From NCBI RefSeq assembly GCF_000466985.1, contig NZ_BATC01000004.1, positions 1 to 64,000 on the forward strand: a DNA stretch of 64,000 bases. Direction: 5' to 3'. The DNA comes from Brevundimonas abyssalis TAR-001. Lineage in GTDB: Bacteria; Pseudomonadota; Alphaproteobacteria; Caulobacterales; Caulobacteraceae. Positions 1 through 64,000 of this stretch are shown here, piece by piece. The notes beneath the pieces were generated by a model. The model made no database searches, was not told the origin of the DNA, and worked only from the letters and a program-made list of their open reading frames with translations. Made by a program: the position numbers and the translations under genes. How positions within the stretch are numbered: the stretch's first letter is position 1; the number at the start of each line of letters is the position of its first letter.

Positions 1-408
1 CCCCTCCACCGCCTGCGGCGGTCCCCCTCCCCCGATGGGGGAGGAATAGACCGCGCCCTCTTCGGCGAGGCCGGAGGCTTGGTCGGGCAGGCCGAGGGCC
101 CAGGCATCGGGGCGGGCGTCGAGATAGCGATCCAGCGCATCGAAGATGGCGGCCTGATAGTTGGCCATGGGGCGATAGCCGCGGATGGTGGGCAGGCCCA
201 GTTCGGCCAGCACGGCCGAGATGTTCATGTGCTTGAACTCGACCGAGCGGTGGGAGCGGCCTGTCTGTTCCATCAGGGCCCGGGCGTGGTGCGCCTTCAC
301 ATAGGGCTCCCCCTCGGACTGGGCGCGCAGCATGGCGAAGTGGTCCGCAACGATGGCGTCAAGCTCATCGTCCGACCAATTGCTGCCTGTGACGTTCTGA
401 TCCGCCAA
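1..408 (-). CDS. Partial DUF3883-like protein (N-terminal part only)
   Basis: The minus strand reads without a stop from about 408 to the window edge, so the C-terminus is missing. The N-terminus has the pattern W-S-D-D-E-L-D-A-I-V followed by PYVKAHHARALME and SVEFKHMNISAVLAELGLP. From memory, this opens a family of bacterial proteins that often end in a DUF3883 or HNH nuclease-like domain. That domain would lie outside the window. No ATG is available: TTG at 408 or TTG at 426 are the possible starts. A GC-rich palindrome at 26-44 lies in frame inside the last visible codons. The N-terminal family is fairly recognisable, but no function can be assigned. Confidence 0.5.
   Translation of the reverse strand, partial: MADQNVTGSNWSDDELDAIVADHFAMLRAQSEGEPYVKAHHARALMEQTGRSHRSVEFKHMNISAVLAELGLPTIRGYRPMANYQAAIFDALDRYLDARPDAWALGLPDQASGLAEEGAVYSSPIGGGGPPQAVEG
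26..44. repeat. REP-like GC palindrome
   Basis: A perfect 8-bp inverted repeat, CCTCCCCC and GGGGGAGG, with a 3-nt loop. It is followed toward position 1 by a GC-rich second arm. This looks like the small palindromic elements scattered through Caulobacterales genomes. Here it lies in the open frame of the partial gene at the window edge. Confidence 0.5.
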
Positions 409-505
409 TGCGTTGTCCCCCGCCAACCCAGGGTAGCGGGACAGGAATGGGTTTGACCAGGCGCCTCGTCGGGCGCTGCGCACGCACGCGGCGCCGTGAG
501 TCTGG

Positions 506-528
506 ATCGTCCGGTCAAGCCGGACGAT
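506..528. repeat. Perfect 9-bp hairpin, REP-like
   Basis: ATCGTCCGG and CCGGACGAT flank a 5-nt loop, between the partial gene at the left edge and the HTH gene at 677. No T-run follows, so a REP-type palindrome is a better reading than an intrinsic terminator. The flanking 409-676 stretch has no supported gene. Confidence 0.5.
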
Positions 529-531
529 GAC

Positions 532-565
532 GGGGATTGGGGTTGGGGTGGGGGTTGGGGTGGGG
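532..565 (+). other. G-run tract with G-quadruplex potential
   Basis: Six runs of four or five G are separated by 1-3 nt (starts at 532, 539, 545, 550, 557, 562). They lie about 110 bp upstream of the ATG at 677. The spacing fits a parallel G-quadruplex on the plus strand. Only the sequence pattern is seen; no function is implied. Confidence 0.45.
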
Positions 566-676
566 CGCGCCATACGCCGCCGCGTTCGGAGCCCCAAGGT
601 CTTGATCCGCAAGGATCGGGCGGTCGTTTGGGGGCGATTTGTCCGCACGCGTTCGGGCCTGCGCCATCATCACCCC

Positions 677-1378
677 ATGACACGCAAGATCGAAGAGGCG
701 CAGCCGACGTGGTTTCGGCTGAGCGAGGAAAGCTGGAACGAGATCCGGGAGGCGTACCGGAACGGGGCGACGGCGAAGGAGCTGGCGGTGCGGTGGAAGG
801 TGTCGCCCAGCTCCATCTATCGCCATGCCTGGGAGGGGGGCTGGAGCAAGAAGCGCAGCGCCGATGCGGATGCGCGGGCCCACGCCGAGGCCATCGCCGA
901 GGAGGAGCGGGCGGACCAGACGCGGCCGGACCCGGAGGCGGGCCTGTTCGGGCCGCCGGGCGCGGACGACGAAGCGATGCTGGGCGATCCGGCGGCTCTG
1001 GCCGAACAGGCCATGGCGGCCTCGGTGCGGGCCATGCGGGCGCGGCTGTTCGTGGAGGCGGAGAAGCTGGCGCGGCTGTCGGAGGCCTATGGCCGGATGG
1101 CGGAGAAACGGGGCGGGCCGGCGGTGACCATCGAGACCATCGACCTTGAGACCCTGTACGACATCGTCATGAACAAGGACGGGCGGGTGGGCGAGCGGTT
1201 CCGGGTGGACCCGGACGATCCGGGGCCGCGCGATCCGATTCTGGTGCGCTACTGGTCCCACCGGTACGCCGAGCGGGAGGCCTTCAAGGAGCAGATCCGC
1301 AGGGTGCGGGCCAATGCGAGAAAGGCGGCGTGCAGGGCGGTGGGGCTGGACCCGGACGCGCCGCTGCCGGGGTTCTAG
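677..1378 (+). CDS. Helix-turn-helix protein, possibly terminase-small-subunit-like
   Basis: A 233-residue protein. Residues about 20-50 (NGATAKELAVRWKVSPSSIY) form a clear helix-turn-helix of the kind seen in site-specific recombinases and phage terminase small subunits. The middle is Ala/Glu-rich and probably helical. The C-terminus is basic and ends in PLPGF. The ATG at 677 was chosen because the upstream in-frame extension is G-rich translated spacer (Gly/Val repeats) with no family character. No phage genes surround it, so a stand-alone DNA-binding protein is as likely as a prophage remnant. Confidence 0.6.
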   Translation: MTRKIEEAQPTWFRLSEESWNEIREAYRNGATAKELAVRWKVSPSSIYRHAWEGGWSKKRSADADARAHAEAIAEEERADQTRPDPEAGLFGPPGADDEAMLGDPAALAEQAMAASVRAMRARLFVEAEKLARLSEAYGRMAEKRGGPAVTIETIDLETLYDIVMNKDGRVGERFRVDPDDPGPRDPILVRYWSHRYAEREAFKEQIRRVRANARKAACRAVGLDPDAPLPGF

Positions 1379-1476
1379 GGGCGACAGGGTCTGAAATTGG
1401 CAAGCGCGCCGACCGGGGTCGGCGCCGCTGCTCAGGTCTCAAAATCGGCCCCAGAAGCGTCCTCGGGGCCGGTGGA

Positions 1477-2688
1477 TCAGGCCATGGCCTTTGTCAGGTT
1501 CTCGGCCACCTTGTCGAGGAAGCCCTCGGTGGTGAGCCAGCTCTGGTGGTCGCCGACCAGCAGGGCCAGGTCCTTGGTCATGTGGCCGCTCTCGACCGTG
1601 TCCACGACGACCTTTTCGAGGGTCTCGGCGAAGTCGATCAGGGCCTGATTGCCGTCCAGCTTGCCGCGGTGCTTGAAGCCGCGGGTCCAGGCGAAGATCG
1701 AGGCGATGGAGTTGGTGGAGGTGGCCTCGCCCTTCTGGTGCTGGCGGTAGTGGCGGGTGACGGTGCCGTGGGCGGCCTCGGCCTCCAGGGTCTTGCCGTC
1801 GGGGGTCATCAGCACCGAGGTCATCAGGCCCAGCGAGCCGAAGCCCTGCGCCACCACGTCGGACTGGACGTCGCCGTCGTAGTTCTTGCAGGCCCAGACG
1901 AAGCCGCCGGACCATTTGATGGCCGCGGCCACCATGTCGTCGATCAGGCGGTGCTCATAGGTCAGGCCGCGGGCGTCGAACTCGGCCTTGAACTCCTCGT
2001 CGAAGACCTTCTGGAAGATGTCCTTGAAGCGGCCGTCATAGGCCTTGAGGATGGTGTTCTTGGTGGACAGATAGACCGGGTAGTTGCGCGCCAGGCCGTA
2101 GGCCAGGCTGGCCCGGGCGAACTCGGTGATGGAGTCGTCGAGGTTGTACATGCCCATGGCCACGCCGGCCGAGGGGGCCTTGAACACCTCGTGCTCGATG
2201 ACCGCGCCGTCGTCGCCGACGAACTTGATGGACAGGGTGCCCTTGCCGGGGAACAGGAAGTCGGTGGCCTTGTACTGGTCGCCGAAGGCGTGGCGGCCGA
2301 CGATGATGGGCTGGGTCCAGCCGGGCACCAGACGGGGCACGTTGGAGCAGATGATGGGCTCGCGGAAGACCACGCCGCCGAGGATGTTGCGGATGGTGCC
2401 GTTGGGCGAGCGCCACATCTTCTTGAGGCCGAACTCCGCGACCCGCGCCTCGTCCGGGGTGATGGTGGCGCATTTGACGCCGACGCCGTGCTTCTTGATG
2501 GCCTCGGCCGCGTCGATGGTCACCTGATCGTCGGTGGCGTCCCGGTGCTCCATGCCCAGGTCGTAGTAGTCCAGCTCAAGGTCCAGATGCGGAAAGACCA
2601 GCTTGTCCTTGATCATCTGCCAGATGATCCGGGTCATCTCGTCGCCGTCGATGTCCACGATGGGGTTGTCGACCTTGATCCTGGTCAT
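1477..2688 (-). CDS. icd: NADP-dependent isocitrate dehydrogenase
   Basis: A 403-residue protein of the homodimeric type usual in alphaproteobacteria. It oxidatively decarboxylates isocitrate to 2-oxoglutarate in the TCA cycle, making NADPH. The start [20 protein letters not shown] is the family N-terminus, so the ATG at 2688 is preferred over in-frame upstream codons, which encode low-complexity sequence. AAGG precedes this ATG. The substrate-binding segment [12 protein letters not shown], and [25 protein letters not shown] near the dimer and metal site, are intact. It is divergent from the small membrane protein gene at 2751 and appears monocistronic. Confidence 0.95.
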
Positions 2689-2750
2689 GCTTCGTCGCCT
2701 TCCGGTTGGGGAGAAAAGTGTCGGGCGGGGTATAGCGAGCGCGGCCGCCG

Positions 2751-3254
2751 GTGCAAAGCCCGCCGCGGCGGCGGGCCATTCGCCCGTTGCGCGAAACCGG
2801 GGGCGCTGATAGCGCTGGGTGGTCTTCGTTCGGAGCAACCGGCCATGCCGCGTCGTCCCCTTTCGCCCGCCCGGGCGCCCACTGTCCGTCCGTCGCTGGA
2901 GCCTTCCGCAAGGCGTCGCCGGGCGAGATCCTGACCGATCTGCTGACCTTCGACCGGCTGCTGACCGGGCCGGTGATCCATCTGATCTACTGGGCCGGGC
3001 TGGCGCTGATCGTGCTGGGCGGGTTCGCGGTGGTGGGCGGCGCCGTGGGGCTGGCGCTGAACGAGCCGGGCTGGCTGTCGTGGGTGCTGGCGATCCCGAC
3101 GCTGGTGATCGGCCTGCTGGTGCTGTCCATCGGGGCCCTGCTGTGGCGGTCGTTCTGCGAGCTGTACGTGGCCCTGTTCCAGATCGCGGCGGACCTGAAG
3201 GTCATGCGCGCCTATGTGGAGCAGGATCACGCCCCCGCGCGCGGGGAGCCGTGA
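2751..3254 (+). CDS. Small DUF4282-like membrane protein
   Basis: The recognisable part begins around [22 protein letters not shown]. It has two hydrophobic segments, then a short helical tail with [17 protein letters not shown], which fits small two-helix DUF4282-type inner-membrane proteins. The start is uncertain. Only GTG 2751 and TTG 2787 are in frame upstream, and the roughly 55 residues they add are low-complexity. The true start may be a rare codon near 2910-2935, or it may be lost to an indel. It ends in a 4-nt GTGA overlap with the following flavoprotein gene, implying translational coupling. Confidence 0.6.
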
Positions 3255-4155
3255 CGGCGGTCGATGTCCTGATCATCGGCGCGGGCCCGGCGGGGCTGAC
3301 GGCGGCCACCTATCTGGCGCGGTTCCGGCGCTCGGTGCTGGTGGCCGACGGGGGCGAGCCGCGCGCGGCCTGGATCCCGCTCAGCCACAACATGCCGGGC
3401 TTTCCGGAGGGCATCGGCGGCGACGCCATCCTGACCCGCATGCGGCTTCAGGCCGAGGAGTACGGGGCGCAGATCCGGCCGGTGTTCGTGGAGGGGTTGG
3501 CGCGCGAGGGCGACGGCTTCACCGCGCGGCTGGGGGATGTGCGGATCACCGCCCGCGCCGTGCTGCTGGCCACAGGGTGGTGGACCATCACCCGGACCTG
3601 CCCGGAGTCGAGGACGCCATCGCCCGGGGGCTGGTGCGCATCTGCCCCATCTGCGACGGCTTCGAGGCCATCGGCAAATCCATCGCGGTGATCGGCGACG
3701 GCGATCTGGGGGCGCGGGAGGCGGCCTTCGTGCGCACCTATTCGGAGCAGGTCTGCCTGATCCATGTGGGGCCGCCCGTGGCCCTGACCCGGCGCGACGA
3801 CCTGAAGCGTCTGGGCGTGCCGGTGATCGAGACCACCATCGAGCAGGTGCATATCGAGGGCGACCGGCTGATCGCCCTGTCATGGGGCGGAAAGCAGACC
3901 AGCTTCGATGCGGTCTATTCGGCCCTGGGCACCACGCCCGAGTGCGGCCTGGCCGTGGATCTGGGCGCGGCCCTGGGCGAGGACGGACGTCTGGCCGTGG
4001 ATGATCACCAGCAGACCAGCGTGCCGGGCCTCTATGCGGCCGGCGATGTGGTGCGCGGCCTCAACCAGCTGACCGTGGCCTCGGCCGAGGCGGCGGTGGC
4101 CGCCACCGCCATCCACAACCGCTTCAGACAGGCGGAGGGGATGACGGCGGACTGA
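3251..4155 (+). pseudogene. Thioredoxin-reductase-like flavoprotein, frame broken once
   Basis: Begins GTG at 3251 with the FAD-binding VLIIGAGPAGLTAATYLAR. It continues to LLATG, then changes frame at 3575-3581, where one G appears missing. With one G restored the line reads on through DHHPDLPGVEDAI, the redox-type motif CPICDG, a second nucleotide-binding GDGDLGAREAAF, and the closing FAD motif GLYAAGDVVRGLNQL. That gives about 301 residues, the usual length for this low-molecular-weight family. It probably transfers electrons from NAD(P)H to a disulfide partner; CPIC rather than CATC suggests a non-TrxA partner. The break is as likely an assembly indel as a real mutation. Confidence 0.75.
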
Positions 4156-4162
4156 GGCGGCG

Positions 4163-5983
4163 TCAGCCCCGCTGGGCCGCGATCCAGTCGTCCACCACAC
4201 GTTCGAGCACGGTCAGCGGCACGCCGCCGGCGTTGAGCGCCGTGTCATGGAAACCCTTGATGTCGAAGCGGTCGCCCAGCTGGGTCATGGCGCGGGTGCG
4301 CAGGTTGCCCCACACGGTCTGGCCCACCTTGTAGCTGGCCGCCTGACCTGGCCAGACGCAGTAGCGCTCCACCTCGGTGGTGACCGTGCTCTCGGCGTCG
4401 CCCAGGGTCTCGACCATGTAGCGGATGGCCTGTTCGCGGCTCCAGCGTTCGGAGTGGAGCCCGGAATCCACCACAAGGCGCACGGCGCGGAACATGAAGG
4501 ACTGCAGGTAGCCCAGACGGCCCCACGGGTCGTTGTCATAGACGCCCATCTCGTCGGCCAACTGTTCGGCGTAGAGGCCCCAGCCTTCGGAATAGGCCGA
4601 GAAGCCCAGCAGCTTCATCAGCATGGGCGCGTCGTCGTTCTCCATCTGCAGGGCGATCTGGTGGTGATGGCCCGGCGACGCCTCGTGATAGGTCAGGGTG
4701 GGCAGGGTGAATTTCGGCCATTCAGCCGTGTCCCGCAGGTTGATGTAGTAGGCGCCCGGACGCGAGCCATCCAGAGCCGGCGGCTGGTAATAGCCGCCCG
4801 GCGCGCCCGCCTCGGTGGTGACCGGCACGCGGCGCACCTCCACCGGCGAGACCGGGATGCGGCCGAAATAGGCGGGCAGGCGGGCCTGCATGTCGGCCAT
4901 CTGGGCGTTCAGGGAGGCCAGCAGCTCCTCACGGCCCGCGTCGGTGTTGGGATAAACCTGGGCGGGATCGCGGGCCAGGGCCGAGATGCGCTCACCGACG
5001 GTGCCCTCGGTGCGGCCCTCGGCGCGCAGGATCTGGTCCGCGCGGGCGCTCAGTTCGGCCACCTGCTCCAGCCCCATGGCGTGCACCTCGGCGCCCGTCA
5101 TCTCGGTGGTGGTGAAATAGCGCAGGCCGAAGCGGTAATAGTCTTCGCCGCGGGGCAGCCGCCACACGCCCGCATCATGGGTGGCGTTCGCCCGCTGGCT
5201 GCGCAGGGCTTCGGCCTGACGCTCCACGGCGGGATAGATGCCGCCCTCGACGATGCGGCGGGCGCGCTCACCCCATTCGCCGGGCAGATTCGCCTCGGCG
5301 GCGCGGCGCGCGATGGAGGTGGTCATGACCGACTCGCCCGCCGGCGTGCCCGTCAGATTTCCCAGCAGACCCACAGTGCGCTCGATGATGAAGTCGGGCG
5401 GCACGGCGCCCGCCGCGAAATCGGCGTGCATCCGCTCGGTTTCCTGGTCCAGGGCCGTTGGGAAAGCCTCCAGGCGCGAGAGATAGGCCTCCGCGTCCTC
5501 GGCCGTTTCAATACGGTGCTGGGCGTCCAGGAAGTCCGGGACGCTGTTGTAGGACCCGCCGAGCTGGTTGACCGTATAGGGCGACGGAAAGCCCTGGCCG
5601 TAAGGGAACTCGTAGCTGGAGGCGACCGTATCGCCGAAGTATTTGACCGTGTCGTAGTGGATCTGGCTGCGCGCGGGCAGGGCCGCGCGGTCGATGGACT
5701 CCATCTCGGTCATGAAGCCCTGGAACACCACCTTGTCAGCCTCGATCTTGGCTGCGGAGCGGTCGTCGAGGCGCGATTTCAGGGCGGCCATCGGCCCGGT
5801 GTCCAGGCCCAGCATGGTCACCGTCTCGGGCGACGTCATGACCATCTGCTGGACGATGCGCTCCATCAGGCCTTCGAGGGTGGCCTCGGCGGTGTCCTGA
5901 CGGGCGAAGGCCAGAACCTGGCCGGAGGCGGCCAGACCGGCCCCCGCGGCGGCGGTGAAGAGAAGGCGACGGCGGTCGATCAT
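4163..5983 (-). CDS. DUF885 family secreted metallohydrolase
   Basis: A 606-residue protein with a Tat-like signal (RRRLLFTAAAGAG) and probable cleavage after the Ala-rich stretch, so periplasmic. The catalytic-type motif HEASPGHHH lies about two-thirds along, followed by SEGWGLYAEQLADEMG. Both are hallmarks of the DUF885 family, which is related to M32-like zinc peptidases. The ATG at 5983 starts directly before the twin-arginine signal and has GGGAG upstream. The enzyme probably cleaves peptides or amides, but the substrate is unknown. It is convergent with the thioredoxin-reductase-like gene. Confidence 0.85.
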   Translation of the reverse strand: MIDRRRLLFTAAAGAGLAASGQVLAFARQDTAEATLEGLMERIVQQMVMTSPETVTMLGLDTGPMAALKSRLDDRSAAKIEADKVVFQGFMTEMESIDRAALPARSQIHYDTVKYFGDTVASSYEFPYGQGFPSPYTVNQLGGSYNSVPDFLDAQHRIETAEDAEAYLSRLEAFPTALDQETERMHADFAAGAVPPDFIIERTVGLLGNLTGTPAGESVMTTSIARRAAEANLPGEWGERARRIVEGGIYPAVERQAEALRSQRANATHDAGVWRLPRGEDYYRFGLRYFTTTEMTGAEVHAMGLEQVAELSARADQILRAEGRTEGTVGERISALARDPAQVYPNTDAGREELLASLNAQMADMQARLPAYFGRIPVSPVEVRRVPVTTEAGAPGGYYQPPALDGSRPGAYYINLRDTAEWPKFTLPTLTYHEASPGHHHQIALQMENDDAPMLMKLLGFSAYSEGWGLYAEQLADEMGVYDNDPWGRLGYLQSFMFRAVRLVVDSGLHSERWSREQAIRYMVETLGDAESTVTTEVERYCVWPGQAASYKVGQTVWGNLRTRAMTQLGDRFDIKGFHDTALNAGGVPLTVLERVVDDWIAAQRG

Positions 5984-6188
5984 GGCGAAGCTCCCGAAAA
6001 ACCCAGGATGAAGGGGTATCACCCCCCGGCAGGAGAACAAGTCCGGCGCGCGTTACAACTCTTTCATCCTGGCCGGCGGCCCGGGCCTCGCGTCAGGGAT
6101 GGTCAGGGCTTCCCGGCTTGTCAGCGACCAAGGTTCGGCCCCAGGGTCTGATGGACGGCGGGAGGGCCGCCGCTGAAAGGGGTCGTCG

Positions 6189-6554
6189 ATGTCCCGACCG
6201 ATCATTCGCCGGATGCGCAATCTCGCCGTCGCCTGCGCCGCCGGAGCCGGGGTGTCCGGCTGCGTCACCGATCCGGCCTTTCTGGAGGGCCTGGCCCTGG
6301 CGGCCGACTCCATCGCCGCCAGCACAGCCAACTGCTACTACCGGCACAACGCCTATGGGGTCAGCGAATACTATTGCCCGCCCACGTACGGCTATGGGGC
6401 GCCGGTCTATGTGGCGCCGGTCTACACGCCCCGCCCCCGGCACTATGACCGCCGGGACCGCCACGATCGCCGCGAGTGGCGCGACGACCGCCGCCGGGAC
6501 CGGGATCGGGACGGACGCCGCGACCGCCGTGATCGGCGCGGCGGCAAGGGCTGA
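6189..6554 (+). CDS. Small lipoprotein with Arg/Asp-rich tail
   Basis: A 121-residue protein. The signal ends in the lipobox G-V-S-G-C at residue 25, so it is expected to be lipidated. The middle is rich in Tyr and Pro. The last 40 residues are almost only Arg and Asp with a few His, a disordered, highly charged tail. No enzyme motif is present. It ends just before the convergent cckA gene. Function is unknown; an envelope- or polymer-associated role is only a guess. Confidence 0.7.
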   Translation: MSRPIIRRMRNLAVACAAGAGVSGCVTDPAFLEGLALAADSIAASTANCYYRHNAYGVSEYYCPPTYGYGAPVYVAPVYTPRPRHYDRRDRHDRREWRDDRRRDRDRDGRRDRRDRRGGKG

Positions 6555-8633
6555 TCAGGCGGCGTATAGCTCCTGCTTGACCCGCTCGGCCAAGGTCTTG
6601 ATGTCCAGCGGCTTGGGCAGGAACGAGACATTGGCCTCGTCCGTCAGCAGGTCCGAGAAATCGCTCTCGGCATAGCCGGAGATGAACATGACCGGCGCGT
6701 CGCCCAGATAGATGCGCGCTTTCTTGAGCAGGGTCGGGCCGTCCATGCCGGGCATGACCACGTCGGAGATCAGCATGTCGATCTGGCCGGCGTGCTCTTC
6801 GGCCAGCAGAAGGGCCTCTTCGCCGTCGGCGGCCTCGATCACCTCATAGCCGCGCTGACGCAGCAGCTTGGCGGCGATCAGGCGCACGGCGGATTCGTCC
6901 TCCACGAACAGGATGCGGCCGGCGCCGGACAGGTCGCGCGGGGCTGATTTCTTGGGCTTGGGCTCCTGCACAGCCTCGGCCAGATCCTTCTCGTTCGCGG
7001 CGGGCAGGAACATGCGGAAGGCCGCCCCCTCGATCCCGCTGGGGCCTTCCAGATTCTGCACGGCCACATGGCCGCCCGCCTGCTGCATGATGCCGTAGAT
7101 GGTGGCCAGGCCCATGCCCGTGCCCTCGCCTACGGGCTTGGTGGTGAAGAAGGGCTCGAAGATCTTGTCCAGCAGCTGGGGCGGCACGCCCGGGCCGGTG
7201 TCGGCCACCTCGATCAGGGCCACGTCGCCGTCAGGCGCGGCGGCCCAGCCCAGCTCCCGGGCCTGATCGGCGGACAGACGCTGGGTGCGGATGGTGACCA
7301 GCCCCGCGCCCGGCTCCACCACCCCGCGCATGGCGTCGCGGGCGTTGACGGCCAGGTTCATGACCGCCCGCTCCAGCTGGCCCCGGTCGGCGGTCACGGT
7401 GGGCAGGTCGCGGCCGTAGTCGGTCTCCAGCCGCACGTCCTCGTGCAGCAGGCGGCGCAGCAGGACGGCGAAATCGGCCACCAGCTCGCCCAGGTCCAGC
7501 CGTTCGCGCTTTACCGTCTCCTTGCGCGAGAAGGCCAGCAGCTTGGACACCAGGCTGGCGGCGCGCGACACGGTCTGGCGGATGGCGTTCAGCCCGTCAT
7601 AGGACGGGTCGCCCACCGGGTGGCGCTCCAGCAGGGCGTCGGTCTGAAGGCGCATGGCCGTCAGGATGTTGTTGAAATCGTGGGCCACGCCGCCCGCCAG
7701 CTGGCCAACCGCCTGCATCTTCTGGGCCTGGGCCAGCTGCATCTCTGTGGATTTCTGGGCCGTGACGTCGAACAGCCAGATGCGCCGTCCCTCGCCCTCG
7801 GGGGCCACATACAGGTGCAGGCTGCGGTCCGGAAACGCCTTGGCGATCAGCTCGATGGGGCCGGACGAGCCCTGGGCGATGCGTTCGCGCGCCTCGGCCA
7901 CGCCCTGGGGCAGGAACAGCTGGCCGAAGGCGGCGTCGCGCGCGGCCGCGGGGCCGGTCAGCACGGCCAGGGCGGGATTGGCCTCCTCCACCTTGCCGGC
8001 GAACAGGTCCTCGCCCGCCAGCACGGCGGACCCGAAGGGCGCACCCGCCGCCATGGCGCGGCCGTCGCCGGTCTCCACCACCGGCGCCCGTGCGGGCTGG
8101 GCCGGGTCGCGGGGGGCCAGCACGCTTTCGGGGGCCTGGCGCACCAGGAAGCGTCCGTCGCCCGCCGCGCCGATCAGGACCTCCACGTCCCGCTCGCCGA
8201 TCCTGAGCATCGCGCGGCCCGGCTCGCCGCCGCGCGCCTGGGCGAAGGCCATGTAGAGGGAGCTCGCAGAACGGCCCGACGGCAGGGCTGTGGTCGCCCC
8301 GCCCGCCTCGGTCCAGGCGGCGTTGAAGGCCAGCACCCGTCCGCCGCTCCAGACCAGGGCCGCGGGTTCGGCCATGGCGTCCAGCAGGTCCACCGCCGCG
8401 TCGCCCGCCGCGCGCCGCCGCTCGCCCGCATCGGCGCGGCCGAACGCCATCACCCCCATCAGGGCCACCGCCGCCAGAGTCACGATCAGGATCAGCCCCG
8501 GGGCGCTCCAGGGGTCGTGGCGGAAGGCCGGATAGGCCGCCGCCGCCACGGCGATGACGAAGCAGACCGCCGCCGTCACCAGCCAGGGGTCGATGCGCAT
8601 CCGGGTGGGGATGTCCCGTGTCAGGGCTTCCAT
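6555..8633 (-). CDS. cckA: Hybrid histidine kinase, CckA-type
   Basis: A 692-residue protein with two N-terminal membrane helices (about 17-37 and 45-65) and PAS-like regions to about 290. The HisKA segment has the phosphoacceptor in [12 protein letters not shown] (H318). The HATPase domain has N430 and DTGPG near 478. A C-terminal receiver has its acceptor Asp at 624 ([11 protein letters not shown]) and ends TLAERVKQ. Domain order, H-box and receiver match Caulobacter CckA, which passes phosphate through ChpT to the master regulator CtrA and to CpdR. It lies just downstream of flhB on the same strand, as I recall for Caulobacter. Confidence 0.87.
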
Positions 8634-8682
8634 GGGGGCCTCGCAGCCGATTCGCTGATCATCAGCATACCCTGTTTCAGTC

Positions 8683-9756
8683 TCAGCGACGCTTGCGGCT
8701 GTTCAGCACGAAACCGATGACCTTGGCGGCGGCCTCGAAATGCTCGCGGGGGATGACCTCGTCCACCTCCACCGTGGCGTAGAGGGCGCGGGCCAGGGGC
8801 ACGTCCTCGATGATGGGCACCTCGTGCTCGCGGGCCACTTCACGGATTTTCAAGGCCAGGGCGTCGACGCCCTTGGCCACGCAGAGCGGCGCGGCGTCCT
8901 CGCCCGGCTCGTATTTCAGGGCCACGGAATAGTGGGTCGGGTTGGTGACGATGACCGTGGCGTTGGGCACGTTCTGCATCATCCGCTGGCGGCCCTTCTG
9001 GGCGCGGATCTGCTTCAGCTTGGCCTTCACGTGGGGGTCGCCCTCGGCCTGTTTGTAGTCGTCCTTCAGCTCCTCGCGGGTCATGCGCATGCGCCTGGCG
9101 AAGCGGTGGCGCTGCCACAGGAAATCGGCGAAGGCGGCGACGCCCAGAAAGGCCAGGGTCGCGCCCAGGATGGCGACGGCGAGATCGCGGGCCATGGGCA
9201 GGATGGCCGCCGGGCTCATGGCCGCCATGGCCTCCATTTCGCGGGTGTGGGGCTTCAGAACCACCCAGGCGATGGCGACGATGGCCACCAGCTTGAGGAA
9301 GGTCTTGACGAATTGCATCAGGCCGTCGGGACCGAAGATGCGCTTGGCGCCCTTCAGGGGCGAGATCTTCTCCAGCTTCGGCTTGATCTTCTCGCCGGTG
9401 AACAGGAAGCCCGACTGGGCCAGATTGCCGCCCGCGCCGCCGACGATGGTGGCCAGGGCGATGGCGCCCAGCAGGGGGACCGTGGCCCACAGGGCGCGGG
9501 TCCCGATCTCGATCCCGGCTCCGGCGTGCAGGGCGTCGACCATGGCGTGGGGCTGGGCGAGGAACGGCATCAGCTCGGCCGCCATCCGGCTGGTGAACCA
9601 ACCGCCGCCGATCAGGATCACCGCCGAGGCGCCCATCAGCGACAGCCAGCTGGCCAGGTCCGGGGTCTTGGCGACGTCGCCCTTTTTCCGCGCCTCGTCT
9701 AATTTTCGCGGGGTGGCTTCTTCTGTTTTGGACTCCTGGTCCTTTTCCTCAGCCAC
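8683..9756 (-). CDS. flhB: Flagellar export switch protein FlhB
   Basis: A 357-residue protein. The basic N-terminus EEATPRKLDEARKKG is typical. Four membrane segments follow, then the cytoplasmic autocleavage site NPTH at 272-275, within the run from VPNATVIVTNPTHYSVAL. FlhB sits in the type III export gate and switches substrate class from rod/hook to filament after cleavage between Asn and Pro. It overlaps the end of fliR by 8 nt, in the order fliQ-fliR-flhB. Confidence 0.95.
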   Translation of the reverse strand: MAEEKDQESKTEEATPRKLDEARKKGDVAKTPDLASWLSLMGASAVILIGGGWFTSRMAAELMPFLAQPHAMVDALHAGAGIEIGTRALWATVPLLGAIALATIVGGAGGNLAQSGFLFTGEKIKPKLEKISPLKGAKRIFGPDGLMQFVKTFLKLVAIVAIAWVVLKPHTREMEAMAAMSPAAILPMARDLAVAILGATLAFLGVAAFADFLWQRHRFARRMRMTREELKDDYKQAEGDPHVKAKLKQIRAQKGRQRMMQNVPNATVIVTNPTHYSVALKYEPGEDAAPLCVAKGVDALALKIREVAREHEVPIIEDVPLARALYATVEVDEVIPREHFEAAAKVIGFVLNSRKRR

Positions 9757-10519
9757 CGGCGCCTCCGGTGAACCCCATGGCCAGGGTGCGGAACCGCTCG
9801 ATGAACACCGTGCCCACCACGCCCAAGCTGAGGGCGAACACCGACAGGCCCAGGATGATGCTGAGCGGGGCGGTGGCGAAGAAGATCTGGAACTGGGGCA
9901 TGACCCGGCCCACCAGCCCCGAGGCCAGGTTGAAGATCATGGAGAAGACCAGCACCGGGGCGGCCAGCTGCACCCCCAGCAGAAAGCTGTCGCCCACCGT
10001 GCGCACGGCCATGGCGGCGAAGTCATTCAGCAGCAGGGGGCTGACCGGCGGGATCACTTCATAGCTGCCGGCCAGACCGGCGATGAACAGGTGATGGGTG
10101 TCGGTGGCGAAGATCAGGGTCACGCCCAGCAGGGTCAGGAAGGCGGCCAGGGTCGAACCGGGCTGGGCCTGGAACGGGTTGGCGGTCTGGGCGAAGGCCA
10201 GGGTGGTCTGCAGCGAGACGATCTCCCCCGCCGTCGCGAGGGCCGACAGCATCATGCGCAGCAGGGCGCCGATCATCAGGCCGGTCGCCACCTCGCGGAT
10301 CACCCAGCCCGCCACCCCGCCCATGGTGGCCGGCAGGGGGGGCAGATAGCCCACCACCACGGGCGCAAGGGCGATGGAGATGACCAGGGCCATGGACAGG
10401 CGGATGCGCGGCGGCACATAGGCCTCACCGACGCCGGGGATGGTCATCAGCATGGCGCCCACGCGGGCGAAGATCAGCCCGCCGGCCCAGACCTGATCGG
10501 CGGCGGCGTAAGGCTCCAT
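9749..10519 (-). CDS. fliR: Flagellar export gate protein FliR
   Basis: A 256-residue, strongly hydrophobic protein with about six membrane segments. It has the family hallmarks GVGEAYVPPRIRLSMA near the N-terminus and QLAAPVLVFSMIFNLASGLVGR toward the C-terminus (cited as two adjoining parts). FliR is one of the core FliP/Q/R pore subunits of the export gate. It lies between fliQ and flhB with minimal spacing, so it is part of one transcription unit. Confidence 0.95.
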   Translation of the reverse strand: MEPYAAADQVWAGGLIFARVGAMLMTIPGVGEAYVPPRIRLSMALVISIALAPVVVGYLPPLPATMGGVAGWVIREVATGLMIGALLRMMLSALATAGEIVSLQTTLAFAQTANPFQAQPGSTLAAFLTLLGVTLIFATDTHHLFIAGLAGSYEVIPPVSPLLLNDFAAMAVRTVGDSFLLGVQLAAPVLVFSMIFNLASGLVGRVMPQFQIFFATAPLSIILGLSVFALSLGVVGTVFIERFRTLAMGFTGGAGG

Positions 10520-10526
10520 GGACGCC

Positions 10527-10790
10527 CTACATCCCCGCGATGCGTTCGGTGATCTGCTGGAAGAACCCGCCCATCAGGGCGCCCATCAGCGGCAGAAGCA
10601 GCAGTAGCGACACGAAGATGGCGATGATCTTGGGTGCGAAGATCAGGGTCGCTTCCTGAATCTGGGTCAGGGCCTGGAACAGACCGATGACGACGCCCAC
10701 GACCAGCCCCACGATCAGCACCGGCGAGGCCAGCTGGATGGTCAGCCACAGGGCGTCGCGCCCCACATCCATCACCTCGGTCCCCGTCAC
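10527..10790 (-). CDS. fliQ: Flagellar export gate protein FliQ
   Basis: An 87-residue two-helix protein. VMDVGRDALWLTIQLASPVL and IFAPKIIAIFV are diagnostic of FliQ. The GTG at 10790 gives the usual family length; an ATG at 10772 would give 81 residues and an upstream ATG 95. It is the first gene of the fliQ-fliR-flhB unit, with a CtrA-type promoter element 30-70 bp upstream. Confidence 0.93.
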   Translation of the reverse strand: MTGTEVMDVGRDALWLTIQLASPVLIVGLVVGVVIGLFQALTQIQEATLIFAPKIIAIFVSLLLLLPLMGALMGGFFQQITERIAGM

Positions 10791-10820
10791 GCGCTCAGCC
10801 CCGTCAGTCGACAATACACC

Positions 10821-10859
10821 GGGCAGAAAATGCCGGGGGCATGGTTAACAGGGGGCTAA
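10821..10859 (-). promoter_or_regulatory. Putative CtrA-dependent promoter of fliQ
   Basis: Read on the minus strand, TTAG-N7-TTAAC lies at 10844-10859, one base off the CtrA consensus TTAA-N7-TTAAC. It is followed by CATGC, then CCCGGCATTTTC, ending 30 bp before the fliQ start. The block 10821-10852 is repeated upstream of flgB (17208-17239) with 30 of 32 positions identical. That two flagellar operons share it argues for co-regulation, as known for class II flagellar promoters in Caulobacter. Confidence 0.7.
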
Positions 10860-10952
10860 GATCGGCTGATCGCATCCCTTCAGCCGGAGAAATCGTATGG
10901 AAAAGGACTCCTCGATTGGACCCTCATCGCCACGATCCGCTATGGACGCCCC

Positions 10953-11533
10953 ATGACCGACGACAACACCCCCGTCTCCCAGACCGACGCCGAAGCCGCC
11001 GTGCGCACCCTGATCCGCTGGGCCGGCGACGATCCCGCCCGCGAAGGCTGATCGACACCCCCGCCCGCGTGGCCCGCAGCTATCGCGAACTGTTCGCCGG
11101 CTACGAGGTCGATCCGCGCGAATATCTGGAGCGCACCTTCCAGGAAGTGGGCGGCTATGACGAGCTGGTGATCCTCAAGGACATCCGCTTCGTCAGCTTC
11201 TGCGAACACCACATGCTGCCGGTGGTGGGCAAGGCGCACGTGGCCTATCTGCCCACCGACCGGGTGGTGGGCATCTCCAAGCTGGCGCGGGTGGTGCGCG
11301 GCTTCGCGCGGCGCCTGCAGATCCAGGAGAAGATGACCGCCGACATCGCCCGCACCATCCACGAGGTGCTGCGTCCCGAGGGCGTCGGCGTGATCATCGA
11401 GGCCGAGCACAGCTGCATGACCATGCGCGGCGTCGATGTGCCGGGCGCCAGCCTGATCACCAGCCACCTGATCGGCGTGGTCCGCGACGACCCCCGCACC
11501 CGCGAGGAATTCATGCGGCTGGCGCGGGGCTAG
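10953..11533 (+). pseudogene. folE: GTP cyclohydrolase I, frame broken once
   Basis: Begins ATG at 10953 ([20 protein letters not shown]) and hits an early TGA at about 11049. Restoring one C at 11046-11049 joins it to the rest: [20 protein letters not shown], the zinc ligand motif CEHHMLPVVGKAHVAYLP, and the second zinc Cys in EAEHSCMTMRG. The corrected length of 193 residues is normal. FolE makes dihydroneopterin triphosphate, the first step to tetrahydrofolate. It is an essential pathway gene with otherwise perfect conservation, so a sequencing or assembly deletion is more likely than a real null. Confidence 0.85.
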
Positions 11534-11540
11534 AAGCGGA

Positions 11541-11567
11541 CCCTCTTCCCCCTCAAGGGAAAGAGGG
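11541..11567. terminator. Bidirectional terminator-like hairpin after folE
   Basis: CCCTCTT pairs with AAGAGGG around a C-rich/G-rich core, followed by TTT. It lies exactly between the 3' ends of folE (plus) and the amidohydrolase gene (minus), so it could serve both. Confidence 0.55.
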
Positions 11568-11575
11568 TTTCCGGG

Positions 11576-14500
11576 TCAGTGCTCGCCGTGGTCATGGCCG
11601 TGGACCTGGCCGATGGCCTCGTCCGGGGCCAGGGTGTCGCCGTCCTCGCCCTCGAACCAGAACGGGCGGCGTGGCTGGCCGCCCACCTCGTCCATGTTGT
11701 CGTCGAAGATGCGGCCGTTGATCACCGTGTAGCGGATCGAGGTGGAGTTCCGCAGGTTCTCCAGCGGGTTCTGCGACAGCACCACCAGATCGGCCAGCTT
11801 GCCGGGCTCGAGAGACCCGATGTCGCGATCCATGCCTAGGGCGCGGGCGCCCTGGATGGTGCCGGCCTGCAGCGCCTGGTGCGGGCTCATGCCGCCCTGC
11901 TCCAGCATCCACATCTCCCAGTGGGCGCCCAGCCCCTCGCGCTGACCGTGCGGCCCCAGCAGGACCGGCACCCCCAGCTCGGCCAGGCGTGCGGCCTCCC
12001 GGGCGACCGAGATGTGGTTCAGCTCGTTGTCCGGCACATGCACGGGGCGGCGCGAGCGGGCGTCCACGATGCGGCGGGGCACGAAGCGCAGCAGGCGTTC
12101 GTTCCGCCAGACCTCGCTTTCCTGGTACCAGTAATTCTCACCCCAGTTGCCGCCGTAGGCCACCGTCAGGGTCGGATTGTAGGCCACGCCCGTCTGGCTC
12201 CAGAGCTGGTGCACATCGGCGTACAGATTGGCCAGCGGGATGGCGTGCTCGATGGTGGTGTGACCGTCCACGATCATGGTCATGTTGTGCTGGAACAGCG
12301 AGCCGCCCTCGGGCACCACCATCATGTCCAGTTCGCGCGCGGCCTGGATGATCTGCTGACGCTGGTCCCGACGGGGCTGGTTGTAGCTCTTGACGCTGAA
12401 GGCGCCCGCCGCCTGCATCCGGCGCAGGGTCGACCGGGCGTCGTCCAGATCCTCCACCACCGCCGTGAAGGGCGTGGCGGCGCCGTACAGGATCGTGCCG
12501 GTGGAGAAGATGCGCGGCCCCAGCACCCTGCCCGCCCGCGCCAGTTCGCTGTGGGCGAAGATCTCGCTGGTGTCGTTGGACGGGTCGTGGATGGTCGTGA
12601 CCCCGAAGGCCAGGGACGCGTAGTTCACCCAGCTCTGCTGCGGGATGATCTCGTTGGACCCCATGGAGCCGTGCCAGTGACCGTCGATGATGCCGGGGAT
12701 GATGGTGGCGCCGGAGGCGTCCACCGTCCGCGCGCCGGCCGGGACCGTGACCGATCCGGCCGGGCCGACCGCCGCGATGCGGTTGCCGTCGATGACGATG
12801 GTCCCGTTCTCGATCACCTCGTCGCCGTTCATGGTGATCAGCCGGGCGCCGGTCAGGGCCAGCACGCCGTCGGGCGCCGCCGTCGGATGGCTGAAGCCCA
12901 GATTGATCCCGCGCTCGGGCGCCTCGGGCAGTGTCTCGGGCGCGCCCTCGACGAAGGCGAAGGCCTCGTTCAGATCGCGTGAGAACAGCTCCGGCCCCAG
13001 CGACCATTGCAGGCGGCTGGAATCGCCGGACCAGTGCAGCCACTCGCCCGCGTCGCGGGTGACCCGGGTCTGGGGCAGGGCCCCGCCCCCGGCGCTGAGC
13101 GACACGCCCCGGCCCGTGCCGATGAAGGGGGCCACATAGGCGTTGAAGCGCTCGGTCCAGGCGATCCAGTTCTGGTCCGGCGAGATGAAGAACTCGGACG
13201 CATACTGGCTGGTCAGGTGGGTGCGCTCGTCCGAGCCGTCCAGGTCGATGGAGCGGAACTCCCGCACCCCTTCGGCGCCCGAGGCCGTGAAGAACAACCG
13301 GTCGCTGTCGGCGCCGAACTGGGGCTGCGAGCCCGAACCGACCACCAGGGTCGGCTCTCCGCCGCCCGCGGGCATGGCGTAGACGCCGGTGTCGCGGCTG
13401 TAGAGACCCGAGCGCAGCCCGCCCCCCGACACGGTCCGGTAGACGATGGTCCGGCCGTCGGGCGAGAAGGTCGGCTCCACATAGTGCCCCGGCCCCTGGC
13501 TGACCACGCGGCCGTTCCCGCCCGAGGCGGGAACCACGCGGATGGTCCCGAGCTCGTCGTCGCTCCAGGTGGTGTAGACGATGGAGCGGCTGTCGCGGGA
13601 CCAGGACGGATACAGCTCGAAATGGTCGTCCTGACGGGTCAGGCGGCGCGCCTGTCCGGTCGGCAGGTCGCGAATCCACAGATGGCCCAGGGCCTCGAAC
13701 ACCGCGCGGCGGCCGTCGGGCGAGGTCTCGGCCCAGCGGACCATGCGCACGTCGAACTGCTCGGGCGCCACCTCAACCGGGCGGCGCAGGGCGTCCTGCA
13801 CCCGGCGGGTGTCGGTGACACGGAACGGGATGTCCGCGACCTCGCGGCTGTCGATGTCGATGCGACGGATGTGGCCGCCCGCCCAGAAGACGATGGACTG
13901 GCTGTCCGGGGTCCAGCTGATGCCCGGATAGACCCCGTGGATGGCCCAGGTTTCCTGAAGATCGCGGTCCAGCCCGTCATGGATCGGGATTTCGCGGCCG
14001 GACTCGATGTCCATCAGATACAGGGTCGACTGGTACCGGACCCGCCGGATGAAGGCGAGCCAGCGGCCGTCGGGCGACGGGGTCGGCCGGATCGCGCCGC
14101 CGGGCCCGGTCACATAGGGCTCCACCTCGCCGGTCTCCCGGTCCAGGCGCTGGATCACATAGATCTGACCGTTGGGGTCCTTGCTGTATTCGAAGGTGCC
14201 GCCCGGCGTGGCGTCGTCGCTGAAATACAGATAGCGGCCGTCCGGCGAGAACACGGGCTCGCCCGAGTCCTTCTGCTGGGTGCGGCGCTCGGTCAGCTGC
14301 ACCCCGGAGCCGCTGCCCGAGCGGTGATAGAGCCACATCTCGCCGGCCCCCAGCGAACGGCCGGAGGTGAAGTGCTTGCGCGCCACGATGAACTGGCCGT
14401 CCGGAGTCCAGTCCGGCTGGCTCAGCAGGCGGAAGGTCTCACGGGTGATCTGGGTGGTCTCGCCGCCGGCCCGGTCGATGGTCCAGATGTTGTCCCCGCC

Positions 14501-14978
14501 GCCCCGGTCCGAGGTGAAGGCGATGGAGCGCCCGTCGGCGACCAGCGGGGGTGCATGTCCCAGGCGACGCCCGAGGTGAGATTGGTGGCCGGGCCGCCGC
14601 CGATGGGCATGACATACAGGTCGCCCAGCATGTCGAAGACGATCTCGGTTCCGTCGGGGCTGACATCCACGGACATCCAGGTGCCCTGGGTGACATCGAT
14701 GGGGATGTCGCGCGCCGGGCCCATGGGGTTGTTCACATCCCAGCCTCGTCCGTCTCACCCGCGCCGGGAGGCGGCTCGGTGGGGCCTGATCCCACGGCTT
14801 CCTGTTGCGCCAGCTCCTGCTCGAGGGGCCGCGGCTCCTGCTCCTGCTGTTCGGGGCTGTCCGCGTCGGACTGGTCGGCAGGTACCGGCTGGGGCGTCGG
14901 GGCCGGCTGGGGTTCCTGGGCCCACGAGGGGCAGCTGATGGCCAGGACGGCGACGCTCGCCAACAGGATGCGCTTCAT
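11576..14978 (-). pseudogene. PD40 beta-propeller / amidohydrolase fusion, frame broken twice
   Basis: Signal peptide at the start (MKRILLASVAVLAISC, ATG 14978), then a Pro/Glu/Gln linker. A long beta-propeller of TolB/PD40 repeats follows (many SPDGR and SWTPDSQSIVF-like units). The C-terminal third is a metal-dependent amidohydrolase with the HWHGSMG metal site, a late VLLGPHG segment and the closing GSLEPGKLADLVVL. The frame is lost near 14743 and near 14534, each cured by one added base. The corrected length is about 1134 residues. It is a secreted or periplasmic hydrolase of unknown substrate; WDVNNP after the first fix matches the known family N-terminus. Confidence 0.8.
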
Positions 14979-15104
14979 GGGGAATATCCAACGGGCAGCT
15001 TCGCGGCACGCGCGCCGCGGCCGAATGTCTAGACGACCTTCGCGCGGCTTGGCGAGCCTTTGAGAGATTTTGGCGTCCCGGGCGGCTCGCGCTAAGGCTT
15101 GATC

Positions 15105-16007
15105 ATGACCGATCCCTCGCAGCCGCCCGACCCCGTCGATCTGCGCCGCGCGTCCGACGACGGCGACGCCGAAGCGGCCCACCGCCTCGCTGTGCTGGCG
15201 GCGGTGGGATTCCGCATGCCGCCGGACTGGACCCTGGCGCTGGGGCAGCTGGCCCGCGCTGCGGCCCTGGGATCCGGAACGGCCCGCGATCAGCTCGCCG
15301 TGCTGGCGCCGGACGCCGGGCCTGTCGCGGCCGGACGGGACGATGCGGCCGCCTGGGATCAGGCCGCGCGGGCCGTCGATCTGGCGTCATGGCTGGCGCC
15401 GCCGCGCCCCATGATGATCTCGCCGGGTCCGCACGTGCTGTCCATTCCCGGGTTCCTGCCCCCGGCGGCCTGCGACTGGATCATCCAGAGGGCGTCGGAA
15501 CGGGTCGGGCCCGCCGAGGTCTATGACCCGGCCACGGGGCTGGGGCGGCGCGAGGGCGCGCGAACCAACAGCGCCTGCGCCTTCGACCTGTGGTCTCTGG
15601 ATCTGGTCATGGTTCTGCTGCGCGAGCGGGTGATCCGGGTGACCGGTCTGCCGGCCCATGGCCTGGAGCCGTTGCAGGTGCTGCGCTACGACACCGGCGA
15701 AACCTTCGACTGGCACGTGGACTATCTGACGCCCGACCAGCCGGGTCTGGCCGAGGACATGGCCCGAAAGGGTCAGCGCATCGCGACCCTGCTGGTCTAT
15801 CTCAATGAGGACTATGAAGGCGGTGAAACGGCCTTCGAGAGCACGGGGCTGAGGCACAGGGGCGCGCGGGGCGACGCCCTGATGTGGGCCAACACCCTGC
15901 CGGACGGCCGTGTCGACACGCGCACCCGCCATGCGGGCCTGCCGCCCGTGAAAGGGGTCAAATGGGTGGCGTCCCAGTGGTGCCGGAGCGGGCCGCCGCG
16001 GCGCTGA
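15105..16007 (+). CDS. 2-oxoglutarate/Fe(II) oxygenase, prolyl-4-hydroxylase-like
   Basis: A 300-residue protein. The N-terminal third has Sel1-like helical repeat character (AEAAHRLAVLAAVG). The C-terminal domain carries the iron-binding HxD in DWHVDY and the distal His plus 2-oxoglutarate Lys in RHAGLPPVKGVKW. It also has the LLVYLNEDYEGGETAF strand characteristic of P4Hc domains. It probably hydroxylates a protein side chain. ATG 15105 is preferred to a TTG two codons earlier. It is convergent with fliE. Confidence 0.85.
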   Translation: MTDPSQPPDPVDLRRASDDGDAEAAHRLAVLAAVGFRMPPDWTLALGQLARAAALGSGTARDQLAVLAPDAGPVAAGRDDAAAWDQAARAVDLASWLAPPRPMMISPGPHVLSIPGFLPPAACDWIIQRASERVGPAEVYDPATGLGRREGARTNSACAFDLWSLDLVMVLLRERVIRVTGLPAHGLEPLQVLRYDTGETFDWHVDYLTPDQPGLAEDMARKGQRIATLLVYLNEDYEGGETAFESTGLRHRGARGDALMWANTLPDGRVDTRTRHAGLPPVKGVKWVASQWCRSGPPRR

Positions 16008-16017
16008 GGCCTCAGCC

Positions 16018-16326
16018 TCAGATCGGCATGCGCATGATTTCCTGATAGGCGCTGATGACCTGATCGCGGACGGCCATGACGGTCTCCAGGGAGGCCTCGG
16101 CCGAGGTCACGGCGGTGACCACGTCGATCAGTTCGGCGCGGCCCTGGATGGCGGCCGACATCTGGGTCTCGGCCGCGCGCGACTGCTGCACCGTGTCGCC
16201 GATCACCGACTGCAGGATGTTCGAGAATTCCGAGCCGCCCGCCGGGGCGACGTTTCCGCCGGCCGCCGAGGGAGCCGCCGCGCCCTGGGTGGCCGCATAG
16301 GCCCGCGCCGCCATCATGGGGTTCAT
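16018..16326 (-). CDS. fliE: Flagellar hook-basal body protein FliE
   Basis: A 102-residue protein ending in the conserved helix pair (SAEASLETVMAVRDQVISAY, then QEIMRMPI). FliE links the MS ring to the proximal rod and is an early export substrate. It is the last gene of flgB-flgC-fliE, 12 bp after flgC. Confidence 0.94.
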   Translation of the reverse strand: MNPMMAARAYAATQGAAAPSAAGGNVAPAGGSEFSNILQSVIGDTVQQSRAAETQMSAAIQGRAELIDVVTAVTSAEASLETVMAVRDQVISAYQEIMRMPI

Positions 16327-16338
16327 GGCTTAAGCCTC

Positions 16339-16725
16339 CTAGCGCTTCAGCAGGTCGAGGATGCGGGTGTCCATGGCCCGCGCCGTCTCGATGACGTTGA
16401 GGTTGGCCTCATAGGCCCGCTGGGCCTCGCGCATGTCCATGGCCTCCACCAGGGTGTCGACGTTGGGCCGCATCACATAGCCCTCTTCGTTGGCGGCCGG
16501 GTGCGACGGGTCGTACTCCATGCGGAACTCACCCATGTCGCGCCGCACCGCGGCCAGCTGGACGCCGGTGCCGCCGTCGAGCGCCTGGGTCTGGAACACC
16601 GGCATCTGGCGGCGATAGGGCTCGCCCCCCGCCACCAGGGCCGTGGACTGGGCGTTGGCGATGTTCTCTGCAATGACGCGCATGCGCGATTGCTGGGCGC
16701 GCAGCGCCGAGGCCGCGATGTTCAT
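16339..16725 (-). CDS. flgC: Flagellar proximal rod protein FlgC
   Basis: Start MNIAASALRAQQSRMRVIAE with the rod-family N-terminal motif (ENIANAQST). The C-terminal motif is MREAQRAYEANLNVIETARA. The ATG at 16725 fits the family start, whereas the upstream ATG adds ten Pro-rich residues. The length is 128 residues, slightly short for the family. It lies between flgB and fliE in one unit. Confidence 0.93.
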   Translation of the reverse strand: MNIAASALRAQQSRMRVIAENIANAQSTALVAGGEPYRRQMPVFQTQALDGGTGVQLAAVRRDMGEFRMEYDPSHPAANEEGYVMRPNVDTLVEAMDMREAQRAYEANLNVIETARAMDTRILDLLKR

Positions 16726-16769
16726 GGTCGGGTTCCGGGGGGGGACGGGATCAGGCATTGCTCACTCCT

Positions 16770-17183
16770 TTAGCCCGCGCCGGGCTTGCGTGCGGCCATG
16801 CGCAGCATGTTCAGGGACTTCTGGTAGAAGCCGATGGCGGCGTCGTGGGCCATGCGGCTCTCGGCCATGCGCAGCATCTGCTCCTCGACCACCACCGAAT
16901 TGCCGTCCAGCGTGGTTTCGGAATCGGGGGAGGTCATGGAGGCGTAGTTGATCCCGCGCTGGGGCTCCATGGCTATGTGGGCCGTGCTGGTGCGCATCAT
17001 GCCCACCCCCTGCGTCTGACGCATCATGGCGTGGGCGAAGTCGTCTGGCGCACGCAGGTCCCGGGCGGCGAATCCCGGCGTATCGGAATTGGCCACGTTC
17101 TGGGCGATGACCCGCTGACGCTCCTCCAGCCAGCCGAGTCGGCCGCGGATGGCGTCGAACAGGGGGATGTTGTCCAGGCGCAT
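16770..17183 (-). CDS. flgB: Flagellar proximal rod protein FlgB
   Basis: A 137-residue protein. The N-terminal motif QNVANSDTPGFAARDL and a helical C-terminus with MLRMAESRMAHDAAIGFYQK are typical of FlgB. It is first in flgB-flgC-fliE and is preceded by the same promoter block as fliQ. Confidence 0.94.
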   Translation of the reverse strand: MRLDNIPLFDAIRGRLGWLEERQRVIAQNVANSDTPGFAARDLRAPDDFAHAMMRQTQGVGMMRTSTAHIAMEPQRGINYASMTSPDSETTLDGNSVVVEEQMLRMAESRMAHDAAIGFYQKSLNMLRMAARKPGAG

Positions 17184-17207
17184 GAGATTCCCGCCACAAT
17201 GGCTACT

Positions 17208-17239
17208 GGGCGGAAAATGCCGGGTGCATGGTTAACAGG
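17208..17239 (-). promoter_or_regulatory. Putative CtrA-type promoter of flgB operon
   Basis: A 32-bp block, 30/32 identical to 10821-10852 upstream of fliQ. On the minus strand it reads GTTAACCATGC then CCCGGCATTTTC, ending 25 bp before the flgB ATG. Only the TTAAC half of the CtrA box is perfect; the upstream half, seven bases away, reads GAAA. Confidence 0.65.
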
Positions 17240-17317
17240 CCGTTTCCTCAATGGGTCGTTAACCACGATCCTTAATGCTGAGGCGCGAATCCGGCGTGTG
17301 GCCGGCGGGGCGGTTGA

Positions 17318-17593
17318 ATGGGTTTTCTTGATTTCGCGCGGGCGATTCTGGGCCTGGCCATCACGCTGGGCCTGATCGGTCTGGCGGCCTATGCCCTGCG
17401 CCGCTATGCGCCTGGCCTGATGGTGCGCTTCCAGGGCGTGCGGGGCGAGCGCCGCATGCAGGTGGTCGAGACCCTCGTTCTCGATCCCGCCCGCCGCCTG
17501 ATTCTGGTCCGTGTGGACGATGAGGAGCGGCTGATCCTGCTGGGCGAGGGCAAGGAGCTGATCGAGCCTCGCGGCAAGGATGGCGGGGCGTGA
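17318..17593 (+). CDS. fliO: Flagellar assembly protein FliO
   Basis: A 91-residue protein with one N-terminal membrane helix (about 5-27) and a small beta domain, RMQVVETLVLDPARRLILVR, typical of FliO. FliO helps assemble the FliP ring of the export gate. It overlaps fliP by 4 nt (GTGA), indicating coupled translation. Confidence 0.88.
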   Translation: MGFLDFARAILGLAITLGLIGLAAYALRRYAPGLMVRFQGVRGERRMQVVETLVLDPARRLILVRVDDEERLILLGEGKELIEPRGKDGGA

Positions 17594-18414
17594 CCCGGCC
17601 GGCCGTGCTCGCCCTGCCCACCCGCGCCGAACTGAAGCGCGCCCTGCGCCTGTCGCTGATCGTCACCCTGGTCAGCCTGAGCCTGGGCCTGATCCTGCCC
17701 GTGGCGGCCATCGCCCAGGAGGCCGCCCAGTCCGGGTCGGCCATCAGCATCGATCTGGGCACGGGGGCGGGCCTGACCGAGCGGGTGGTCCAGCTGGTGG
17801 GCCTGATCACCGTGCTGTCGCTGGCGCCGTCCATCGTCATCATGACCACCAGCTTCATCCGCATTGTGGTGGTTCTGTCGCTGCTCAGGACCGCCCTGGG
17901 CATGCAGCAGTCGCCGCCCAATGCGGTGCTGGTGTCCCTGGCCCTGTTCCTGTCGGCCATCGTCATGGCGCCGACCTGGCAGGCGGCCTACGATTCCGGC
18001 ATCCGGCCCCTGATGGACCAGCAGATGGAGCTGCCCCAGGCGTTCGACGCGGCGGCCGAGCCGGTCAAGGGCTTCATGCTGGATCAGGTGGGGCCGCGCG
18101 ATCTGGAGCTGTTCACCCGCATGTCGCGCATCGATCCGCCGGAAAGCGCCCAGGATCTGCCCCTGCGGGTGGTCACGCCGGCCTTCATGATCTCGGAGCT
18201 GAAGCGCGCCTTCGAGATCGGCTTCTTGCTGTTCGTGCCGTTCCTGGTCATCGATCTGGTGGTGGCCAGCGTGCTGATGTCCATGGGCATGATGATGCTG
18301 CCGCCGGTGATCATCAGCCTGCCGTTCAAGCTGATCTTCTTCGTGCTGGTGGACGGCTGGCGGCTGGTGGCCGGATCGCTGGTGGAGAGCTTCCAGCGCG
18401 CGGCGGGCAGTTAG
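17590..18414 (+). CDS. fliP: Flagellar export gate protein FliP
   Basis: A 274-residue protein with a cleavable signal-like N-terminus, then the FliP signature FIRIVVVLSLLRTALGMQQ. Later come the LPLRVVTPAFMISELKRAFE segment and FLLFVPFLVIDLVVASVLMS. FliP forms the pentameric core of the export pore. GTG start at 17590, overlapping fliO. Its TAG stop overlaps the stop of the convergent pilin gene. Confidence 0.95.
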   Translation: MTRPAVLALPTRAELKRALRLSLIVTLVSLSLGLILPVAAIAQEAAQSGSAISIDLGTGAGLTERVVQLVGLITVLSLAPSIVIMTTSFIRIVVVLSLLRTALGMQQSPPNAVLVSLALFLSAIVMAPTWQAAYDSGIRPLMDQQMELPQAFDAAAEPVKGFMLDQVGPRDLELFTRMSRIDPPESAQDLPLRVVTPAFMISELKRAFEIGFLLFVPFLVIDLVVASVLMSMGMMMLPPVIISLPFKLIFFVLVDGWRLVAGSLVESFQRAAGS

Positions 18415-18593
18415 CCGCCTGACGCCGCGCCGGACACGGCGTTGGCCGCGCCGATGAACACATTGGTCGCGGTCTCGCCGAACAGGGTCACCGCCCCGAT
18501 GATGACCAGGAAGATCAGGGCGCAGATCAGGCCGTATTCAATGGCCGTGGCTCCACGCTCGTCCGAGGCCAGCCGACGCACAAACCGTTTCAT
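18411..18593 (-). CDS. Flp family type IVb pilin
   Basis: A 60-residue protein. The basic leader and ERGATAIEYGLICALIFLVI are the hallmark of Flp/PilA pilins processed before the Glu-rich mature start. A Gly/Ala tail follows. Flp pili of Caulobacterales mediate surface contact and phage binding. The tad assembly genes are not in this window. Its 3' end overlaps that of fliP by 3 nt. Confidence 0.9.
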   Translation of the reverse strand: MKRFVRRLASDERGATAIEYGLICALIFLVIIGAVTLFGETATNVFIGAANAVSGAASGG

Positions 18594-18614
18594 GCCGCCC
18601 CTCCGCGGTTCAGA

Positions 18615-19025
18615 TCACAGAAGGTCGCGCAGATAGGCGACCAGCGGTGCGTCGGCGGGGGGCATGGGATAGTCCGACATGCGGTTCGGCCTGACCCACG
18701 CCAGGGCGGCGTGCTCATGGCGTGTCACCGCACCCTCCCAGCGTCTGCACAGATACAGTGGCATCAACAGGTGAAAGGATTCGTAAGCGTGGCTGGCGAA
18801 CACGAACGGGGCCAGGCAAGCCTCCTTCGTCTCGACGCCCAGCTCTTCGCGCAGTTCGCGGATCAGGGCCGCTTCGGGCCGCTCGCCAGGCTCCACCTTG
18901 CCGCCGGGAAACTCCCATAGCCCCGCCATCTGCTTGCCCTCGGGCCGCTGGGCGATCAGCACCCGGCCGTCGGCATCGATCAGGGCGGCGGCGACGACGA
19001 GGAGGGTGGGTAGAGGGGTGCTCAC
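18615..19025 (-). CDS. mutT: 8-oxo-dGTP diphosphatase-like Nudix hydrolase
   Basis: A 136-residue protein. The Nudix box is complete: GGKVEPGERPEAALIRELREELG. It is preceded by VLIAQRPEGKQMAGLWEFP, typical of the MutT subgroup that removes oxidised nucleotides. GTG start at 19025 overlaps the argJ stop (GTGA). It is the last gene of a ppiC-argJ-mutT unit with 4-nt overlaps. Confidence 0.88.
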   Translation of the reverse strand: MSTPLPTLLVVAAALIDADGRVLIAQRPEGKQMAGLWEFPGGKVEPGERPEAALIRELREELGVETKEACLAPFVFASHAYESFHLLMPLYLCRRWEGAVTRHEHAALAWVRPNRMSDYPMPPADAPLVAYLRDLL

Positions 19026-20395
19026 GAGCGGTAATCGCCGTTGATCTCGATGTAGCCCTTGGTCAGGTCGCAGGTCCAGACGGTGGCCGCGGCCCGACCC
19101 GAACCCACGTCGACCGTGATCTCCAGCTCGGGCTTCTTCATGTAGGCGCTCATCTTCGCCTCGTCGTAGTCGGACGCCGGCGCCCCGTCCCGCGCGGCCC
19201 AGTGCGGCCCGAAGCGGATCGACAGGCGGTCGCGGTCCACCGGCTCGTCGGTCTTGCCCACGGCCATGACCACCCGGCCCCAGTTGGCGTCCTGGCCCGC
19301 GATGGCGGTCTTGACCAGCGGGCTGTCGGCGATGGAGCGGGCCAGCTTGCGCGCCGAGCCGGGCGAGCGGGCGTTCTCCACCGTCACCTTGACGAATTTG
19401 GTCGCGCCCTCGCCGTCGCGCACCAGCTGGTGGGCCAGGTCCAGCATCACCGCGTCCAGCGCCTTCGAGAAGTCCGCCAGCCGCCGGTCGCCCACCCGCC
19501 CGATGCGCGGCGCGCCCGAGGCGCCGGTAGCGAACAGCAGGCAGGTGTCGTTGGTGGAGGTGTCCCCGTCCACGGTCACGCTGTTGAAGGTGGTGCGCAC
19601 ATGCAGGTTCAGCAGGGCGCGCAGCACATTGGGGTGGATGTCCGCATCGGTGACGATGAAGGCCAGCATGGTGGCCATGTCCGGGGCGATCATGCCCGAG
19701 CCCTTGGCGATGCCGGCGATGCGCACCGTCACGCCCTCGATCTTCGCCTCGGCGAACGCACCCTTGGGGAAGGTGTCGGTGGTCATGATGGCCTGGCCGG
19801 CGGCGGCCCAGCCGTCGGCCGTCAGCCCCGCCTCGATGTCGGCCATGCGCGCGGCGATCTTGCGGTCGTCCAGCACCACCCCGATCACCCCGGTGGAGGC
19901 CAGCATCACGTCGCGCTGGCGGCAGTCGAAGCGCTTGGCGGCCGCCGAGGCCGTGCGCCGCGCCGCGTCGGCCCCCGCCTTGCCGGTGAAGGCGTTGGCG
20001 CAACCGGCGTTGATCACCAGGGCGCGCACATCCTGGCCCCCGTTGTCGGATTCCAGATGCCGGCGGCACCAGTCCACCGGCGCGGAGCCCACCTGATGCC
20101 GGGTGAACACGCCCGCGCAGCTGGTTCCCTCGGCGAAGCGGAACACCGTCAGGTCGTGGCGGTCATGCTTGTAGAAGCCCGCCCGTGCGGTGGCGATCTC
20201 CACCCCCGCGATGGGCGGGATGGCGGGGAAGGGCACGGCCAGCGGCGACACAGCCAGCCCGGGCTTGCCTGTCTTTGCGGGCGTCGCGGGCGTCGCCCTG
20301 GCGGGCGTCACCCGTTTCAGGGCCGAAGCGAACGGATCCAGCGCCTTTTCGATGGAGGTGGAGACGCCCTTGCGGGGCGAAGGGGTCTTGCTCAC
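19022..20395 (-). CDS. argJ: Bifunctional ornithine/glutamate N-acetyltransferase
   Basis: A 457-residue protein. The self-cleavage and nucleophile motif APDMATMLAFIVTD has Thr242 as the new N-terminal nucleophile. STGVIG at 167-172 forms the oxyanion region. ArgJ recycles the acetyl group in arginine biosynthesis and can also use acetyl-CoA. An extra roughly 45-residue Lys/Pro/Ala-rich N-terminus precedes the core. GTG start at 20395 overlaps the ppiC stop. Confidence 0.94.
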   Translation of the reverse strand: MSKTPSPRKGVSTSIEKALDPFASALKRVTPARATPATPAKTGKPGLAVSPLAVPFPAIPPIAGVEIATARAGFYKHDRHDLTVFRFAEGTSCAGVFTRHQVGSAPVDWCRRHLESDNGGQDVRALVINAGCANAFTGKAGADAARRTASAAAKRFDCRQRDVMLASTGVIGVVLDDRKIAARMADIEAGLTADGWAAAGQAIMTTDTFPKGAFAEAKIEGVTVRIAGIAKGSGMIAPDMATMLAFIVTDADIHPNVLRALLNLHVRTTFNSVTVDGDTSTNDTCLLFATGASGAPRIGRVGDRRLADFSKALDAVMLDLAHQLVRDGEGATKFVKVTVENARSPGSARKLARSIADSPLVKTAIAGQDANWGRVVMAVGKTDEPVDRDRLSIRFGPHWAARDGAPASDYDEAKMSAYMKKPELEITVDVGSGRAAATVWTCDLTKGYIEINGDYRS

Positions 20396-21324
20396 GCGGC
20401 GTCCTCGGTCTGGGGCGTCTGGGCCTCTGCAGCGGCCGGCGGGGCGGAGTCCGGCTCCTCCGGGGCGCCCGGCACGGCCAGGGGGTCCCCGGTCAGCATC
20501 ACCTCGACCTCGGCGCGGCCGCGCAGCTGCTCCAGCAGGCGGCGCACCTCCTCATAGGTCAGATAGCGCACGATCTGGGGCCGGGCCTGCTCCAGCGTCG
20601 GGGGCGTCTCGCGCCGGCGGTCCTCGACCCGCAGCACGGCCCAGCCGCCCTCGGCCTCGAACGGCCCCACCGTGTCGCCCGCCGCGGCGTCGCGCAGGGC
20701 GGCCGCATAGACGGCGGGCATCACGTCCAGGGTGGCGTAGCCAAGGTCGCCGCCCGAGAAGCGGGTCGCCTCGTCGGTGGAGCGCTGCATGGCCAGCTGC
20801 TCGAAATTGGCCCCGGCGGCCAGCATGCCGCGCACCGCGTCTGCGTCCTCACGCGTGGCCGACATGATCAGGCGCAGCCGGATCTCCTCGGAGTTCCGGG
20901 CCAGGCGCAGCTGCTCCTGGTACAGGGTCTGAACCGCCTCGTCGGAAATGGCCCGGTTGACCGTGGTCTCCACCAGCATGTCGCCCAGGATGCGCTCGCG
21001 CGTCGCCTCCAGCCGCCGCTGGGCCAGCGGACTGTCCGCCAGACCGCGCCGGTCCGCCTCGCGCGCCAGCAGCTTCTGGTCGATCACCTCGTCCAGCACC
21101 CGGCGGAACAGGTCCGAGGTCACGTCCAGCGGCTCGCCCTCGCCGATCAGGCCCTGGGCCACCGCCTCGCGCTTGACGTCCGACGCCCAGATGGCGGCCC
21201 CCTCGACCCGGGCCACGGCCCGGTCGCCCGGCTCGGGCGGGGTTTCGTCCCCGGCGCCGCGGCCGCAGGCCGCAAGCGTCAGGACCAGCATCAGGACAGT
21301 GAAAGGACGAAGGGTCTGACCCAT
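20392..21324 (-). CDS. Parvulin-type peptidyl-prolyl isomerase lipoprotein
   Basis: A 310-residue protein. Signal with lipobox L-T-L-A-A-C, a SurA/PrsA-like helical chaperone region, and a PpiC domain around residues 150-245 (SGGDLGYATLDVMPAVYAAA). An acidic, Ala/Pro-rich tail follows. It probably helps fold or export envelope proteins. The ATG at 21324 is chosen because the signal peptide starts there. It is divergent from secA; the intergenic 21325-21589 must hold both promoters, but no clear box was recognised. Confidence 0.85.
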   Translation of the reverse strand: MGQTLRPFTVLMLVLTLAACGRGAGDETPPEPGDRAVARVEGAAIWASDVKREAVAQGLIGEGEPLDVTSDLFRRVLDEVIDQKLLAREADRRGLADSPLAQRRLEATRERILGDMLVETTVNRAISDEAVQTLYQEQLRLARNSEEIRLRLIMSATREDADAVRGMLAAGANFEQLAMQRSTDEATRFSGGDLGYATLDVMPAVYAAALRDAAAGDTVGPFEAEGGWAVLRVEDRRRETPPTLEQARPQIVRYLTYEEVRRLLEQLRGRAEVEVMLTGDPLAVPGAPEEPDSAPPAAAEAQTPQTEDAA

Positions 21325-21589
21325 GAGGCGCTCCTCGAATCCGGGTCTGCGGGACCCTTGCCGGGACCGTGCCGCAAAAGCCCTCGCGTTGACAGGGGAT
21401 AGGCCGGTGCTTAAGTCTCGCCCGCGCCCAAGTCGAGGGGTTTTCGATGGATCGCGCGGCCTCGAATTCCCTTGCGGGCGTGGCCGCCGGGGTCCTTCGC
21501 ACCTCCGGCCCCCGGCGTCGTCCGCCGACCCTCCCTGGGCCCTCACCTAGCAGAACGAGCGCCCGCTCGACCGCCTGACCGGATTTTTC

Positions 21590-24511
<2,922 letters not shown>

Positions 24512-24520
24512 ACAGCGGGG

Positions 24521-24547
24521 CCCTCTCCCCTTGAGGGAGAAGGCGAC
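24521..24547. repeat. Terminator-like palindrome, left copy flanking the island
   Basis: CTCTCCC pairs imperfectly with GGGAGA(A)G right after secA. The 27-nt block matches 50867-50893 at 24 positions in direct orientation. The second copy sits right after the ThDP-enzyme gene at the far end of the island. It could be an intrinsic terminator or REP, and also the duplicated integration site. Confidence 0.55.
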
Positions 24548-24821
24548 TTGCTAACCTACCACAGTGGCTGAGCAATTTCGACCGGCGGACCGGTGTGTAC
24601 GGGCTGTGCAGATCGCCTACCCGGGACATGTCCGATCCGGCCGAGGGGCTTTTTCGTTTCTTCCCCGTCCATATACGGCAGGCGAAGTAAGTGAAGCCGT
24701 ACGCTTGCGACACTGGGGCTGAGAGGAGCGCATGGTTGCCGGCAACCGCCGGTGCTTTGATCCCATATTTGGCAGTGGCGCTCCGCGGCTGTTAGCGTCA
24801 CTTCTTACGGCGGAGGGGCAT
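24548..24821. other. Island left end, no gene recognised
   Basis: No supported coding region or RNA gene. It holds a perfect 14-bp palindrome, GGTTGCCGGCAACC, at 24734-24747, about 75 bp before the next gene, a possible operator. Base composition is lower in GC than in secA. Confidence 0.4.
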
Positions 24822-25643
24822 GTGGAGCAGTTTCGGTTCAACATCAGGTTCGACGGCCTCGACGCTGATGATCATGTCATCGACATGCGCTACTTCGGCG
24901 AAGCACTGATCGGGTTAGAGCGGACCCTCTCGCTGGGGCTAAACACCCTCGCGACAGGATCAGTACCAAGCTCTCGCGGTAAGCTGGTGCTTGCGATCAG
25001 AGCGACACCGCCTCGGGACGGTTGTGTTCAGTTCGACGCCGTTGTGGAGATGTCCAAGGGCGTCCTCCCGCTGCTCAAGCCCGTTCTCATCAGTGCAGGG
25101 GCCAAGCTGGCCATGCACATAGTGGGTGCTGTGGTGAAGCGCTGGGCAGGCCAAAAAAAGCAGGCGAAGTTGGAAGTTGAGGCGATGCTGGACCTGATGC
25201 GGCTGGAGAAGGACGACCGGCAGCGTGAGCGGGAACATATCGAACGCGTGATCGAGCTGTCCCGGCCCGCCGCGGCCCAGATTGTCGCGCCTATTGGCCG
25301 GTCTTGTGAATCCCTAAGTCTGGCCGCAAATGACGATACGACCGTTTTCGACGTCCCCATGGCACAAGCTGTCCGGTCCAAGGCAGAACTGGAGGTGGGT
25401 GAAATGGAAACTCTTGTCCTCCGGGTAGATGGCGTCGTCGTACATAGCCGCTCGCTGAAGGTGGAAGATCCCAACGAACCTGGCCACTTCGTTTCGGCTG
25501 AGGTTCGCGACCCGGCCTTCACAGACGGGGAGAACATTTACACCCAGTCGGTCACGAAGATGCTTGAGGTACAGGCGAAGGCCACATACCGCGACGGACG
25601 GCTCTATCGCCTCCACATAATGGACGCGAAGCTCGCTGCGTAG
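24822..25643 (+). CDS. Uncharacterised protein with central hydrophobic segment
   Basis: A 273-residue protein; GTG start at 24822 with a good GGAGGGG site 4-5 nt upstream. Residues 1-75 look like a mixed alpha/beta domain (MRYFGEALIGLERTLSLGL). A hydrophobic stretch follows at about 81-105 (VLPLLKPVLISAGAKLAMHI), then a highly charged coiled-coil-like helix at 110-146. The C-terminal domain is beta-rich (METLVLRVDGVVVHSRSL). The plan, a domain, a membrane-like helix, a coiled coil and a beta domain, resembles sensor-effector proteins of defence islands. I do not recognise the family, and the defence role is inference. Confidence 0.6.
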   Translation: MEQFRFNIRFDGLDADDHVIDMRYFGEALIGLERTLSLGLNTLATGSVPSSRGKLVLAIRATPPRDGCVQFDAVVEMSKGVLPLLKPVLISAGAKLAMHIVGAVVKRWAGQKKQAKLEVEAMLDLMRLEKDDRQREREHIERVIELSRPAAAQIVAPIGRSCESLSLAANDDTTVFDVPMAQAVRSKAELEVGEMETLVLRVDGVVVHSRSLKVEDPNEPGHFVSAEVRDPAFTDGENIYTQSVTKMLEVQAKATYRDGRLYRLHIMDAKLAA

Positions 25644-25745
25644 TCCGACTCGACGGCACAGGACCGAGCCGCAATGTCACTGGTGCCCCCCCGGGGCGAA
25701 TGTCCGGTGCCCAGAGCCGACCGTTATCATCGGGTGGAATGCAGG

Positions 25746-25777
25746 CGTTTGTACGGGCATTGATGGTCGTACAAACG
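25746..25777. promoter_or_regulatory. Perfect 9-bp inverted repeat before the HEPN-like gene
   Basis: CGTTTGTAC and GTACAAACG are separated by 14 nt. They end directly at the GGGGGAG ribosome-binding site of the gene starting at 25789. This could be an operator or an mRNA hairpin controlling translation. The rest of 25644-25788 shows no gene. Confidence 0.5.
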
Positions 25778-25788
25778 GGGGAGCATAG

Positions 25789-26325
25789 ATGGCTGGCGCA
25801 CATTATGATGGCATAGAAGCCATCTTTCGGATCGCGAAGAAGGGCGAGGTGCTTGATACCTTTGCGATCGAGGTTCTGACGTTCCACGCTGCCGTCGAAT
25901 ACGAACTGGAAGTCGTGCTGCGGAAGCTGTTGCCACACCCCGACAAGCTCTTCGGCAAAGGTCCCAAACTCAGTTTCCCGCACAAGGCGCGCCTTCTGTG
26001 CGCGATGTGGCGGAAAGACCCCGCAGATGCGGACAAACTGAACCGAGTATTGAAGGCGCTCGAAGATTTGCGCAACGAGGTCGCGCACCAGGGCGACATA
26101 CCGTTGAAGAGTCACAAGGCCAACCTGAGCCAAGCGTTCAGGGAGATCGAGCCACGTTGCAGTGATGATCCTTCAATGTTGGAGATCGCCCAAGGCATCA
26201 GCATGTTCATTGCCGATGACGCAGGCACCTTGGCGGACTTCTCCGAAACGCTAAGTGCGTTCGACGTTCTGGTGAATCAAAAGATGCCGTCGGTTCTAGG
26301 CGTCGCGAGACAAGAACCGGATTAG
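25789..26325 (+). CDS. HEPN-like helical protein
   Basis: A 178-residue, mostly helical protein. Residues 95-100 read RNEVAH, matching the Rx4-6H signature of HEPN ribonucleases. It is preceded by HKARLLCAMWRKDPADADKL, like helices of DUF4145/MltR-type proteins that share this signature. Strong ribosome-binding site GGGGGAG at 25777-25783. HEPN proteins act as RNases in toxin-antitoxin and abortive-infection systems, but many similar helical proteins are inactive, so catalysis is not assured. It follows the uncharacterised gene at 24822 by 145 bp. Confidence 0.6.
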   Translation: MAGAHYDGIEAIFRIAKKGEVLDTFAIEVLTFHAAVEYELEVVLRKLLPHPDKLFGKGPKLSFPHKARLLCAMWRKDPADADKLNRVLKALEDLRNEVAHQGDIPLKSHKANLSQAFREIEPRCSDDPSMLEIAQGISMFIADDAGTLADFSETLSAFDVLVNQKMPSVLGVARQEPD

Positions 26326-26384
26326 GTGCCGGCTGGGGATGGAGACGAGCCTCGCGTGCGCTCGTTCGAAGCTGCGGGCAGCCG

Positions 26385-27299
26385 TCACATGTGCCCCGGT
26401 TCGTACCGGGTTTCTAGCCGTCCATTTATGAACCGGTATCCGATGCTGGCGGGCGCCGGTACGCCGAAATAGCGACGAATGAAGGTCGTGGGCGGAGCTT
26501 GGCGAGTGAAGACGAAACGTTGCGCGGCGGAAAGCGTGATGCGGTTCATGCGCGCCACGCCGGGGTTCGTGGCTTCGATTACTGGGACCTCTCGAAGAGG
26601 AATGGGATTGGGCACTGGCAGCACCTGAAGCGCCACGTCCGGCGTCAAGGGAACGTGCATGGTGAACGGAATGTCCGGGGCCCACGGCTCATCAACAACG
26701 ATCCCGCCGTCAGCGTAGATGAACTCGGCTGTCCCGGTGCGTTGGGAGATCATAAAGGTCGCTGAGAGGATCGTCTCGACGTAAACGCCGAAGACGTGGC
26801 CCATGTTGTCCAGAGCGGCTGACTTGGCGCTGGTGTTGTCTGGTGCGGAGAGCCGATGAAACTCGGTCAGCTTGCTGAGGTAACGTGGGTGCCGGACGAG
26901 AAGAGCGGCGACGTAGCGGGCTGCCGCCATACGGACTTCATCTGGCAAAGGATGAACGTCGATATAGCCGGGTGTGCGCATGCCCAACTGCCGGCTGACA
27001 GCCGCTTTGTCCGGGTCACCGGCGTAGGGGTGGCGCTTACGCAGGCTTGCATCCGAAAGATGGTCGATGAGTAGGCCTGCAGGCTGATCAACGGTGTTTG
27101 CGAACCAGTCCTCGATCGAAGGGTCCTTTGAATCATCCGGCCCGAAGCGGGTGTATAGCTCGGACTCGACTCCGAGGTTGATCGGATTGGCGCGAAAGCC
27201 TGTCCCGTCCGCGCGCACGACATTCACCAGGCCATCTGCGCCGGTCCAGTAGCGAGACTGAACTTGAGGCCACCAGTGATGCCGCTTGGGAGATGTCAT
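26385..27299 (-). CDS. DUF4238-like protein
   Basis: A 304-residue protein. It begins with the KRHHWWPQVQSRYWTGADG pattern that resembles the RHHYVPQFYLRRF opening of DUF4238 proteins. The remainder is globular with no signal or membrane helix. DUF4238 members are common in mobile and defence regions; their function is unknown. It is convergent with the HEPN-like gene and upstream, on the same strand, of the relaxase gene. Confidence 0.6.
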   Translation of the reverse strand: MTSPKRHHWWPQVQSRYWTGADGLVNVVRADGTGFRANPINLGVESELYTRFGPDDSKDPSIEDWFANTVDQPAGLLIDHLSDASLRKRHPYAGDPDKAAVSRQLGMRTPGYIDVHPLPDEVRMAAARYVAALLVRHPRYLSKLTEFHRLSAPDNTSAKSAALDNMGHVFGVYVETILSATFMISQRTGTAEFIYADGGIVVDEPWAPDIPFTMHVPLTPDVALQVLPVPNPIPLREVPVIEATNPGVARMNRITLSAAQRFVFTRQAPPTTFIRRYFGVPAPASIGYRFINGRLETRYEPGHM

Positions 27300-27393
27300 T
27301 CCGCTTAGGTAGCCTGACTCGTCAGCGTAGAGGTGCCTATGAGGCCGAAGCCGGGATTTCTACCGGGTCTGCTCCTCGGCAGCCAGCGGCGGA

Positions 27394-29597
27394 CTACCGT
27401 GAACGGCTTCGATCTACTTCCGTAATTCTCTCGCGGGGCGCGCTGCGTCCCAAGGTCCTAGCGAGTTCGGCGCTTCCCGCAAACTCTTCGCGCCCATACC
27501 GCAAGCTGGCCGCGTCACGGTGCCGGCTCATCGCCACATACGACGCATGTCGATTCATGCTCCGGCTGGCGAGAACGTAGGTCCTGTCGACCGTCGCTCC
27601 CTGCATCTTGTGGACCGTCGCCGCGTACCCGTGCGCCAGGTCCGCATAGTCTTTGCGGTCGAACCGTACGTGGCGGCCGTCATCCAGCCTTACCTCCATC
27701 TCGCTTGCACTGAGCCACAGCAGAGTCCCTAGCGAGCCGTTCTTGACCCCGAGCGACCGATCATTGCGCAGGAACATTACTCGGTCGCCGATTGCGAACG
27801 CCCGTTCGCCCCGCGTGGTCTCCACCCGCTGATCGGGTCCCAGCTGACCCTCCGCCCGCAGCGCGTCCCGGGCCAGCCGGTTCAGCTCCGCCACGTCGGC
27901 TCGGGTATAGGCCATCAGCATCTGCGAACCGGTCGGTTCGCGCCTTCGGTCCGCCAGCCAGTCGTCCACCAAGGCGCGGCGGGCCTCGTCGCTTGTGTCG
28001 TGCCCATGAACAGCTCCGGCCGCCTCATAGCGGCCCAAGGCCTCGGCCGTGCGCCCGGTAGCCAGCTCCTTCGTCGCCTGCCGCTGCCAGCTCTCCCGCT
28101 GCCTGCGTACCTCCGCGATCTCGACCGCGCCGTGCCGCTCAACAATCCGCCGGAGCGGCGCACCCGCCTCTATGGCCTGAAGCTGCTCGGGATCGCCTGC
28201 CAGCACCACCTTGGCGCCAGCGCGGTCCGCTTCCTCAAGGATGCGGCGCATCTGCCGCGTGCCGACCATCCCGGCCTCGTCGATCACCAGCACGTCGCCT
28301 GCGGACAGCCGGTCACGCCCGCGCGCCCATGAATGTTCCAGGCTCGCCAGCGTCCGCGATGCGATGCCTGAACCCTTCTCAAGGTTCTCGGCGGCAATCC
28401 CGGACAAGGCCGCTCCGACGACGCGATAGCCCTCTGCCTCCCAAGCGGCGCGGGCGACGCCGAGCATGGCGCTCTTGCCGGTGCCCGCGTAGCCGACCAC
28501 AGCCGCCAGCCGGCCGGACGCCAGCACATGCGCCACCGCCAGCACCTGTTCCCCGCTCAGCGGTCGGTCGGACCGCTTCTGCGCGGCGGCGGCCGCTCGC
28601 AGGGACCGCTCGGTGACGCCGCGATGATAGCCGTCCGCCAACCGATCCGACGCGCGCACCAGCGCGTCTTCGGCCCGGATCATGTCCCGGCTGGTGAAGC
28701 GCTCCCGGCCCCTGTCGTCCGGCTCAAGTCGGACCAACTCGGACGAGGCCAGAAGCCGGGCATGAAGCCGGTCGAACTGATCCTTGCCGTCGGTGTGGCG
28801 GAACACGAACCGCGCCAGGTCGTGGCGACTGAACGTCGCCTGGGTGTGGGTCAACGCTTCAAACGCCGCCGCCGGATCGCGCAGCAACCGCTCGCCGTTC
28901 CGCCGCGCGATCTCGCGATGCTCTTCGGCCCGTACCGAGGCCCGGCCGCGCGCTTCCAATCGCGCGGCGGCCGGGCCGATCTTCGACTGTGGCTCCAGCT
29001 CGACGCCTGATCCTTGAGCGGGCGGTGATCGATGCGAATGTCGAGATCGAGTTGGGCGAGACGTTCGTTGACGTGGTCGGCCCAGGCCGCACGCCAGTGT
29101 TCCAGAAGGGCGGCGCTGTTCCAGTCCCGGACCTTGGGACCGAAGCCATCGGCGGTCGCCTCCCTCAACGCCAGCATCACGTGTGCATGGGGCTTGGGCA
29201 GGCCGTTCTCGCCGACATCGCAGTGAACATTGAGGTCAGCGACCATACCGCGAGCCACGAACTCCCGCTGGACAAAGCTGCGGGCCAGCTCGATGCCGTC
29301 GTCGGGGCCGATCTCGCGCGGCAGGGCGAACTCGATCTCGCGGGCGAGCTGGGCGTCCTTGCGCTTCTCGCCCCACTCGATCTCGTTCCAGAGCGCCTGC
29401 CGGTCGGACCAGCGCTCCGGCGCGCCGTCCGGCAGCAGAATCTCGGAGTGCAGCACGCCGCTCTTGCGGCTGTAGTCGCGGTGCTGCTCGGTGCGCTCGT
29501 CGAACAGGCGCGAGGCCGAACGGTAGGCGGCCGCCGCCACGGCGCTGCGGCCGGTCGAGCGGGAGATGACCTTGGCCGAGAAGTGGTAGATAGCCAC
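27394..29597 (-). pseudogene. traA: Ti-type conjugative relaxase/helicase TraA, frame broken once
   Basis: GTG start at 29597, giving VAIYHFSAKVISRSTGRSAV, the MobA/MobL (MobQ) N-terminus. The histidine cluster is PKPHAHVMLALRE. After LKDQ one G is missing near 29005-29007. Corrected, it continues RLEARGRASVRAEEHREIA into the helicase part, with Walker A VGYAGTGKSAML, VLVIDEAGMVG and AHGYAATVHKMQGATVDRTY. The corrected length of about 734 residues is shorter than typical TraA (around 1000 or more), lacking the C-terminal extension. It nicks oriT and unwinds the transferred strand. It is divergent from mucR/traC/traD, as in Ti-type tra regions. Confidence 0.82.
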
Positions 29598-29623
29598 GAC
29601 CGCAGCGCCCTGAAGCAAAGCGC

Positions 29624-29653
29624 ACGTCGGAACGACGTATAAGCGCGCACTCC
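29624..29653 (+). other. oriT: Putative oriT (MobQ/RSF1010-like nic region)
   Basis: A perfect 6-bp hairpin ACGTCG-GAA-CGACGT (29624-29638) is followed two bases later by AAGCGCGCACTCC. The string TAAGCGCG/CACTC matches the RSF1010/Ti-type nick site TAAGTGCG/CCCTC at 11 of 13 positions, with the nick expected after 29647. The location, 27 bp upstream of the relaxase start and between divergent tra genes, is where oriT sits in Ti-type systems. Confidence 0.7.
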
Positions 29654-29687
29654 GGACAGCATGTCCGTCGTGACGGGCGCTCGCGTC

Positions 29688-29704
29688 CCGCAAGCCTACG
29701 GAGG
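29688..29704 (+). repeat. Short direct repeat, copy 1
   Basis: CCGCAAGCCTACGGAGG, found again with one change at 30265-30281. It lies between the oriT-like site and mucR, and its relation to regulation is unknown. Confidence 0.45.
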
Positions 29705-29802
29705 GGGAGAAGCCGCCGTCCCTCCGTCCGGCTGGTTTTCAAGCGGCGGGTAGACGTGCGAGGCTGGTGCTTTCAACACCATCCGTGTGCGGGGCTGACT
29801 TG

Positions 29803-30246
29803 ATGGACAATCCGACTGCCGACGCTGACCTGATCGGCATGACCGCCGACATCGTCTCGGCCTATGTTTCGAACAACCAGATCGAGGCTGGCGCGCTGGC
29901 CGGGATGATCGCCGCCGTCCACGGAGCGTTGGCCGGCACGTCGCAGCCGGCAGCGCCGGAGCCAGAGCCGCAGGCGCCAGCAGTGCCAATCAAGAAGAGC
30001 ATCACCCCCGACTATCTGATCAGTCTTGAGGACGGCAGCCGCTACAAGTCGCTGCGGCGGCATCTCACGACGAAGTACGGCATGACGCCGGACGAGTACC
30101 GCGCCAAGTGGGGACTGCCGAAGGACTATCCGATGGTCGCGCCGAACTACGCCAAGGCCCGCTCCGAATTGGCGAAGGCCTCGGGCCTCGGCCAGGGCGG
30201 TCGAAAGCCAGCGGCGAAGCGCGGTCGCAAGCCCGCCGCGAAGTAG
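29803..30246 (+). CDS. Ros/MucR family regulator lacking zinc ligands
   Basis: A 147-residue protein with the full Ros/MucR fold signature: LEDGSRYKSLRRHLTTKYG, then MTPDEYRAKWGLPKDYPMVA. The Cys that starts the classical C-x2-D-x9-H-x4-H motif is Ser (74), and the last His is Lys (91); Asp77 and His87 remain. Zinc-free Ros homologues that still bind DNA are known in rhizobia. The tail GRKPAAKRGRKPAAK is AT-hook-like. It probably represses tra genes or the divergent traA. ATG 29803 is chosen over an earlier in-frame start outside the family. Confidence 0.85.
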   Translation: MDNPTADADLIGMTADIVSAYVSNNQIEAGALAGMIAAVHGALAGTSQPAAPEPEPQAPAVPIKKSITPDYLISLEDGSRYKSLRRHLTTKYGMTPDEYRAKWGLPKDYPMVAPNYAKARSELAKASGLGQGGRKPAAKRGRKPAAK

Positions 30247-30253
30247 CGCCTCA

Positions 30254-30289
30254 CGCGCGCGCCACCGCAAGCTTACGGAGGCGCGCGCG
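30254..30289. terminator. 10-bp perfect hairpin after mucR, containing repeat copy 2
   Basis: CGCGCGCGCC pairs with GGCGCGCGCG around a 16-nt loop. The loop and right arm include the second copy (30265-30281) of the repeat at 29688. There is no T-run, so it could be a terminator or a processing or protein-binding site. Confidence 0.5.
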
Positions 30290-30343
30290 ACTCACCGCCG
30301 CTCTAGACTGCCGGCTCCCCGGATCACTGCGGAGCCGCCACAC

Positions 30344-30652
30344 ATGCGCAAGCCCAAGGCCATCGACGCCGAACTGGCCGCCCTCGCCGAACGAACGGCG
30401 GCGCTAAAGGCTCGCCGCGTCGCCCAGCTCGGCGAGCTGGTCATCGCCACCGGCGCCGACGCTCTGGAGGTCGAGGCTCTGGCCGGGGCGCTTCTGTCGG
30501 CGGCAGGCGAGACGGACGCCGCCGCTCAACGCCGCTGGCGGGTCCAGGGCGAAGCCTTCTTTCGCGGAGGAAAGGCGGACAGAGCTACTCCACCGGCTTC
30601 GGGCGACAGCGGCACGGCTGGCCAAACTCCCCGCTCTGGTCCGGCGGGTTGA
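30344..30652 (+). CDS. Conjugal transfer protein, TraC-like
   Basis: A 102-residue protein. IDAELAALAERTAALKARRV followed by LGELVIATGADALEVEALAG is typical of small tra accessory proteins encoded next to traA in Ti-type elements. They assist relaxosome formation. It is 4 bp before the TraD-like gene. Databases label such proteins TraC or TraD inconsistently. Confidence 0.75.
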   Translation: MRKPKAIDAELAALAERTAALKARRVAQLGELVIATGADALEVEALAGALLSAAGETDAAAQRRWRVQGEAFFRGGKADRATPPASGDSGTAGQTPRSGPAG

Positions 30653-30656
30653 GGCG

Positions 30657-30929
30657 ATGCGACGCCGGGCCGATCACCACGAACGGCAGAGCGAGCGCCG
30701 CGCTCGCACGCGCCGCCTGATCGAACTCGGCGGGCTGGTGCAGAAGGCCGGGCTGGTCGAACTGACCGGCGACGACCGCAACGTCCTGTTCGGCGGCTTC
30801 CTGCTGGTCTCCGAGATGCTGCGATCCGACCGGCGGGACGCCGTCCTAGCGGTCCTGGAGCGAAAGGGTCGGCGCGGGTTTCGGGGTGACAAGGAGTCCG
30901 CCACAGACGAAGCTCCGACCTCATGGTGA
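30657..30929 (+). CDS. traD: Conjugal transfer protein TraD-like
   Basis: A 90-residue basic protein. ERRARTRRLIELGGLVQKAG is the TraD signature of Ti-type systems. In complete systems traG (coupling protein) follows; here an MNT-HEPN gene follows instead, so the transfer region is cut short. Confidence 0.78.
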   Translation: MRRRADHHERQSERRARTRRLIELGGLVQKAGLVELTGDDRNVLFGGFLLVSEMLRSDRRDAVLAVLERKGRRGFRGDKESATDEAPTSW

Positions 30930-31006
30930 TCCGCCGCGAATACCACCGGGCCGGCCGCGAGGAGCTTCGCCTTGCGAAGCAGGCCGGCAGGCGCAAGACT
31001 CGTTCG

Positions 31007-31924
31007 ATGAAGACGAGTCTCGATCACCTGCCCGCCGGCAAGCGCCGCGAACTGGACCACGTGATCGCCGTGCTGCGCGAGGAGTTCGCCAGCGCCATCG
31101 CCAGCCGTAAGGCGGAGGGGGTTAAGGACGGACAGATCCTCAAGGTCATCCTCTACGGCTCCTATGCGCGGGGCGACTGGGTCGAGGATCCCGTTGGCCG
31201 CTACTTCTCCGACTTTGATATGCTGGTCGTTGTCAGCCACGAGAAACTGACGGACGTGCTGGAGTTCTGGGAAGGAGCCGAGAAGCGGCTGCTCAAGGAC
31301 TTGGCCTCCGGAGCCGATCTGCGAACGCCCGTGAGCCTGATCGTGCACTCGCTCGATGACGTGAACGACCAGCTGACCCAAGGCCGCTACTTCTTCGTCG
31401 ATATCGTCCGCGAAGGCATCGTCCTGGCCGATGAGCCCGGTCACCCGTTCGTTGATCCGCAGCCGCTGCCCGACGATGCGGCTCTGCGAGAAGCGGAGAA
31501 GTACTACCGCGAACATTTTACGGCCGGGCAACAGTTTCTCCGGCAGGCCGAACACGCCATCGCTGACGACGCGCCGAAGGTTGCGGCCTTCGATCTCCAT
31601 CAGGCGGCCGAGCATTTCTACAATGCCGTGTTGCTGGTCGCGACGCTCTACACGCCGAAGTCTCACAACCTCGTCCGACTGCGGAATACCGCCGAGCCGA
31701 TTGATGCTCGATTGGCTGAGGTCTGGCCGACTGAAACCAAGTTCCAGAAGCGGTGCTTCGAACTGCTGCGCGCCGCCTATGTGAAGGCGCGATACTCCGA
31801 ACACTACAGGGTGACGGGCGAGGAGCTGGCGTGGATGCTGGAACGCTTGGGCGTGCTCAGGAGCGCGGTGGTGGCGATTTGTGCGGATCGGCTCAACAAA
31901 TTGAGGCAGGCCGATAGGGACTGA
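31007..31924 (+). CDS. Nucleotidyltransferase (MNT) plus HEPN domain protein
   Basis: A 305-residue protein. The N-terminal MNT domain has GSYARGDW at 51-58 and the metal-binding Asp pair in FSDFDMLV (69 and 71). The C-terminal part (about 190-300) is a HEPN-type helical domain (HQAAEHFYNAVLLVATLY). MNT and HEPN usually occur as separate antitoxin and toxin; here they are one chain, as in KNTase-C-like proteins. The start at ATG 31007 follows an unconvincing Arg-rich upstream extension that overlaps traD. It may stabilise the element or add defence. Confidence 0.78.
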   Translation: MKTSLDHLPAGKRRELDHVIAVLREEFASAIASRKAEGVKDGQILKVILYGSYARGDWVEDPVGRYFSDFDMLVVVSHEKLTDVLEFWEGAEKRLLKDLASGADLRTPVSLIVHSLDDVNDQLTQGRYFFVDIVREGIVLADEPGHPFVDPQPLPDDAALREAEKYYREHFTAGQQFLRQAEHAIADDAPKVAAFDLHQAAEHFYNAVLLVATLYTPKSHNLVRLRNTAEPIDARLAEVWPTETKFQKRCFELLRAAYVKARYSEHYRVTGEELAWMLERLGVLRSAVVAICADRLNKLRQADRD

Positions 31925-32057
31925 GAAGCGCCAGCAGCGGACATTCACAGGGTGCCGGAGATTGGATGTTCATACGCCAACTCGACTGACAGGCGACACC
32001 CATTGACGACGGGTGCCTATGAGCCGATCAAAGCGCGGCAGCCTCCGGGAGATCAGA

Positions 32058-32291
32058 ATGACCCTCAAAATCGCCGCCGCGGCAGCAGCCATCCTCGTCC
32101 TCAGCGCCGGTGCCGTACTCGCGGCGGACGCCTGCGCCTGCTGCAAGGACATGGCCCCCGGCGCCGGGATGGATTGCTGCGACGAAATGGAGGCTCCCGC
32201 CCCGGGCTTAGACGCCGCTCCGGCACCGGCACCGGCTCCAGCCCCCAAGACCCGGCAGGGCGGCGCCCACGCCGGTCCTACGCCCGGCTGA
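32058..32291 (+). CDS. Small periplasmic Cys-rich protein
   Basis: A 77-residue protein. Signal peptide with ALAADA-type cleavage, then CACCKDM and MDCCDEME, two Cys clusters likely to bind metal, and a Pro/Ala tail. Similar small proteins accompany copper and heavy-metal resistance genes. Its stop is next to the broken end of a CDF gene, so its last residues may come from a recombination join. Confidence 0.6.
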   Translation: MTLKIAAAAAAILVLSAGAVLAADACACCKDMAPGAGMDCCDEMEAPAPGLDAAPAPAPAPAPKTRQGGAHAGPTPG

Positions 32292-32294
32292 GCC

Positions 32295-32907
32295 GCGCAG
32301 AGCAGGATCCAGGTCCGAGGCAGGACCCAGAGGCCGATCAGGATGGCCGCGACGGGGTCCACCAGCGCCAGTCGGTGACGGTGATGACGATGGCCGCGAC
32401 GATGACGCCAAGCGACCCGGGCATGGCGGCCCAGACCTCGAGATAGGCGCCCTTGATGTTGAGGCTCTTGTCCTTGCCGACCGCCGGGGCCCGCATGGCG
32501 ATAAGATTGACGACAAGGCCGATGGCGGCGATCCCGAGCATGCCGAGCGAGCCGACAGGCTCCGGATCGAAGATGCTCTCGCAGAGGACATAGCCCGCCA
32601 CGGCGAACAGCAGGACCACGTTGAAGGCCGCGGCCAAGATCTCGAAGCGGCGGTAGCCGAAGGAGCGCTCGTCGTCGGCCGGGGCGCTGGCCGATCCTGA
32701 TCGCCTCCAGGGCGGTGGCGAGCGCCGCGGCGTCGGTGACATGTGGGCCGCGTCGGACAACAGCGCCAGGCTGTTGAACATCAGGCCGCCGATCACCTCG
32801 GCGACGAGGAAGATCTCGGTCAGGATCAGGGCGATGGTCAGCTGCCGGGCATTGGCCCCGGCCGTGTGGTCATGGGCGTGGCCGCCATGGTGGGAATGCG
32901 CCGCCGC
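32295..32907 (-). pseudogene. Truncated, multiply frameshifted CDF zinc/cadmium transporter
   Basis: Pieces of a CzcD/ZitB-type protein are readable in different frames: a His-rich start (HSHHGGHAHDH), IGGLMFNSLALLSDAAHM, then RSFGYRRFEILAAAFNVVLL, GKDKSLNIKGAYLEVWA and LIGLWVLPRTW. Frame changes are needed near 32741, 32695 and 32345. No start codon is in frame, and the cytoplasmic C-terminal domain is missing, with sequence diverging at about 32300. Unlike the other broken genes it has lost its end, so it is probably a true remnant. Confidence 0.75.
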
Positions 32908-33507
32908 TCAGACCTTCTCCGCCGGTCTCGCCTCGGCCCGGGCGTCCCGGAGGATATCGACGCCGCCCTTCACGGCGATCGCGGCCACGATCAGGCCCAC
33001 GACCAGATCCGGCCAGGCCTGGTCCAGCCACAGAACCAGGCCGCCCGCGATCAGGATGCCGCCGTTGGAGGCGAAATCATTGAAGCTGAAGGTCTCGGCG
33101 GCCTTCATGTTCACGTCGTCGCTGCGTTGGCGCCTGATCAATTCGAGGCACACGAGATTCACGACGGCGGCCACCACCGCCATGCCCATCATCGTCCAGC
33201 CGATCGGTTCCGTGCCCATCAGCGTCCGTCTCAGCACGTCGAGCAGGACGCCCGCCGCGAAGATCAGCAGCAGAATCCCGGAGGCCCGGGCGGCGCGGGT
33301 CTTCCAGATCAGGGCGCGGCCCACAGCCAGGAAGCTGATCAGGTAGACGGCGGAGTCCGACGCATTGTCCAGGGCGTTGGCCAGCAGGGCGCTGGAATTG
33401 GCGAGCAGACCGCCGATCCCAAGCCCGACAAACAGGGCGGCGTTGAGGATCAGCACCACCAGCAGGATGCGGCGCTGGATGCCCTCCGCCTCGTCTCGTT
33501 CGCTCAT
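32908..33507 (-). CDS. Small cation transporter (CDF superfamily-like)
   Basis: A 199-residue protein with about six membrane helices. ALLANALDNASDSAVYLISF and FSFNDFASNGGILIAGG carry the paired Asp pattern of CDF metal sites (DNASD, NDFAS). The C-terminal cytoplasmic domain of full CDF proteins is absent. The ATG overlaps the end of czcA by one base, so it is probably in the same transcript. Likely role: divalent metal efflux to the periplasm for the Czc pump. Confidence 0.75.
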   Translation of the reverse strand: MSERDEAEGIQRRILLVVLILNAALFVGLGIGGLLANSSALLANALDNASDSAVYLISFLAVGRALIWKTRAARASGILLLIFAAGVLLDVLRRTLMGTEPIGWTMMGMAVVAAVVNLVCLELIRRQRSDDVNMKAAETFSFNDFASNGGILIAGGLVLWLDQAWPDLVVGLIVAAIAVKGGVDILRDARAEARPAEKV

Positions 33508-36500
33508 CAGTCCTCGATCCCTTCCGCCTTGCGATGCTTCACCGCCTTGGCGGCGAAGGTGGGCAACACCAGCAGGGTCAACGCCGTCGCCGTCAAAAGG
33601 CCCCCGATGACCACCGTCGCCAGGGGTTTCTGGACCTCGGCCCCGGCCCCATGCGCTATGGCCATGGGGATGAAGCCGACGATGGCCACCAGGGCGGTGG
33701 TCAGGACCGCCCGCAGACGACTGGAGGCGCCTTCGATCGCGGCCTCGCGCGGCGCCAGGCCCGCGGTCAGACGCTCCCGGACCGCCTGCATGAGCACCAG
33801 GCCATTCAAGGTCGCCACCCCCGAAACGGCGATGAAGCCAACGGCCGCCGAGACCGAGAACGGCATGCCGCGCAAGAGCAGCGCCAGGGCCCCGCCGACC
33901 AGGGCGAGCGGGACGCAGGCAAACACCAGACCGGCTTCGGCGAACGACCCGAGGGCCATGAACAGCAGCACCCCGATGAGGATGAAGACGATCGGAACGA
34001 CGAGGCCCAGGCGCTGTTCGGCGCGCTTGAGGTTCTCGAACTGACCGCCCCAGTCGAGCCGGACGCCGGGCGGAAGGTCGATCTGTTCCACTCGCGTCTG
34101 CGCATCGGCGACGAAGCCGCCCAGATCCCGGCCGCGGACGTTGGCCTGCACCACCATGCGCCGGCTGCCGTTGTCGCGGCTGATCTGGTTCGGGCCTTCG
34201 GCTGTCTGGATCCGCGCCACCGAGGACAGGGGCACGACCACGCCGGTCGAGGAGACGATCGGCAAGGCGGCTAGGCTGGCGGGATCGTTACGGGCCGCCT
34301 CGGGCAGGCGGACGACGACGTCGAAGCGCCGATCGCCCTCGAAGATGCGGCCCGCTTCTGTGCCGCCGATGGCCGTGGAGACTGCCTCCGAGACGTCCGC
34401 GGCCGACAGGCCGTAGTTGGCGGCCGCGAAGCGATCGACGCTGACCGTCAGCGTGGGCAGCCCCGACGTCAGTTCGACCCGCACGTCGGCGGAACCCGGC
34501 GTTTCCTCCAGGGCGCGGGCGACCTGGTTGCCCACGCGCTGCAGGGTGTCGAAGTCATCGCCATAGACGAGAACCGCCAGATCGGTCCGGACGCCGGAGA
34601 TCAGCTCGTTGAAGCGTAGTTCGATCGGCTGGCTGAACTCGAAATTATTCCCGATCTGCTGACCCGCCGCCTCCTCGATGCGTTCGATGAGCGCTTCCTT
34701 CTCGAGGCCGGGATCCGGCCACTCGCCGCGGTCCTTGAGGATGATCACGCTGTCCGAGATGTTGCGTGGCATGGGATCGACGGCCGCCTCCGCCGTGCCG
34801 GTGCGCGAGAACACCGTCTCGACCTCGGGCTGCGCCTTGATGACCCGCTCGAGCGCCATCTGCATGGCCAGGGACTGATCCAGCGAAGCGGACGGCACGC
34901 GCAGGGCCTGCATGGCGATGTCGCCCTCGTCCAGGGTGGGAATGAACTCCCGACCCAGGGTGGTGAAGGCCAGGCCGCCGACGACCAGGGCGCCCAGGGC
35001 CGAGACGAGCACGATCCTGGGCTTGTCCACTGCGGCGCGGATCGCCGGCTCGATCCAGCGGCGGGCGAAGCGCAGGACGCGGGTCTCATGCTCCTGCACT
35101 TGGCCCTCGGCGTCGACGTGAACGCTCTTGGGATCGCGCACCAACAGCGCGGTCATGGCCGGTACGAAGGTGAAGGAGAAGATGAAGGCGCCGACAAGGG
35201 CGAGCATGACGGTCGCCCCCATCGGGATGAAGGTCTTGCCCTCCACGCCTTCCAGCATCAGCAGCGGCGTGAAGACCAGCAGGATGATCAGCTGGCCGAA
35301 GGCGGCGGGTTTCACCATCTGCCGCGCGGCGGCCATGGCGACGCCCAGCCGTTCGTGTCGACTGAGCATCCGGCCGAGTTGAGCCCTACGCTGGGTCATC
35401 ATCAGCAAGGTGTTCTCCACCACCACCACCGCGCCGTCGACCATCAGGCCGAAGTCGAGGGCGCCGAGGCTCATCAGGTTTCCGCTGATGCCGAAGCGGT
35501 TCATGCCGATGACGGCGAACAGGAAGCTGATCGGGATCATCAGGGCGGTGATGCTCGCCGCCCGCAGGTTCCCCAGAAGCAGGAACAGCACCAGGATCAC
35601 CAGCAGGGCGCCCTCGGTCAGATTGCGCGCCACTGTGCCGATGGTGGAGTTCACCAGGGCGCTTCGGTCGAGCACCGTCACCGCCTCGATCCCGGGCGGG
35701 AGGGTCTCGCGCACCTCCTCGAGGCGGTCGCCGGCGGCCAGGGCCACGGTGCGGCTGTTCCCGCCCGCGATCATCAGCGCCGTGCCGAGCACCGCCTCGT
35801 GGCCGTCACGGGTGGCGCCGCCAAGCCGCGGCGCCTGCCCGACCTCGACCGTCGCCACATCAGCGACGCGCACCACCAGCCGCCCCGATTGACGACCGGG
35901 GCCTGGGCGAGGTCTTCGATCGTGGAGGCCAATGCGTCGGTGCGAACCGTCAACGCCTCGCCGGCCCGCTGAACGTACCCGGCGCCCGCCTGGGTGTTGG
36001 CCCGCTCCAGGGCCGTGACGAGATCGCCCAGACCCAGCCCATAGGCCGACAGGCGGGCGGCGTCGGGGCGGACGGCGTACTCCTTGACATAGCCGCCGAT
36101 GCTGTCGACGCCGGCGAGGCCGGGCGTGGTCCGCATCTGCGGGGCGACGATCCAGTCCTGCACGGTGCGCAGGTAGGTGGCGCGCGCCTCGGGCGTGGCC
36201 AGCCGCTCGCCCTCGGGGGTCAGATAGACGCCGCCCGGCTGCCAACCGGGCTGCCCCGGCCTGGCGAGGTTCCGGCTGTTGAACGGCAGATAGTCCACCG
36301 TCCACATCAGCACTTCGCCGAGGCCGGTGGTGATCGGCGCCAAGGCGGGCTCCACCCCTTCGGGCATGCTTTCGCGGGCTTGGGCGAGCCGCTCGGCCAC
36401 CTGCTGGCGCGCGAAATAGATGTCCGTCTGGTCGGTGAAGATGACCGTGATCTGGCTGAAGCCGTTGCGGCTCAGCGAGCGGGTGCTGGTCAGGCCGGGA

Positions 36501-36727
36501 ATCCCGGCCATCGCCGTCTCGAGCGGATAGGTGACCTGTCGCTCGATCTGCTCAGGCGCGAGCGCCGGGGCGACCGTAGTGATCTGGACCTGGCGGTTGG
36601 TGATGTCTGGAACCGCGTCGATCGGCAGCTTGGTCAGTTCGAACAGACCCAGGGCGGCGACCAGCGCGGTCGCCAGGACGACGAACCAGCGGAAGCGGAC
36701 CGAGGCTTCAATGATGAGCTTGAACAT
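33507..36727 (-). pseudogene. czcA: CzcA-type heavy-metal RND efflux pump, frame broken once
   Basis: Starts MFKLIIEASVRFRWFVVLAT. One base is missing in a G/C run at 35883-35886. Corrected, the chain is about 1073 residues, the usual RND length. The transport motif in helix 4 reads DFGLMVDGAVVVVEN, the HME-RND pattern for divalent cations (Zn/Co/Cd/Ni). The periplasmic domains and twelve-helix plan are complete. It pumps metal through the CzcC channel using the proton gradient. It sits in a czcC-czcB-czcA unit. Confidence 0.85.
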
Positions 36728-36735
36728 GTCGCCTC

Positions 36736-37926
36736 CTAGTGGCCGTGCTCGGCTTCGCCCTTGGCGAGCTCGGCCTTGAGCAGGAAGGCGTTGGCGGCGG
36801 CGATGCGTTCGCCCCCTTCGAGGCCGCGCAGGATTTCCGTGCGCCCTCCCGCCTGGCGACCGGCCAGCACCGGGACGGCCCGGAAGCCGCCCTGGACCTG
36901 GACGAACACCACCGTCGCGCCTTCGATGGTCTGCACGGCTTCGCTGGGGACCGTCAGACCGCCGGTAGTGGGTTCACCGGTGACGATGGCGCCGGTGACG
37001 GCGGACCCCGCCGGCGGCAGCGACGCGCCCACAGGCCGGGCGCGAATGATCGTGGCCCCGCTGTCGGCGCCGGCGCCCGGCGCCACGCCGGTGACGACGG
37101 CGTCGAACTCCCCGTTGGGTCCTGTCGCTTTCATGCGGGATCCCGCGCGGACCTGGACGGCCAAGGCCGGCGGCGCATTGAAGACCAGCTCGATCCGGGC
37201 GGGATTGGTCACCTCGGCGACCACGCCGCCCTGCGGCACGAAGCCCCCGGGACCGACCTGCACCGAGGTGATCACGCCCGAGATCGGGCTAGCCACGCTC
37301 AGCCGTCCCGATGCGTTCGGCGATCCGGCCGCCGCGGCCCGCGCGCGGGCGGCGCGCGCCGCCGCCTCGGCGCTGAGAGATTGGGCGCGGGAGGCTTCGA
37401 CCTCCTGCCGGGCCACCACGCCTTGGTCGGCGAGGTTGCGATCGCGCTGATAGGCCTGCCGCGCGGCCTCGGCCTGCGCCGCCGCCGCGTCCGCATCGGC
37501 GCGGAAGGTCGCAGCGTCGCCGCTGACCAGTGTGGCGAGGGCCTGACCGGCGCGCACGGACTGCCCGGGCGCGACCAGCACGCGCTCGACCCGGCCGCCC
37601 ACCGAGGCGGCCACGGCGGCGCGCGCGTCGACCATGGGCTCGACGCGTCCGGCCAGCCGCGTCTCGGATCCGCCGCCGCCGCCGACGCTGACGACGCCGA
37701 TGCCGGCGGCGCGGATCTGATCGGCGGTGAGCGGCACGACGCCTGCGGGGGCCTCGGCTCCCTCGCCTTCCGCCTGCCCCTCTTCTTCCGCTTGAGCGGC
37801 CTCCCCCTCCGCCGCCGGCGGCGCGTCAGAGCTATTGAGGGCCAGGAACAGCCCGCCGCCTCCGAGCAGGACGAGGGCGGCGGCGGCGCCGATGAGCAGC
37901 GTTCTGTTGGCTTGCAGCTTGCGCAT
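36736..37926 (-). CDS. czcB: RND efflux periplasmic adaptor (CzcB-type)
   Basis: A 396-residue membrane-fusion protein. N-terminal anchor helix (about 13-30), an Ala/Glu-rich linker, a biotinyl-lipoyl-like domain split by an alpha hairpin (VLVAPGQSVRAGQALATLVS and SVASPISGVITSVQVGPGG), then barrel domains. It ends in HGH-like residues (EAEHGH). It joins CzcA to the outer-membrane channel. ATG 37926 overlaps the corrected czcC stop (TAATG). Confidence 0.9.
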   Translation of the reverse strand: MRKLQANRTLLIGAAAALVLLGGGGLFLALNSSDAPPAAEGEAAQAEEEGQAEGEGAEAPAGVVPLTADQIRAAGIGVVSVGGGGGSETRLAGRVEPMVDARAAVAASVGGRVERVLVAPGQSVRAGQALATLVSGDAATFRADADAAAAQAEAARQAYQRDRNLADQGVVARQEVEASRAQSLSAEAAARAARARAAAAGSPNASGRLSVASPISGVITSVQVGPGGFVPQGGVVAEVTNPARIELVFNAPPALAVQVRAGSRMKATGPNGEFDAVVTGVAPGAGADSGATIIRARPVGASLPPAGSAVTGAIVTGEPTTGGLTVPSEAVQTIEGATVVFVQVQGGFRAVPVLAGRQAGGRTEILRGLEGGERIAAANAFLLKAELAKGEAEHGH

Positions 37927-39180
37927 TATTGGGCCCCTCCAAAGGGCGCGCGCCTTGCAGGCGCGCGAGATCGATTTCGGCGCGGACGCGCGCCAGGCGG
38001 GCGTCGACGGCGGCGTTGCGGGCGGTGATCAGGGCGGCGCGGGTTCCGCGCAGCTCCAGTTGCGAGATGCGCCCGGCCTCGAAGCCGATCCGGGACAGAC
38101 GATAGGCTTCCTGCGACGCGGTCACCCCGGCGTCGGCCGCCGAGACGCGGCTCACCGACGCGTTGAGCCGGGCGACGGCCGCCTGACGGTCGGCCTCCGC
38201 GTCCTGCCGGGCTCCGGCCAGACGCGCGTCCGCGGCGCGGAACTCCGCCTGTGCGGCGTCGATATTGCCCCGGTTCCGATCGAACAGCGGCAGCGGCATG
38301 CTGATGCCGAAGGTTAGGGCCGTGGCGTCCTCGGCTTCGTATCGCCGGACGCCGACGCTGGCGCTGACATCCGGCCGCGCGCGCACCCGCTCGACGGCGA
38401 TCCGCCGCTCGGCCGCCTCGCGTTCGGCCTCGGCGACGCGCACCGCCGGCGCCCCGGGGCGGCTTCGAGGGGCGTCCGCAGCGGCGCATCGTCCAGCAGG
38501 CTGTCGGCGATCGACGTCGCCGGCGTGGGCAACATGGCGACCGCCGTCAGGCGGGCGAAGGCCGCGTCGCGTTCCGCCTGCGCCTCGTCCCGGGTGGCGC
38601 GGGCGGCCGCCGCCTCGCTCTCGGCCTGGATGCCGCGCAGCAGGGGCTCGCGCCCCTCCTCCACGAGCACGAGGGCCGCGCGGGCGTCCGCGATGGTCAG
38701 GCCGAGCGCCTCCTCGGCCAAGGCGAAGCGCCGCTCGGCGGCCTCGGCTTCAGCATAGACGAGCGCCAGCCGTCCGGCGGCGTCGACGACCGCCTGATCG
38801 CGACGCAGCGCGGCCGTTCCGGCCTCCGCCCGCGCCACCTCGACCCGGGCGCCGCGACGGCCCCATAGTTCGAGGTCCTGCGTGAGTGAGAGCGTGGTCT
38901 CGGCGTTGTCGTAGCCGGAGAAGGGGCCGCTGCCGAACGCATTCTCCGCTTCCAGGGCCGCGGTCGGATTGGGCCGCACGCGGGCCTGACGCACCCGGGC
39001 CTCCGCCGCCTCGAGGAGGGCGTCGGCTTCAGCTGCGGACGGGCTGGCCCCGATCCGCTCGAGCAGGGTCTGGAACGATGGCGCGGGGTCGGCCCAAGCG
39101 GGGCGGGGCAGTACGGTGGTCAGCGCGACCAGAGCGCAGCCGATCGCCAGGGGCGGCAGGCGGCGAATAGGGGATGGCAT
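37926..39180 (-). pseudogene. czcC: TolC-like outer-membrane channel CzcC, frame broken twice
   Basis: Signal peptide (MPSPIRRLPPLAIGCALVAL), then two OEP repeats rich in Ala/Arg/Glu helices. The frame is lost at 38452-38459 (one G in a CCCCGGGG run). Near the end, at 37941-37943, it is lost again: one added A/T pair restores the natural ending GARPFGGAQ and a stop overlapping czcB. The corrected length of about 418 residues fits the family. It forms the exit duct for the Czc pump. Confidence 0.82.
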
Positions 39181-39228
39181 GTCTCATGTCCCAGAAGGTT
39201 GACGTGAAGGCGCGCAAGCGCGGTCACG

Positions 39229-39630
39229 TCAGGCTCTGGGCGGGCGCTTGGGTCCGGCGGGGCTGCGGGAGGCCGGCGCTTGGTCGAGCGACGGTGCCAG
39301 GGGCGCGCGATCGAGAGCCGCGGACTTCATGTCGTTGACAGCGGGCGGAACCGTGACGCCGCTGTGATGGCAGTGACCGTGGGCGCAGGCGACAGGATCC
39401 GCCGCGCCCTCACCTTTACCGTGGCCCGCGTCTGACACGACGACCAGGTCCGATGCCGCCACGCCTTGCGAGCTTCCACCTTCGGGCGCGCAGGCGGCGG
39501 CGTCGATGGCGGAGACCAGGACGAACAGGGCCAGGAACGACGCAAGCAGCGCCGCCATCCAACCCTGCCTGGCCGAAGGGAATCCCATGCCGTCCCATAT
39601 CACGGCTCGCCGCGACATCAATCGCCTCAT
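39229..39630 (-). CDS. Small His-containing secreted protein of the metal cluster
   Basis: A 133-residue protein. A hydrophobic N-terminal segment (MAALLASFLALFVLVSAIDA), then CAHGHCHHSGV, a likely metal-binding patch, and a Pro/Ala-rich tail. ATG 39630 overlaps the corrected methyltransferase stop by 3 nt. Small His-rich proteins (CzcI-like) often precede czcC and modulate metal response. That assignment is by position only. Confidence 0.6.
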   Translation of the reverse strand: MRRLMSRRAVIWDGMGFPSARQGWMAALLASFLALFVLVSAIDAAACAPEGGSSQGVAASDLVVVSDAGHGKGEGAADPVACAHGHCHHSGVTVPPAVNDMKSAALDRAPLAPSLDQAPASRSPAGPKRPPRA

Positions 39631-40276
39631 CGTCGCACCGCCCGGTAGAGAGAGATGGATCCGGTCGCGGTCGGGATGAGGTCGATCTCCCGAACCTGCC
39701 CGAAACCGGCCTCGGCCATCAGCGTCGGCAGGACGCCGTCGGCGTTCGGCTGGGTGTTTTCGTAGCCGTCCAGCAACTGCACCAGGCGGAACAGAAGGCG
39801 CATCACGCCCGTCTGCCGGCCATAGTCGGCGACATGCAGTGTTCCGCCCAGCCTGAGCGCCCGTCGCTCGCGGCCAGACCCGCCCGCTTCTCCGACATGG
39901 GCAGTTGATGGAAGACCAGGCTCGAGACGACCTTGTTGGCGAGGCCCTCGCCCAGAAGCGTGGCGGCGTCGCGCGCGAAGCCCTGGACGAAACGGACGGT
40001 CCCACCTTCGCGGTCGGCCTTCGCCGCCGCGCGCGCCAGGATGTCGGCATCCGGGTCCAGACCGATGATCCGGGCCTCCGGGGCCCGGCGGGCCATGGCG
40101 AGCGCGAGGGAGCCGGTCCCGCAGCCGAGGTCGATGATCGTCTCGCCGGGAGACGGAGCGACCTCATCAAGCAGCCGTGCGCGCCACAACCGTTCGCGCG
40201 TCAGCAGGGCAATCGCCGGATCATAGAGGCCGCTCAGAGCCGCATGGCCGAGCGCGGGGGTGAAGCTGGCGGTCAC
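39627..40276 (-). pseudogene. Class I SAM-dependent methyltransferase, frame broken once
   Basis: Motif I is IIDLGCGTGSLALAMA, followed by ARIIGLDPDADILARA and SLVFHQLP. The frame is lost at 39859-39862 (one base of a G/C run). Corrected, it continues LRLGGTLHVADYGRQTG and ends LIPTATGSISLYRAVR, about 216 residues. It resembles UbiE/ArsM-fold enzymes found in metal-resistance clusters. Whether it methylates a metal or a small molecule is unknown. Confidence 0.8.
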
Positions 40277-40923
40277 GCCGCGGCCTTCAGTTCATCGCGC
40301 GACTGTTTCAGGATCGACCAGGCGGAGTGCAGGAAGACCACCGCCAGGATCGCGCCCGCGATCAGGTCGGGCCAGCGGGAGGCGGTCAGCCACACCGCCA
40401 GACCTGTGGCTGCAACCACCAAGCTCTGGATCAGGTCGTTGCGCGTGCATAGCCAGACCGAGCGGACATTGGCGTCGCCCTCGCGATGACGGACCAGCAG
40501 GAGCGCGGCCAGGGCGTTGGCGACGAAGCCGAGGGCACCCAGTCCGGTGATGACGAAGCCTTCGGGGGGCGCCCCGGAGGTGGCCCGCCAGACCGCATAG
40601 GCGAGGATGAACAGCGCCAGCGCCGCGAGACTGGTGCCCTTGACCATGGCCGCCCCGGATCGCACGGCGACCGAGCGTCCGATCACGGCCAGGCTGATGC
40701 CGTAGGTGGCCGCGTCGGCCAGGAAGTCGAGCGCATTGGCGCCCAAGGAGGCCGAGCCCTGCAGGGCCGCGCCGCCGGCGATGGCCAGGAAGGCGGCGCC
40801 GTTGATGGCGATCACCGCCATCAGGATGCGGCGGTACGCCGGGGTGGCGCCGTCGAACTTCACGGCCGTGCCGCAGCCGCAGCCGGAAGCCGCCGGTTCA
40901 GAGGATAAGGGACGTTCGGTCAT
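40273..40923 (-). CDS. CDF-type cation transporter with Cys-rich N-terminus
   Basis: A 216-residue protein. The N-terminus SGCGCGTAVKF could bind metal. Six helices follow, with ANALDFLADAATYGISLAV and CTRNDLIQSLVVAATGLAVW carrying the paired acidic CDF metal site (DFLAD, NDLIQ). There is no cytoplasmic domain. ATG 40923 is chosen because the upstream in-frame extension is antisense to lspA. It is first in the minus-strand unit leading to the methyltransferase and czcCBA, with a MerR-type promoter just upstream. Confidence 0.82.
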   Translation of the reverse strand: MTERPLSSEPAASGCGCGTAVKFDGATPAYRRILMAVIAINGAAFLAIAGGAALQGSASLGANALDFLADAATYGISLAVIGRSVAVRSGAAMVKGTSLAALALFILAYAVWRATSGAPPEGFVITGLGALGFVANALAALLLVRHREGDANVRSVWLCTRNDLIQSLVVAATGLAVWLTASRWPDLIAGAILAVVFLHSAWSILKQSRDELKAAA

Positions 40924-40945
40924 GGATCTCCACCTGTCACCGTTG

Positions 40946-40976
40946 AGGATGCATCCTCCAGTCGCTCGAGGATCAA
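40946..40976 (-). promoter_or_regulatory. MerR-type promoter/operator of the CDF-czc unit
   Basis: On the minus strand, TTGATC (-35) is followed by CCTCGAG-CGA-CTGGAGG, a palindrome with 6 of 7 pairs. A poor -10 (CATCCT) sits at a 19-bp spacing. Long-spacer promoters with a central palindrome are typical MerR-family targets. It mirrors the stronger site at 41028. Confidence 0.55.
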
Positions 40977-41027
40977 GATGAAAAATGCATCGCTTGGCGA
41001 AAGGACGGCCATGCCGGAAAACACGCC

Positions 41028-41058
41028 TTGATCCTCTAGTGGCTAGAGGGCTCATAAA
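41028..41058 (+). promoter_or_regulatory. MerR-type promoter/operator of the lspA-pbr unit
   Basis: TTGATC at 41028-41033, then the perfect palindrome CCTCTAG-TGG-CTAGAGG (41033-41049), then CATAAA at 41053-41058. The 19-bp spacing is the MerR-family hallmark: it is unreadable by polymerase until the regulator untwists it. The gene product at 42201 is the obvious regulator. Confidence 0.72.
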
Positions 41059-41082
41059 GGCAGGAGATTCACAGGAGACCTC

Positions 41083-41604
41083 ATGATCACAGTGCTCCCT
41101 ACGCGGCGCGGCCCCGGCCGGCTTCAGGCGACGGCGTTCGGGCTGGCCGCGACGGTCGCGGGCCTGGATCAGGTCGCCAAGACGCTCGCCCGCAGCGGCC
41201 TTGAGACCGCGATCGATCTCACGCCCTTCCTGGCTCTTCGGCTCGGCTTTAATCCCGGCGTCACCTTTGGCTTGTTTGCCGACTCCGGCCCGATGGGGCG
41301 CTGGGTGTTGAGCGGCGTGACGATCCTGATCATCGGGGCGTTGCTGGCGTGGATCTGGCGGACACGAAGCGCCATGACGGGGGCGGCCGCTAGCCTCGTC
41401 GTCGGCGGAGCGGCCGGAAACCTGATAGATCGCCTGCGCTTCGGCGCGGTGACCGATTTTATCGACCTCCATTGGGGCGAGGCGCACTGGCCAACCTTCA
41501 ACTTGGCCGATGCAGCCATCGTCTGCGGCGTAGGGTTGCTGTTGCTGGCCGCCCGGGAATCGAAGGCCCCGGCGGCGTCGGCGAACCTGAAGCGCGCGTC
41601 CTGA
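41083..41604 (+). CDS. lspA: Signal peptidase II (metal-cluster paralogue)
   Basis: A 173-residue protein with four membrane helices. Catalytic Asp motifs are both present: GNLIDRLRFGAVTDFIDLHW and FNLADAAI. FNPGVTFGLF is also typical. It cleaves prolipoproteins. A copy inside metal islands corresponds to PbrC of the pbr lead-resistance operon, so it is probably not the housekeeping enzyme. AGGAGA lies before the ATG. It is first gene of the unit driven from 41028. Confidence 0.9.
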   Translation: MITVLPTRRGPGRLQATAFGLAATVAGLDQVAKTLARSGLETAIDLTPFLALRLGFNPGVTFGLFADSGPMGRWVLSGVTILIIGALLAWIWRTRSAMTGAAASLVVGGAAGNLIDRLRFGAVTDFIDLHWGEAHWPTFNLADAAIVCGVGLLLLAARESKAPAASANLKRAS

Positions 41605-42146
41605 TGACGTTGTCCGCCGAACAGACGGCGATCGCCATCCGGTCCGCGCTGGCGGTCGCCATAACCGTCGCTGCCGTGGTCGCGGCCTGGCTCTGGCTGC
41701 CGCCTTCGCTTCTGGGCGCCGCGGCGGACCTGACGACAGCCGATCGATTTGCCTATGCGCTCAGGACGGACCTGTTGATCCTCCTGTGGCTTGCGGGCTG
41801 CGTGAGGGTCGTCGCCAGCATCCGGTTCCGCTCCGAGGCCGACCGGCCGGGCTCCGCCTATGCGGCGCCTAGCTCCAGGCTCGCCGTGCCGGCCGCCGTG
41901 CTTCAAAATTCTCTCGAACAGACGGTCCTGGCGGTCGGCGCCCACCTGGTTCTGGCCACCGTGCTGCGCGGGGAGGAGATGATCCTGCTGCCGGTGCTGG
42001 TTGCGCTCTATCTGGTCGGCCGGGTGTTCTTCGCCCTCGGTTACGCCCGGGGCGCGGCCGCGCGCGCCTTCGGCATGGCCCTCACCGGCGCCTCCACGAT
42101 CGGCGCCTTCGGCATCGCCATTGTCCTTATCGGGCTGGGCCGATGA
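41604..42146 (+). CDS. MAPEG family membrane protein
   Basis: A 180-residue protein with four hydrophobic helices. LQNSLEQTVLAVGAHLVLAT and ALYLVGRVFFALGYARGAAA match the MAPEG fold (microsomal glutathione transferase-like). ATG 41604 overlaps the lspA stop. Its role in metal resistance is unknown; thiol chemistry or lipid modification is possible. Confidence 0.7.
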   Translation: MTLSAEQTAIAIRSALAVAITVAAVVAAWLWLPPSLLGAAADLTTADRFAYALRTDLLILLWLAGCVRVVASIRFRSEADRPGSAYAAPSSRLAVPAAVLQNSLEQTVLAVGAHLVLATVLRGEEMILLPVLVALYLVGRVFFALGYARGAAARAFGMALTGASTIGAFGIAIVLIGLGR

Positions 42147-42200
42147 TCCCTCCTGCCCCGACGCTCTTCGGCCTTCAGCTCTCCAATCCGGGATGACGCG

Positions 42201-42635
42201 ATGACCCTGCTCTCTTCCGCTTCGTCGGGCCTGCGCCCCATCGGCAAGCTGGCGGCCGCCACCGGGGTCAAGGTCCCGACCATCCGCTTCTATGAGGAGA
42301 TCGGCCTCCTTCCCGCGCCGCCGCGCACCGCCAGCGACCGGCGCATGTATGACGACGCAGCGGAGCGCCGACTGTCGTTCATCCGGCATGCCCGCCAGCT
42401 GGGGTTCGATCTGGACTCGATCCGCTCCCTGCTGGATCTGTCCGATCACCCGGACCGCCCGTGCGCCGAGGCGAACGTCATCGCCGAACGCCACCTGGCC
42501 GAGGTGAAGCAGAAGATCGCCCAGCTCAGGGTCCTGAAGGGCGAGCTCTCGCGGATGACGGCCGAATGCGCGGGCGGCCGGGTCTCCGCCTGCAAGGTGA
42601 TCGAAGCCCTGCACGATCATTCGGCGTCGCTTTAA
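42201..42635 (+). CDS. MerR-family heavy-metal regulator (PbrR/CadR-type)
   Basis: A 144-residue protein. Winged helix KLAAATGVKVPTIRFYEEIG, a dimer helix, and metal-site Cys residues in RPCAEAN and ECAGGRVSAC. It probably activates the two long-spacer promoters at 40946-41058 on binding Pb, Cd or Zn. It lies 54 bp after the MAPEG gene and before the FTR1-like permease, so it may also control its own unit. Confidence 0.87.
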   Translation: MTLLSSASSGLRPIGKLAAATGVKVPTIRFYEEIGLLPAPPRTASDRRMYDDAAERRLSFIRHARQLGFDLDSIRSLLDLSDHPDRPCAEANVIAERHLAEVKQKIAQLRVLKGELSRMTAECAGGRVSACKVIEALHDHSASL

Positions 42636-42691
42636 GCGCGACAGTCTCGCGGTCCGAATGCTAATGCGAGCCGCTCACAACTAGGTTTCCC

Positions 42692-44629
42692 ATGCGTCCT
42701 CTGCTCCGCCTGCTCGCCCTGCTGTTCGCCATGGGATTGGCCAGCCCGGCCTTGGCCCAGTCGCCGTCCGCTTCAGAGGCCCAGGTCGCCTGGCGGCTGC
42801 TGGACTATGTGGCGGTCGACTACGCCGGCGCGGTGGCCAACGGCGAGGTCGTCAACCCGGCCGAATACGGCGAGATGATCGAGTTCAGCAGCCAGATCCG
42901 GACCCGTCTGGACGCCCTGCCGGCCAACCCGGCCAAGGCCGGCTTGGTCCGGGACGCCGAGACCCTGCAGGCCGCCATTCGGAACAAGGCGGACCCGCGC
43001 GTCGTCGGCGACCAGGCCAAGGCCTTGGCCGGCGCGGTGCTCACGGCCTATCCGAGCCCGCTCGCCCCATCGTTCCCGCCCGATCTGAGCCGGGGCGCGA
43101 CGCTCTATGCGGAACAATGCGCGGTGTGCCATGGCGCCACCGGCCAGGCCGACGGTCCCGGCGCCGAGGGGCTCGACCCGCCCGCGATCGCCTTCGCCGA
43201 CGTGGAGCGCGCCCGTCAGCGCAGCGTGTTCGGCCTCTATCAGGTGATCGATCAGGGCCTGGAGGGCACGGCCATGGCCAGCTTCGCCCATCTGCCGGCC
43301 GAGGACCGCTGGGCCCTGGCCTTCTACGTGGGCCGCTTCGCCTTCACCGACGCCGAGGCCGCCGAAGGCGAGCGCCTCTGGAAGGGCGATCCCACGATCC
43401 GCGCCGCCTATCCCGATCTGGCCGCCGTCACCCAGGCCACGCCGGCGGAGTTGGCGAGCCGGATCGGCGAGACCAAGGCGCGGGCGGTCACCGCCTATCT
43501 GCGCCGCCACCCGGAGGCGGCCGCCCGCCCGCAGGGATCGACCTTGACCCTGGCCCGGACGCGCTTGGCGGAGAGCGAGGCCGCCTATCGCCGGGGCGAC
43601 CGCAAGACCGCCACCGACCTGGCCCTGTCGGCCTATCTAGACGGCTTCGAGCCGCTGGAGCCGGCGCTCGGCGCCCGCGACGGCGCGTTGCTGCGTCGGG
43701 TCGAGACGGCCATGACCGACCTGCGCGTCTCGATCAGCCGAGGCGCGCCCGTCCAGGAGGTCGAGGACCGGGTCTCCCGCGCGAACGCCTTGCTGGACAC
43801 GGCCGAACGCGCCCTTGCGCCCCAGGAGGCGGACAATCTCGCCAGCTTCCTCGGTGCCTTCACCATCCTGCTCCGCGAAGGTCTGGAAGCCCTGCTGATC
43901 GTGGTGGCGATGATCGCCCTCCTCAGGAAGGCCGAACGGCCGGAGGTGTTGCGCTACGTCCACGGCGGCTGGATCGCCGCGCTGGTCGCCGGCGGGGCCA
44001 CCTGGGCGGCCGCCACCTTCTTCATCTCCATCAGCGGCGCCAGCCGGGAGCTCACCGAGGGGTTTGGCTCGCTTCTGGCGGCGGTCGTGCTCGTCTCCGT
44101 CGGCATCTGGATGCACGGCAAGTCGCATGCCGACGCCTGGCAGGCCTATATACGCGACAAGCTCTCCAAGGCGCTCTCGAAGGGTTCAGCTTGGTTCCTG
44201 TTCCTGCTGGTCTTCGTGGTGGTCTACCGGGAGGTGTTCGAGACCATCCTGTTCTATGCGGCGATCTGGACCCAAGGGGGCCATGCGGGCATGCTGGCTG
44301 GCGCCCTGACAGCGGTGGCGATCCTGGCCGTGGTGGCCTGGGCCATGCTGGCCTACAGCAAGCGCCTGCCGATCAGCAGGTTCTTCTCCTTGAGCTCAAT
44401 CCTGATGGCCATTCTGTCGGTCGTGCTCATCGGCAAGGGGGTGGCGGCGCTACAGGAGGCCGGCTGGCTCGATGTCCATCCGCTCGCCTGGGTCCCCCGC
44501 ATCGAAATCCTCGGCCTCTATCCGACGGTCGAGGGAGTGGCCGTCCAACTGGTCACGATCGCCATTCTCGTGATCGGGTTCGCTCGAACCTCGGTACCCA
44601 AGGCAGCTCGCCCAGATGCAGGCACATAG
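42692..44629 (+). CDS. Cytochrome c / FTR1 permease fusion (PbrT-type)
   Basis: A 645-residue protein. Signal peptide, then a periplasmic helical region and a c-type haem motif CAVCH (143-147). A second helical periplasmic stretch leads to a seven-helix FTR1 permease with REGLE at 395-399 and REVFE later, the acidic motifs that carry metal. This layout is known for PbrT lead permeases and FTR1 iron permeases with a haem domain. The haem could oxidise Fe(II) or sense redox; Pb uptake is suggested by the neighbouring lspA and MerR regulator. Confidence 0.82.
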   Translation: MRPLLRLLALLFAMGLASPALAQSPSASEAQVAWRLLDYVAVDYAGAVANGEVVNPAEYGEMIEFSSQIRTRLDALPANPAKAGLVRDAETLQAAIRNKADPRVVGDQAKALAGAVLTAYPSPLAPSFPPDLSRGATLYAEQCAVCHGATGQADGPGAEGLDPPAIAFADVERARQRSVFGLYQVIDQGLEGTAMASFAHLPAEDRWALAFYVGRFAFTDAEAAEGERLWKGDPTIRAAYPDLAAVTQATPAELASRIGETKARAVTAYLRRHPEAAARPQGSTLTLARTRLAESEAAYRRGDRKTATDLALSAYLDGFEPLEPALGARDGALLRRVETAMTDLRVSISRGAPVQEVEDRVSRANALLDTAERALAPQEADNLASFLGAFTILLREGLEALLIVVAMIALLRKAERPEVLRYVHGGWIAALVAGGATWAAATFFISISGASRELTEGFGSLLAAVVLVSVGIWMHGKSHADAWQAYIRDKLSKALSKGSAWFLFLLVFVVVYREVFETILFYAAIWTQGGHAGMLAGALTAVAILAVVAWAMLAYSKRLPISRFFSLSSILMAILSVVLIGKGVAALQEAGWLDVHPLAWVPRIEILGLYPTVEGVAVQLVTIAILVIGFARTSVPKAARPDAGT

Positions 44630-44749
44630 GGCCCAGAGCGGACGCTCCAAACCCTTGCTATGAGTCAGCAGCCGACGTTGACGTGCCAGAAGAGGGGAAT
44701 GTCCGACCCTGACTCATTTCAGACCTTACCAGGGTCCGCTCTGCGCCCT
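44628..44749. repeat. 16-bp inverted-repeat-bounded 122-bp element, MITE-like
   Basis: AGGGCCCAGAGCGGAC at 44628-44643 matches the reverse complement of 44734-44749 at 15 of 16 positions. The interior encodes nothing. It lies exactly between the 3' ends of the permease gene and merR. It could be a small non-autonomous transposon scar marking the junction of the pbr-like and mer modules, or a large terminator. Confidence 0.45.
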
Positions 44750-45156
44750 CAGTCTGACGTAAGCGCCTCCAGAACCGGGCATTCCGGTACTTCCCCGCCC
44801 GAGCATTTCGCGGCGGCGTTGGCGAGGATCCGTTCCATCCGCCGCAGATCGGCAATCTTGGCGCGCACATCCTCCAGCTGCACTTCGGTCTTGTGTTTGA
44901 CCTCGGCACAGGTCTGGGTCCCGGTGTCTGTCAGCGCCAGCAGCGAGCGGGTCTCCTCCATCGAGAAGCCGATATCCCGCGCACGCAGGATGAACCGTAA
45001 CCGCTGCGTCAGGTCTGGCGAATAGACCCGGTAACCGTTGGCCGAACGAGGCGGCGGGGGCAGCAGTCCGACCTTCTCGTAATAGCGGATGGTTTCGAGG
45101 TTGCACCCGGTCAGCTTCGCCAATTGGGCCCGCAACAAGCCCGTCTGAAGCACCAT
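44749..45156 (-). CDS. merR: Mercury-responsive regulator MerR
   Basis: A 135-residue protein. Helix-turn-helix LTGCNLETIRYYEKVGLLPP. Three Hg-binding Cys residues lie in TCAEVKH, KCSGG and ECPVL, the CX(7)C spacing of Hg-type MerR. ATG 45156 is chosen because the region further upstream is the operator. It represses, and with Hg(II) activates, the divergent merTPF unit. Confidence 0.92.
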   Translation of the reverse strand: MVLQTGLLRAQLAKLTGCNLETIRYYEKVGLLPPPPRSANGYRVYSPDLTQRLRFILRARDIGFSMEETRSLLALTDTGTQTCAEVKHKTEVQLEDVRAKIADLRRMERILANAAAKCSGGEVPECPVLEALTSD

Positions 45157-45167
45157 GAAAAAAGCCC

Positions 45168-45198
45168 TTGTGTCTGTAGCAACTACAGGGATTACGCT
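45168..45198 (+). promoter_or_regulatory. mer promoter/operator
   Basis: TTGTGT at 45168, palindrome CTGTAG-CAA-CTACAG at 45174-45188, and TACGCT at 45193-45198, with a 19-bp spacer. This is the classical MerR-regulated promoter layout between divergent merR and merT. Confidence 0.75.
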
Positions 45199-45233
45199 GA
45201 AATCAGTCAGAAAGAAATCGAGAGAACTTATCG

Positions 45234-45629
45234 ATGTTTTCAGCACCGGAGCCGGAGCCACCGGCATCAACGCCGGACGAGGGCGCGAAGCAGGGCCGAT
45301 GGATCGCGGGCGGCGCGCTGATCGGCGCGGTGCTGGCGTCGGCCTGCTGCATCGTTCCGCTGGTGCTGGTCATGCTTGGCATTTCAGGGGCGTGGATCGC
45401 CAACCTGACGGCGCTTGAGCCGTACAAACCCTATGTCGCCGCCGTCACCCTGGCCCTGCTCGGCTACGGGTTCTGGCACGTCTATTTCAAGCCGAAGCCG
45501 CCCTGCGAGGACGGGACCTACTGCGCTCGCCCGCAATCGGCGCGGACCACGAAACTGGCCCTTTGGTTCGGGTTGGCCGTCGTCATCATCGCGCTCACCC
45601 TCAACTGGTGGGCTCCCTATTTTTACTGA
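45234..45629 (+). CDS. merT: Mercuric ion transporter MerT
   Basis: A 131-residue membrane protein with a longer N-terminus than usual (about 20 residues rich in Pro/Glu). The Hg-binding Cys pair in the first helix is ASACCIVPL, and the cytoplasmic loop pair is CEDGTYC. It passes Hg(II) from MerP to MerA inside the cell. Confidence 0.93.
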   Translation: MFSAPEPEPPASTPDEGAKQGRWIAGGALIGAVLASACCIVPLVLVMLGISGAWIANLTALEPYKPYVAAVTLALLGYGFWHVYFKPKPPCEDGTYCARPQSARTTKLALWFGLAVVIIALTLNWWAPYFY

Positions 45630-45641
45630 GAGGAAAGACCC

Positions 45642-45971
45642 ATGAAAAAGACATTTCTGATCGGCCTGGCCGTTGTGGCCGTGGCTGGCGTCGGTGCCGC
45701 CGTCGCGTTTGATGGACCGGCACAGAACCGTCCGGCGGCGACCGCCGCTGCCCAGCAGCAGACGACTTTCGCCATTGAGCACATGACCTGCGCCACCTGC
45801 CCGATCACGGTGCGCAGGGCGATGGAGAGCGTGCCGGGCGTCAACTCGGTCGAAGTGGACTTCGCCGCAAAGACGGCCCGCGCCACCTACGACCCGGCGC
45901 GCGCCACGGCCGCGCAGATCGCGGCCGCCTCGACCAATGCCGGCTATCCCGCCCGCGTCGTACAAAACTAG
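45642..45971 (+). CDS. merP: Periplasmic mercury-binding protein MerP
   Basis: A 109-residue protein. Signal peptide, then an HMA domain with the metal motif HMTCATC and NSVEVDFAAKTARATYDP. It scavenges Hg(II) in the periplasm and hands it to MerT. GGAAAG lies before the ATG; the gene is 12 bp after merT. Confidence 0.94.
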   Translation: MKKTFLIGLAVVAVAGVGAAVAFDGPAQNRPAATAAAQQQTTFAIEHMTCATCPITVRRAMESVPGVNSVEVDFAAKTARATYDPARATAAQIAAASTNAGYPARVVQN

Positions 45972-46124
45972 GCCCCGCAGGCAACAAGACGGCCTTCATC
46001 GGCGCCAGAGCTCCCGCCCCCCCGCATGGGGGTGGGACCAGGCCACCAACGCAATGCATCGCGTGCATCCCGGCCTCGGGCTGCAGCCGGGGAAGGCTGC
46101 GCGTCTTCAGGATCAAACGGCGTT

Positions 46125-46367
46125 ATGGCTGACAAGGCTGACAAGACGGACGGGACCGACAGCCTGCTGCTGCGGATGGGGGTGATCGGCACCGTCATTG
46201 TGGCGCTGTGCTGCTTTGCTCCGGTGCTGGTGGTGCTGCTGGGCGTCGTCGGGCTTTCTGCGCTGACGGGCTGGCTCGATGTTGTGCTGCTGCCCGCGCT
46301 GGCCGTGTTCGCCGCGTTGACGGTCTATGCCGTCTGGCGGCGTCGGCGGCGGATGAAGACCACCTGA
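46125..46367 (+). CDS. merF: Mercury transporter MerF
   Basis: An 80-residue, two-helix protein. The Cys pair in VALCCFAPVLVVLLGVVGL is the MerF signature. It is an accessory Hg(II) importer. The 46125 ATG gives the standard length; longer readings upstream lie in non-coding sequence. Confidence 0.9.
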   Translation: MADKADKTDGTDSLLLRMGVIGTVIVALCCFAPVLVVLLGVVGLSALTGWLDVVLLPALAVFAALTVYAVWRRRRRMKTT

Positions 46368-46432
46368 TCGACGGCCCACCGGACAGCGCCGATCGTCAGA
46401 GGCTGCAGGCCCCCGAAATGGAGAAGACTGAC

Positions 46433-47788
46433 ATGACCGACACATATGACTACGACCTGATCGTGATCGGGGCCGGGACCGGCGGCAACGGCGTCGCCCG
46501 GATGACGGCGGCGGCGGGGTGGAAAGTCGCCAGCATCGACAGCCTGCCCTACGGCGGCACCTGTGCGCTGCGGGGCTGTGATCCCAAGAAAATGCTGATT
46601 GCCGTCACCGAAGGCGTGGACTGGGCCCACACCATGGCCGGCAAGGGCCTGGAGGCGCGGCCCTCGGTCAACTGGCCCGAGATGATGGCGTTCAAGCGCA
46701 CCTTCACCGACGCCATGCCGTCGCGCATCGAAGCGGGCTTCCGCAAGGCCGGAATCACCCCGCTGCATGGCGAAGCACGCTTCATCGGGCGCGATACGAT
46801 CACGCTAAACGGCGAGACCCTGCGCGCGAAGCATTTCCACATCGCCACCGGCGCACGGCCGATGACGCTGAACATTCCCGGCGAGGACCTGCTGACGACC
46901 AGCACGGAATTTCTGGAGTTGTCCGAGCGCCCCGACAGGATCGTCTTTGTCGGCGGGGGGTTCATCGCCATGGAGTTCGCCCATATCGCCCAACGCGCCG
47001 GAGCCAGCGCCGTCACGGTTCTGGAAATGGCCGGGCGGCCGCTCGGGCCCTTCGACGCCGATCTGGTGGCGATGCTGGTGGAGGCCTCGACCGAACTGGG
47101 CATCGACGTGCAGACCGAGGCGAAAGTCCTCAAGGTCGAGAAGCAGGGCGACGAATTCGCCGTGTCCTATGAAACGCCGTCCGGCATCCAGGTGCTGACC
47201 TGCGATCTGGTGGTCCATGCGACCGGTCGCGTGCCCAATATCGACCATCTGAACCTGCCGGCTGCAGGGGTGGACGCCGGGAAGCGCGGAATCAAGGTCG
47301 ACGCCGCCATGCGTACCACCAATCCCGCCATTTTCGCCGCCGGGGATTGTGCCGACAGCGGGCTGAACCTGACCCCGGTCTCGGCCTATGAAGGGCGGAT
47401 CGCGGGCAAGAACCTTCTGGCCGGGAAGGACGCACGGCTCGTGTCCTATCCGCCGATACCCAGCGTGGTCTTCACCCTGCCGCCGGTCGCGACCGTGGGG
47501 CTGTCCGAGACGGCGGCGACGGAAAAGGGTCTGGAGTTCGATACGCATTTCGAGAAGACCTCCGGCTGGTATTCGTCGATGCGGGTCGGGGCGACCACGA
47601 GCGGATTCAAGGTGCTGGTGGAACAGAAAACCGGCTTGATCCTCGGCGCGCATCTGATCGGGCCGGGGGCCGAGGAACAGATCAATCTGTTCGCCATGGC
47701 CATGGGCGCGGGGCTCACCGCCAACCAGATCAAGGCCATGATTTTTGCCTACCCCAGCTTCGCCTCGGACATCGGATCGATGGTCTGA
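46433..47788 (+). CDS. MerA-like flavin disulfide oxidoreductase, second copy in mer operon
   Basis: A 451-residue protein. FAD-binding IVIGAGTGGNGVARMTAAAG, redox disulfide GGTCALRGCDPKK, FAIFAAGD-like second FAD motif (PAIFAAGDCADSG) and a dimer domain. It lacks the C-terminal Cys pair of MerA, so it is not a typical mercuric reductase. It resembles glutathione-reductase-like enzymes. GGAGAAG precedes ATG 46433. It may regenerate thiols that deliver Hg(II). Confidence 0.83.
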   Translation: MTDTYDYDLIVIGAGTGGNGVARMTAAAGWKVASIDSLPYGGTCALRGCDPKKMLIAVTEGVDWAHTMAGKGLEARPSVNWPEMMAFKRTFTDAMPSRIEAGFRKAGITPLHGEARFIGRDTITLNGETLRAKHFHIATGARPMTLNIPGEDLLTTSTEFLELSERPDRIVFVGGGFIAMEFAHIAQRAGASAVTVLEMAGRPLGPFDADLVAMLVEASTELGIDVQTEAKVLKVEKQGDEFAVSYETPSGIQVLTCDLVVHATGRVPNIDHLNLPAAGVDAGKRGIKVDAAMRTTNPAIFAAGDCADSGLNLTPVSAYEGRIAGKNLLAGKDARLVSYPPIPSVVFTLPPVATVGLSETAATEKGLEFDTHFEKTSGWYSSMRVGATTSGFKVLVEQKTGLILGAHLIGPGAEEQINLFAMAMGAGLTANQIKAMIFAYPSFASDIGSMV

Positions 47789-47855
47789 GGCCACTCACGC
47801 GCGCGTCGGCTGAACCCATGACACTACTGGCCCACCCAACAGAACGGACTGCACG

Positions 47856-49340
47856 ATGAACAAGCCCGCAAAGGACCTCGACTGCTGTTCGGGTACCGCG
47901 AAAAAATCCGGCCATGCGAGTTTCGACGTCGCCGTCATCGGCGCGGGGTCGGCGGGATTCTCCGCCGCGATCACCGCAGCCGATCTGGGTGCCCGGGTGG
48001 CGCTGGTCGGCCATGGGACGATCGGCGGCACCTGCGTCAATGTCGGCTGCGTCCCGTCCAAGACATTGATCCGGGCCGCTGAAGCGGTTCATGCCGGCCA
48101 GGCTTCCCGTCGGTTTCCCGGCCTGGGGGGCAGCCTCAAGCTGGAAGACTGGGCTGCGCTCGCGGCCTCGAAGGATGAGCTGGTCGCGGGTCTGCGGCAG
48201 AAGAAATATGTCGACCTGCTGCCGGCCTATCCGGGCGTGACCTATGTCGAAGGCCGGGCGCGCTTTGTCGACGGCAGGTTGCTCGTCGATGATGCACCGA
48301 TGCCGGTCGGCAAGATTATTCTGGCGATGGGCGCGCGCGCCGCCGTTCCCGAAATTCCGGGGCTGGATAGCGTCCCGTGGCTCACTAGCACTTCGGCGCT
48401 GGCGCTTGAACGTTTGCCCCGGTCGCTGCTGGTGATCGGCGGTGGGGTAGTCGGTGTTGAACTGGGACAGATGTTCGCCCGGCTTGGCGTGGCCGTCACG
48501 ATCTGTTGCCGCAGCCGGCTGTTGCCCGACATGGACCCGGAGTTCAGCGTCGCCCTTAAGACCTATCTGGAGGCGGAGGGTATCAGGGTGTGCACCGGGG
48601 TCGGCTACCAGCGGATTGTGCACGCGAAGCACGGGATCGAACTCACCTGCGACCGTCCGCCCGGCAAGGGCGCGGCGCGCGACCGGGATGCGGCGGTCGA
48701 GGTCATCGCCGCAGAGCAGGTGCTGATCGCGACGGGCCGCCAGCCGAACAGTGACGGCATGGGACTGGAGTCACGGGGCGTCGCATTGTCCCGCCATGGC
48801 GGGATCGTCGTCGATGCCCATCTCGAGACCACGGCCCCAGGCGTCTACGCAGCCGGGGACGTCACCGGGCGTGACCAGTTCGTCTATATGGCGGCCTATG
48901 CCGCGAAGCTGGCCGCGCGCAACGCCGTCGGCGGCAATGACCATCGCTACGACAACAGCACCATGCCGGCGGTGGTATTCACCGACCCGCAGGTCGCGAG
49001 TGTCGGCCTTACTGAAACGGCGGCGAGGGCGCGCGGACTGGATATCAAGGTGTCCTTGCTCGCACTCAATCAGGTGCCCCGGGCACTGGCAGCGCGCGAC
49101 ACACGCGGGCTCATCAAACTGATCGCCGACAAGACGACGGACCGCCTTCTCGGCGGGCAGATCATGGCCCCCGAAGGCGCGGACGCAATTCAGACGATGG
49201 TGCTGGCGATCAAACACGGCATGACGGCCGCCGAGCTGGGGGCGACGATCTTCCCCTATCTGACCACGGTCGAAGGTCTGAAACTCGCCGCACAGACCTT
49301 CGACATGGATGTAGCAAAGCTCTCCTGCTGTGCGGGGTGA
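47856..49340 (+). CDS. merA: Mercuric reductase MerA (short form)
   Basis: A 494-residue protein. Redox motif GGTCVNVGCVPSKTLIRA; two nucleotide-binding motifs (VIGAGSAGFSAAI and VIGGGVVGVELGQMFARLG). The C-terminal Cys pair KLSCCAG takes Hg(II). The N-terminal MerP-like domain of long MerA proteins is missing; a short CC-containing leader (DLDCCSGTAKK) stands in its place. It reduces Hg(II) to Hg(0) with NADPH. Confidence 0.95.
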   Translation: MNKPAKDLDCCSGTAKKSGHASFDVAVIGAGSAGFSAAITAADLGARVALVGHGTIGGTCVNVGCVPSKTLIRAAEAVHAGQASRRFPGLGGSLKLEDWAALAASKDELVAGLRQKKYVDLLPAYPGVTYVEGRARFVDGRLLVDDAPMPVGKIILAMGARAAVPEIPGLDSVPWLTSTSALALERLPRSLLVIGGGVVGVELGQMFARLGVAVTICCRSRLLPDMDPEFSVALKTYLEAEGIRVCTGVGYQRIVHAKHGIELTCDRPPGKGAARDRDAAVEVIAAEQVLIATGRQPNSDGMGLESRGVALSRHGGIVVDAHLETTAPGVYAAGDVTGRDQFVYMAAYAAKLAARNAVGGNDHRYDNSTMPAVVFTDPQVASVGLTETAARARGLDIKVSLLALNQVPRALAARDTRGLIKLIADKTTDRLLGGQIMAPEGADAIQTMVLAIKHGMTAAELGATIFPYLTTVEGLKLAAQTFDMDVAKLSCCAG

Positions 49341-49428
49341 AGCGAGCAATTTGGGCCGCTGCCTCACCCCCGAGCATCAGGTGACGGTCGGGTAGTGCAT
49401 CGCGGCGGAGAATGTTGTTGTCCGCAAT

Positions 49429-49532
49429 AGAGCGGATTCCCGTGTTTGGCACTCGGAGAGGTCACAGGCATTCGATAGCCCGGAGCCTCGATTGGAATGT
49501 CGTCTTGTTGGCGGGCAGTTGGTGTCCGCTCT
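49429..49532. other. Gap between merA and integrase, AGAGCGGA/TCCGCTCT inverted ends
   Basis: AGAGCGGA at 49429-49436 and TCCGCTCT at 49525-49532 are perfect inverted 8-mers, the same core as the ends of the 44628-44749 element. No gene is supported in 49341-49537. It is a possible remnant of the same repeat family. Confidence 0.35.
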
Positions 49533-49537
49533 TGGCG

Positions 49538-50734
49538 CTAAACAGCCTCCCAACCGGGAAGGCCTTGAAGGATGCGGCCAGCATTTTTCACTGGGTTGAT
49601 GTGCCCATAGTGGTCCTCAATCATCTGCACCGACGTGCCCATCTGCTTCGACAGGAAATAGACGTCGACACCCTCGGTCAGTCGGAAGGTCGCGTAGGTG
49701 TGGCGGAAGCAATAGGTGGATCGGGTCGAGCCTGAGGCGCTGAGAAGCAGGCCTGCTTCTCTAAGCAGCGCCTCGATTTGATCGGCATAGAGCGTGGCTG
49801 CGGGATCGCCCTTGCCATTGATGAAGACGGCGCCCTCGGGCGCCGTGACTTTTTTCGTCAGGTCGCGAACTCGCTCCAGGTAGTCGGCGACATTGCCGGC
49901 GGCGACCAGTTGGCGAGCCTTGTCCTTGCCGCGCACGTTGAGAACGACAAGGCGACGTCCGTCCGCATCCGTGCGGATCGCCACATCCCTCCAGCGGAGA
50001 TTCTTCGCCTCAGCGGGCCGCATGCCCGTGTTGCACATTATTAGAATGAAGTTGTAGGCGAGCTGCCGATGCCAGCGGTACCGCTCGTTGCGGGCGCGCT
50101 TGATCCAGGCGCGCGCGAAGGTATGGAGCTTGCGGTACTCCTCCGGGGTGAACTCCTCCCGTCGGACCTTCGCCAAGGGTAGCTTGCCCTTGTAGACGTG
50201 GTTCTCGGGCACGAACCGCTTCGATGCCGCGTAGGCGAGCACGGAGCGGAAGATCGACATTTCGTAGCGGATGGTGGCGTCGGACACCGGGCGGCCGCCC
50301 CGGCCTTCACCGTTCTGGCGACGCCAGAGTGGATAGCCGAGGAAGTCATCATGGGAGACGTGGGCGATCTGCTTCGGTCCCACGTATCGGTCGAGTTGCG
50401 CTCGGATGATGGAGTCCACCACCTCCCACCGGTGGTGGGTGATTTCGCCTGCCTCTGACCGGGCTTTCTGATGCTCGGCATACATCTTGGCGATCTGAGC
50501 GAAGGTGCGATTGAACACCGGCACGTCGTGCTTGACCCGAAAGCGAAGGTCCGCGTCCGCGTCGAAGGCCGCTTCCTTGGCCGAAGTGACATCGGCGGTC
50601 CGGAGCGAGACCGTCTTGTAGCGATCCGAACCGGGCACCTTGATGCGGCAGTACCAATTGCGGTGCTGGACGTCGGCGCGGCGGAAGAGAATGAGGCCAG
50701 GTTTCAGCTCCTGGGGGTCGATCAAAAAGGCCAT
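49538..50734 (-). CDS. int: Tyrosine recombinase / integrase
   Basis: A 398-residue protein. SAM-like N-terminal domain (TFAQIAKMYAEHQKARSE), then the catalytic domain with the first Arg in NTGMRPAEAKNLRW, HxxR in CFRHTYATFR, and the nucleophile Tyr in IEDHYGHINP. It inserts and excises the island by site-specific recombination. It lies at the right edge, with its start 133 bp from the right palindrome copy, a normal position for an integrase next to its att site. Confidence 0.93.
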   Translation of the reverse strand: MAFLIDPQELKPGLILFRRADVQHRNWYCRIKVPGSDRYKTVSLRTADVTSAKEAAFDADADLRFRVKHDVPVFNRTFAQIAKMYAEHQKARSEAGEITHHRWEVVDSIIRAQLDRYVGPKQIAHVSHDDFLGYPLWRRQNGEGRGGRPVSDATIRYEMSIFRSVLAYAASKRFVPENHVYKGKLPLAKVRREEFTPEEYRKLHTFARAWIKRARNERYRWHRQLAYNFILIMCNTGMRPAEAKNLRWRDVAIRTDADGRRLVVLNVRGKDKARQLVAAGNVADYLERVRDLTKKVTAPEGAVFINGKGDPAATLYADQIEALLREAGLLLSASGSTRSTYCFRHTYATFRLTEGVDVYFLSKQMGTSVQMIEDHYGHINPVKNAGRILQGLPGWEAV

Positions 50735-50866
50735 TGGCTCCGGGCTCCCTGTGCAGGGTCTGTGTCGCCTCAGGGCCTAAGTCCTTGACTCTCCATGGGC
50801 TGGATAGGCTCTGTGCGGGCCTAGAGCGTGGACAAATCTGAAGAGAAACAAACCCGTAACATCACC

Positions 50867-50893
50867 CCCTCTCCCCGTGAGGGAGAGGGCAAC
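50867..50893. repeat. Terminator-like palindrome, right copy flanking the island
   Basis: Direct-oriented match (24/27) to 24521-24547. It forms CTCTCCC/GGGAGAG and lies at the 3' end of the ThDP-enzyme gene. With the left copy it brackets the island; a duplicated core of an integration site is the favoured reading. Confidence 0.55.
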
Positions 50894-50895
50894 CC

Positions 50896-52568
50896 CTACC
50901 CCTTGCGCAACCCGCTGATGGTGCGGTTGGGAGCGATGTCCTCGCGTCGGTGATCAGGTGGATCAGGGCGGGCTGGGTCTTCGCCGCCGCGCGGGCCGCC
51001 GTCAGGGCCGAGGGGAAATCCTCGGTCCGTTCACAGCGCACCCCGAACGCGCCGAAGGCCTCGGCATATTTCACGAAGTCCGGGTTCTTCAGGTCGGTGG
51101 CGATGACCCGGCCCGGATAGTGGCCTTCCTGGTGCATGCGGATGGTGCCGTACGTCCCGTTATCCACCACCACGGTGATGATGTTCAGCCCGTGCTGGAC
51201 CGCCGTGGCCAGCTCCTGGGCCAGCATCATGAAGTCGCCGTCGCCGGCGATGCAGATGACCTCGCGGTCCGGATGCACGGCCTTGGCCCCGATGGCGGCG
51301 GGAAAGCCGTAGCCCATGGCCCCCGAGGTGGGCGCCAGCTGGGTGCGGCACGCCTTGTGGCGATAGAAGCGGTGCAGCCAGGCGGCGAAATTGCCCGCCC
51401 CGTTGGTGACCACGGCGTCGGGCGGCACGGCGTCGTTGAGATGCGCCATGCATTCGCTCATGTTCACCGCGCCGGTGACCGGGACCGGGGTGGAGAACGC
51501 CTGATAGTCCCCGTGACCGATCGCGGCCTCGTCATGCCAGGTGCGGCCCGGATCGATCTCTGAAAGCGCCAGGGCGGCAAGGGAATTGTCCGCCGCCGCC
51601 GACAGCAGGGTCGGCCAGACCCGGCCCAGCTCCTCGGGGCCGGGGTGGATATGGATCAGCCGGTCGGCCAGACCCTCGCGCTCGAACAGGGTGTAGCCCT
51701 GGGTGGGGTTTTCGCCCAGCCGGGCGCCGACGGCGATGATCAGGTCCGCGCCTTTCGCCCGGGCGATCAGCTTCGGATTGCAGCCCAGACCCAGGTCGCC
51801 CACGTAGCAGGGGTGGTCGTTTTTCAGAATGTCCTTGCGCCGGAACGACAGACTGACCGGCAGGCCGATGCGCTCGCACCACCCTGCCACCGCGTCCGAG
51901 GCCTCCTGTGTCCAGCCGGACCCGCCCAGCACCAGCAGGGGGCGTTCGGCCTTCGCCAGCGTCTCGCGCACCTGCGCCACAAAGGCGGCGGGCAGGGCCG
52001 AGCGCGCGGGCGTTACGGCGCGGACCGGGGCCGGTCCGCCGTCGTCGTGCAGGATGTTCTCGGGCAGGGCCACGACCACCGGGCCCATGCGGCCCTGAAG
52101 GGCGGTGGCGAAGGCGCGCTCCACGATCTCGACCGTCCGGGCAGGCGTCTCGATCTCGGTGGCCCATTTGGCCAGGCCGCCGAACACCTCGCGGTAGTCC
52201 ACCTCCTGAAAGGCGCCACGTCCCCGATCGGTCAGGGCGATCTGGCCCACGAACAGGATCATGGGCGTGGAGTCCTGATGCGCCGTGTGCACGCCGATCG
52301 AAGCATGGGTGGCGCCCGGCCCGCGGGTGACCATGCAGAGGCCCGGCTTGCCGGTCAGCTTGCCATAGGCCTCGGCCATGTTGGCGGCGCCCGCCTCGTG
52401 GCGGCAGGTGACGACCCGAATCTGGTCCTTCACGTCGGCCAGGGCGTCCAGAACGGCCAGATAGCTTTCGCCCGGCACGCAGAACACGGTGTCGATGCCG
52501 TTCACGACGAGGGTCTCGACGAGGCGGCGGGCGGCGGTGCCTTGCGGCTGGGAGCGGGTTTGCGTCAT
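50896..52568 (-). pseudogene. Acetolactate-synthase-like ThDP enzyme, frame broken at the end
   Basis: Three-domain ThDP fold. The activating Glu is in TCRHEAGAANMAEAYGKLTG, the Asp-Gly ThDP motif in IAGDGDFMMLAQELA with Asn in VVVDNGTYG. The ATG at 52568 precedes TQTRSQPQGTAARRLVETL. One base is lost near 50943-50946; restoring it gives the ending EDIAPNRTISGLRKG and a stop at 50896 (about 557 residues). It is related to the large subunit of acetolactate synthase and to glyoxylate carboligase; the substrate is unknown. Confidence 0.82.
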
Positions 52569-52670
52569 GGCCACGGTGACTAGCAGATCGCGTGCGGCGG
52601 CGCCTATTGCGCTTGCGGAACCCACGGCGAAGCTGGACATTCCGCTATCGAATTTTCGTGGAGATTTCCC

Positions 52671-52805
52671 ATGCGCAAGATCGCCGTACTCGCCATCGCC
52701 GCCCTCACCCTGACCGTGTCCGCCTGCAACACCGTGCGCGGCGTGGGCCAGGATCTGGAGGCCGCAGGCCAGGGCGTGCAGTGCACCGTTCAGGGCAGCT
52801 GCTGA
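52671..52805 (+). CDS. ecnA: Entericidin-family small lipoprotein
   Basis: A 44-residue protein. MRKIAVLAIAALTLTVSAC is a signal with lipobox V-S-A-C, followed by NTVRGVGQDLEAAGQ, the entericidin A/B signature. Entericidins are small envelope toxins or antidotes; the partner is not visible here. GTGGAGATTT lies upstream of the ATG. Confidence 0.88.
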   Translation: MRKIAVLAIAALTLTVSACNTVRGVGQDLEAAGQGVQCTVQGSC

Positions 52806-52809
52806 TCGC

Positions 52810-53562
52810 TCAGTAGCCCACGCCGGTCAGATACAGGCCGCAGGACGGGGCCACGGGGCCGCAGGCGGCGCGGTCACGCGCGTCCAGCGCCGCGCGCACG
52901 TCCTCGAGGGTCCAGCGGCCGGCGCCCACCTCGGCCAAGGTGCCGGTCATGGAGCGCACCTGCCGGTGCAGGAACGACCGGGCCGCGAAGGTCAGGTGAA
53001 CCTCCTCGCCGGTGCGGGTGACCCGGGCCACGTCCAGGGTCTTCTCCGGCGACTTCGACTGGCAGTTCACATCGCGGAAGGTGGTGAAGTCGTGGTGGCC
53101 CACGAAGACCTGCGCCGCGGCCTGCATGGCGTCCACGTCCAGCGGCTTCTTCACATGCCACACCCGGCCCTTGTCGAGGGCGGGCGGGGCCGGGCGGTTG
53201 AGGATGCGGTACAGATAGCGCCGCTCGCGCGCCGAGAACCGGGCGTGCCACTCCTCGCCCCGGTCATCCAGCCCGCCGATCTCGCAGGCCAGCACGGACA
53301 CGGGCGCCGCGATCATGTGCGCGTTGAGCGCGTTCATCACGGTCCGGGCGGGCCAGTCCCTGTCCAGGTCCGCGTGCACCACCTGACCTGTGGCGTGGAC
53401 GCCGGTGTCTGTCCGCCCCGCGGCCTGCAACCGGATGGCCTGGCCGCAGAAGGCCAGAATCGCCGCTTCCACCACCCCCTGCACCGTCGGCAGGTTGTCC
53501 TGGGCCTGATAGCCGTTGAAGACCGAGCCGTCGTACTCCAGCGTCAGACGATAGCGCGGCAT
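52810..53562 (-). CDS. truA: tRNA pseudouridine(38-40) synthase TruA
   Basis: A 250-residue protein. The catalytic Asp52 is in AAGRTDTGVHATGQVVH; RSFLHRQVRSMTGTL is typical near the C-terminus. It modifies the anticodon stem-loop. It overlaps fmt by one base (ATG inside the fmt stop), a common alphaproteobacterial pair. Confidence 0.95.
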   Translation of the reverse strand: MPRYRLTLEYDGSVFNGYQAQDNLPTVQGVVEAAILAFCGQAIRLQAAGRTDTGVHATGQVVHADLDRDWPARTVMNALNAHMIAAPVSVLACEIGGLDDRGEEWHARFSARERRYLYRILNRPAPPALDKGRVWHVKKPLDVDAMQAAAQVFVGHHDFTTFRDVNCQSKSPEKTLDVARVTRTGEEVHLTFAARSFLHRQVRSMTGTLAEVGAGRWTLEDVRAALDARDRAACGPVAPSCGLYLTGVGY

Positions 53563-54476
53563 CAGCCCAGCACCGTTCCTGACGCGATGGCGTAACCGCG
53601 CACAAACTCCTCGGTCGCCTGCGCCCCCTTGCCCTCGCGCTGGACCCGCGCCAGGCGCACCGCGCCGGTCCCGCAGGCGATCAGAAGACGGTCGTCCAGC
53701 GCGTGTCCGGCCGGGCCCGAGCCATCCTCTACGCGGGACATCAGCGCCTTGATGCGGGCGCCGTCCGGCCCCTCGAACCAGGCGCCGGGGAAGGGTGAGA
53801 GGCCGCGGATGTGACAGTCGACTTCGGCCGCCGGACGGGACCAGTCGATGCGCGCCTCAGCGGGGGTGATCTTTTTCGCATAGGTGGGCTCGCCCGTCTG
53901 TTCCACCGGAGTTGCGCCCCCGCGCTCGATGGCCGCCAGAGCGCGGGGCCACAGCCCGGCGCCAACGTGGGCCATGCGGTCCGACAGGGTGGCGGCGGTA
54001 TCGTCGTCGCGAATGTCCATAACCTCGGACAGCAGGATCGGGCCCTCGTCCAGACCTTCGGACATGCGCATGATCTGAACGCCGGTCTGGCGGTCGCCGG
54101 CCATGATGGCGCGCTGGATGGGCGCCGCGCCCCGCCAGCGGGGCAGCAGGCTGCCGTGCAGGTTGAAACAGCCCAGACGCGGCGCCTCCAGCACCCCGGT
54201 CTTGAGGATCTGGCCGTAGGCCACCACCGCCGCCGCATCCAGATCCAGCGAGCGGAAGGTCTCGATGGCGTCGGGCGCCTTCATGCTGTCTGGCGTGAAC
54301 ACCGGCAGGCCCATGCTCTCGGCGAAGGCGTGGACCGGCGAGGAGGTCAGCTTCTGGCCTCGCCCCCGGGGCCGGGGCGGCTGTGAATAGACGGCCACGA
54401 TCTCGTGTCCGGCGGCGATCAGCTCGGCCAGCGACGGCACGGCGAAGTCGGGGGTTCCCATGAAGGCGATGCGCAT
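53562..54476 (-). CDS. fmt: Methionyl-tRNA formyltransferase
   Basis: A 304-residue protein. [20 protein letters not shown] is the family start, so ATG 54476 is preferred over one eleven codons upstream. The catalytic loop [20 protein letters not shown] has Asn and His for formyl transfer, with Asp in [10 protein letters not shown]. It formylates initiator Met-tRNA. In alphaproteobacteria def-fmt-truA usually cluster; def is not next to it here. Confidence 0.96.
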
Positions 54477-54583
54477 GGCGGGGCTTTGCCTCATGCGGAC
54501 GTCCGCCACAAGGCGAGGGGCGGCGGCGCTCCACCCTGATCACCGCCGCGCCGGGACGATCCCGACGCGGCGGCGGATCCGGA

Positions 54584-57196
<2,613 letters not shown>

Positions 57197-57230
57197 CCTT
57201 GCACCGATGTGGTGCAAGGTGGTGCAAAGG
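57197..57230 (+). promoter_or_regulatory. Three-half-site operator upstream of the RHH gene
   Basis: CCTTGCACC (57197-57205) and GGTGCAAGG (57211-57219) form a perfect 9-bp inverted repeat with a 5-nt gap. A third half-site, GGTGCAAAGG, follows at 57221. All lie 20-54 bp before the RHH ATG at 57251. Ribbon-helix-helix proteins bind such closely spaced repeats. Confidence 0.65.
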
Positions 57231-57250
57231 CAAATCACTTTAGAGCCGCT

Positions 57251-57442
57251 ATGCAAAACGCACCACATGTCCACGATGACAAGTCGGCCCATCGCCTGTC
57301 AGTCAGCCTGACAGCGGAGCAGCATAGGGAGCTAAACGAGATAGCCCGCAAGAATCGAGTATCAGTAGCATGGGTCGTCCGCGAAGCGGTTGACCGTCTC
57401 CTCAAGGAAGACATGCCTCTGCTTCATATGGGGAAAGAATGA
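57251..57442 (+). CDS. Ribbon-helix-helix (CopG/Arc-type) regulator
   Basis: A 63-residue protein: HRLSVSLTAEQHRELNEIAR as strand plus helix, then VSVAWVVREAVDRLLKED as second helix. ATG 57251 is chosen because earlier in-frame codons run through the operator. It overlaps the methylase start by 4 nt (ATGA). It probably represses its own promoter and so times expression of the downstream methylase and nuclease, like a restriction controller protein. Confidence 0.7.
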   Translation: MQNAPHVHDDKSAHRLSVSLTAEQHRELNEIARKNRVSVAWVVREAVDRLLKEDMPLLHMGKE

Positions 57443-59192
57443 CTTCCGCTCGCACCACCAAACCCCGCGCTCCTAAGTCAAAGGTTGCCGCCTCTACAGT
57501 GTCACCGCGCGGTCGCTTTGCTGACCTAGACAAAGACAAGTTGCGAGGTGGCTACTACACGTCTGCACAGGTCGCAGCGTGGCTTTGTGAATGGGCGATC
57601 CAGTCTGCTGATGACACCGTACTGGAGCCGAGCTGTGGTGATGGCGCTTTCTTGGAAGCAGCCGCCCAGAGACTTTTGTCGTTGGGCGTGACACCTGCGA
57701 AGATTCCACATCACCTCACCGGTGTTGAGATCGTCACCGCAGAAGCGCGCGCGGCGACGGAACGCCTGCGCCCCGATCTCGGAAAAGCCGCGGACAAAAT
57801 CGTTTGCAACTCGGATTTCTTCGGTTGGTGGCAGGGAACCGATCAACCCGCTTTCGACGTGATCGTGGGCAATCCTCCCTTTATTCGTTATCAGTCTTTC
57901 CCCGAACCGCACCGCGCCCGCGCCATGGCGATCATGGGCGATCAGGGGCTGAAACCGAACCGTCTGACCAACATCTGGGTGCCGTTCGTCGTTGCGGCGA
58001 CGGCCAGCCTAAAACCGGGTGGCCGCTTGGCGCTCGTCCTGCCGGCGGAAATTCTACAAGTCACCTATGCTGCTCAACTCCGGTCGTACCTGACAGATCA
58101 TTTCGAGCGTATCGACGTTATCGCCTGCAACGAGCTGTTCTTTGAGAACGCTGAACAGGAGGTTGTGCTGCTGCTGGCAGATGGCGCACTGGCCGCCGCA
58201 ACCGAAGACAACACCTGCCGGGTCGCGCTGACGGCGGCGGAGACGGTGGCCGACATCACCGACATCCGGCCCGCCCTGCTGCTCGATCGGGCCGAACCGA
58301 AGATCATTTGCCATGACAGTGAGAAGTGGCTGAAATACTTCCTAGACAACCGGCAGATTTCTTTCATGCGTGAGCTACGCGATGCAGAAATCACCTCCTC
58401 CATGTCCACACACGCAAGTATCGACGTGGGCGTGGTCACGGGTAAGAATGAGTTTTTCGTACTTTCAACTGATCAGGTCAAAGACTTCGGCCTTGAAGGC
58501 TACACGACACCTTTAGTGTCGCGTTCCGTGCAGCTCAAAGGAAGCCAGCTCGGCAAGGCCGATTGGATATCCCTTGCCGCCGATGGAAACCGCGTGCATC
58601 TGCTCAATATCAGCGCGGCACAGGCCAGCGAATTGAGTGCTAAGTTACGGCAATACATTGAGGATGGCGAACGGAAGGAGTTCCACAAGGGATACAAATG
58701 CTCAATCCGCAAACCGTGGTATCTGGTACCTTCTGTTTGGGTGCCGGATGGCTTTGCCTTCCGGCAAATTTATGACTTTCCGCGCATGGTGTTGAATGCT
58801 TCAGGGGCGACCTCCACCGACACAATCCACCGGATGCGCAGCCATGGTGCGAAGCCGGAGCGGGTGATCGCCAATACCTATACATGGCTTACAGCCGCTT
58901 CGGCCGAGATCGAGGGGCGTAGCTATGGCGGCGGCGTATTAGAGCTGGAGCGACCGAAGCCGAGCGGCTATTGATGCCGGCGAAGCTCAACGGCGCCATG
59001 CCACTTAAAGACGTCGATCAACTTGTCCGCGCCGGACGTTTGGACGCGGTGCTTGAGGAAAACGCGAAAATTATCTTACGCGAGCATATGGGCCTGAGCG
59101 CCGCAGACTGCGACCTTCTGAAAAGCGTTTGGACACAGATGAGGGACCGTCGCAATTCGCGCCGGCGCGGTACGCGGAAACAGGCGATATGA
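57439..59192 (+). pseudogene. N6-adenine DNA methylase, frame broken near the C-terminus
   Basis: SAM site LEPSCGDGAFLEAAAQ (about 62-77) and catalytic VIVGNPPFIRYQ (Asn145), i.e. a gamma-type N6-adenine methylase. The target-recognition region fills the second half. One C is missing near 58950; restored, the chain continues through MPAKLNGAMPLKDVDQLVRA to a stop at 59192 (about 584 residues). The second piece alone would be a 73-residue orphan. It has no nuclease domain and is ATGA-coupled on both sides, so it is probably the protecting methylase of the following restriction enzyme. Confidence 0.8.
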
Positions 59193-62100
59193 CCGGTCCA
59201 GACCTGAAGGCAGCCGCGCGCGCTCGGGTCGGCGAGCTGGTTCAGAGCTTCAGGCGCAACGAAGCAGACTATCTGCGCGCCGTCTATAACGAGACGCAGG
59301 CCCGCACCGACTTCATCACGCCATTACTCGCGGCGTTCGGATGGGACGTGCACAATGCGGCTGGCCAGCCTCTTGGCCTGCGGGAAGTCATTGAAGAGGC
59401 CACGGTTGAGGTTGGCGAAGAGCGGCTCTCCAAGAAGCCGGACTATGAACTGCGCCTTGCCCGCCAACGCAAGCTGTTCGTCGAAGCCAAAAAGCCGAGC
59501 ATCCATATCGACCGCAACCGGGACGCGGCGTTTCAGACGCGGCGTTACGGATATTCCGCCAGCCTGCCGATCGCGGTGCTGACCAACTTCCATCAACTTG
59601 CGGTCTATGACTGTAAGCCCAAGCCCGACCTGACCGACGAAGCGAATGTCGCGCGCATTCTGCTGGTGCGCTACGACGAGCTCGAGGCTCGCTTTGACGA
59701 GCTGTGGCCGCTGCTCTCCCGCGCGGCGGTCTATTCGGGTGATTTCGACCGGCGTTTCTCCGTCGATGTGACGCGCCATGGGGCGGAACAGTTCGACGAT
59801 TTCTTCCTCCGCCAGGTGCGTTCGTGGCGCGAGCGGCTGGCGCAGGACATTCACTGCAACACGCCCGGCCTCTCGCCGGAAGAACTTACCTATGCGGTGC
59901 AGCTTTTTCTTTTGCGGATCGTATTCCTGCGCATCTGTGAAGACCGCGACATTGAACGCTATGAAACCCTGCGCGACCTCGCTGCCGGCGACGGCAGTTT
60001 CAATGCCTTACTGGCGGAGCTGCGGCGAGCGGATGCCTTCTACGATTCCGGCCTGTTCCGGCTTCTCGATGACGCCCGGCTGGGCGTCCGCGTAAGCGAT
60101 GATGTGCTGAGCGGGATCATCAACGAGCTATATTATCCGCAGAGTCCATATACCTTCGCCGTGGTCGAAACCGAAGTGCTTGGTGAAATTTACGAGCAGT
60201 TCCTGGGCGAGATCATCACGATCGACGCTGCCGGCGCGGTCGAGATCTCCAGCAAGCCGGAAGTCCGGGAAAGCGGTGGCGTGGTGCCGACGCCCCGCTA
60301 CATCGTTGACGCCATCGTTCAGCGCACGCTTGGCCCGCGCCTCGCCGGCAAGGCCCCGACCGATCTGGCGGTGTTCACGGTTGCCGACATTTGCTGCGGC
60401 TCCGGCATCTTCCTGCTCTCGGTGTTCGAGTTCCTGACCGACCATTATCTGGCTTGGTATCAGGCCAACGACCGCGCGGCGCATGTCGGTCGGACGATCT
60501 ACGAAGCCGGGGCAGGACTGTGGCGGCTCACCTTCGAGGAAAAGCGCCGCATTCTGCTTGCCCATGTCCGAGGCGTGGACATTGATGCCAATGCCGTAGA
60601 GGTGGCCCGCTTCAGCCTTCTCCTGAAGCTGATCGAGGACGAAGGCGCGGCCGGTCTCCGCGATTACGTTGGGCGCACTGGCACGCCGGCCCTTCCGGAG
60701 CTGGACGGAACGCTGCGGGCGGGCAACAGCCTCGTCAGTCAAGCGGAATGGACGGCCGCGCGGGGTGCGCTGCCGGCCCAGTTGCTGGAGAAGGTCAACC
60801 CATTCTCGTGGGCCGACGAGTTCCCCGCCGAAACGGCGCGGGGCGGGTTTGACGTGATCGTGGGGAACCCGCCCTATATCCGCATCCAGAACATGCAGGC
60901 GTATTCCCCGGAAGAAGCCGCTTTCTATCAAAACGCCGCCTCGCCCTACACGACAGCGCGGCAGGACAATTTCGACAAGTATGCGCTGTTTATCGAGCGG
61001 TCCTTGTCTCTTGTCCGACCGGACGGGCGGCTTGGCGTCATCATCCCGCACAAATTCATGACGATTCAGGCAGGGCGTGCGCTCCGCCATCTAGTGACGG
61101 CCAACCATATCCTTGAAGAGATCGTGCATTTCGGCGTGCAGCAGGTCTTCGGGCGGCAGGCGGCGAATTACACCTGCCTGCTGATCCTCGACCGGCAGGG
61201 CAAGGCCGATGTGATGGTGGAGCGCGTCGAGGCTCTGGAGCCGTGGCGCTACGGGACGCCGGGCCCCCGGAATGTGCTGCCGGCGGCCGAACTGACGGAT
61301 GATCCTTGGCAGTTCGCGGACGACGACACGCGCGCGCTGTTCGCGCGTGTGCGGGCGGCCTGCGGCCGCGAGCTGGGGAACGCGGCGGAAATCTTCGTCG
61401 GCGTCCAGACCAGCGCCGATCCGATCTATATTTTCCGCGCGGCGGCCGAGACGGCCGACACGGTAACGCTACGATGGGACGGCAGGGACTGGCCGATCGA
61501 GCGCGGCATTCTCCGGCCCTGCCTGCATGATGCCAAGCTCTATCCCTTTACACGGGCCGAAGCGAACGCATGGATGATCTTCCCTTATGAGATCGTCCAT
61601 GCTGCCCGCACCACGGCCCGGCTGATCCAACCGGCAGACATGGCGCGGCGCTTCCCCGTGTGCTTCGCGTATCTGACGGCGCGGAAGGCCGAACTGGAGC
61701 GCCGCAATGTCGTCGGCGGCACCGCCGCCGATCGGCAATTCTACCAATTTGGCCGCTCCCAAAGCCTGACGAAGTTCGACAGCCCGAAGATCATCCTTCC
61801 CATTCTCTCGCTCGAAGCCCGCTATGCTTACGACGAAAGCAACATCATGATGACTGGCGGCGGGAACGGCCCGTATTACATGATCCGCCCGCAGGACGGC
61901 GCACCGGAAAGCAATTTCTTCCTGCTGGCGGTGCTGCATCATCCCCTGAGCGAAGCGATGGTCAGGACGCACACAAGCCCCTTCCGGGGCGGTTACTATT
62001 CTCACGGCAAGCAGTTCATCGAGCATCTGCCGATTCCGCCGGCGACGCTGGTGCAGCGCACCGAGATTGAAACGCTGGTTCGTCAGCTGATCGACGCCAA

Positions 62101-62257
62101 CGATGCCATACTGGCGGCACGCACACCGCGCCAGAAAACGCTCCATGAGCGCAACGCGGTCGCGCTGCGCGAACGTATTGAAGCCCGTGTCAGCGCGTTG
62201 TTTTTACTGTCGGCGACAGATATGGCTCTGGCCAAGGCAGTGCCTGTACCTTCATGA
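59189..62257 (+). CDS. Type IIG restriction-modification enzyme (Eco57I-like)
   Basis: A 1022-residue single-chain enzyme. The N-terminal nuclease of PD-(D/E)xK type has PDYELRL (Asp85) and FVEAKKP (Glu99, Lys101). A helical linker follows, then the SAM site VADICCGSGIFLLSVFEF near 400 and VIVGNPPYIRIQ near 560. The C-terminal target-recognition domain ends with a long helix. It would cut and methylate DNA, with its specificity fixed by the C-terminal domain. The start is ATG 59189, overlapping the methylase stop. Confidence 0.88.
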   Translation: MTGPDLKAAARARVGELVQSFRRNEADYLRAVYNETQARTDFITPLLAAFGWDVHNAAGQPLGLREVIEEATVEVGEERLSKKPDYELRLARQRKLFVEAKKPSIHIDRNRDAAFQTRRYGYSASLPIAVLTNFHQLAVYDCKPKPDLTDEANVARILLVRYDELEARFDELWPLLSRAAVYSGDFDRRFSVDVTRHGAEQFDDFFLRQVRSWRERLAQDIHCNTPGLSPEELTYAVQLFLLRIVFLRICEDRDIERYETLRDLAAGDGSFNALLAELRRADAFYDSGLFRLLDDARLGVRVSDDVLSGIINELYYPQSPYTFAVVETEVLGEIYEQFLGEIITIDAAGAVEISSKPEVRESGGVVPTPRYIVDAIVQRTLGPRLAGKAPTDLAVFTVADICCGSGIFLLSVFEFLTDHYLAWYQANDRAAHVGRTIYEAGAGLWRLTFEEKRRILLAHVRGVDIDANAVEVARFSLLLKLIEDEGAAGLRDYVGRTGTPALPELDGTLRAGNSLVSQAEWTAARGALPAQLLEKVNPFSWADEFPAETARGGFDVIVGNPPYIRIQNMQAYSPEEAAFYQNAASPYTTARQDNFDKYALFIERSLSLVRPDGRLGVIIPHKFMTIQAGRALRHLVTANHILEEIVHFGVQQVFGRQAANYTCLLILDRQGKADVMVERVEALEPWRYGTPGPRNVLPAAELTDDPWQFADDDTRALFARVRAACGRELGNAAEIFVGVQTSADPIYIFRAAAETADTVTLRWDGRDWPIERGILRPCLHDAKLYPFTRAEANAWMIFPYEIVHAARTTARLIQPADMARRFPVCFAYLTARKAELERRNVVGGTAADRQFYQFGRSQSLTKFDSPKIILPILSLEARYAYDESNIMMTGGGNGPYYMIRPQDGAPESNFFLLAVLHHPLSEAMVRTHTSPFRGGYYSHGKQFIEHLPIPPATLVQRTEIETLVRQLIDANDAILAARTPRQKTLHERNAVALRERIEARVSALFLLSATDMALAKAVPVPS

Positions 62258-62264
62258 TTACAAA

Positions 62265-64000
62265 TCAGCCGTTTCGAGATTGCCCCCGCAGGCATTCGAT
62301 AGCCGACGCGATGGCCGCATCATCCGGTTTGGCAGATCCCCATTCCTTCCAGAAATCCCGCGTAGCGCTATCGGGTGCCACTTTGGGCATATCGAGCTTG
62401 ATCCGCGTTGGTAGAAGAACCGCATCACCCAACAACAGCGCCTCACCCGTATCAAGTAACGGCAAAATGCTCGTCAGCCCCGCCAGCGAATCCGGCATCA
62501 GGCGCTTGATGACGCCCTGATCGGTTTCATTCGTCAGGCGCAGAGCCAAGAAATTATTGCACTGGCTCAGGATCGTCCGGCTGACATCCGACGGGCGCTG
62601 ACTCACCACCAACAACGAGAAGCCATATTTACGGCCTTCCTTGGCGATTCGCTCGAATGATCCGAGGGCTTGACGCTGGACCGCGTCAGCGTCATCGCGA
62701 ACCGGAAGATAAAGATGCGCCTCGTCGCAGAGCAGCGTAACCGGCGTCCGGGTCTTCCCGCTCATCCAGAACTGAACATCATAAAGTAGCCTCGCCAGCG
62801 TCCCCGTCACCACGGGGAGTACGTCGGCGGGCACTTCGGAGAAGTCGATAACCTTGATGCCTGTGTCATCGCCAGATTGCAGCAGTTTGAGCATCTGCGC
62901 TGAAAGCCAGTCGTATTTCATCGCAGCAGGTGGCGGTGCGAACATGAAACCGTAGCGACGATCGTCCAGCTTTGCTTCGAGGCGCGACAGGAACCGCGTC
63001 AGCTTGTCCTCCCATTCCCCCTTCACCGGTCCAGTCTTACCAACGCCTTTTGTGGTGTTGTCTGTGTTCAGAAGCCCGACTAATTGTTTCACATCGTAGG
63101 GTATCGGTGAATCGACGGTGTATGTTTTCTTGATGTTTGCCTTACCCTCGGCGTCGAGGGTCTGTCCTTTTAGAGAGCGGACATGCAGAGTGAACCGTGA
63201 CGCCTGATTGGGGGCGTTCTGGTCGCTGCGATCGAGGATCATCGACAGCATTTCATCGCGATTAAGCAGCCAGTACGGCAGGAATAGCGTGTCGTCGCCC
63301 GGATTTTCCAGATCGCCGGGACCAGCAATGCGGAAGCGCGTGGCAAATCCTCCATTCGCTTTGTCCGCCAAGGGGGCATATTCGCCATGCATGTCGAACA
63401 CGATGATGTTCGGAAATTTTAGCTTCGCGGCCCGTTCAAGGATCAGCGCAACCGCCCAGCTTTTACCTGATCCAGTACTACCGAGAATTGCTGCGTGGCG
63501 CTGGAAGAACTTGTCGCCACTGGCAATCGCGTCGGCCGTGCGATCCGCGACGAACGTGCCGAGCTTGAGCCTTTCATCGGCGGAGAAACCGGCTCCGAGG
63601 ATGCCCATGAAGCGTTGAAGGTTCCCGCCTTCGATGACGAAGCAGTCTCTATCGATTTGCGGAAAGCTATCGGCACCGCGCTTGAAGGTATTCCTACGAT
63701 CACCCTCCACCGTTCTGAATGTCCCAATCAACACGCCTTGGATCAGGTCGGTCGGCACCGCCGCCAAAAGCCCGCCATCGGCATCTTCATCGTCCGGGCC
63801 GGGCAATTCCTCCCTGACGCTGCGGGTGACGCGCTCGGTCATGGCGATGAGATATTCGCGCTCCGTCGCGCCGCGAATGGCGATGAGCTGTCCGATGCCG
63901 ATCCGCGTGAGCAGAACGGAGTTCGTCACATCGATCGCAACACGGCTGGTATCGACCGACGCGACGCGTCCGATTTTATCCTCGTCAGCAAATTGGAGAG
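62265..64000 (-). CDS. HerA/DUF87-type ATPase, 5' end beyond window
   Basis: The frame stays open to the window edge, so the N-terminus is missing. Visible are a HAS-barrel-like start (DKIGRVASVDTSRVAID), Walker A LGSTGSGKSWAVALILE, and Walker B VTLLCDEAHLYLP. An Arg finger-like SQRPSDVSRTILSQ and the LRLTNETDQGVIKRLMP motif follow. HerA proteins form hexameric rings that pump DNA and work with nucleases; in defence islands they pair with SIR2, NurA-like or DUF4297 effectors. Any partner lies outside. It is convergent with the type IIG gene (7 bp). Confidence 0.87.
   Translation of the reverse strand, partial: LQFADEDKIGRVASVDTSRVAIDVTNSVLLTRIGIGQLIAIRGATEREYLIAMTERVTRSVREELPGPDDEDADGGLLAAVPTDLIQGVLIGTFRTVEGDRRNTFKRGADSFPQIDRDCFVIEGGNLQRFMGILGAGFSADERLKLGTFVADRTADAIASGDKFFQRHAAILGSTGSGKSWAVALILERAAKLKFPNIIVFDMHGEYAPLADKANGGFATRFRIAGPGDLENPGDDTLFLPYWLLNRDEMLSMILDRSDQNAPNQASRFTLHVRSLKGQTLDAEGKANIKKTYTVDSPIPYDVKQLVGLLNTDNTTKGVGKTGPVKGEWEDKLTRFLSRLEAKLDDRRYGFMFAPPPAAMKYDWLSAQMLKLLQSGDDTGIKVIDFSEVPADVLPVVTGTLARLLYDVQFWMSGKTRTPVTLLCDEAHLYLPVRDDADAVQRQALGSFERIAKEGRKYGFSLLVVSQRPSDVSRTILSQCNNFLALRLTNETDQGVIKRLMPDSLAGLTSILPLLDTGEALLLGDAVLLPTRIKLDMPKVAPDSATRDFWKEWGSAKPDDAAIASAIECLRGQSRNG

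Follow-up and report, generated by a model that had tools for sequence, protein, structure and literature searches.

The window, a 64,000-nucleotide stretch of Brevundimonas abyssalis TAR-001, carries a short block of DNA between a relaxase gene on the minus strand and a regulator gene on the plus strand. The features around it are as follows.

29624..29638, plus strand: hairpin 1 of the putative transfer origin (oriT), ACGTCG-GAA-CGACGT, the presumed relaxase-binding site
29639..29639, plus strand: one-base spacer between hairpin and core, A here and A or G in most relatives compared
29640..29652, plus strand: nick-region core TAAGCGCG/CACTC, which the window reads as TAAGCGCGCACTC
29648..29672, plus strand: candidate second inverted repeat, CAC (29648-29650) with GTG (29670-29672)
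28851..29597, minus strand: relaxase domain (MobQ/MobA_MobL), first part of a split traA, GTG start at 29597
27394..28959, minus strand: helicase part of traA, in another frame, recognised by profile matches
29803..30246, plus strand: ROS/MucR-type regulator (PF05443), divergent from the relaxase
30344..30652, plus strand: TraD, a small conjugal transfer protein of the Ti kind (PF06412), after the MucR gene

Read from the plus strand, the block has the structure that the original prediction gave it, a hairpin with a GAA loop followed by a nick-like core. The arms (29624-29629 and 29633-29638) are 100% complementary around the loop (29630-29632), an inverted repeat is present directly 5′ of the nick region, and TAAGCGCGCACTC matches TAAGTGCG/CCCTC (that is, TAAGTGCGCCCTC) at 11 of 13 positions. 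By analogy with RSF1010, the nick is predicted between 29647 and 29648. The distance of 27 bp given for the block upstream of the relaxase gene is right, because the relaxase starts at GTG 29597 on the minus strand. Its placement between divergent tra genes holds on the relaxase side; the direct divergent neighbour is the ROS/MucR gene, and TraD comes only after it. Taken together, the hairpin and adjoining motif are very probably an origin of mating transfer of a known general type (MOBQ), judging from sequence comparison.

The adjoining protein belongs to the class of enzymes that such an origin calls to mind. Its first 197 residues form a MobQ domain, which scores 249.3 bits against NF041496 (NCBIfam MobQ; cut-off 200) over profile positions 1-197 of 197 and 214.1 bits against PF03389, and which aligns with the solved nicking enzymes 4ht4 and 2ns6. 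In alignments judged by eye, Y25 falls on a phenylalanine of the 4ht4 chain, which we take to be the mutated active tyrosine, and on the tyrosine region of 2ns6, while the PHAH motif falls on PHAH/PHCH. Both parts of the gene match the NCBIfam TraA_Ti profile, the helicase part above its cut-off.

The bare motif is not rare. With up to three mismatches allowed, the window has 13 sites for the 13-mer where 19.7 would be expected, and a second site with only two mismatches lies at 36836; that the 13-mer alone is no commoner than expected is what speaks for a chance match of a GC-rich stretch. Under a strict rule (core with at most two mismatches plus a hairpin arm of at least 6), the window contains a single match and 0/40 dinucleotide shuffles gave one, which, with the conservation beside relaxases described below, makes chance exceedingly improbable. 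A looser rule (three mismatches, arm of 5) gives two matches in the window against a shuffle average of 0.75 and is therefore not significant alone. Conservation supplies most of the evidence beyond chance.

Conservation beside relaxase genes

The strict hairpin and core lie just upstream of MOBQ/TraA relaxase genes in 55/61 homologous loci, always on the strand opposite the relaxase (0/61 on the relaxase strand). The 61 upstream regions comprise 60 of 62 relaxase-domain loci, the truncated L050 and L062 being omitted, together with the sister copy L001 from the same genome. The six exceptions are L021, L024 and L036, each with a single mismatch in the arms, L022, with two, and L045 and L060, without a core. 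With position, strand, spacing, hairpin and core all conserved with the relaxase and a MobQ domain adjoining, the assignment to an RSF1010/Ti-type oriT is strongly supported.

Among 299 family genomes, 78 contain the 15-mer GCGCTTATACGTCGT with at most one mismatch and 90 have a PF03389 match (E 0.001). Exact GCGCTTATACGTCGT sites number 65, of which 63 precede a relaxase among the matches listed; 62 of these, again among the matches listed, lie 80-107 bp before the PF03389 match and on the same strand as the 15-mer, and one (G054) lies 484 bp before its relaxase match and has a hairpin. The other two sites are copies of a single place, with no hairpin, within a methyltransferase gene of a duplicated 13.9-kb plasmid, a dimer in which the 15-mer is a chance match. 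Orphan origins without a relaxase (hitch-hikers) were also considered among the 65 exact sites and rejected, the only two sites without a relaxase being this single duplicated, hairpin-less place. At one mismatch, at least five sites lie beside a relaxase and others, such as GCGCTTCTACGTCGT, are without one among the matches listed and are taken as chance; reversed-pattern controls at one mismatch have matches in many genomes too.

The hairpin arms occur in several versions, all of them complementary: ACGTCG/CGACGT, ACAACC/GGTTGT, ACGTCA/TGACGT, ACATTG/CAATGT and GAGTTG/CAACTC. Arms that differ between clades yet stay complementary fit a single-stranded hairpin that would be read by the relaxase. 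They also bear on a second reading, which makes the conserved block chiefly a control element of the relaxase gene, either an operator or a structure in the mRNA leader, with autorepression by the relaxase, TraD or MucR. In favour of this, 26 nt separate the block from the start codon of the relaxase, a MucR-type gene lies next to it, and an operator could equally account for conserved DNA in front of a gene; in pMV158, according to passages of PMC5863519, the relaxase binds at oriT and thereby represses the gene that encodes it. An operator, however, would not need a MOBQ nick-like core next to the hairpin, as in RSF1010, nor does it sit well with changing, complementary arms and a strand that is constant in 61 loci. 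We consider a mainly regulatory role very unlikely, although a block of this kind can be operator and oriT both.

The same architecture is seen beside other relaxases of the family and on plasmids. In family loci without the exact motif, 17/26 upstream regions (15/18 + 2/8) chosen from a longer relaxase list contain a hairpin, a spacer of 1-2 bases and a TAAGTGCGCCCTC-like core with at most three mismatches, where chance would give about 0.014 matches per 1.2-kb region, as calculated from 0.75 per shuffled window. In L151, L152 and L153 the core is on the relaxase strand. Among plasmid regions, 6/7 have hairpin and core, two of them from rhizobial TraA plasmids in which traA and traC flank the core; the same search misses 9/26 of the chosen upstream regions and 1/7 of the plasmid regions. 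The 35-mer or a near form of it occurs in 129 plasmid records. As a side observation, the 27,756-base record of plasmid pNIBR24542 (L134, L154) seems to be a 13,878-base plasmid in dimeric form, with the same genes twice, and PLSDB types it as non-mobilizable despite a traA and an oriT of the same type.

Several characterised systems resemble the block in part. The RSF1010/R1162 relaxase MobA is related by sequence (the 2ns6 match), although a TraA-like relaxase-helicase is found here and MobA, which carries a primase part, there. Passages of PMC4814116 give the RSF1010 substrate and cut as CAGTTTCTCGAAGAGAAACCGGTAAGTGCG/CCCTCCC, and in both systems the cut strand has a GAA-loop hairpin followed on its 3′ side by a TAAGNGCG/C nick region. 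The hairpin here is 6 bp and of different sequence, whereas the repeat there is 10 bp (PMC4814116, in the same passages); by our reading of the published sequence the spacer is one base here and absent there, and the cores differ at 2/13 positions. Against the MOBQ nick consensus NWACCNNTAAGTGCGCCCTYNN, as given in a passage of PMC3832669, the oriT matches by eye at 13/17 specified positions; relatives with ATAAGCGCGCCCT (39/86 distinct sites) have a core closer to that consensus.

The oriTs of Ti and rhizobial TraA plasmids likewise lie beside traA between divergent genes. In p64a and pCB3060_4, a 6-7 bp hairpin with arms ACGTCG or CGTCGC is followed by the spacer A and the core TAATTGCGCCCTT, between traA and traC, and the Ti plasmid oriT is also between traA and traC. 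Here, by contrast, the core is TAAGCGCGCACTC and a MucR gene stands in place of traC. The pAtC58 oriT is placed between traA and traC as well in the part of PMC4992315 that describes it. Plasmids of sphingomonads and acetic acid bacteria, such as pISP0 (Sphingomonas sp. MM-1) and pGX4 (Komagataeibacter xylinus), have nearly the same core plus hairpin beside traA and traD and, in pGX4, a MucR gene too; unlike the integrated island described below, these are plasmids. Sphingobium plasmid pPDL2 was considered as a prior description of this oriT and set aside, a strict scan of its region having found nothing; passages of PMC3516476, which hold no sequence, report an oriT upstream of repB that is said to match the pLB1 oriT. 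The exact oriT is not described in the available passages of PMC3516476, PMC9676059, PMC10272884 and PMC4992315, nor did we find it among the papers listed, largely open-access, for the motif itself and for TraA, sphingomonad, Ti, pLB1, Caulobacter and Brevundimonas oriTs, which is not proof of novelty.

A candidate second repeat at the predicted nick

Beginning at the predicted nick, CAC(TCCGGACA)...GTG folds back over 29648-29672, with an inner stem CGGACA/TGTCCG and loop GCA. In counts that ignore the relatedness of sequences, the complement of the first three post-nick bases is found at an offset of 17-29 in 45/58 distinct sequences against 12.1 expected by shuffling, and inner stems of at least 4 are found in 27/46 outside the Sphingobium-like group (13.0 expected) and in 0/12 within it (2.3 expected). 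Fold energies are weak (mean z -0.57; 13/83 under -2). Exchange of A/C with T/G (CAC/GTG to CCC/GGG) is consistent in 77/82 rows, where a mechanical rule, wrong for L132 at least, assigned the T/G base. A tree of 84 rows, limited to sites with a relaxase start in the sequence compared, has three independent pairs, two of them supported, and on average the second base changes along with the first in 0.8 of them, with no significance. Because independent pairs on the tree are few and covariation is weak, we treat the second repeat as a lead only.

If the repeat were genuine, the cut would fall between the relaxase hairpin and a hairpin 2 whose first three bases form the 5′ end of the transferred strand and pair with their complement about 22-24 nt further along (CAC with GTG, or GGG in the case of CCC). 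Such a hairpin could then control nicking, shield the 5′ end, or capture it again when transfer terminates. The idea is not without parallel, since passages of PMC5863519 describe a switch in pMV158 (MOBV) that consists of alternative hairpins around the nick. A passage of PMC5789077 puts the oriT region of RSF1010 at only 38 bp and mentions no second repeat. The wider proposal, a two-hairpin nick site in a MOBQ clade combined with a split-relaxase island that rides on a sister relaxase and a neighbouring conjugative channel, is speculative and we regard it as unlikely.

The metal-resistance island, its relaxase and possible partners

The putative oriT lies within an island whose outer features are as follows.

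24521..24540, plus strand: candidate left attachment repeat, just after secA
49538..50734, minus strand: tyrosine integrase, near the right end of the island
50867..50886, plus strand: candidate right attachment repeat, with 50886 as the point where homology to a related integrase module of genome G303 ends

The repeat CCCTCTCCCCNTGAGGGAGA occurs only at 24521 and 50867 in the incomplete genome assembly, and the candidate attachment sites span 26,366 bp end to end. The cargo includes MerT, MerF/MerC, heavy-metal-binding domains, RND and cation efflux genes, and two pyridine-nucleotide oxidoreductases, one of which is perhaps a mercuric reductase. Like traA, the RND pump gene and the outer-membrane efflux gene (33507-36727, 37832-39180) look split over two frames. 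Secretion or coupling genes, and traG or trb, were not found among the part of the island ORFs that was scanned, and both the PF03135 and the PF02534 matches of the genome fall elsewhere; the window contains no tRNA. In genome G168 the secA and TPP-enzyme genes that flank the island lie about 370 kb apart on one contig; in the other genomes compared they sit on separate contigs, so that the comparison yielded no empty integration site. The island is probably a 26.4-kb mobilizable element with these candidate attachment ends. Further right in the window, two methylase/restriction genes of the Eco57I type occupy 57439-62257, and a HerA-like helicase gene comes next (62265-63929).

A sister element is present on contig C110 of the same genome. 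There the relaxase is one uninterrupted frame of 737 residues from GTG, which matches the two parts in the window at 84.8% and 71.4%. The segments 27477-29702 and 29830-31862 align to C110 at 77% and 75% identity, the 127 bases between them being unaligned in that search, and the 47 bp of the oriT core region (29612-29658) are identical in the sister. The shared module also includes, beside the transfer genes, a nucleotidyltransferase-HEPN protein (30923-31924), which may have a toxin-antitoxin-like or defence role.

Contig C125 extends rightwards beyond the window and, at about 71.8-97 kb (L169, L174), carries a DUF3363-type relaxase, a coupling protein and a serine recombinase, together with VirB11-, VirB4-, VirB6-, VirB8-, VirB9- and VirB10-like genes (those looked for). 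These type IV secretion genes are about 50 kb from the oriT, and the VirB-bearing second mobile element is a possible helper for the island. Another VirB-type cluster lies on contig C43.

The split in traA qualifies the claim that a cognate TraA serves this origin. A relaxase does adjoin the block, and its gene is divided between two frames in the contig; the role of cognate TraA may therefore fall to the sister copy of C110, and the element may not transfer by itself. One reading is that the oriT is a relic, which worked in an ancestor and is unused now that traA has decayed. The three split genes of the island point this way, while several of the neighbouring chromosomal genes, scanned without a systematic survey, match profiles over their full length. 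Against a relic, the 47 bp of oriT are unchanged from the sister element, gene splits in a draft genome can be sequencing errors, and a relaxase can act in trans; assembly error and decay are both possible causes of the island gene splits. On balance a relic seems rather unlikely, and since that reading overlaps the best explanation, the probabilities that we attach to the readings do not sum to one.

That best explanation, which we hold with high confidence from the comparisons above, is that the block is the oriT of an integrative mobilizable element of about 26 kb, served by a MOBQ relaxase of the TraA family. What the sequences show directly is the hairpin with its spacer and core, the constancy of their position and strand next to relaxase genes, and their conservation. 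For relaxase binding, the exact nick, the direction of transfer and the use of a helper, we infer the following course. The relaxase would bind the 6-bp hairpin on the plus strand, cut between G29647 and C29648, and remain linked by its tyrosine to CACTCC at the 5′ end. The plus strand would then leave rightwards through a secretion channel that another element provides, with MucR, TraD, the metal genes and the integrase going first and the relaxase gene last. With the relaxase gene split between frames, the separate relaxase domain may still work, the C110 sister may act in trans, or the split may be an assembly error.

These results would give one short and testable oriT to a large set of islands and plasmids from caulobacteria and sphingomonads, this metal-resistance island included. 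They also suggest a signature by which such origins may be found, namely a hairpin, one base and TAAGNGCGCNCT. Finally, two elements with the same origin in one cell would offer a clean setting in which to test transfer in trans.
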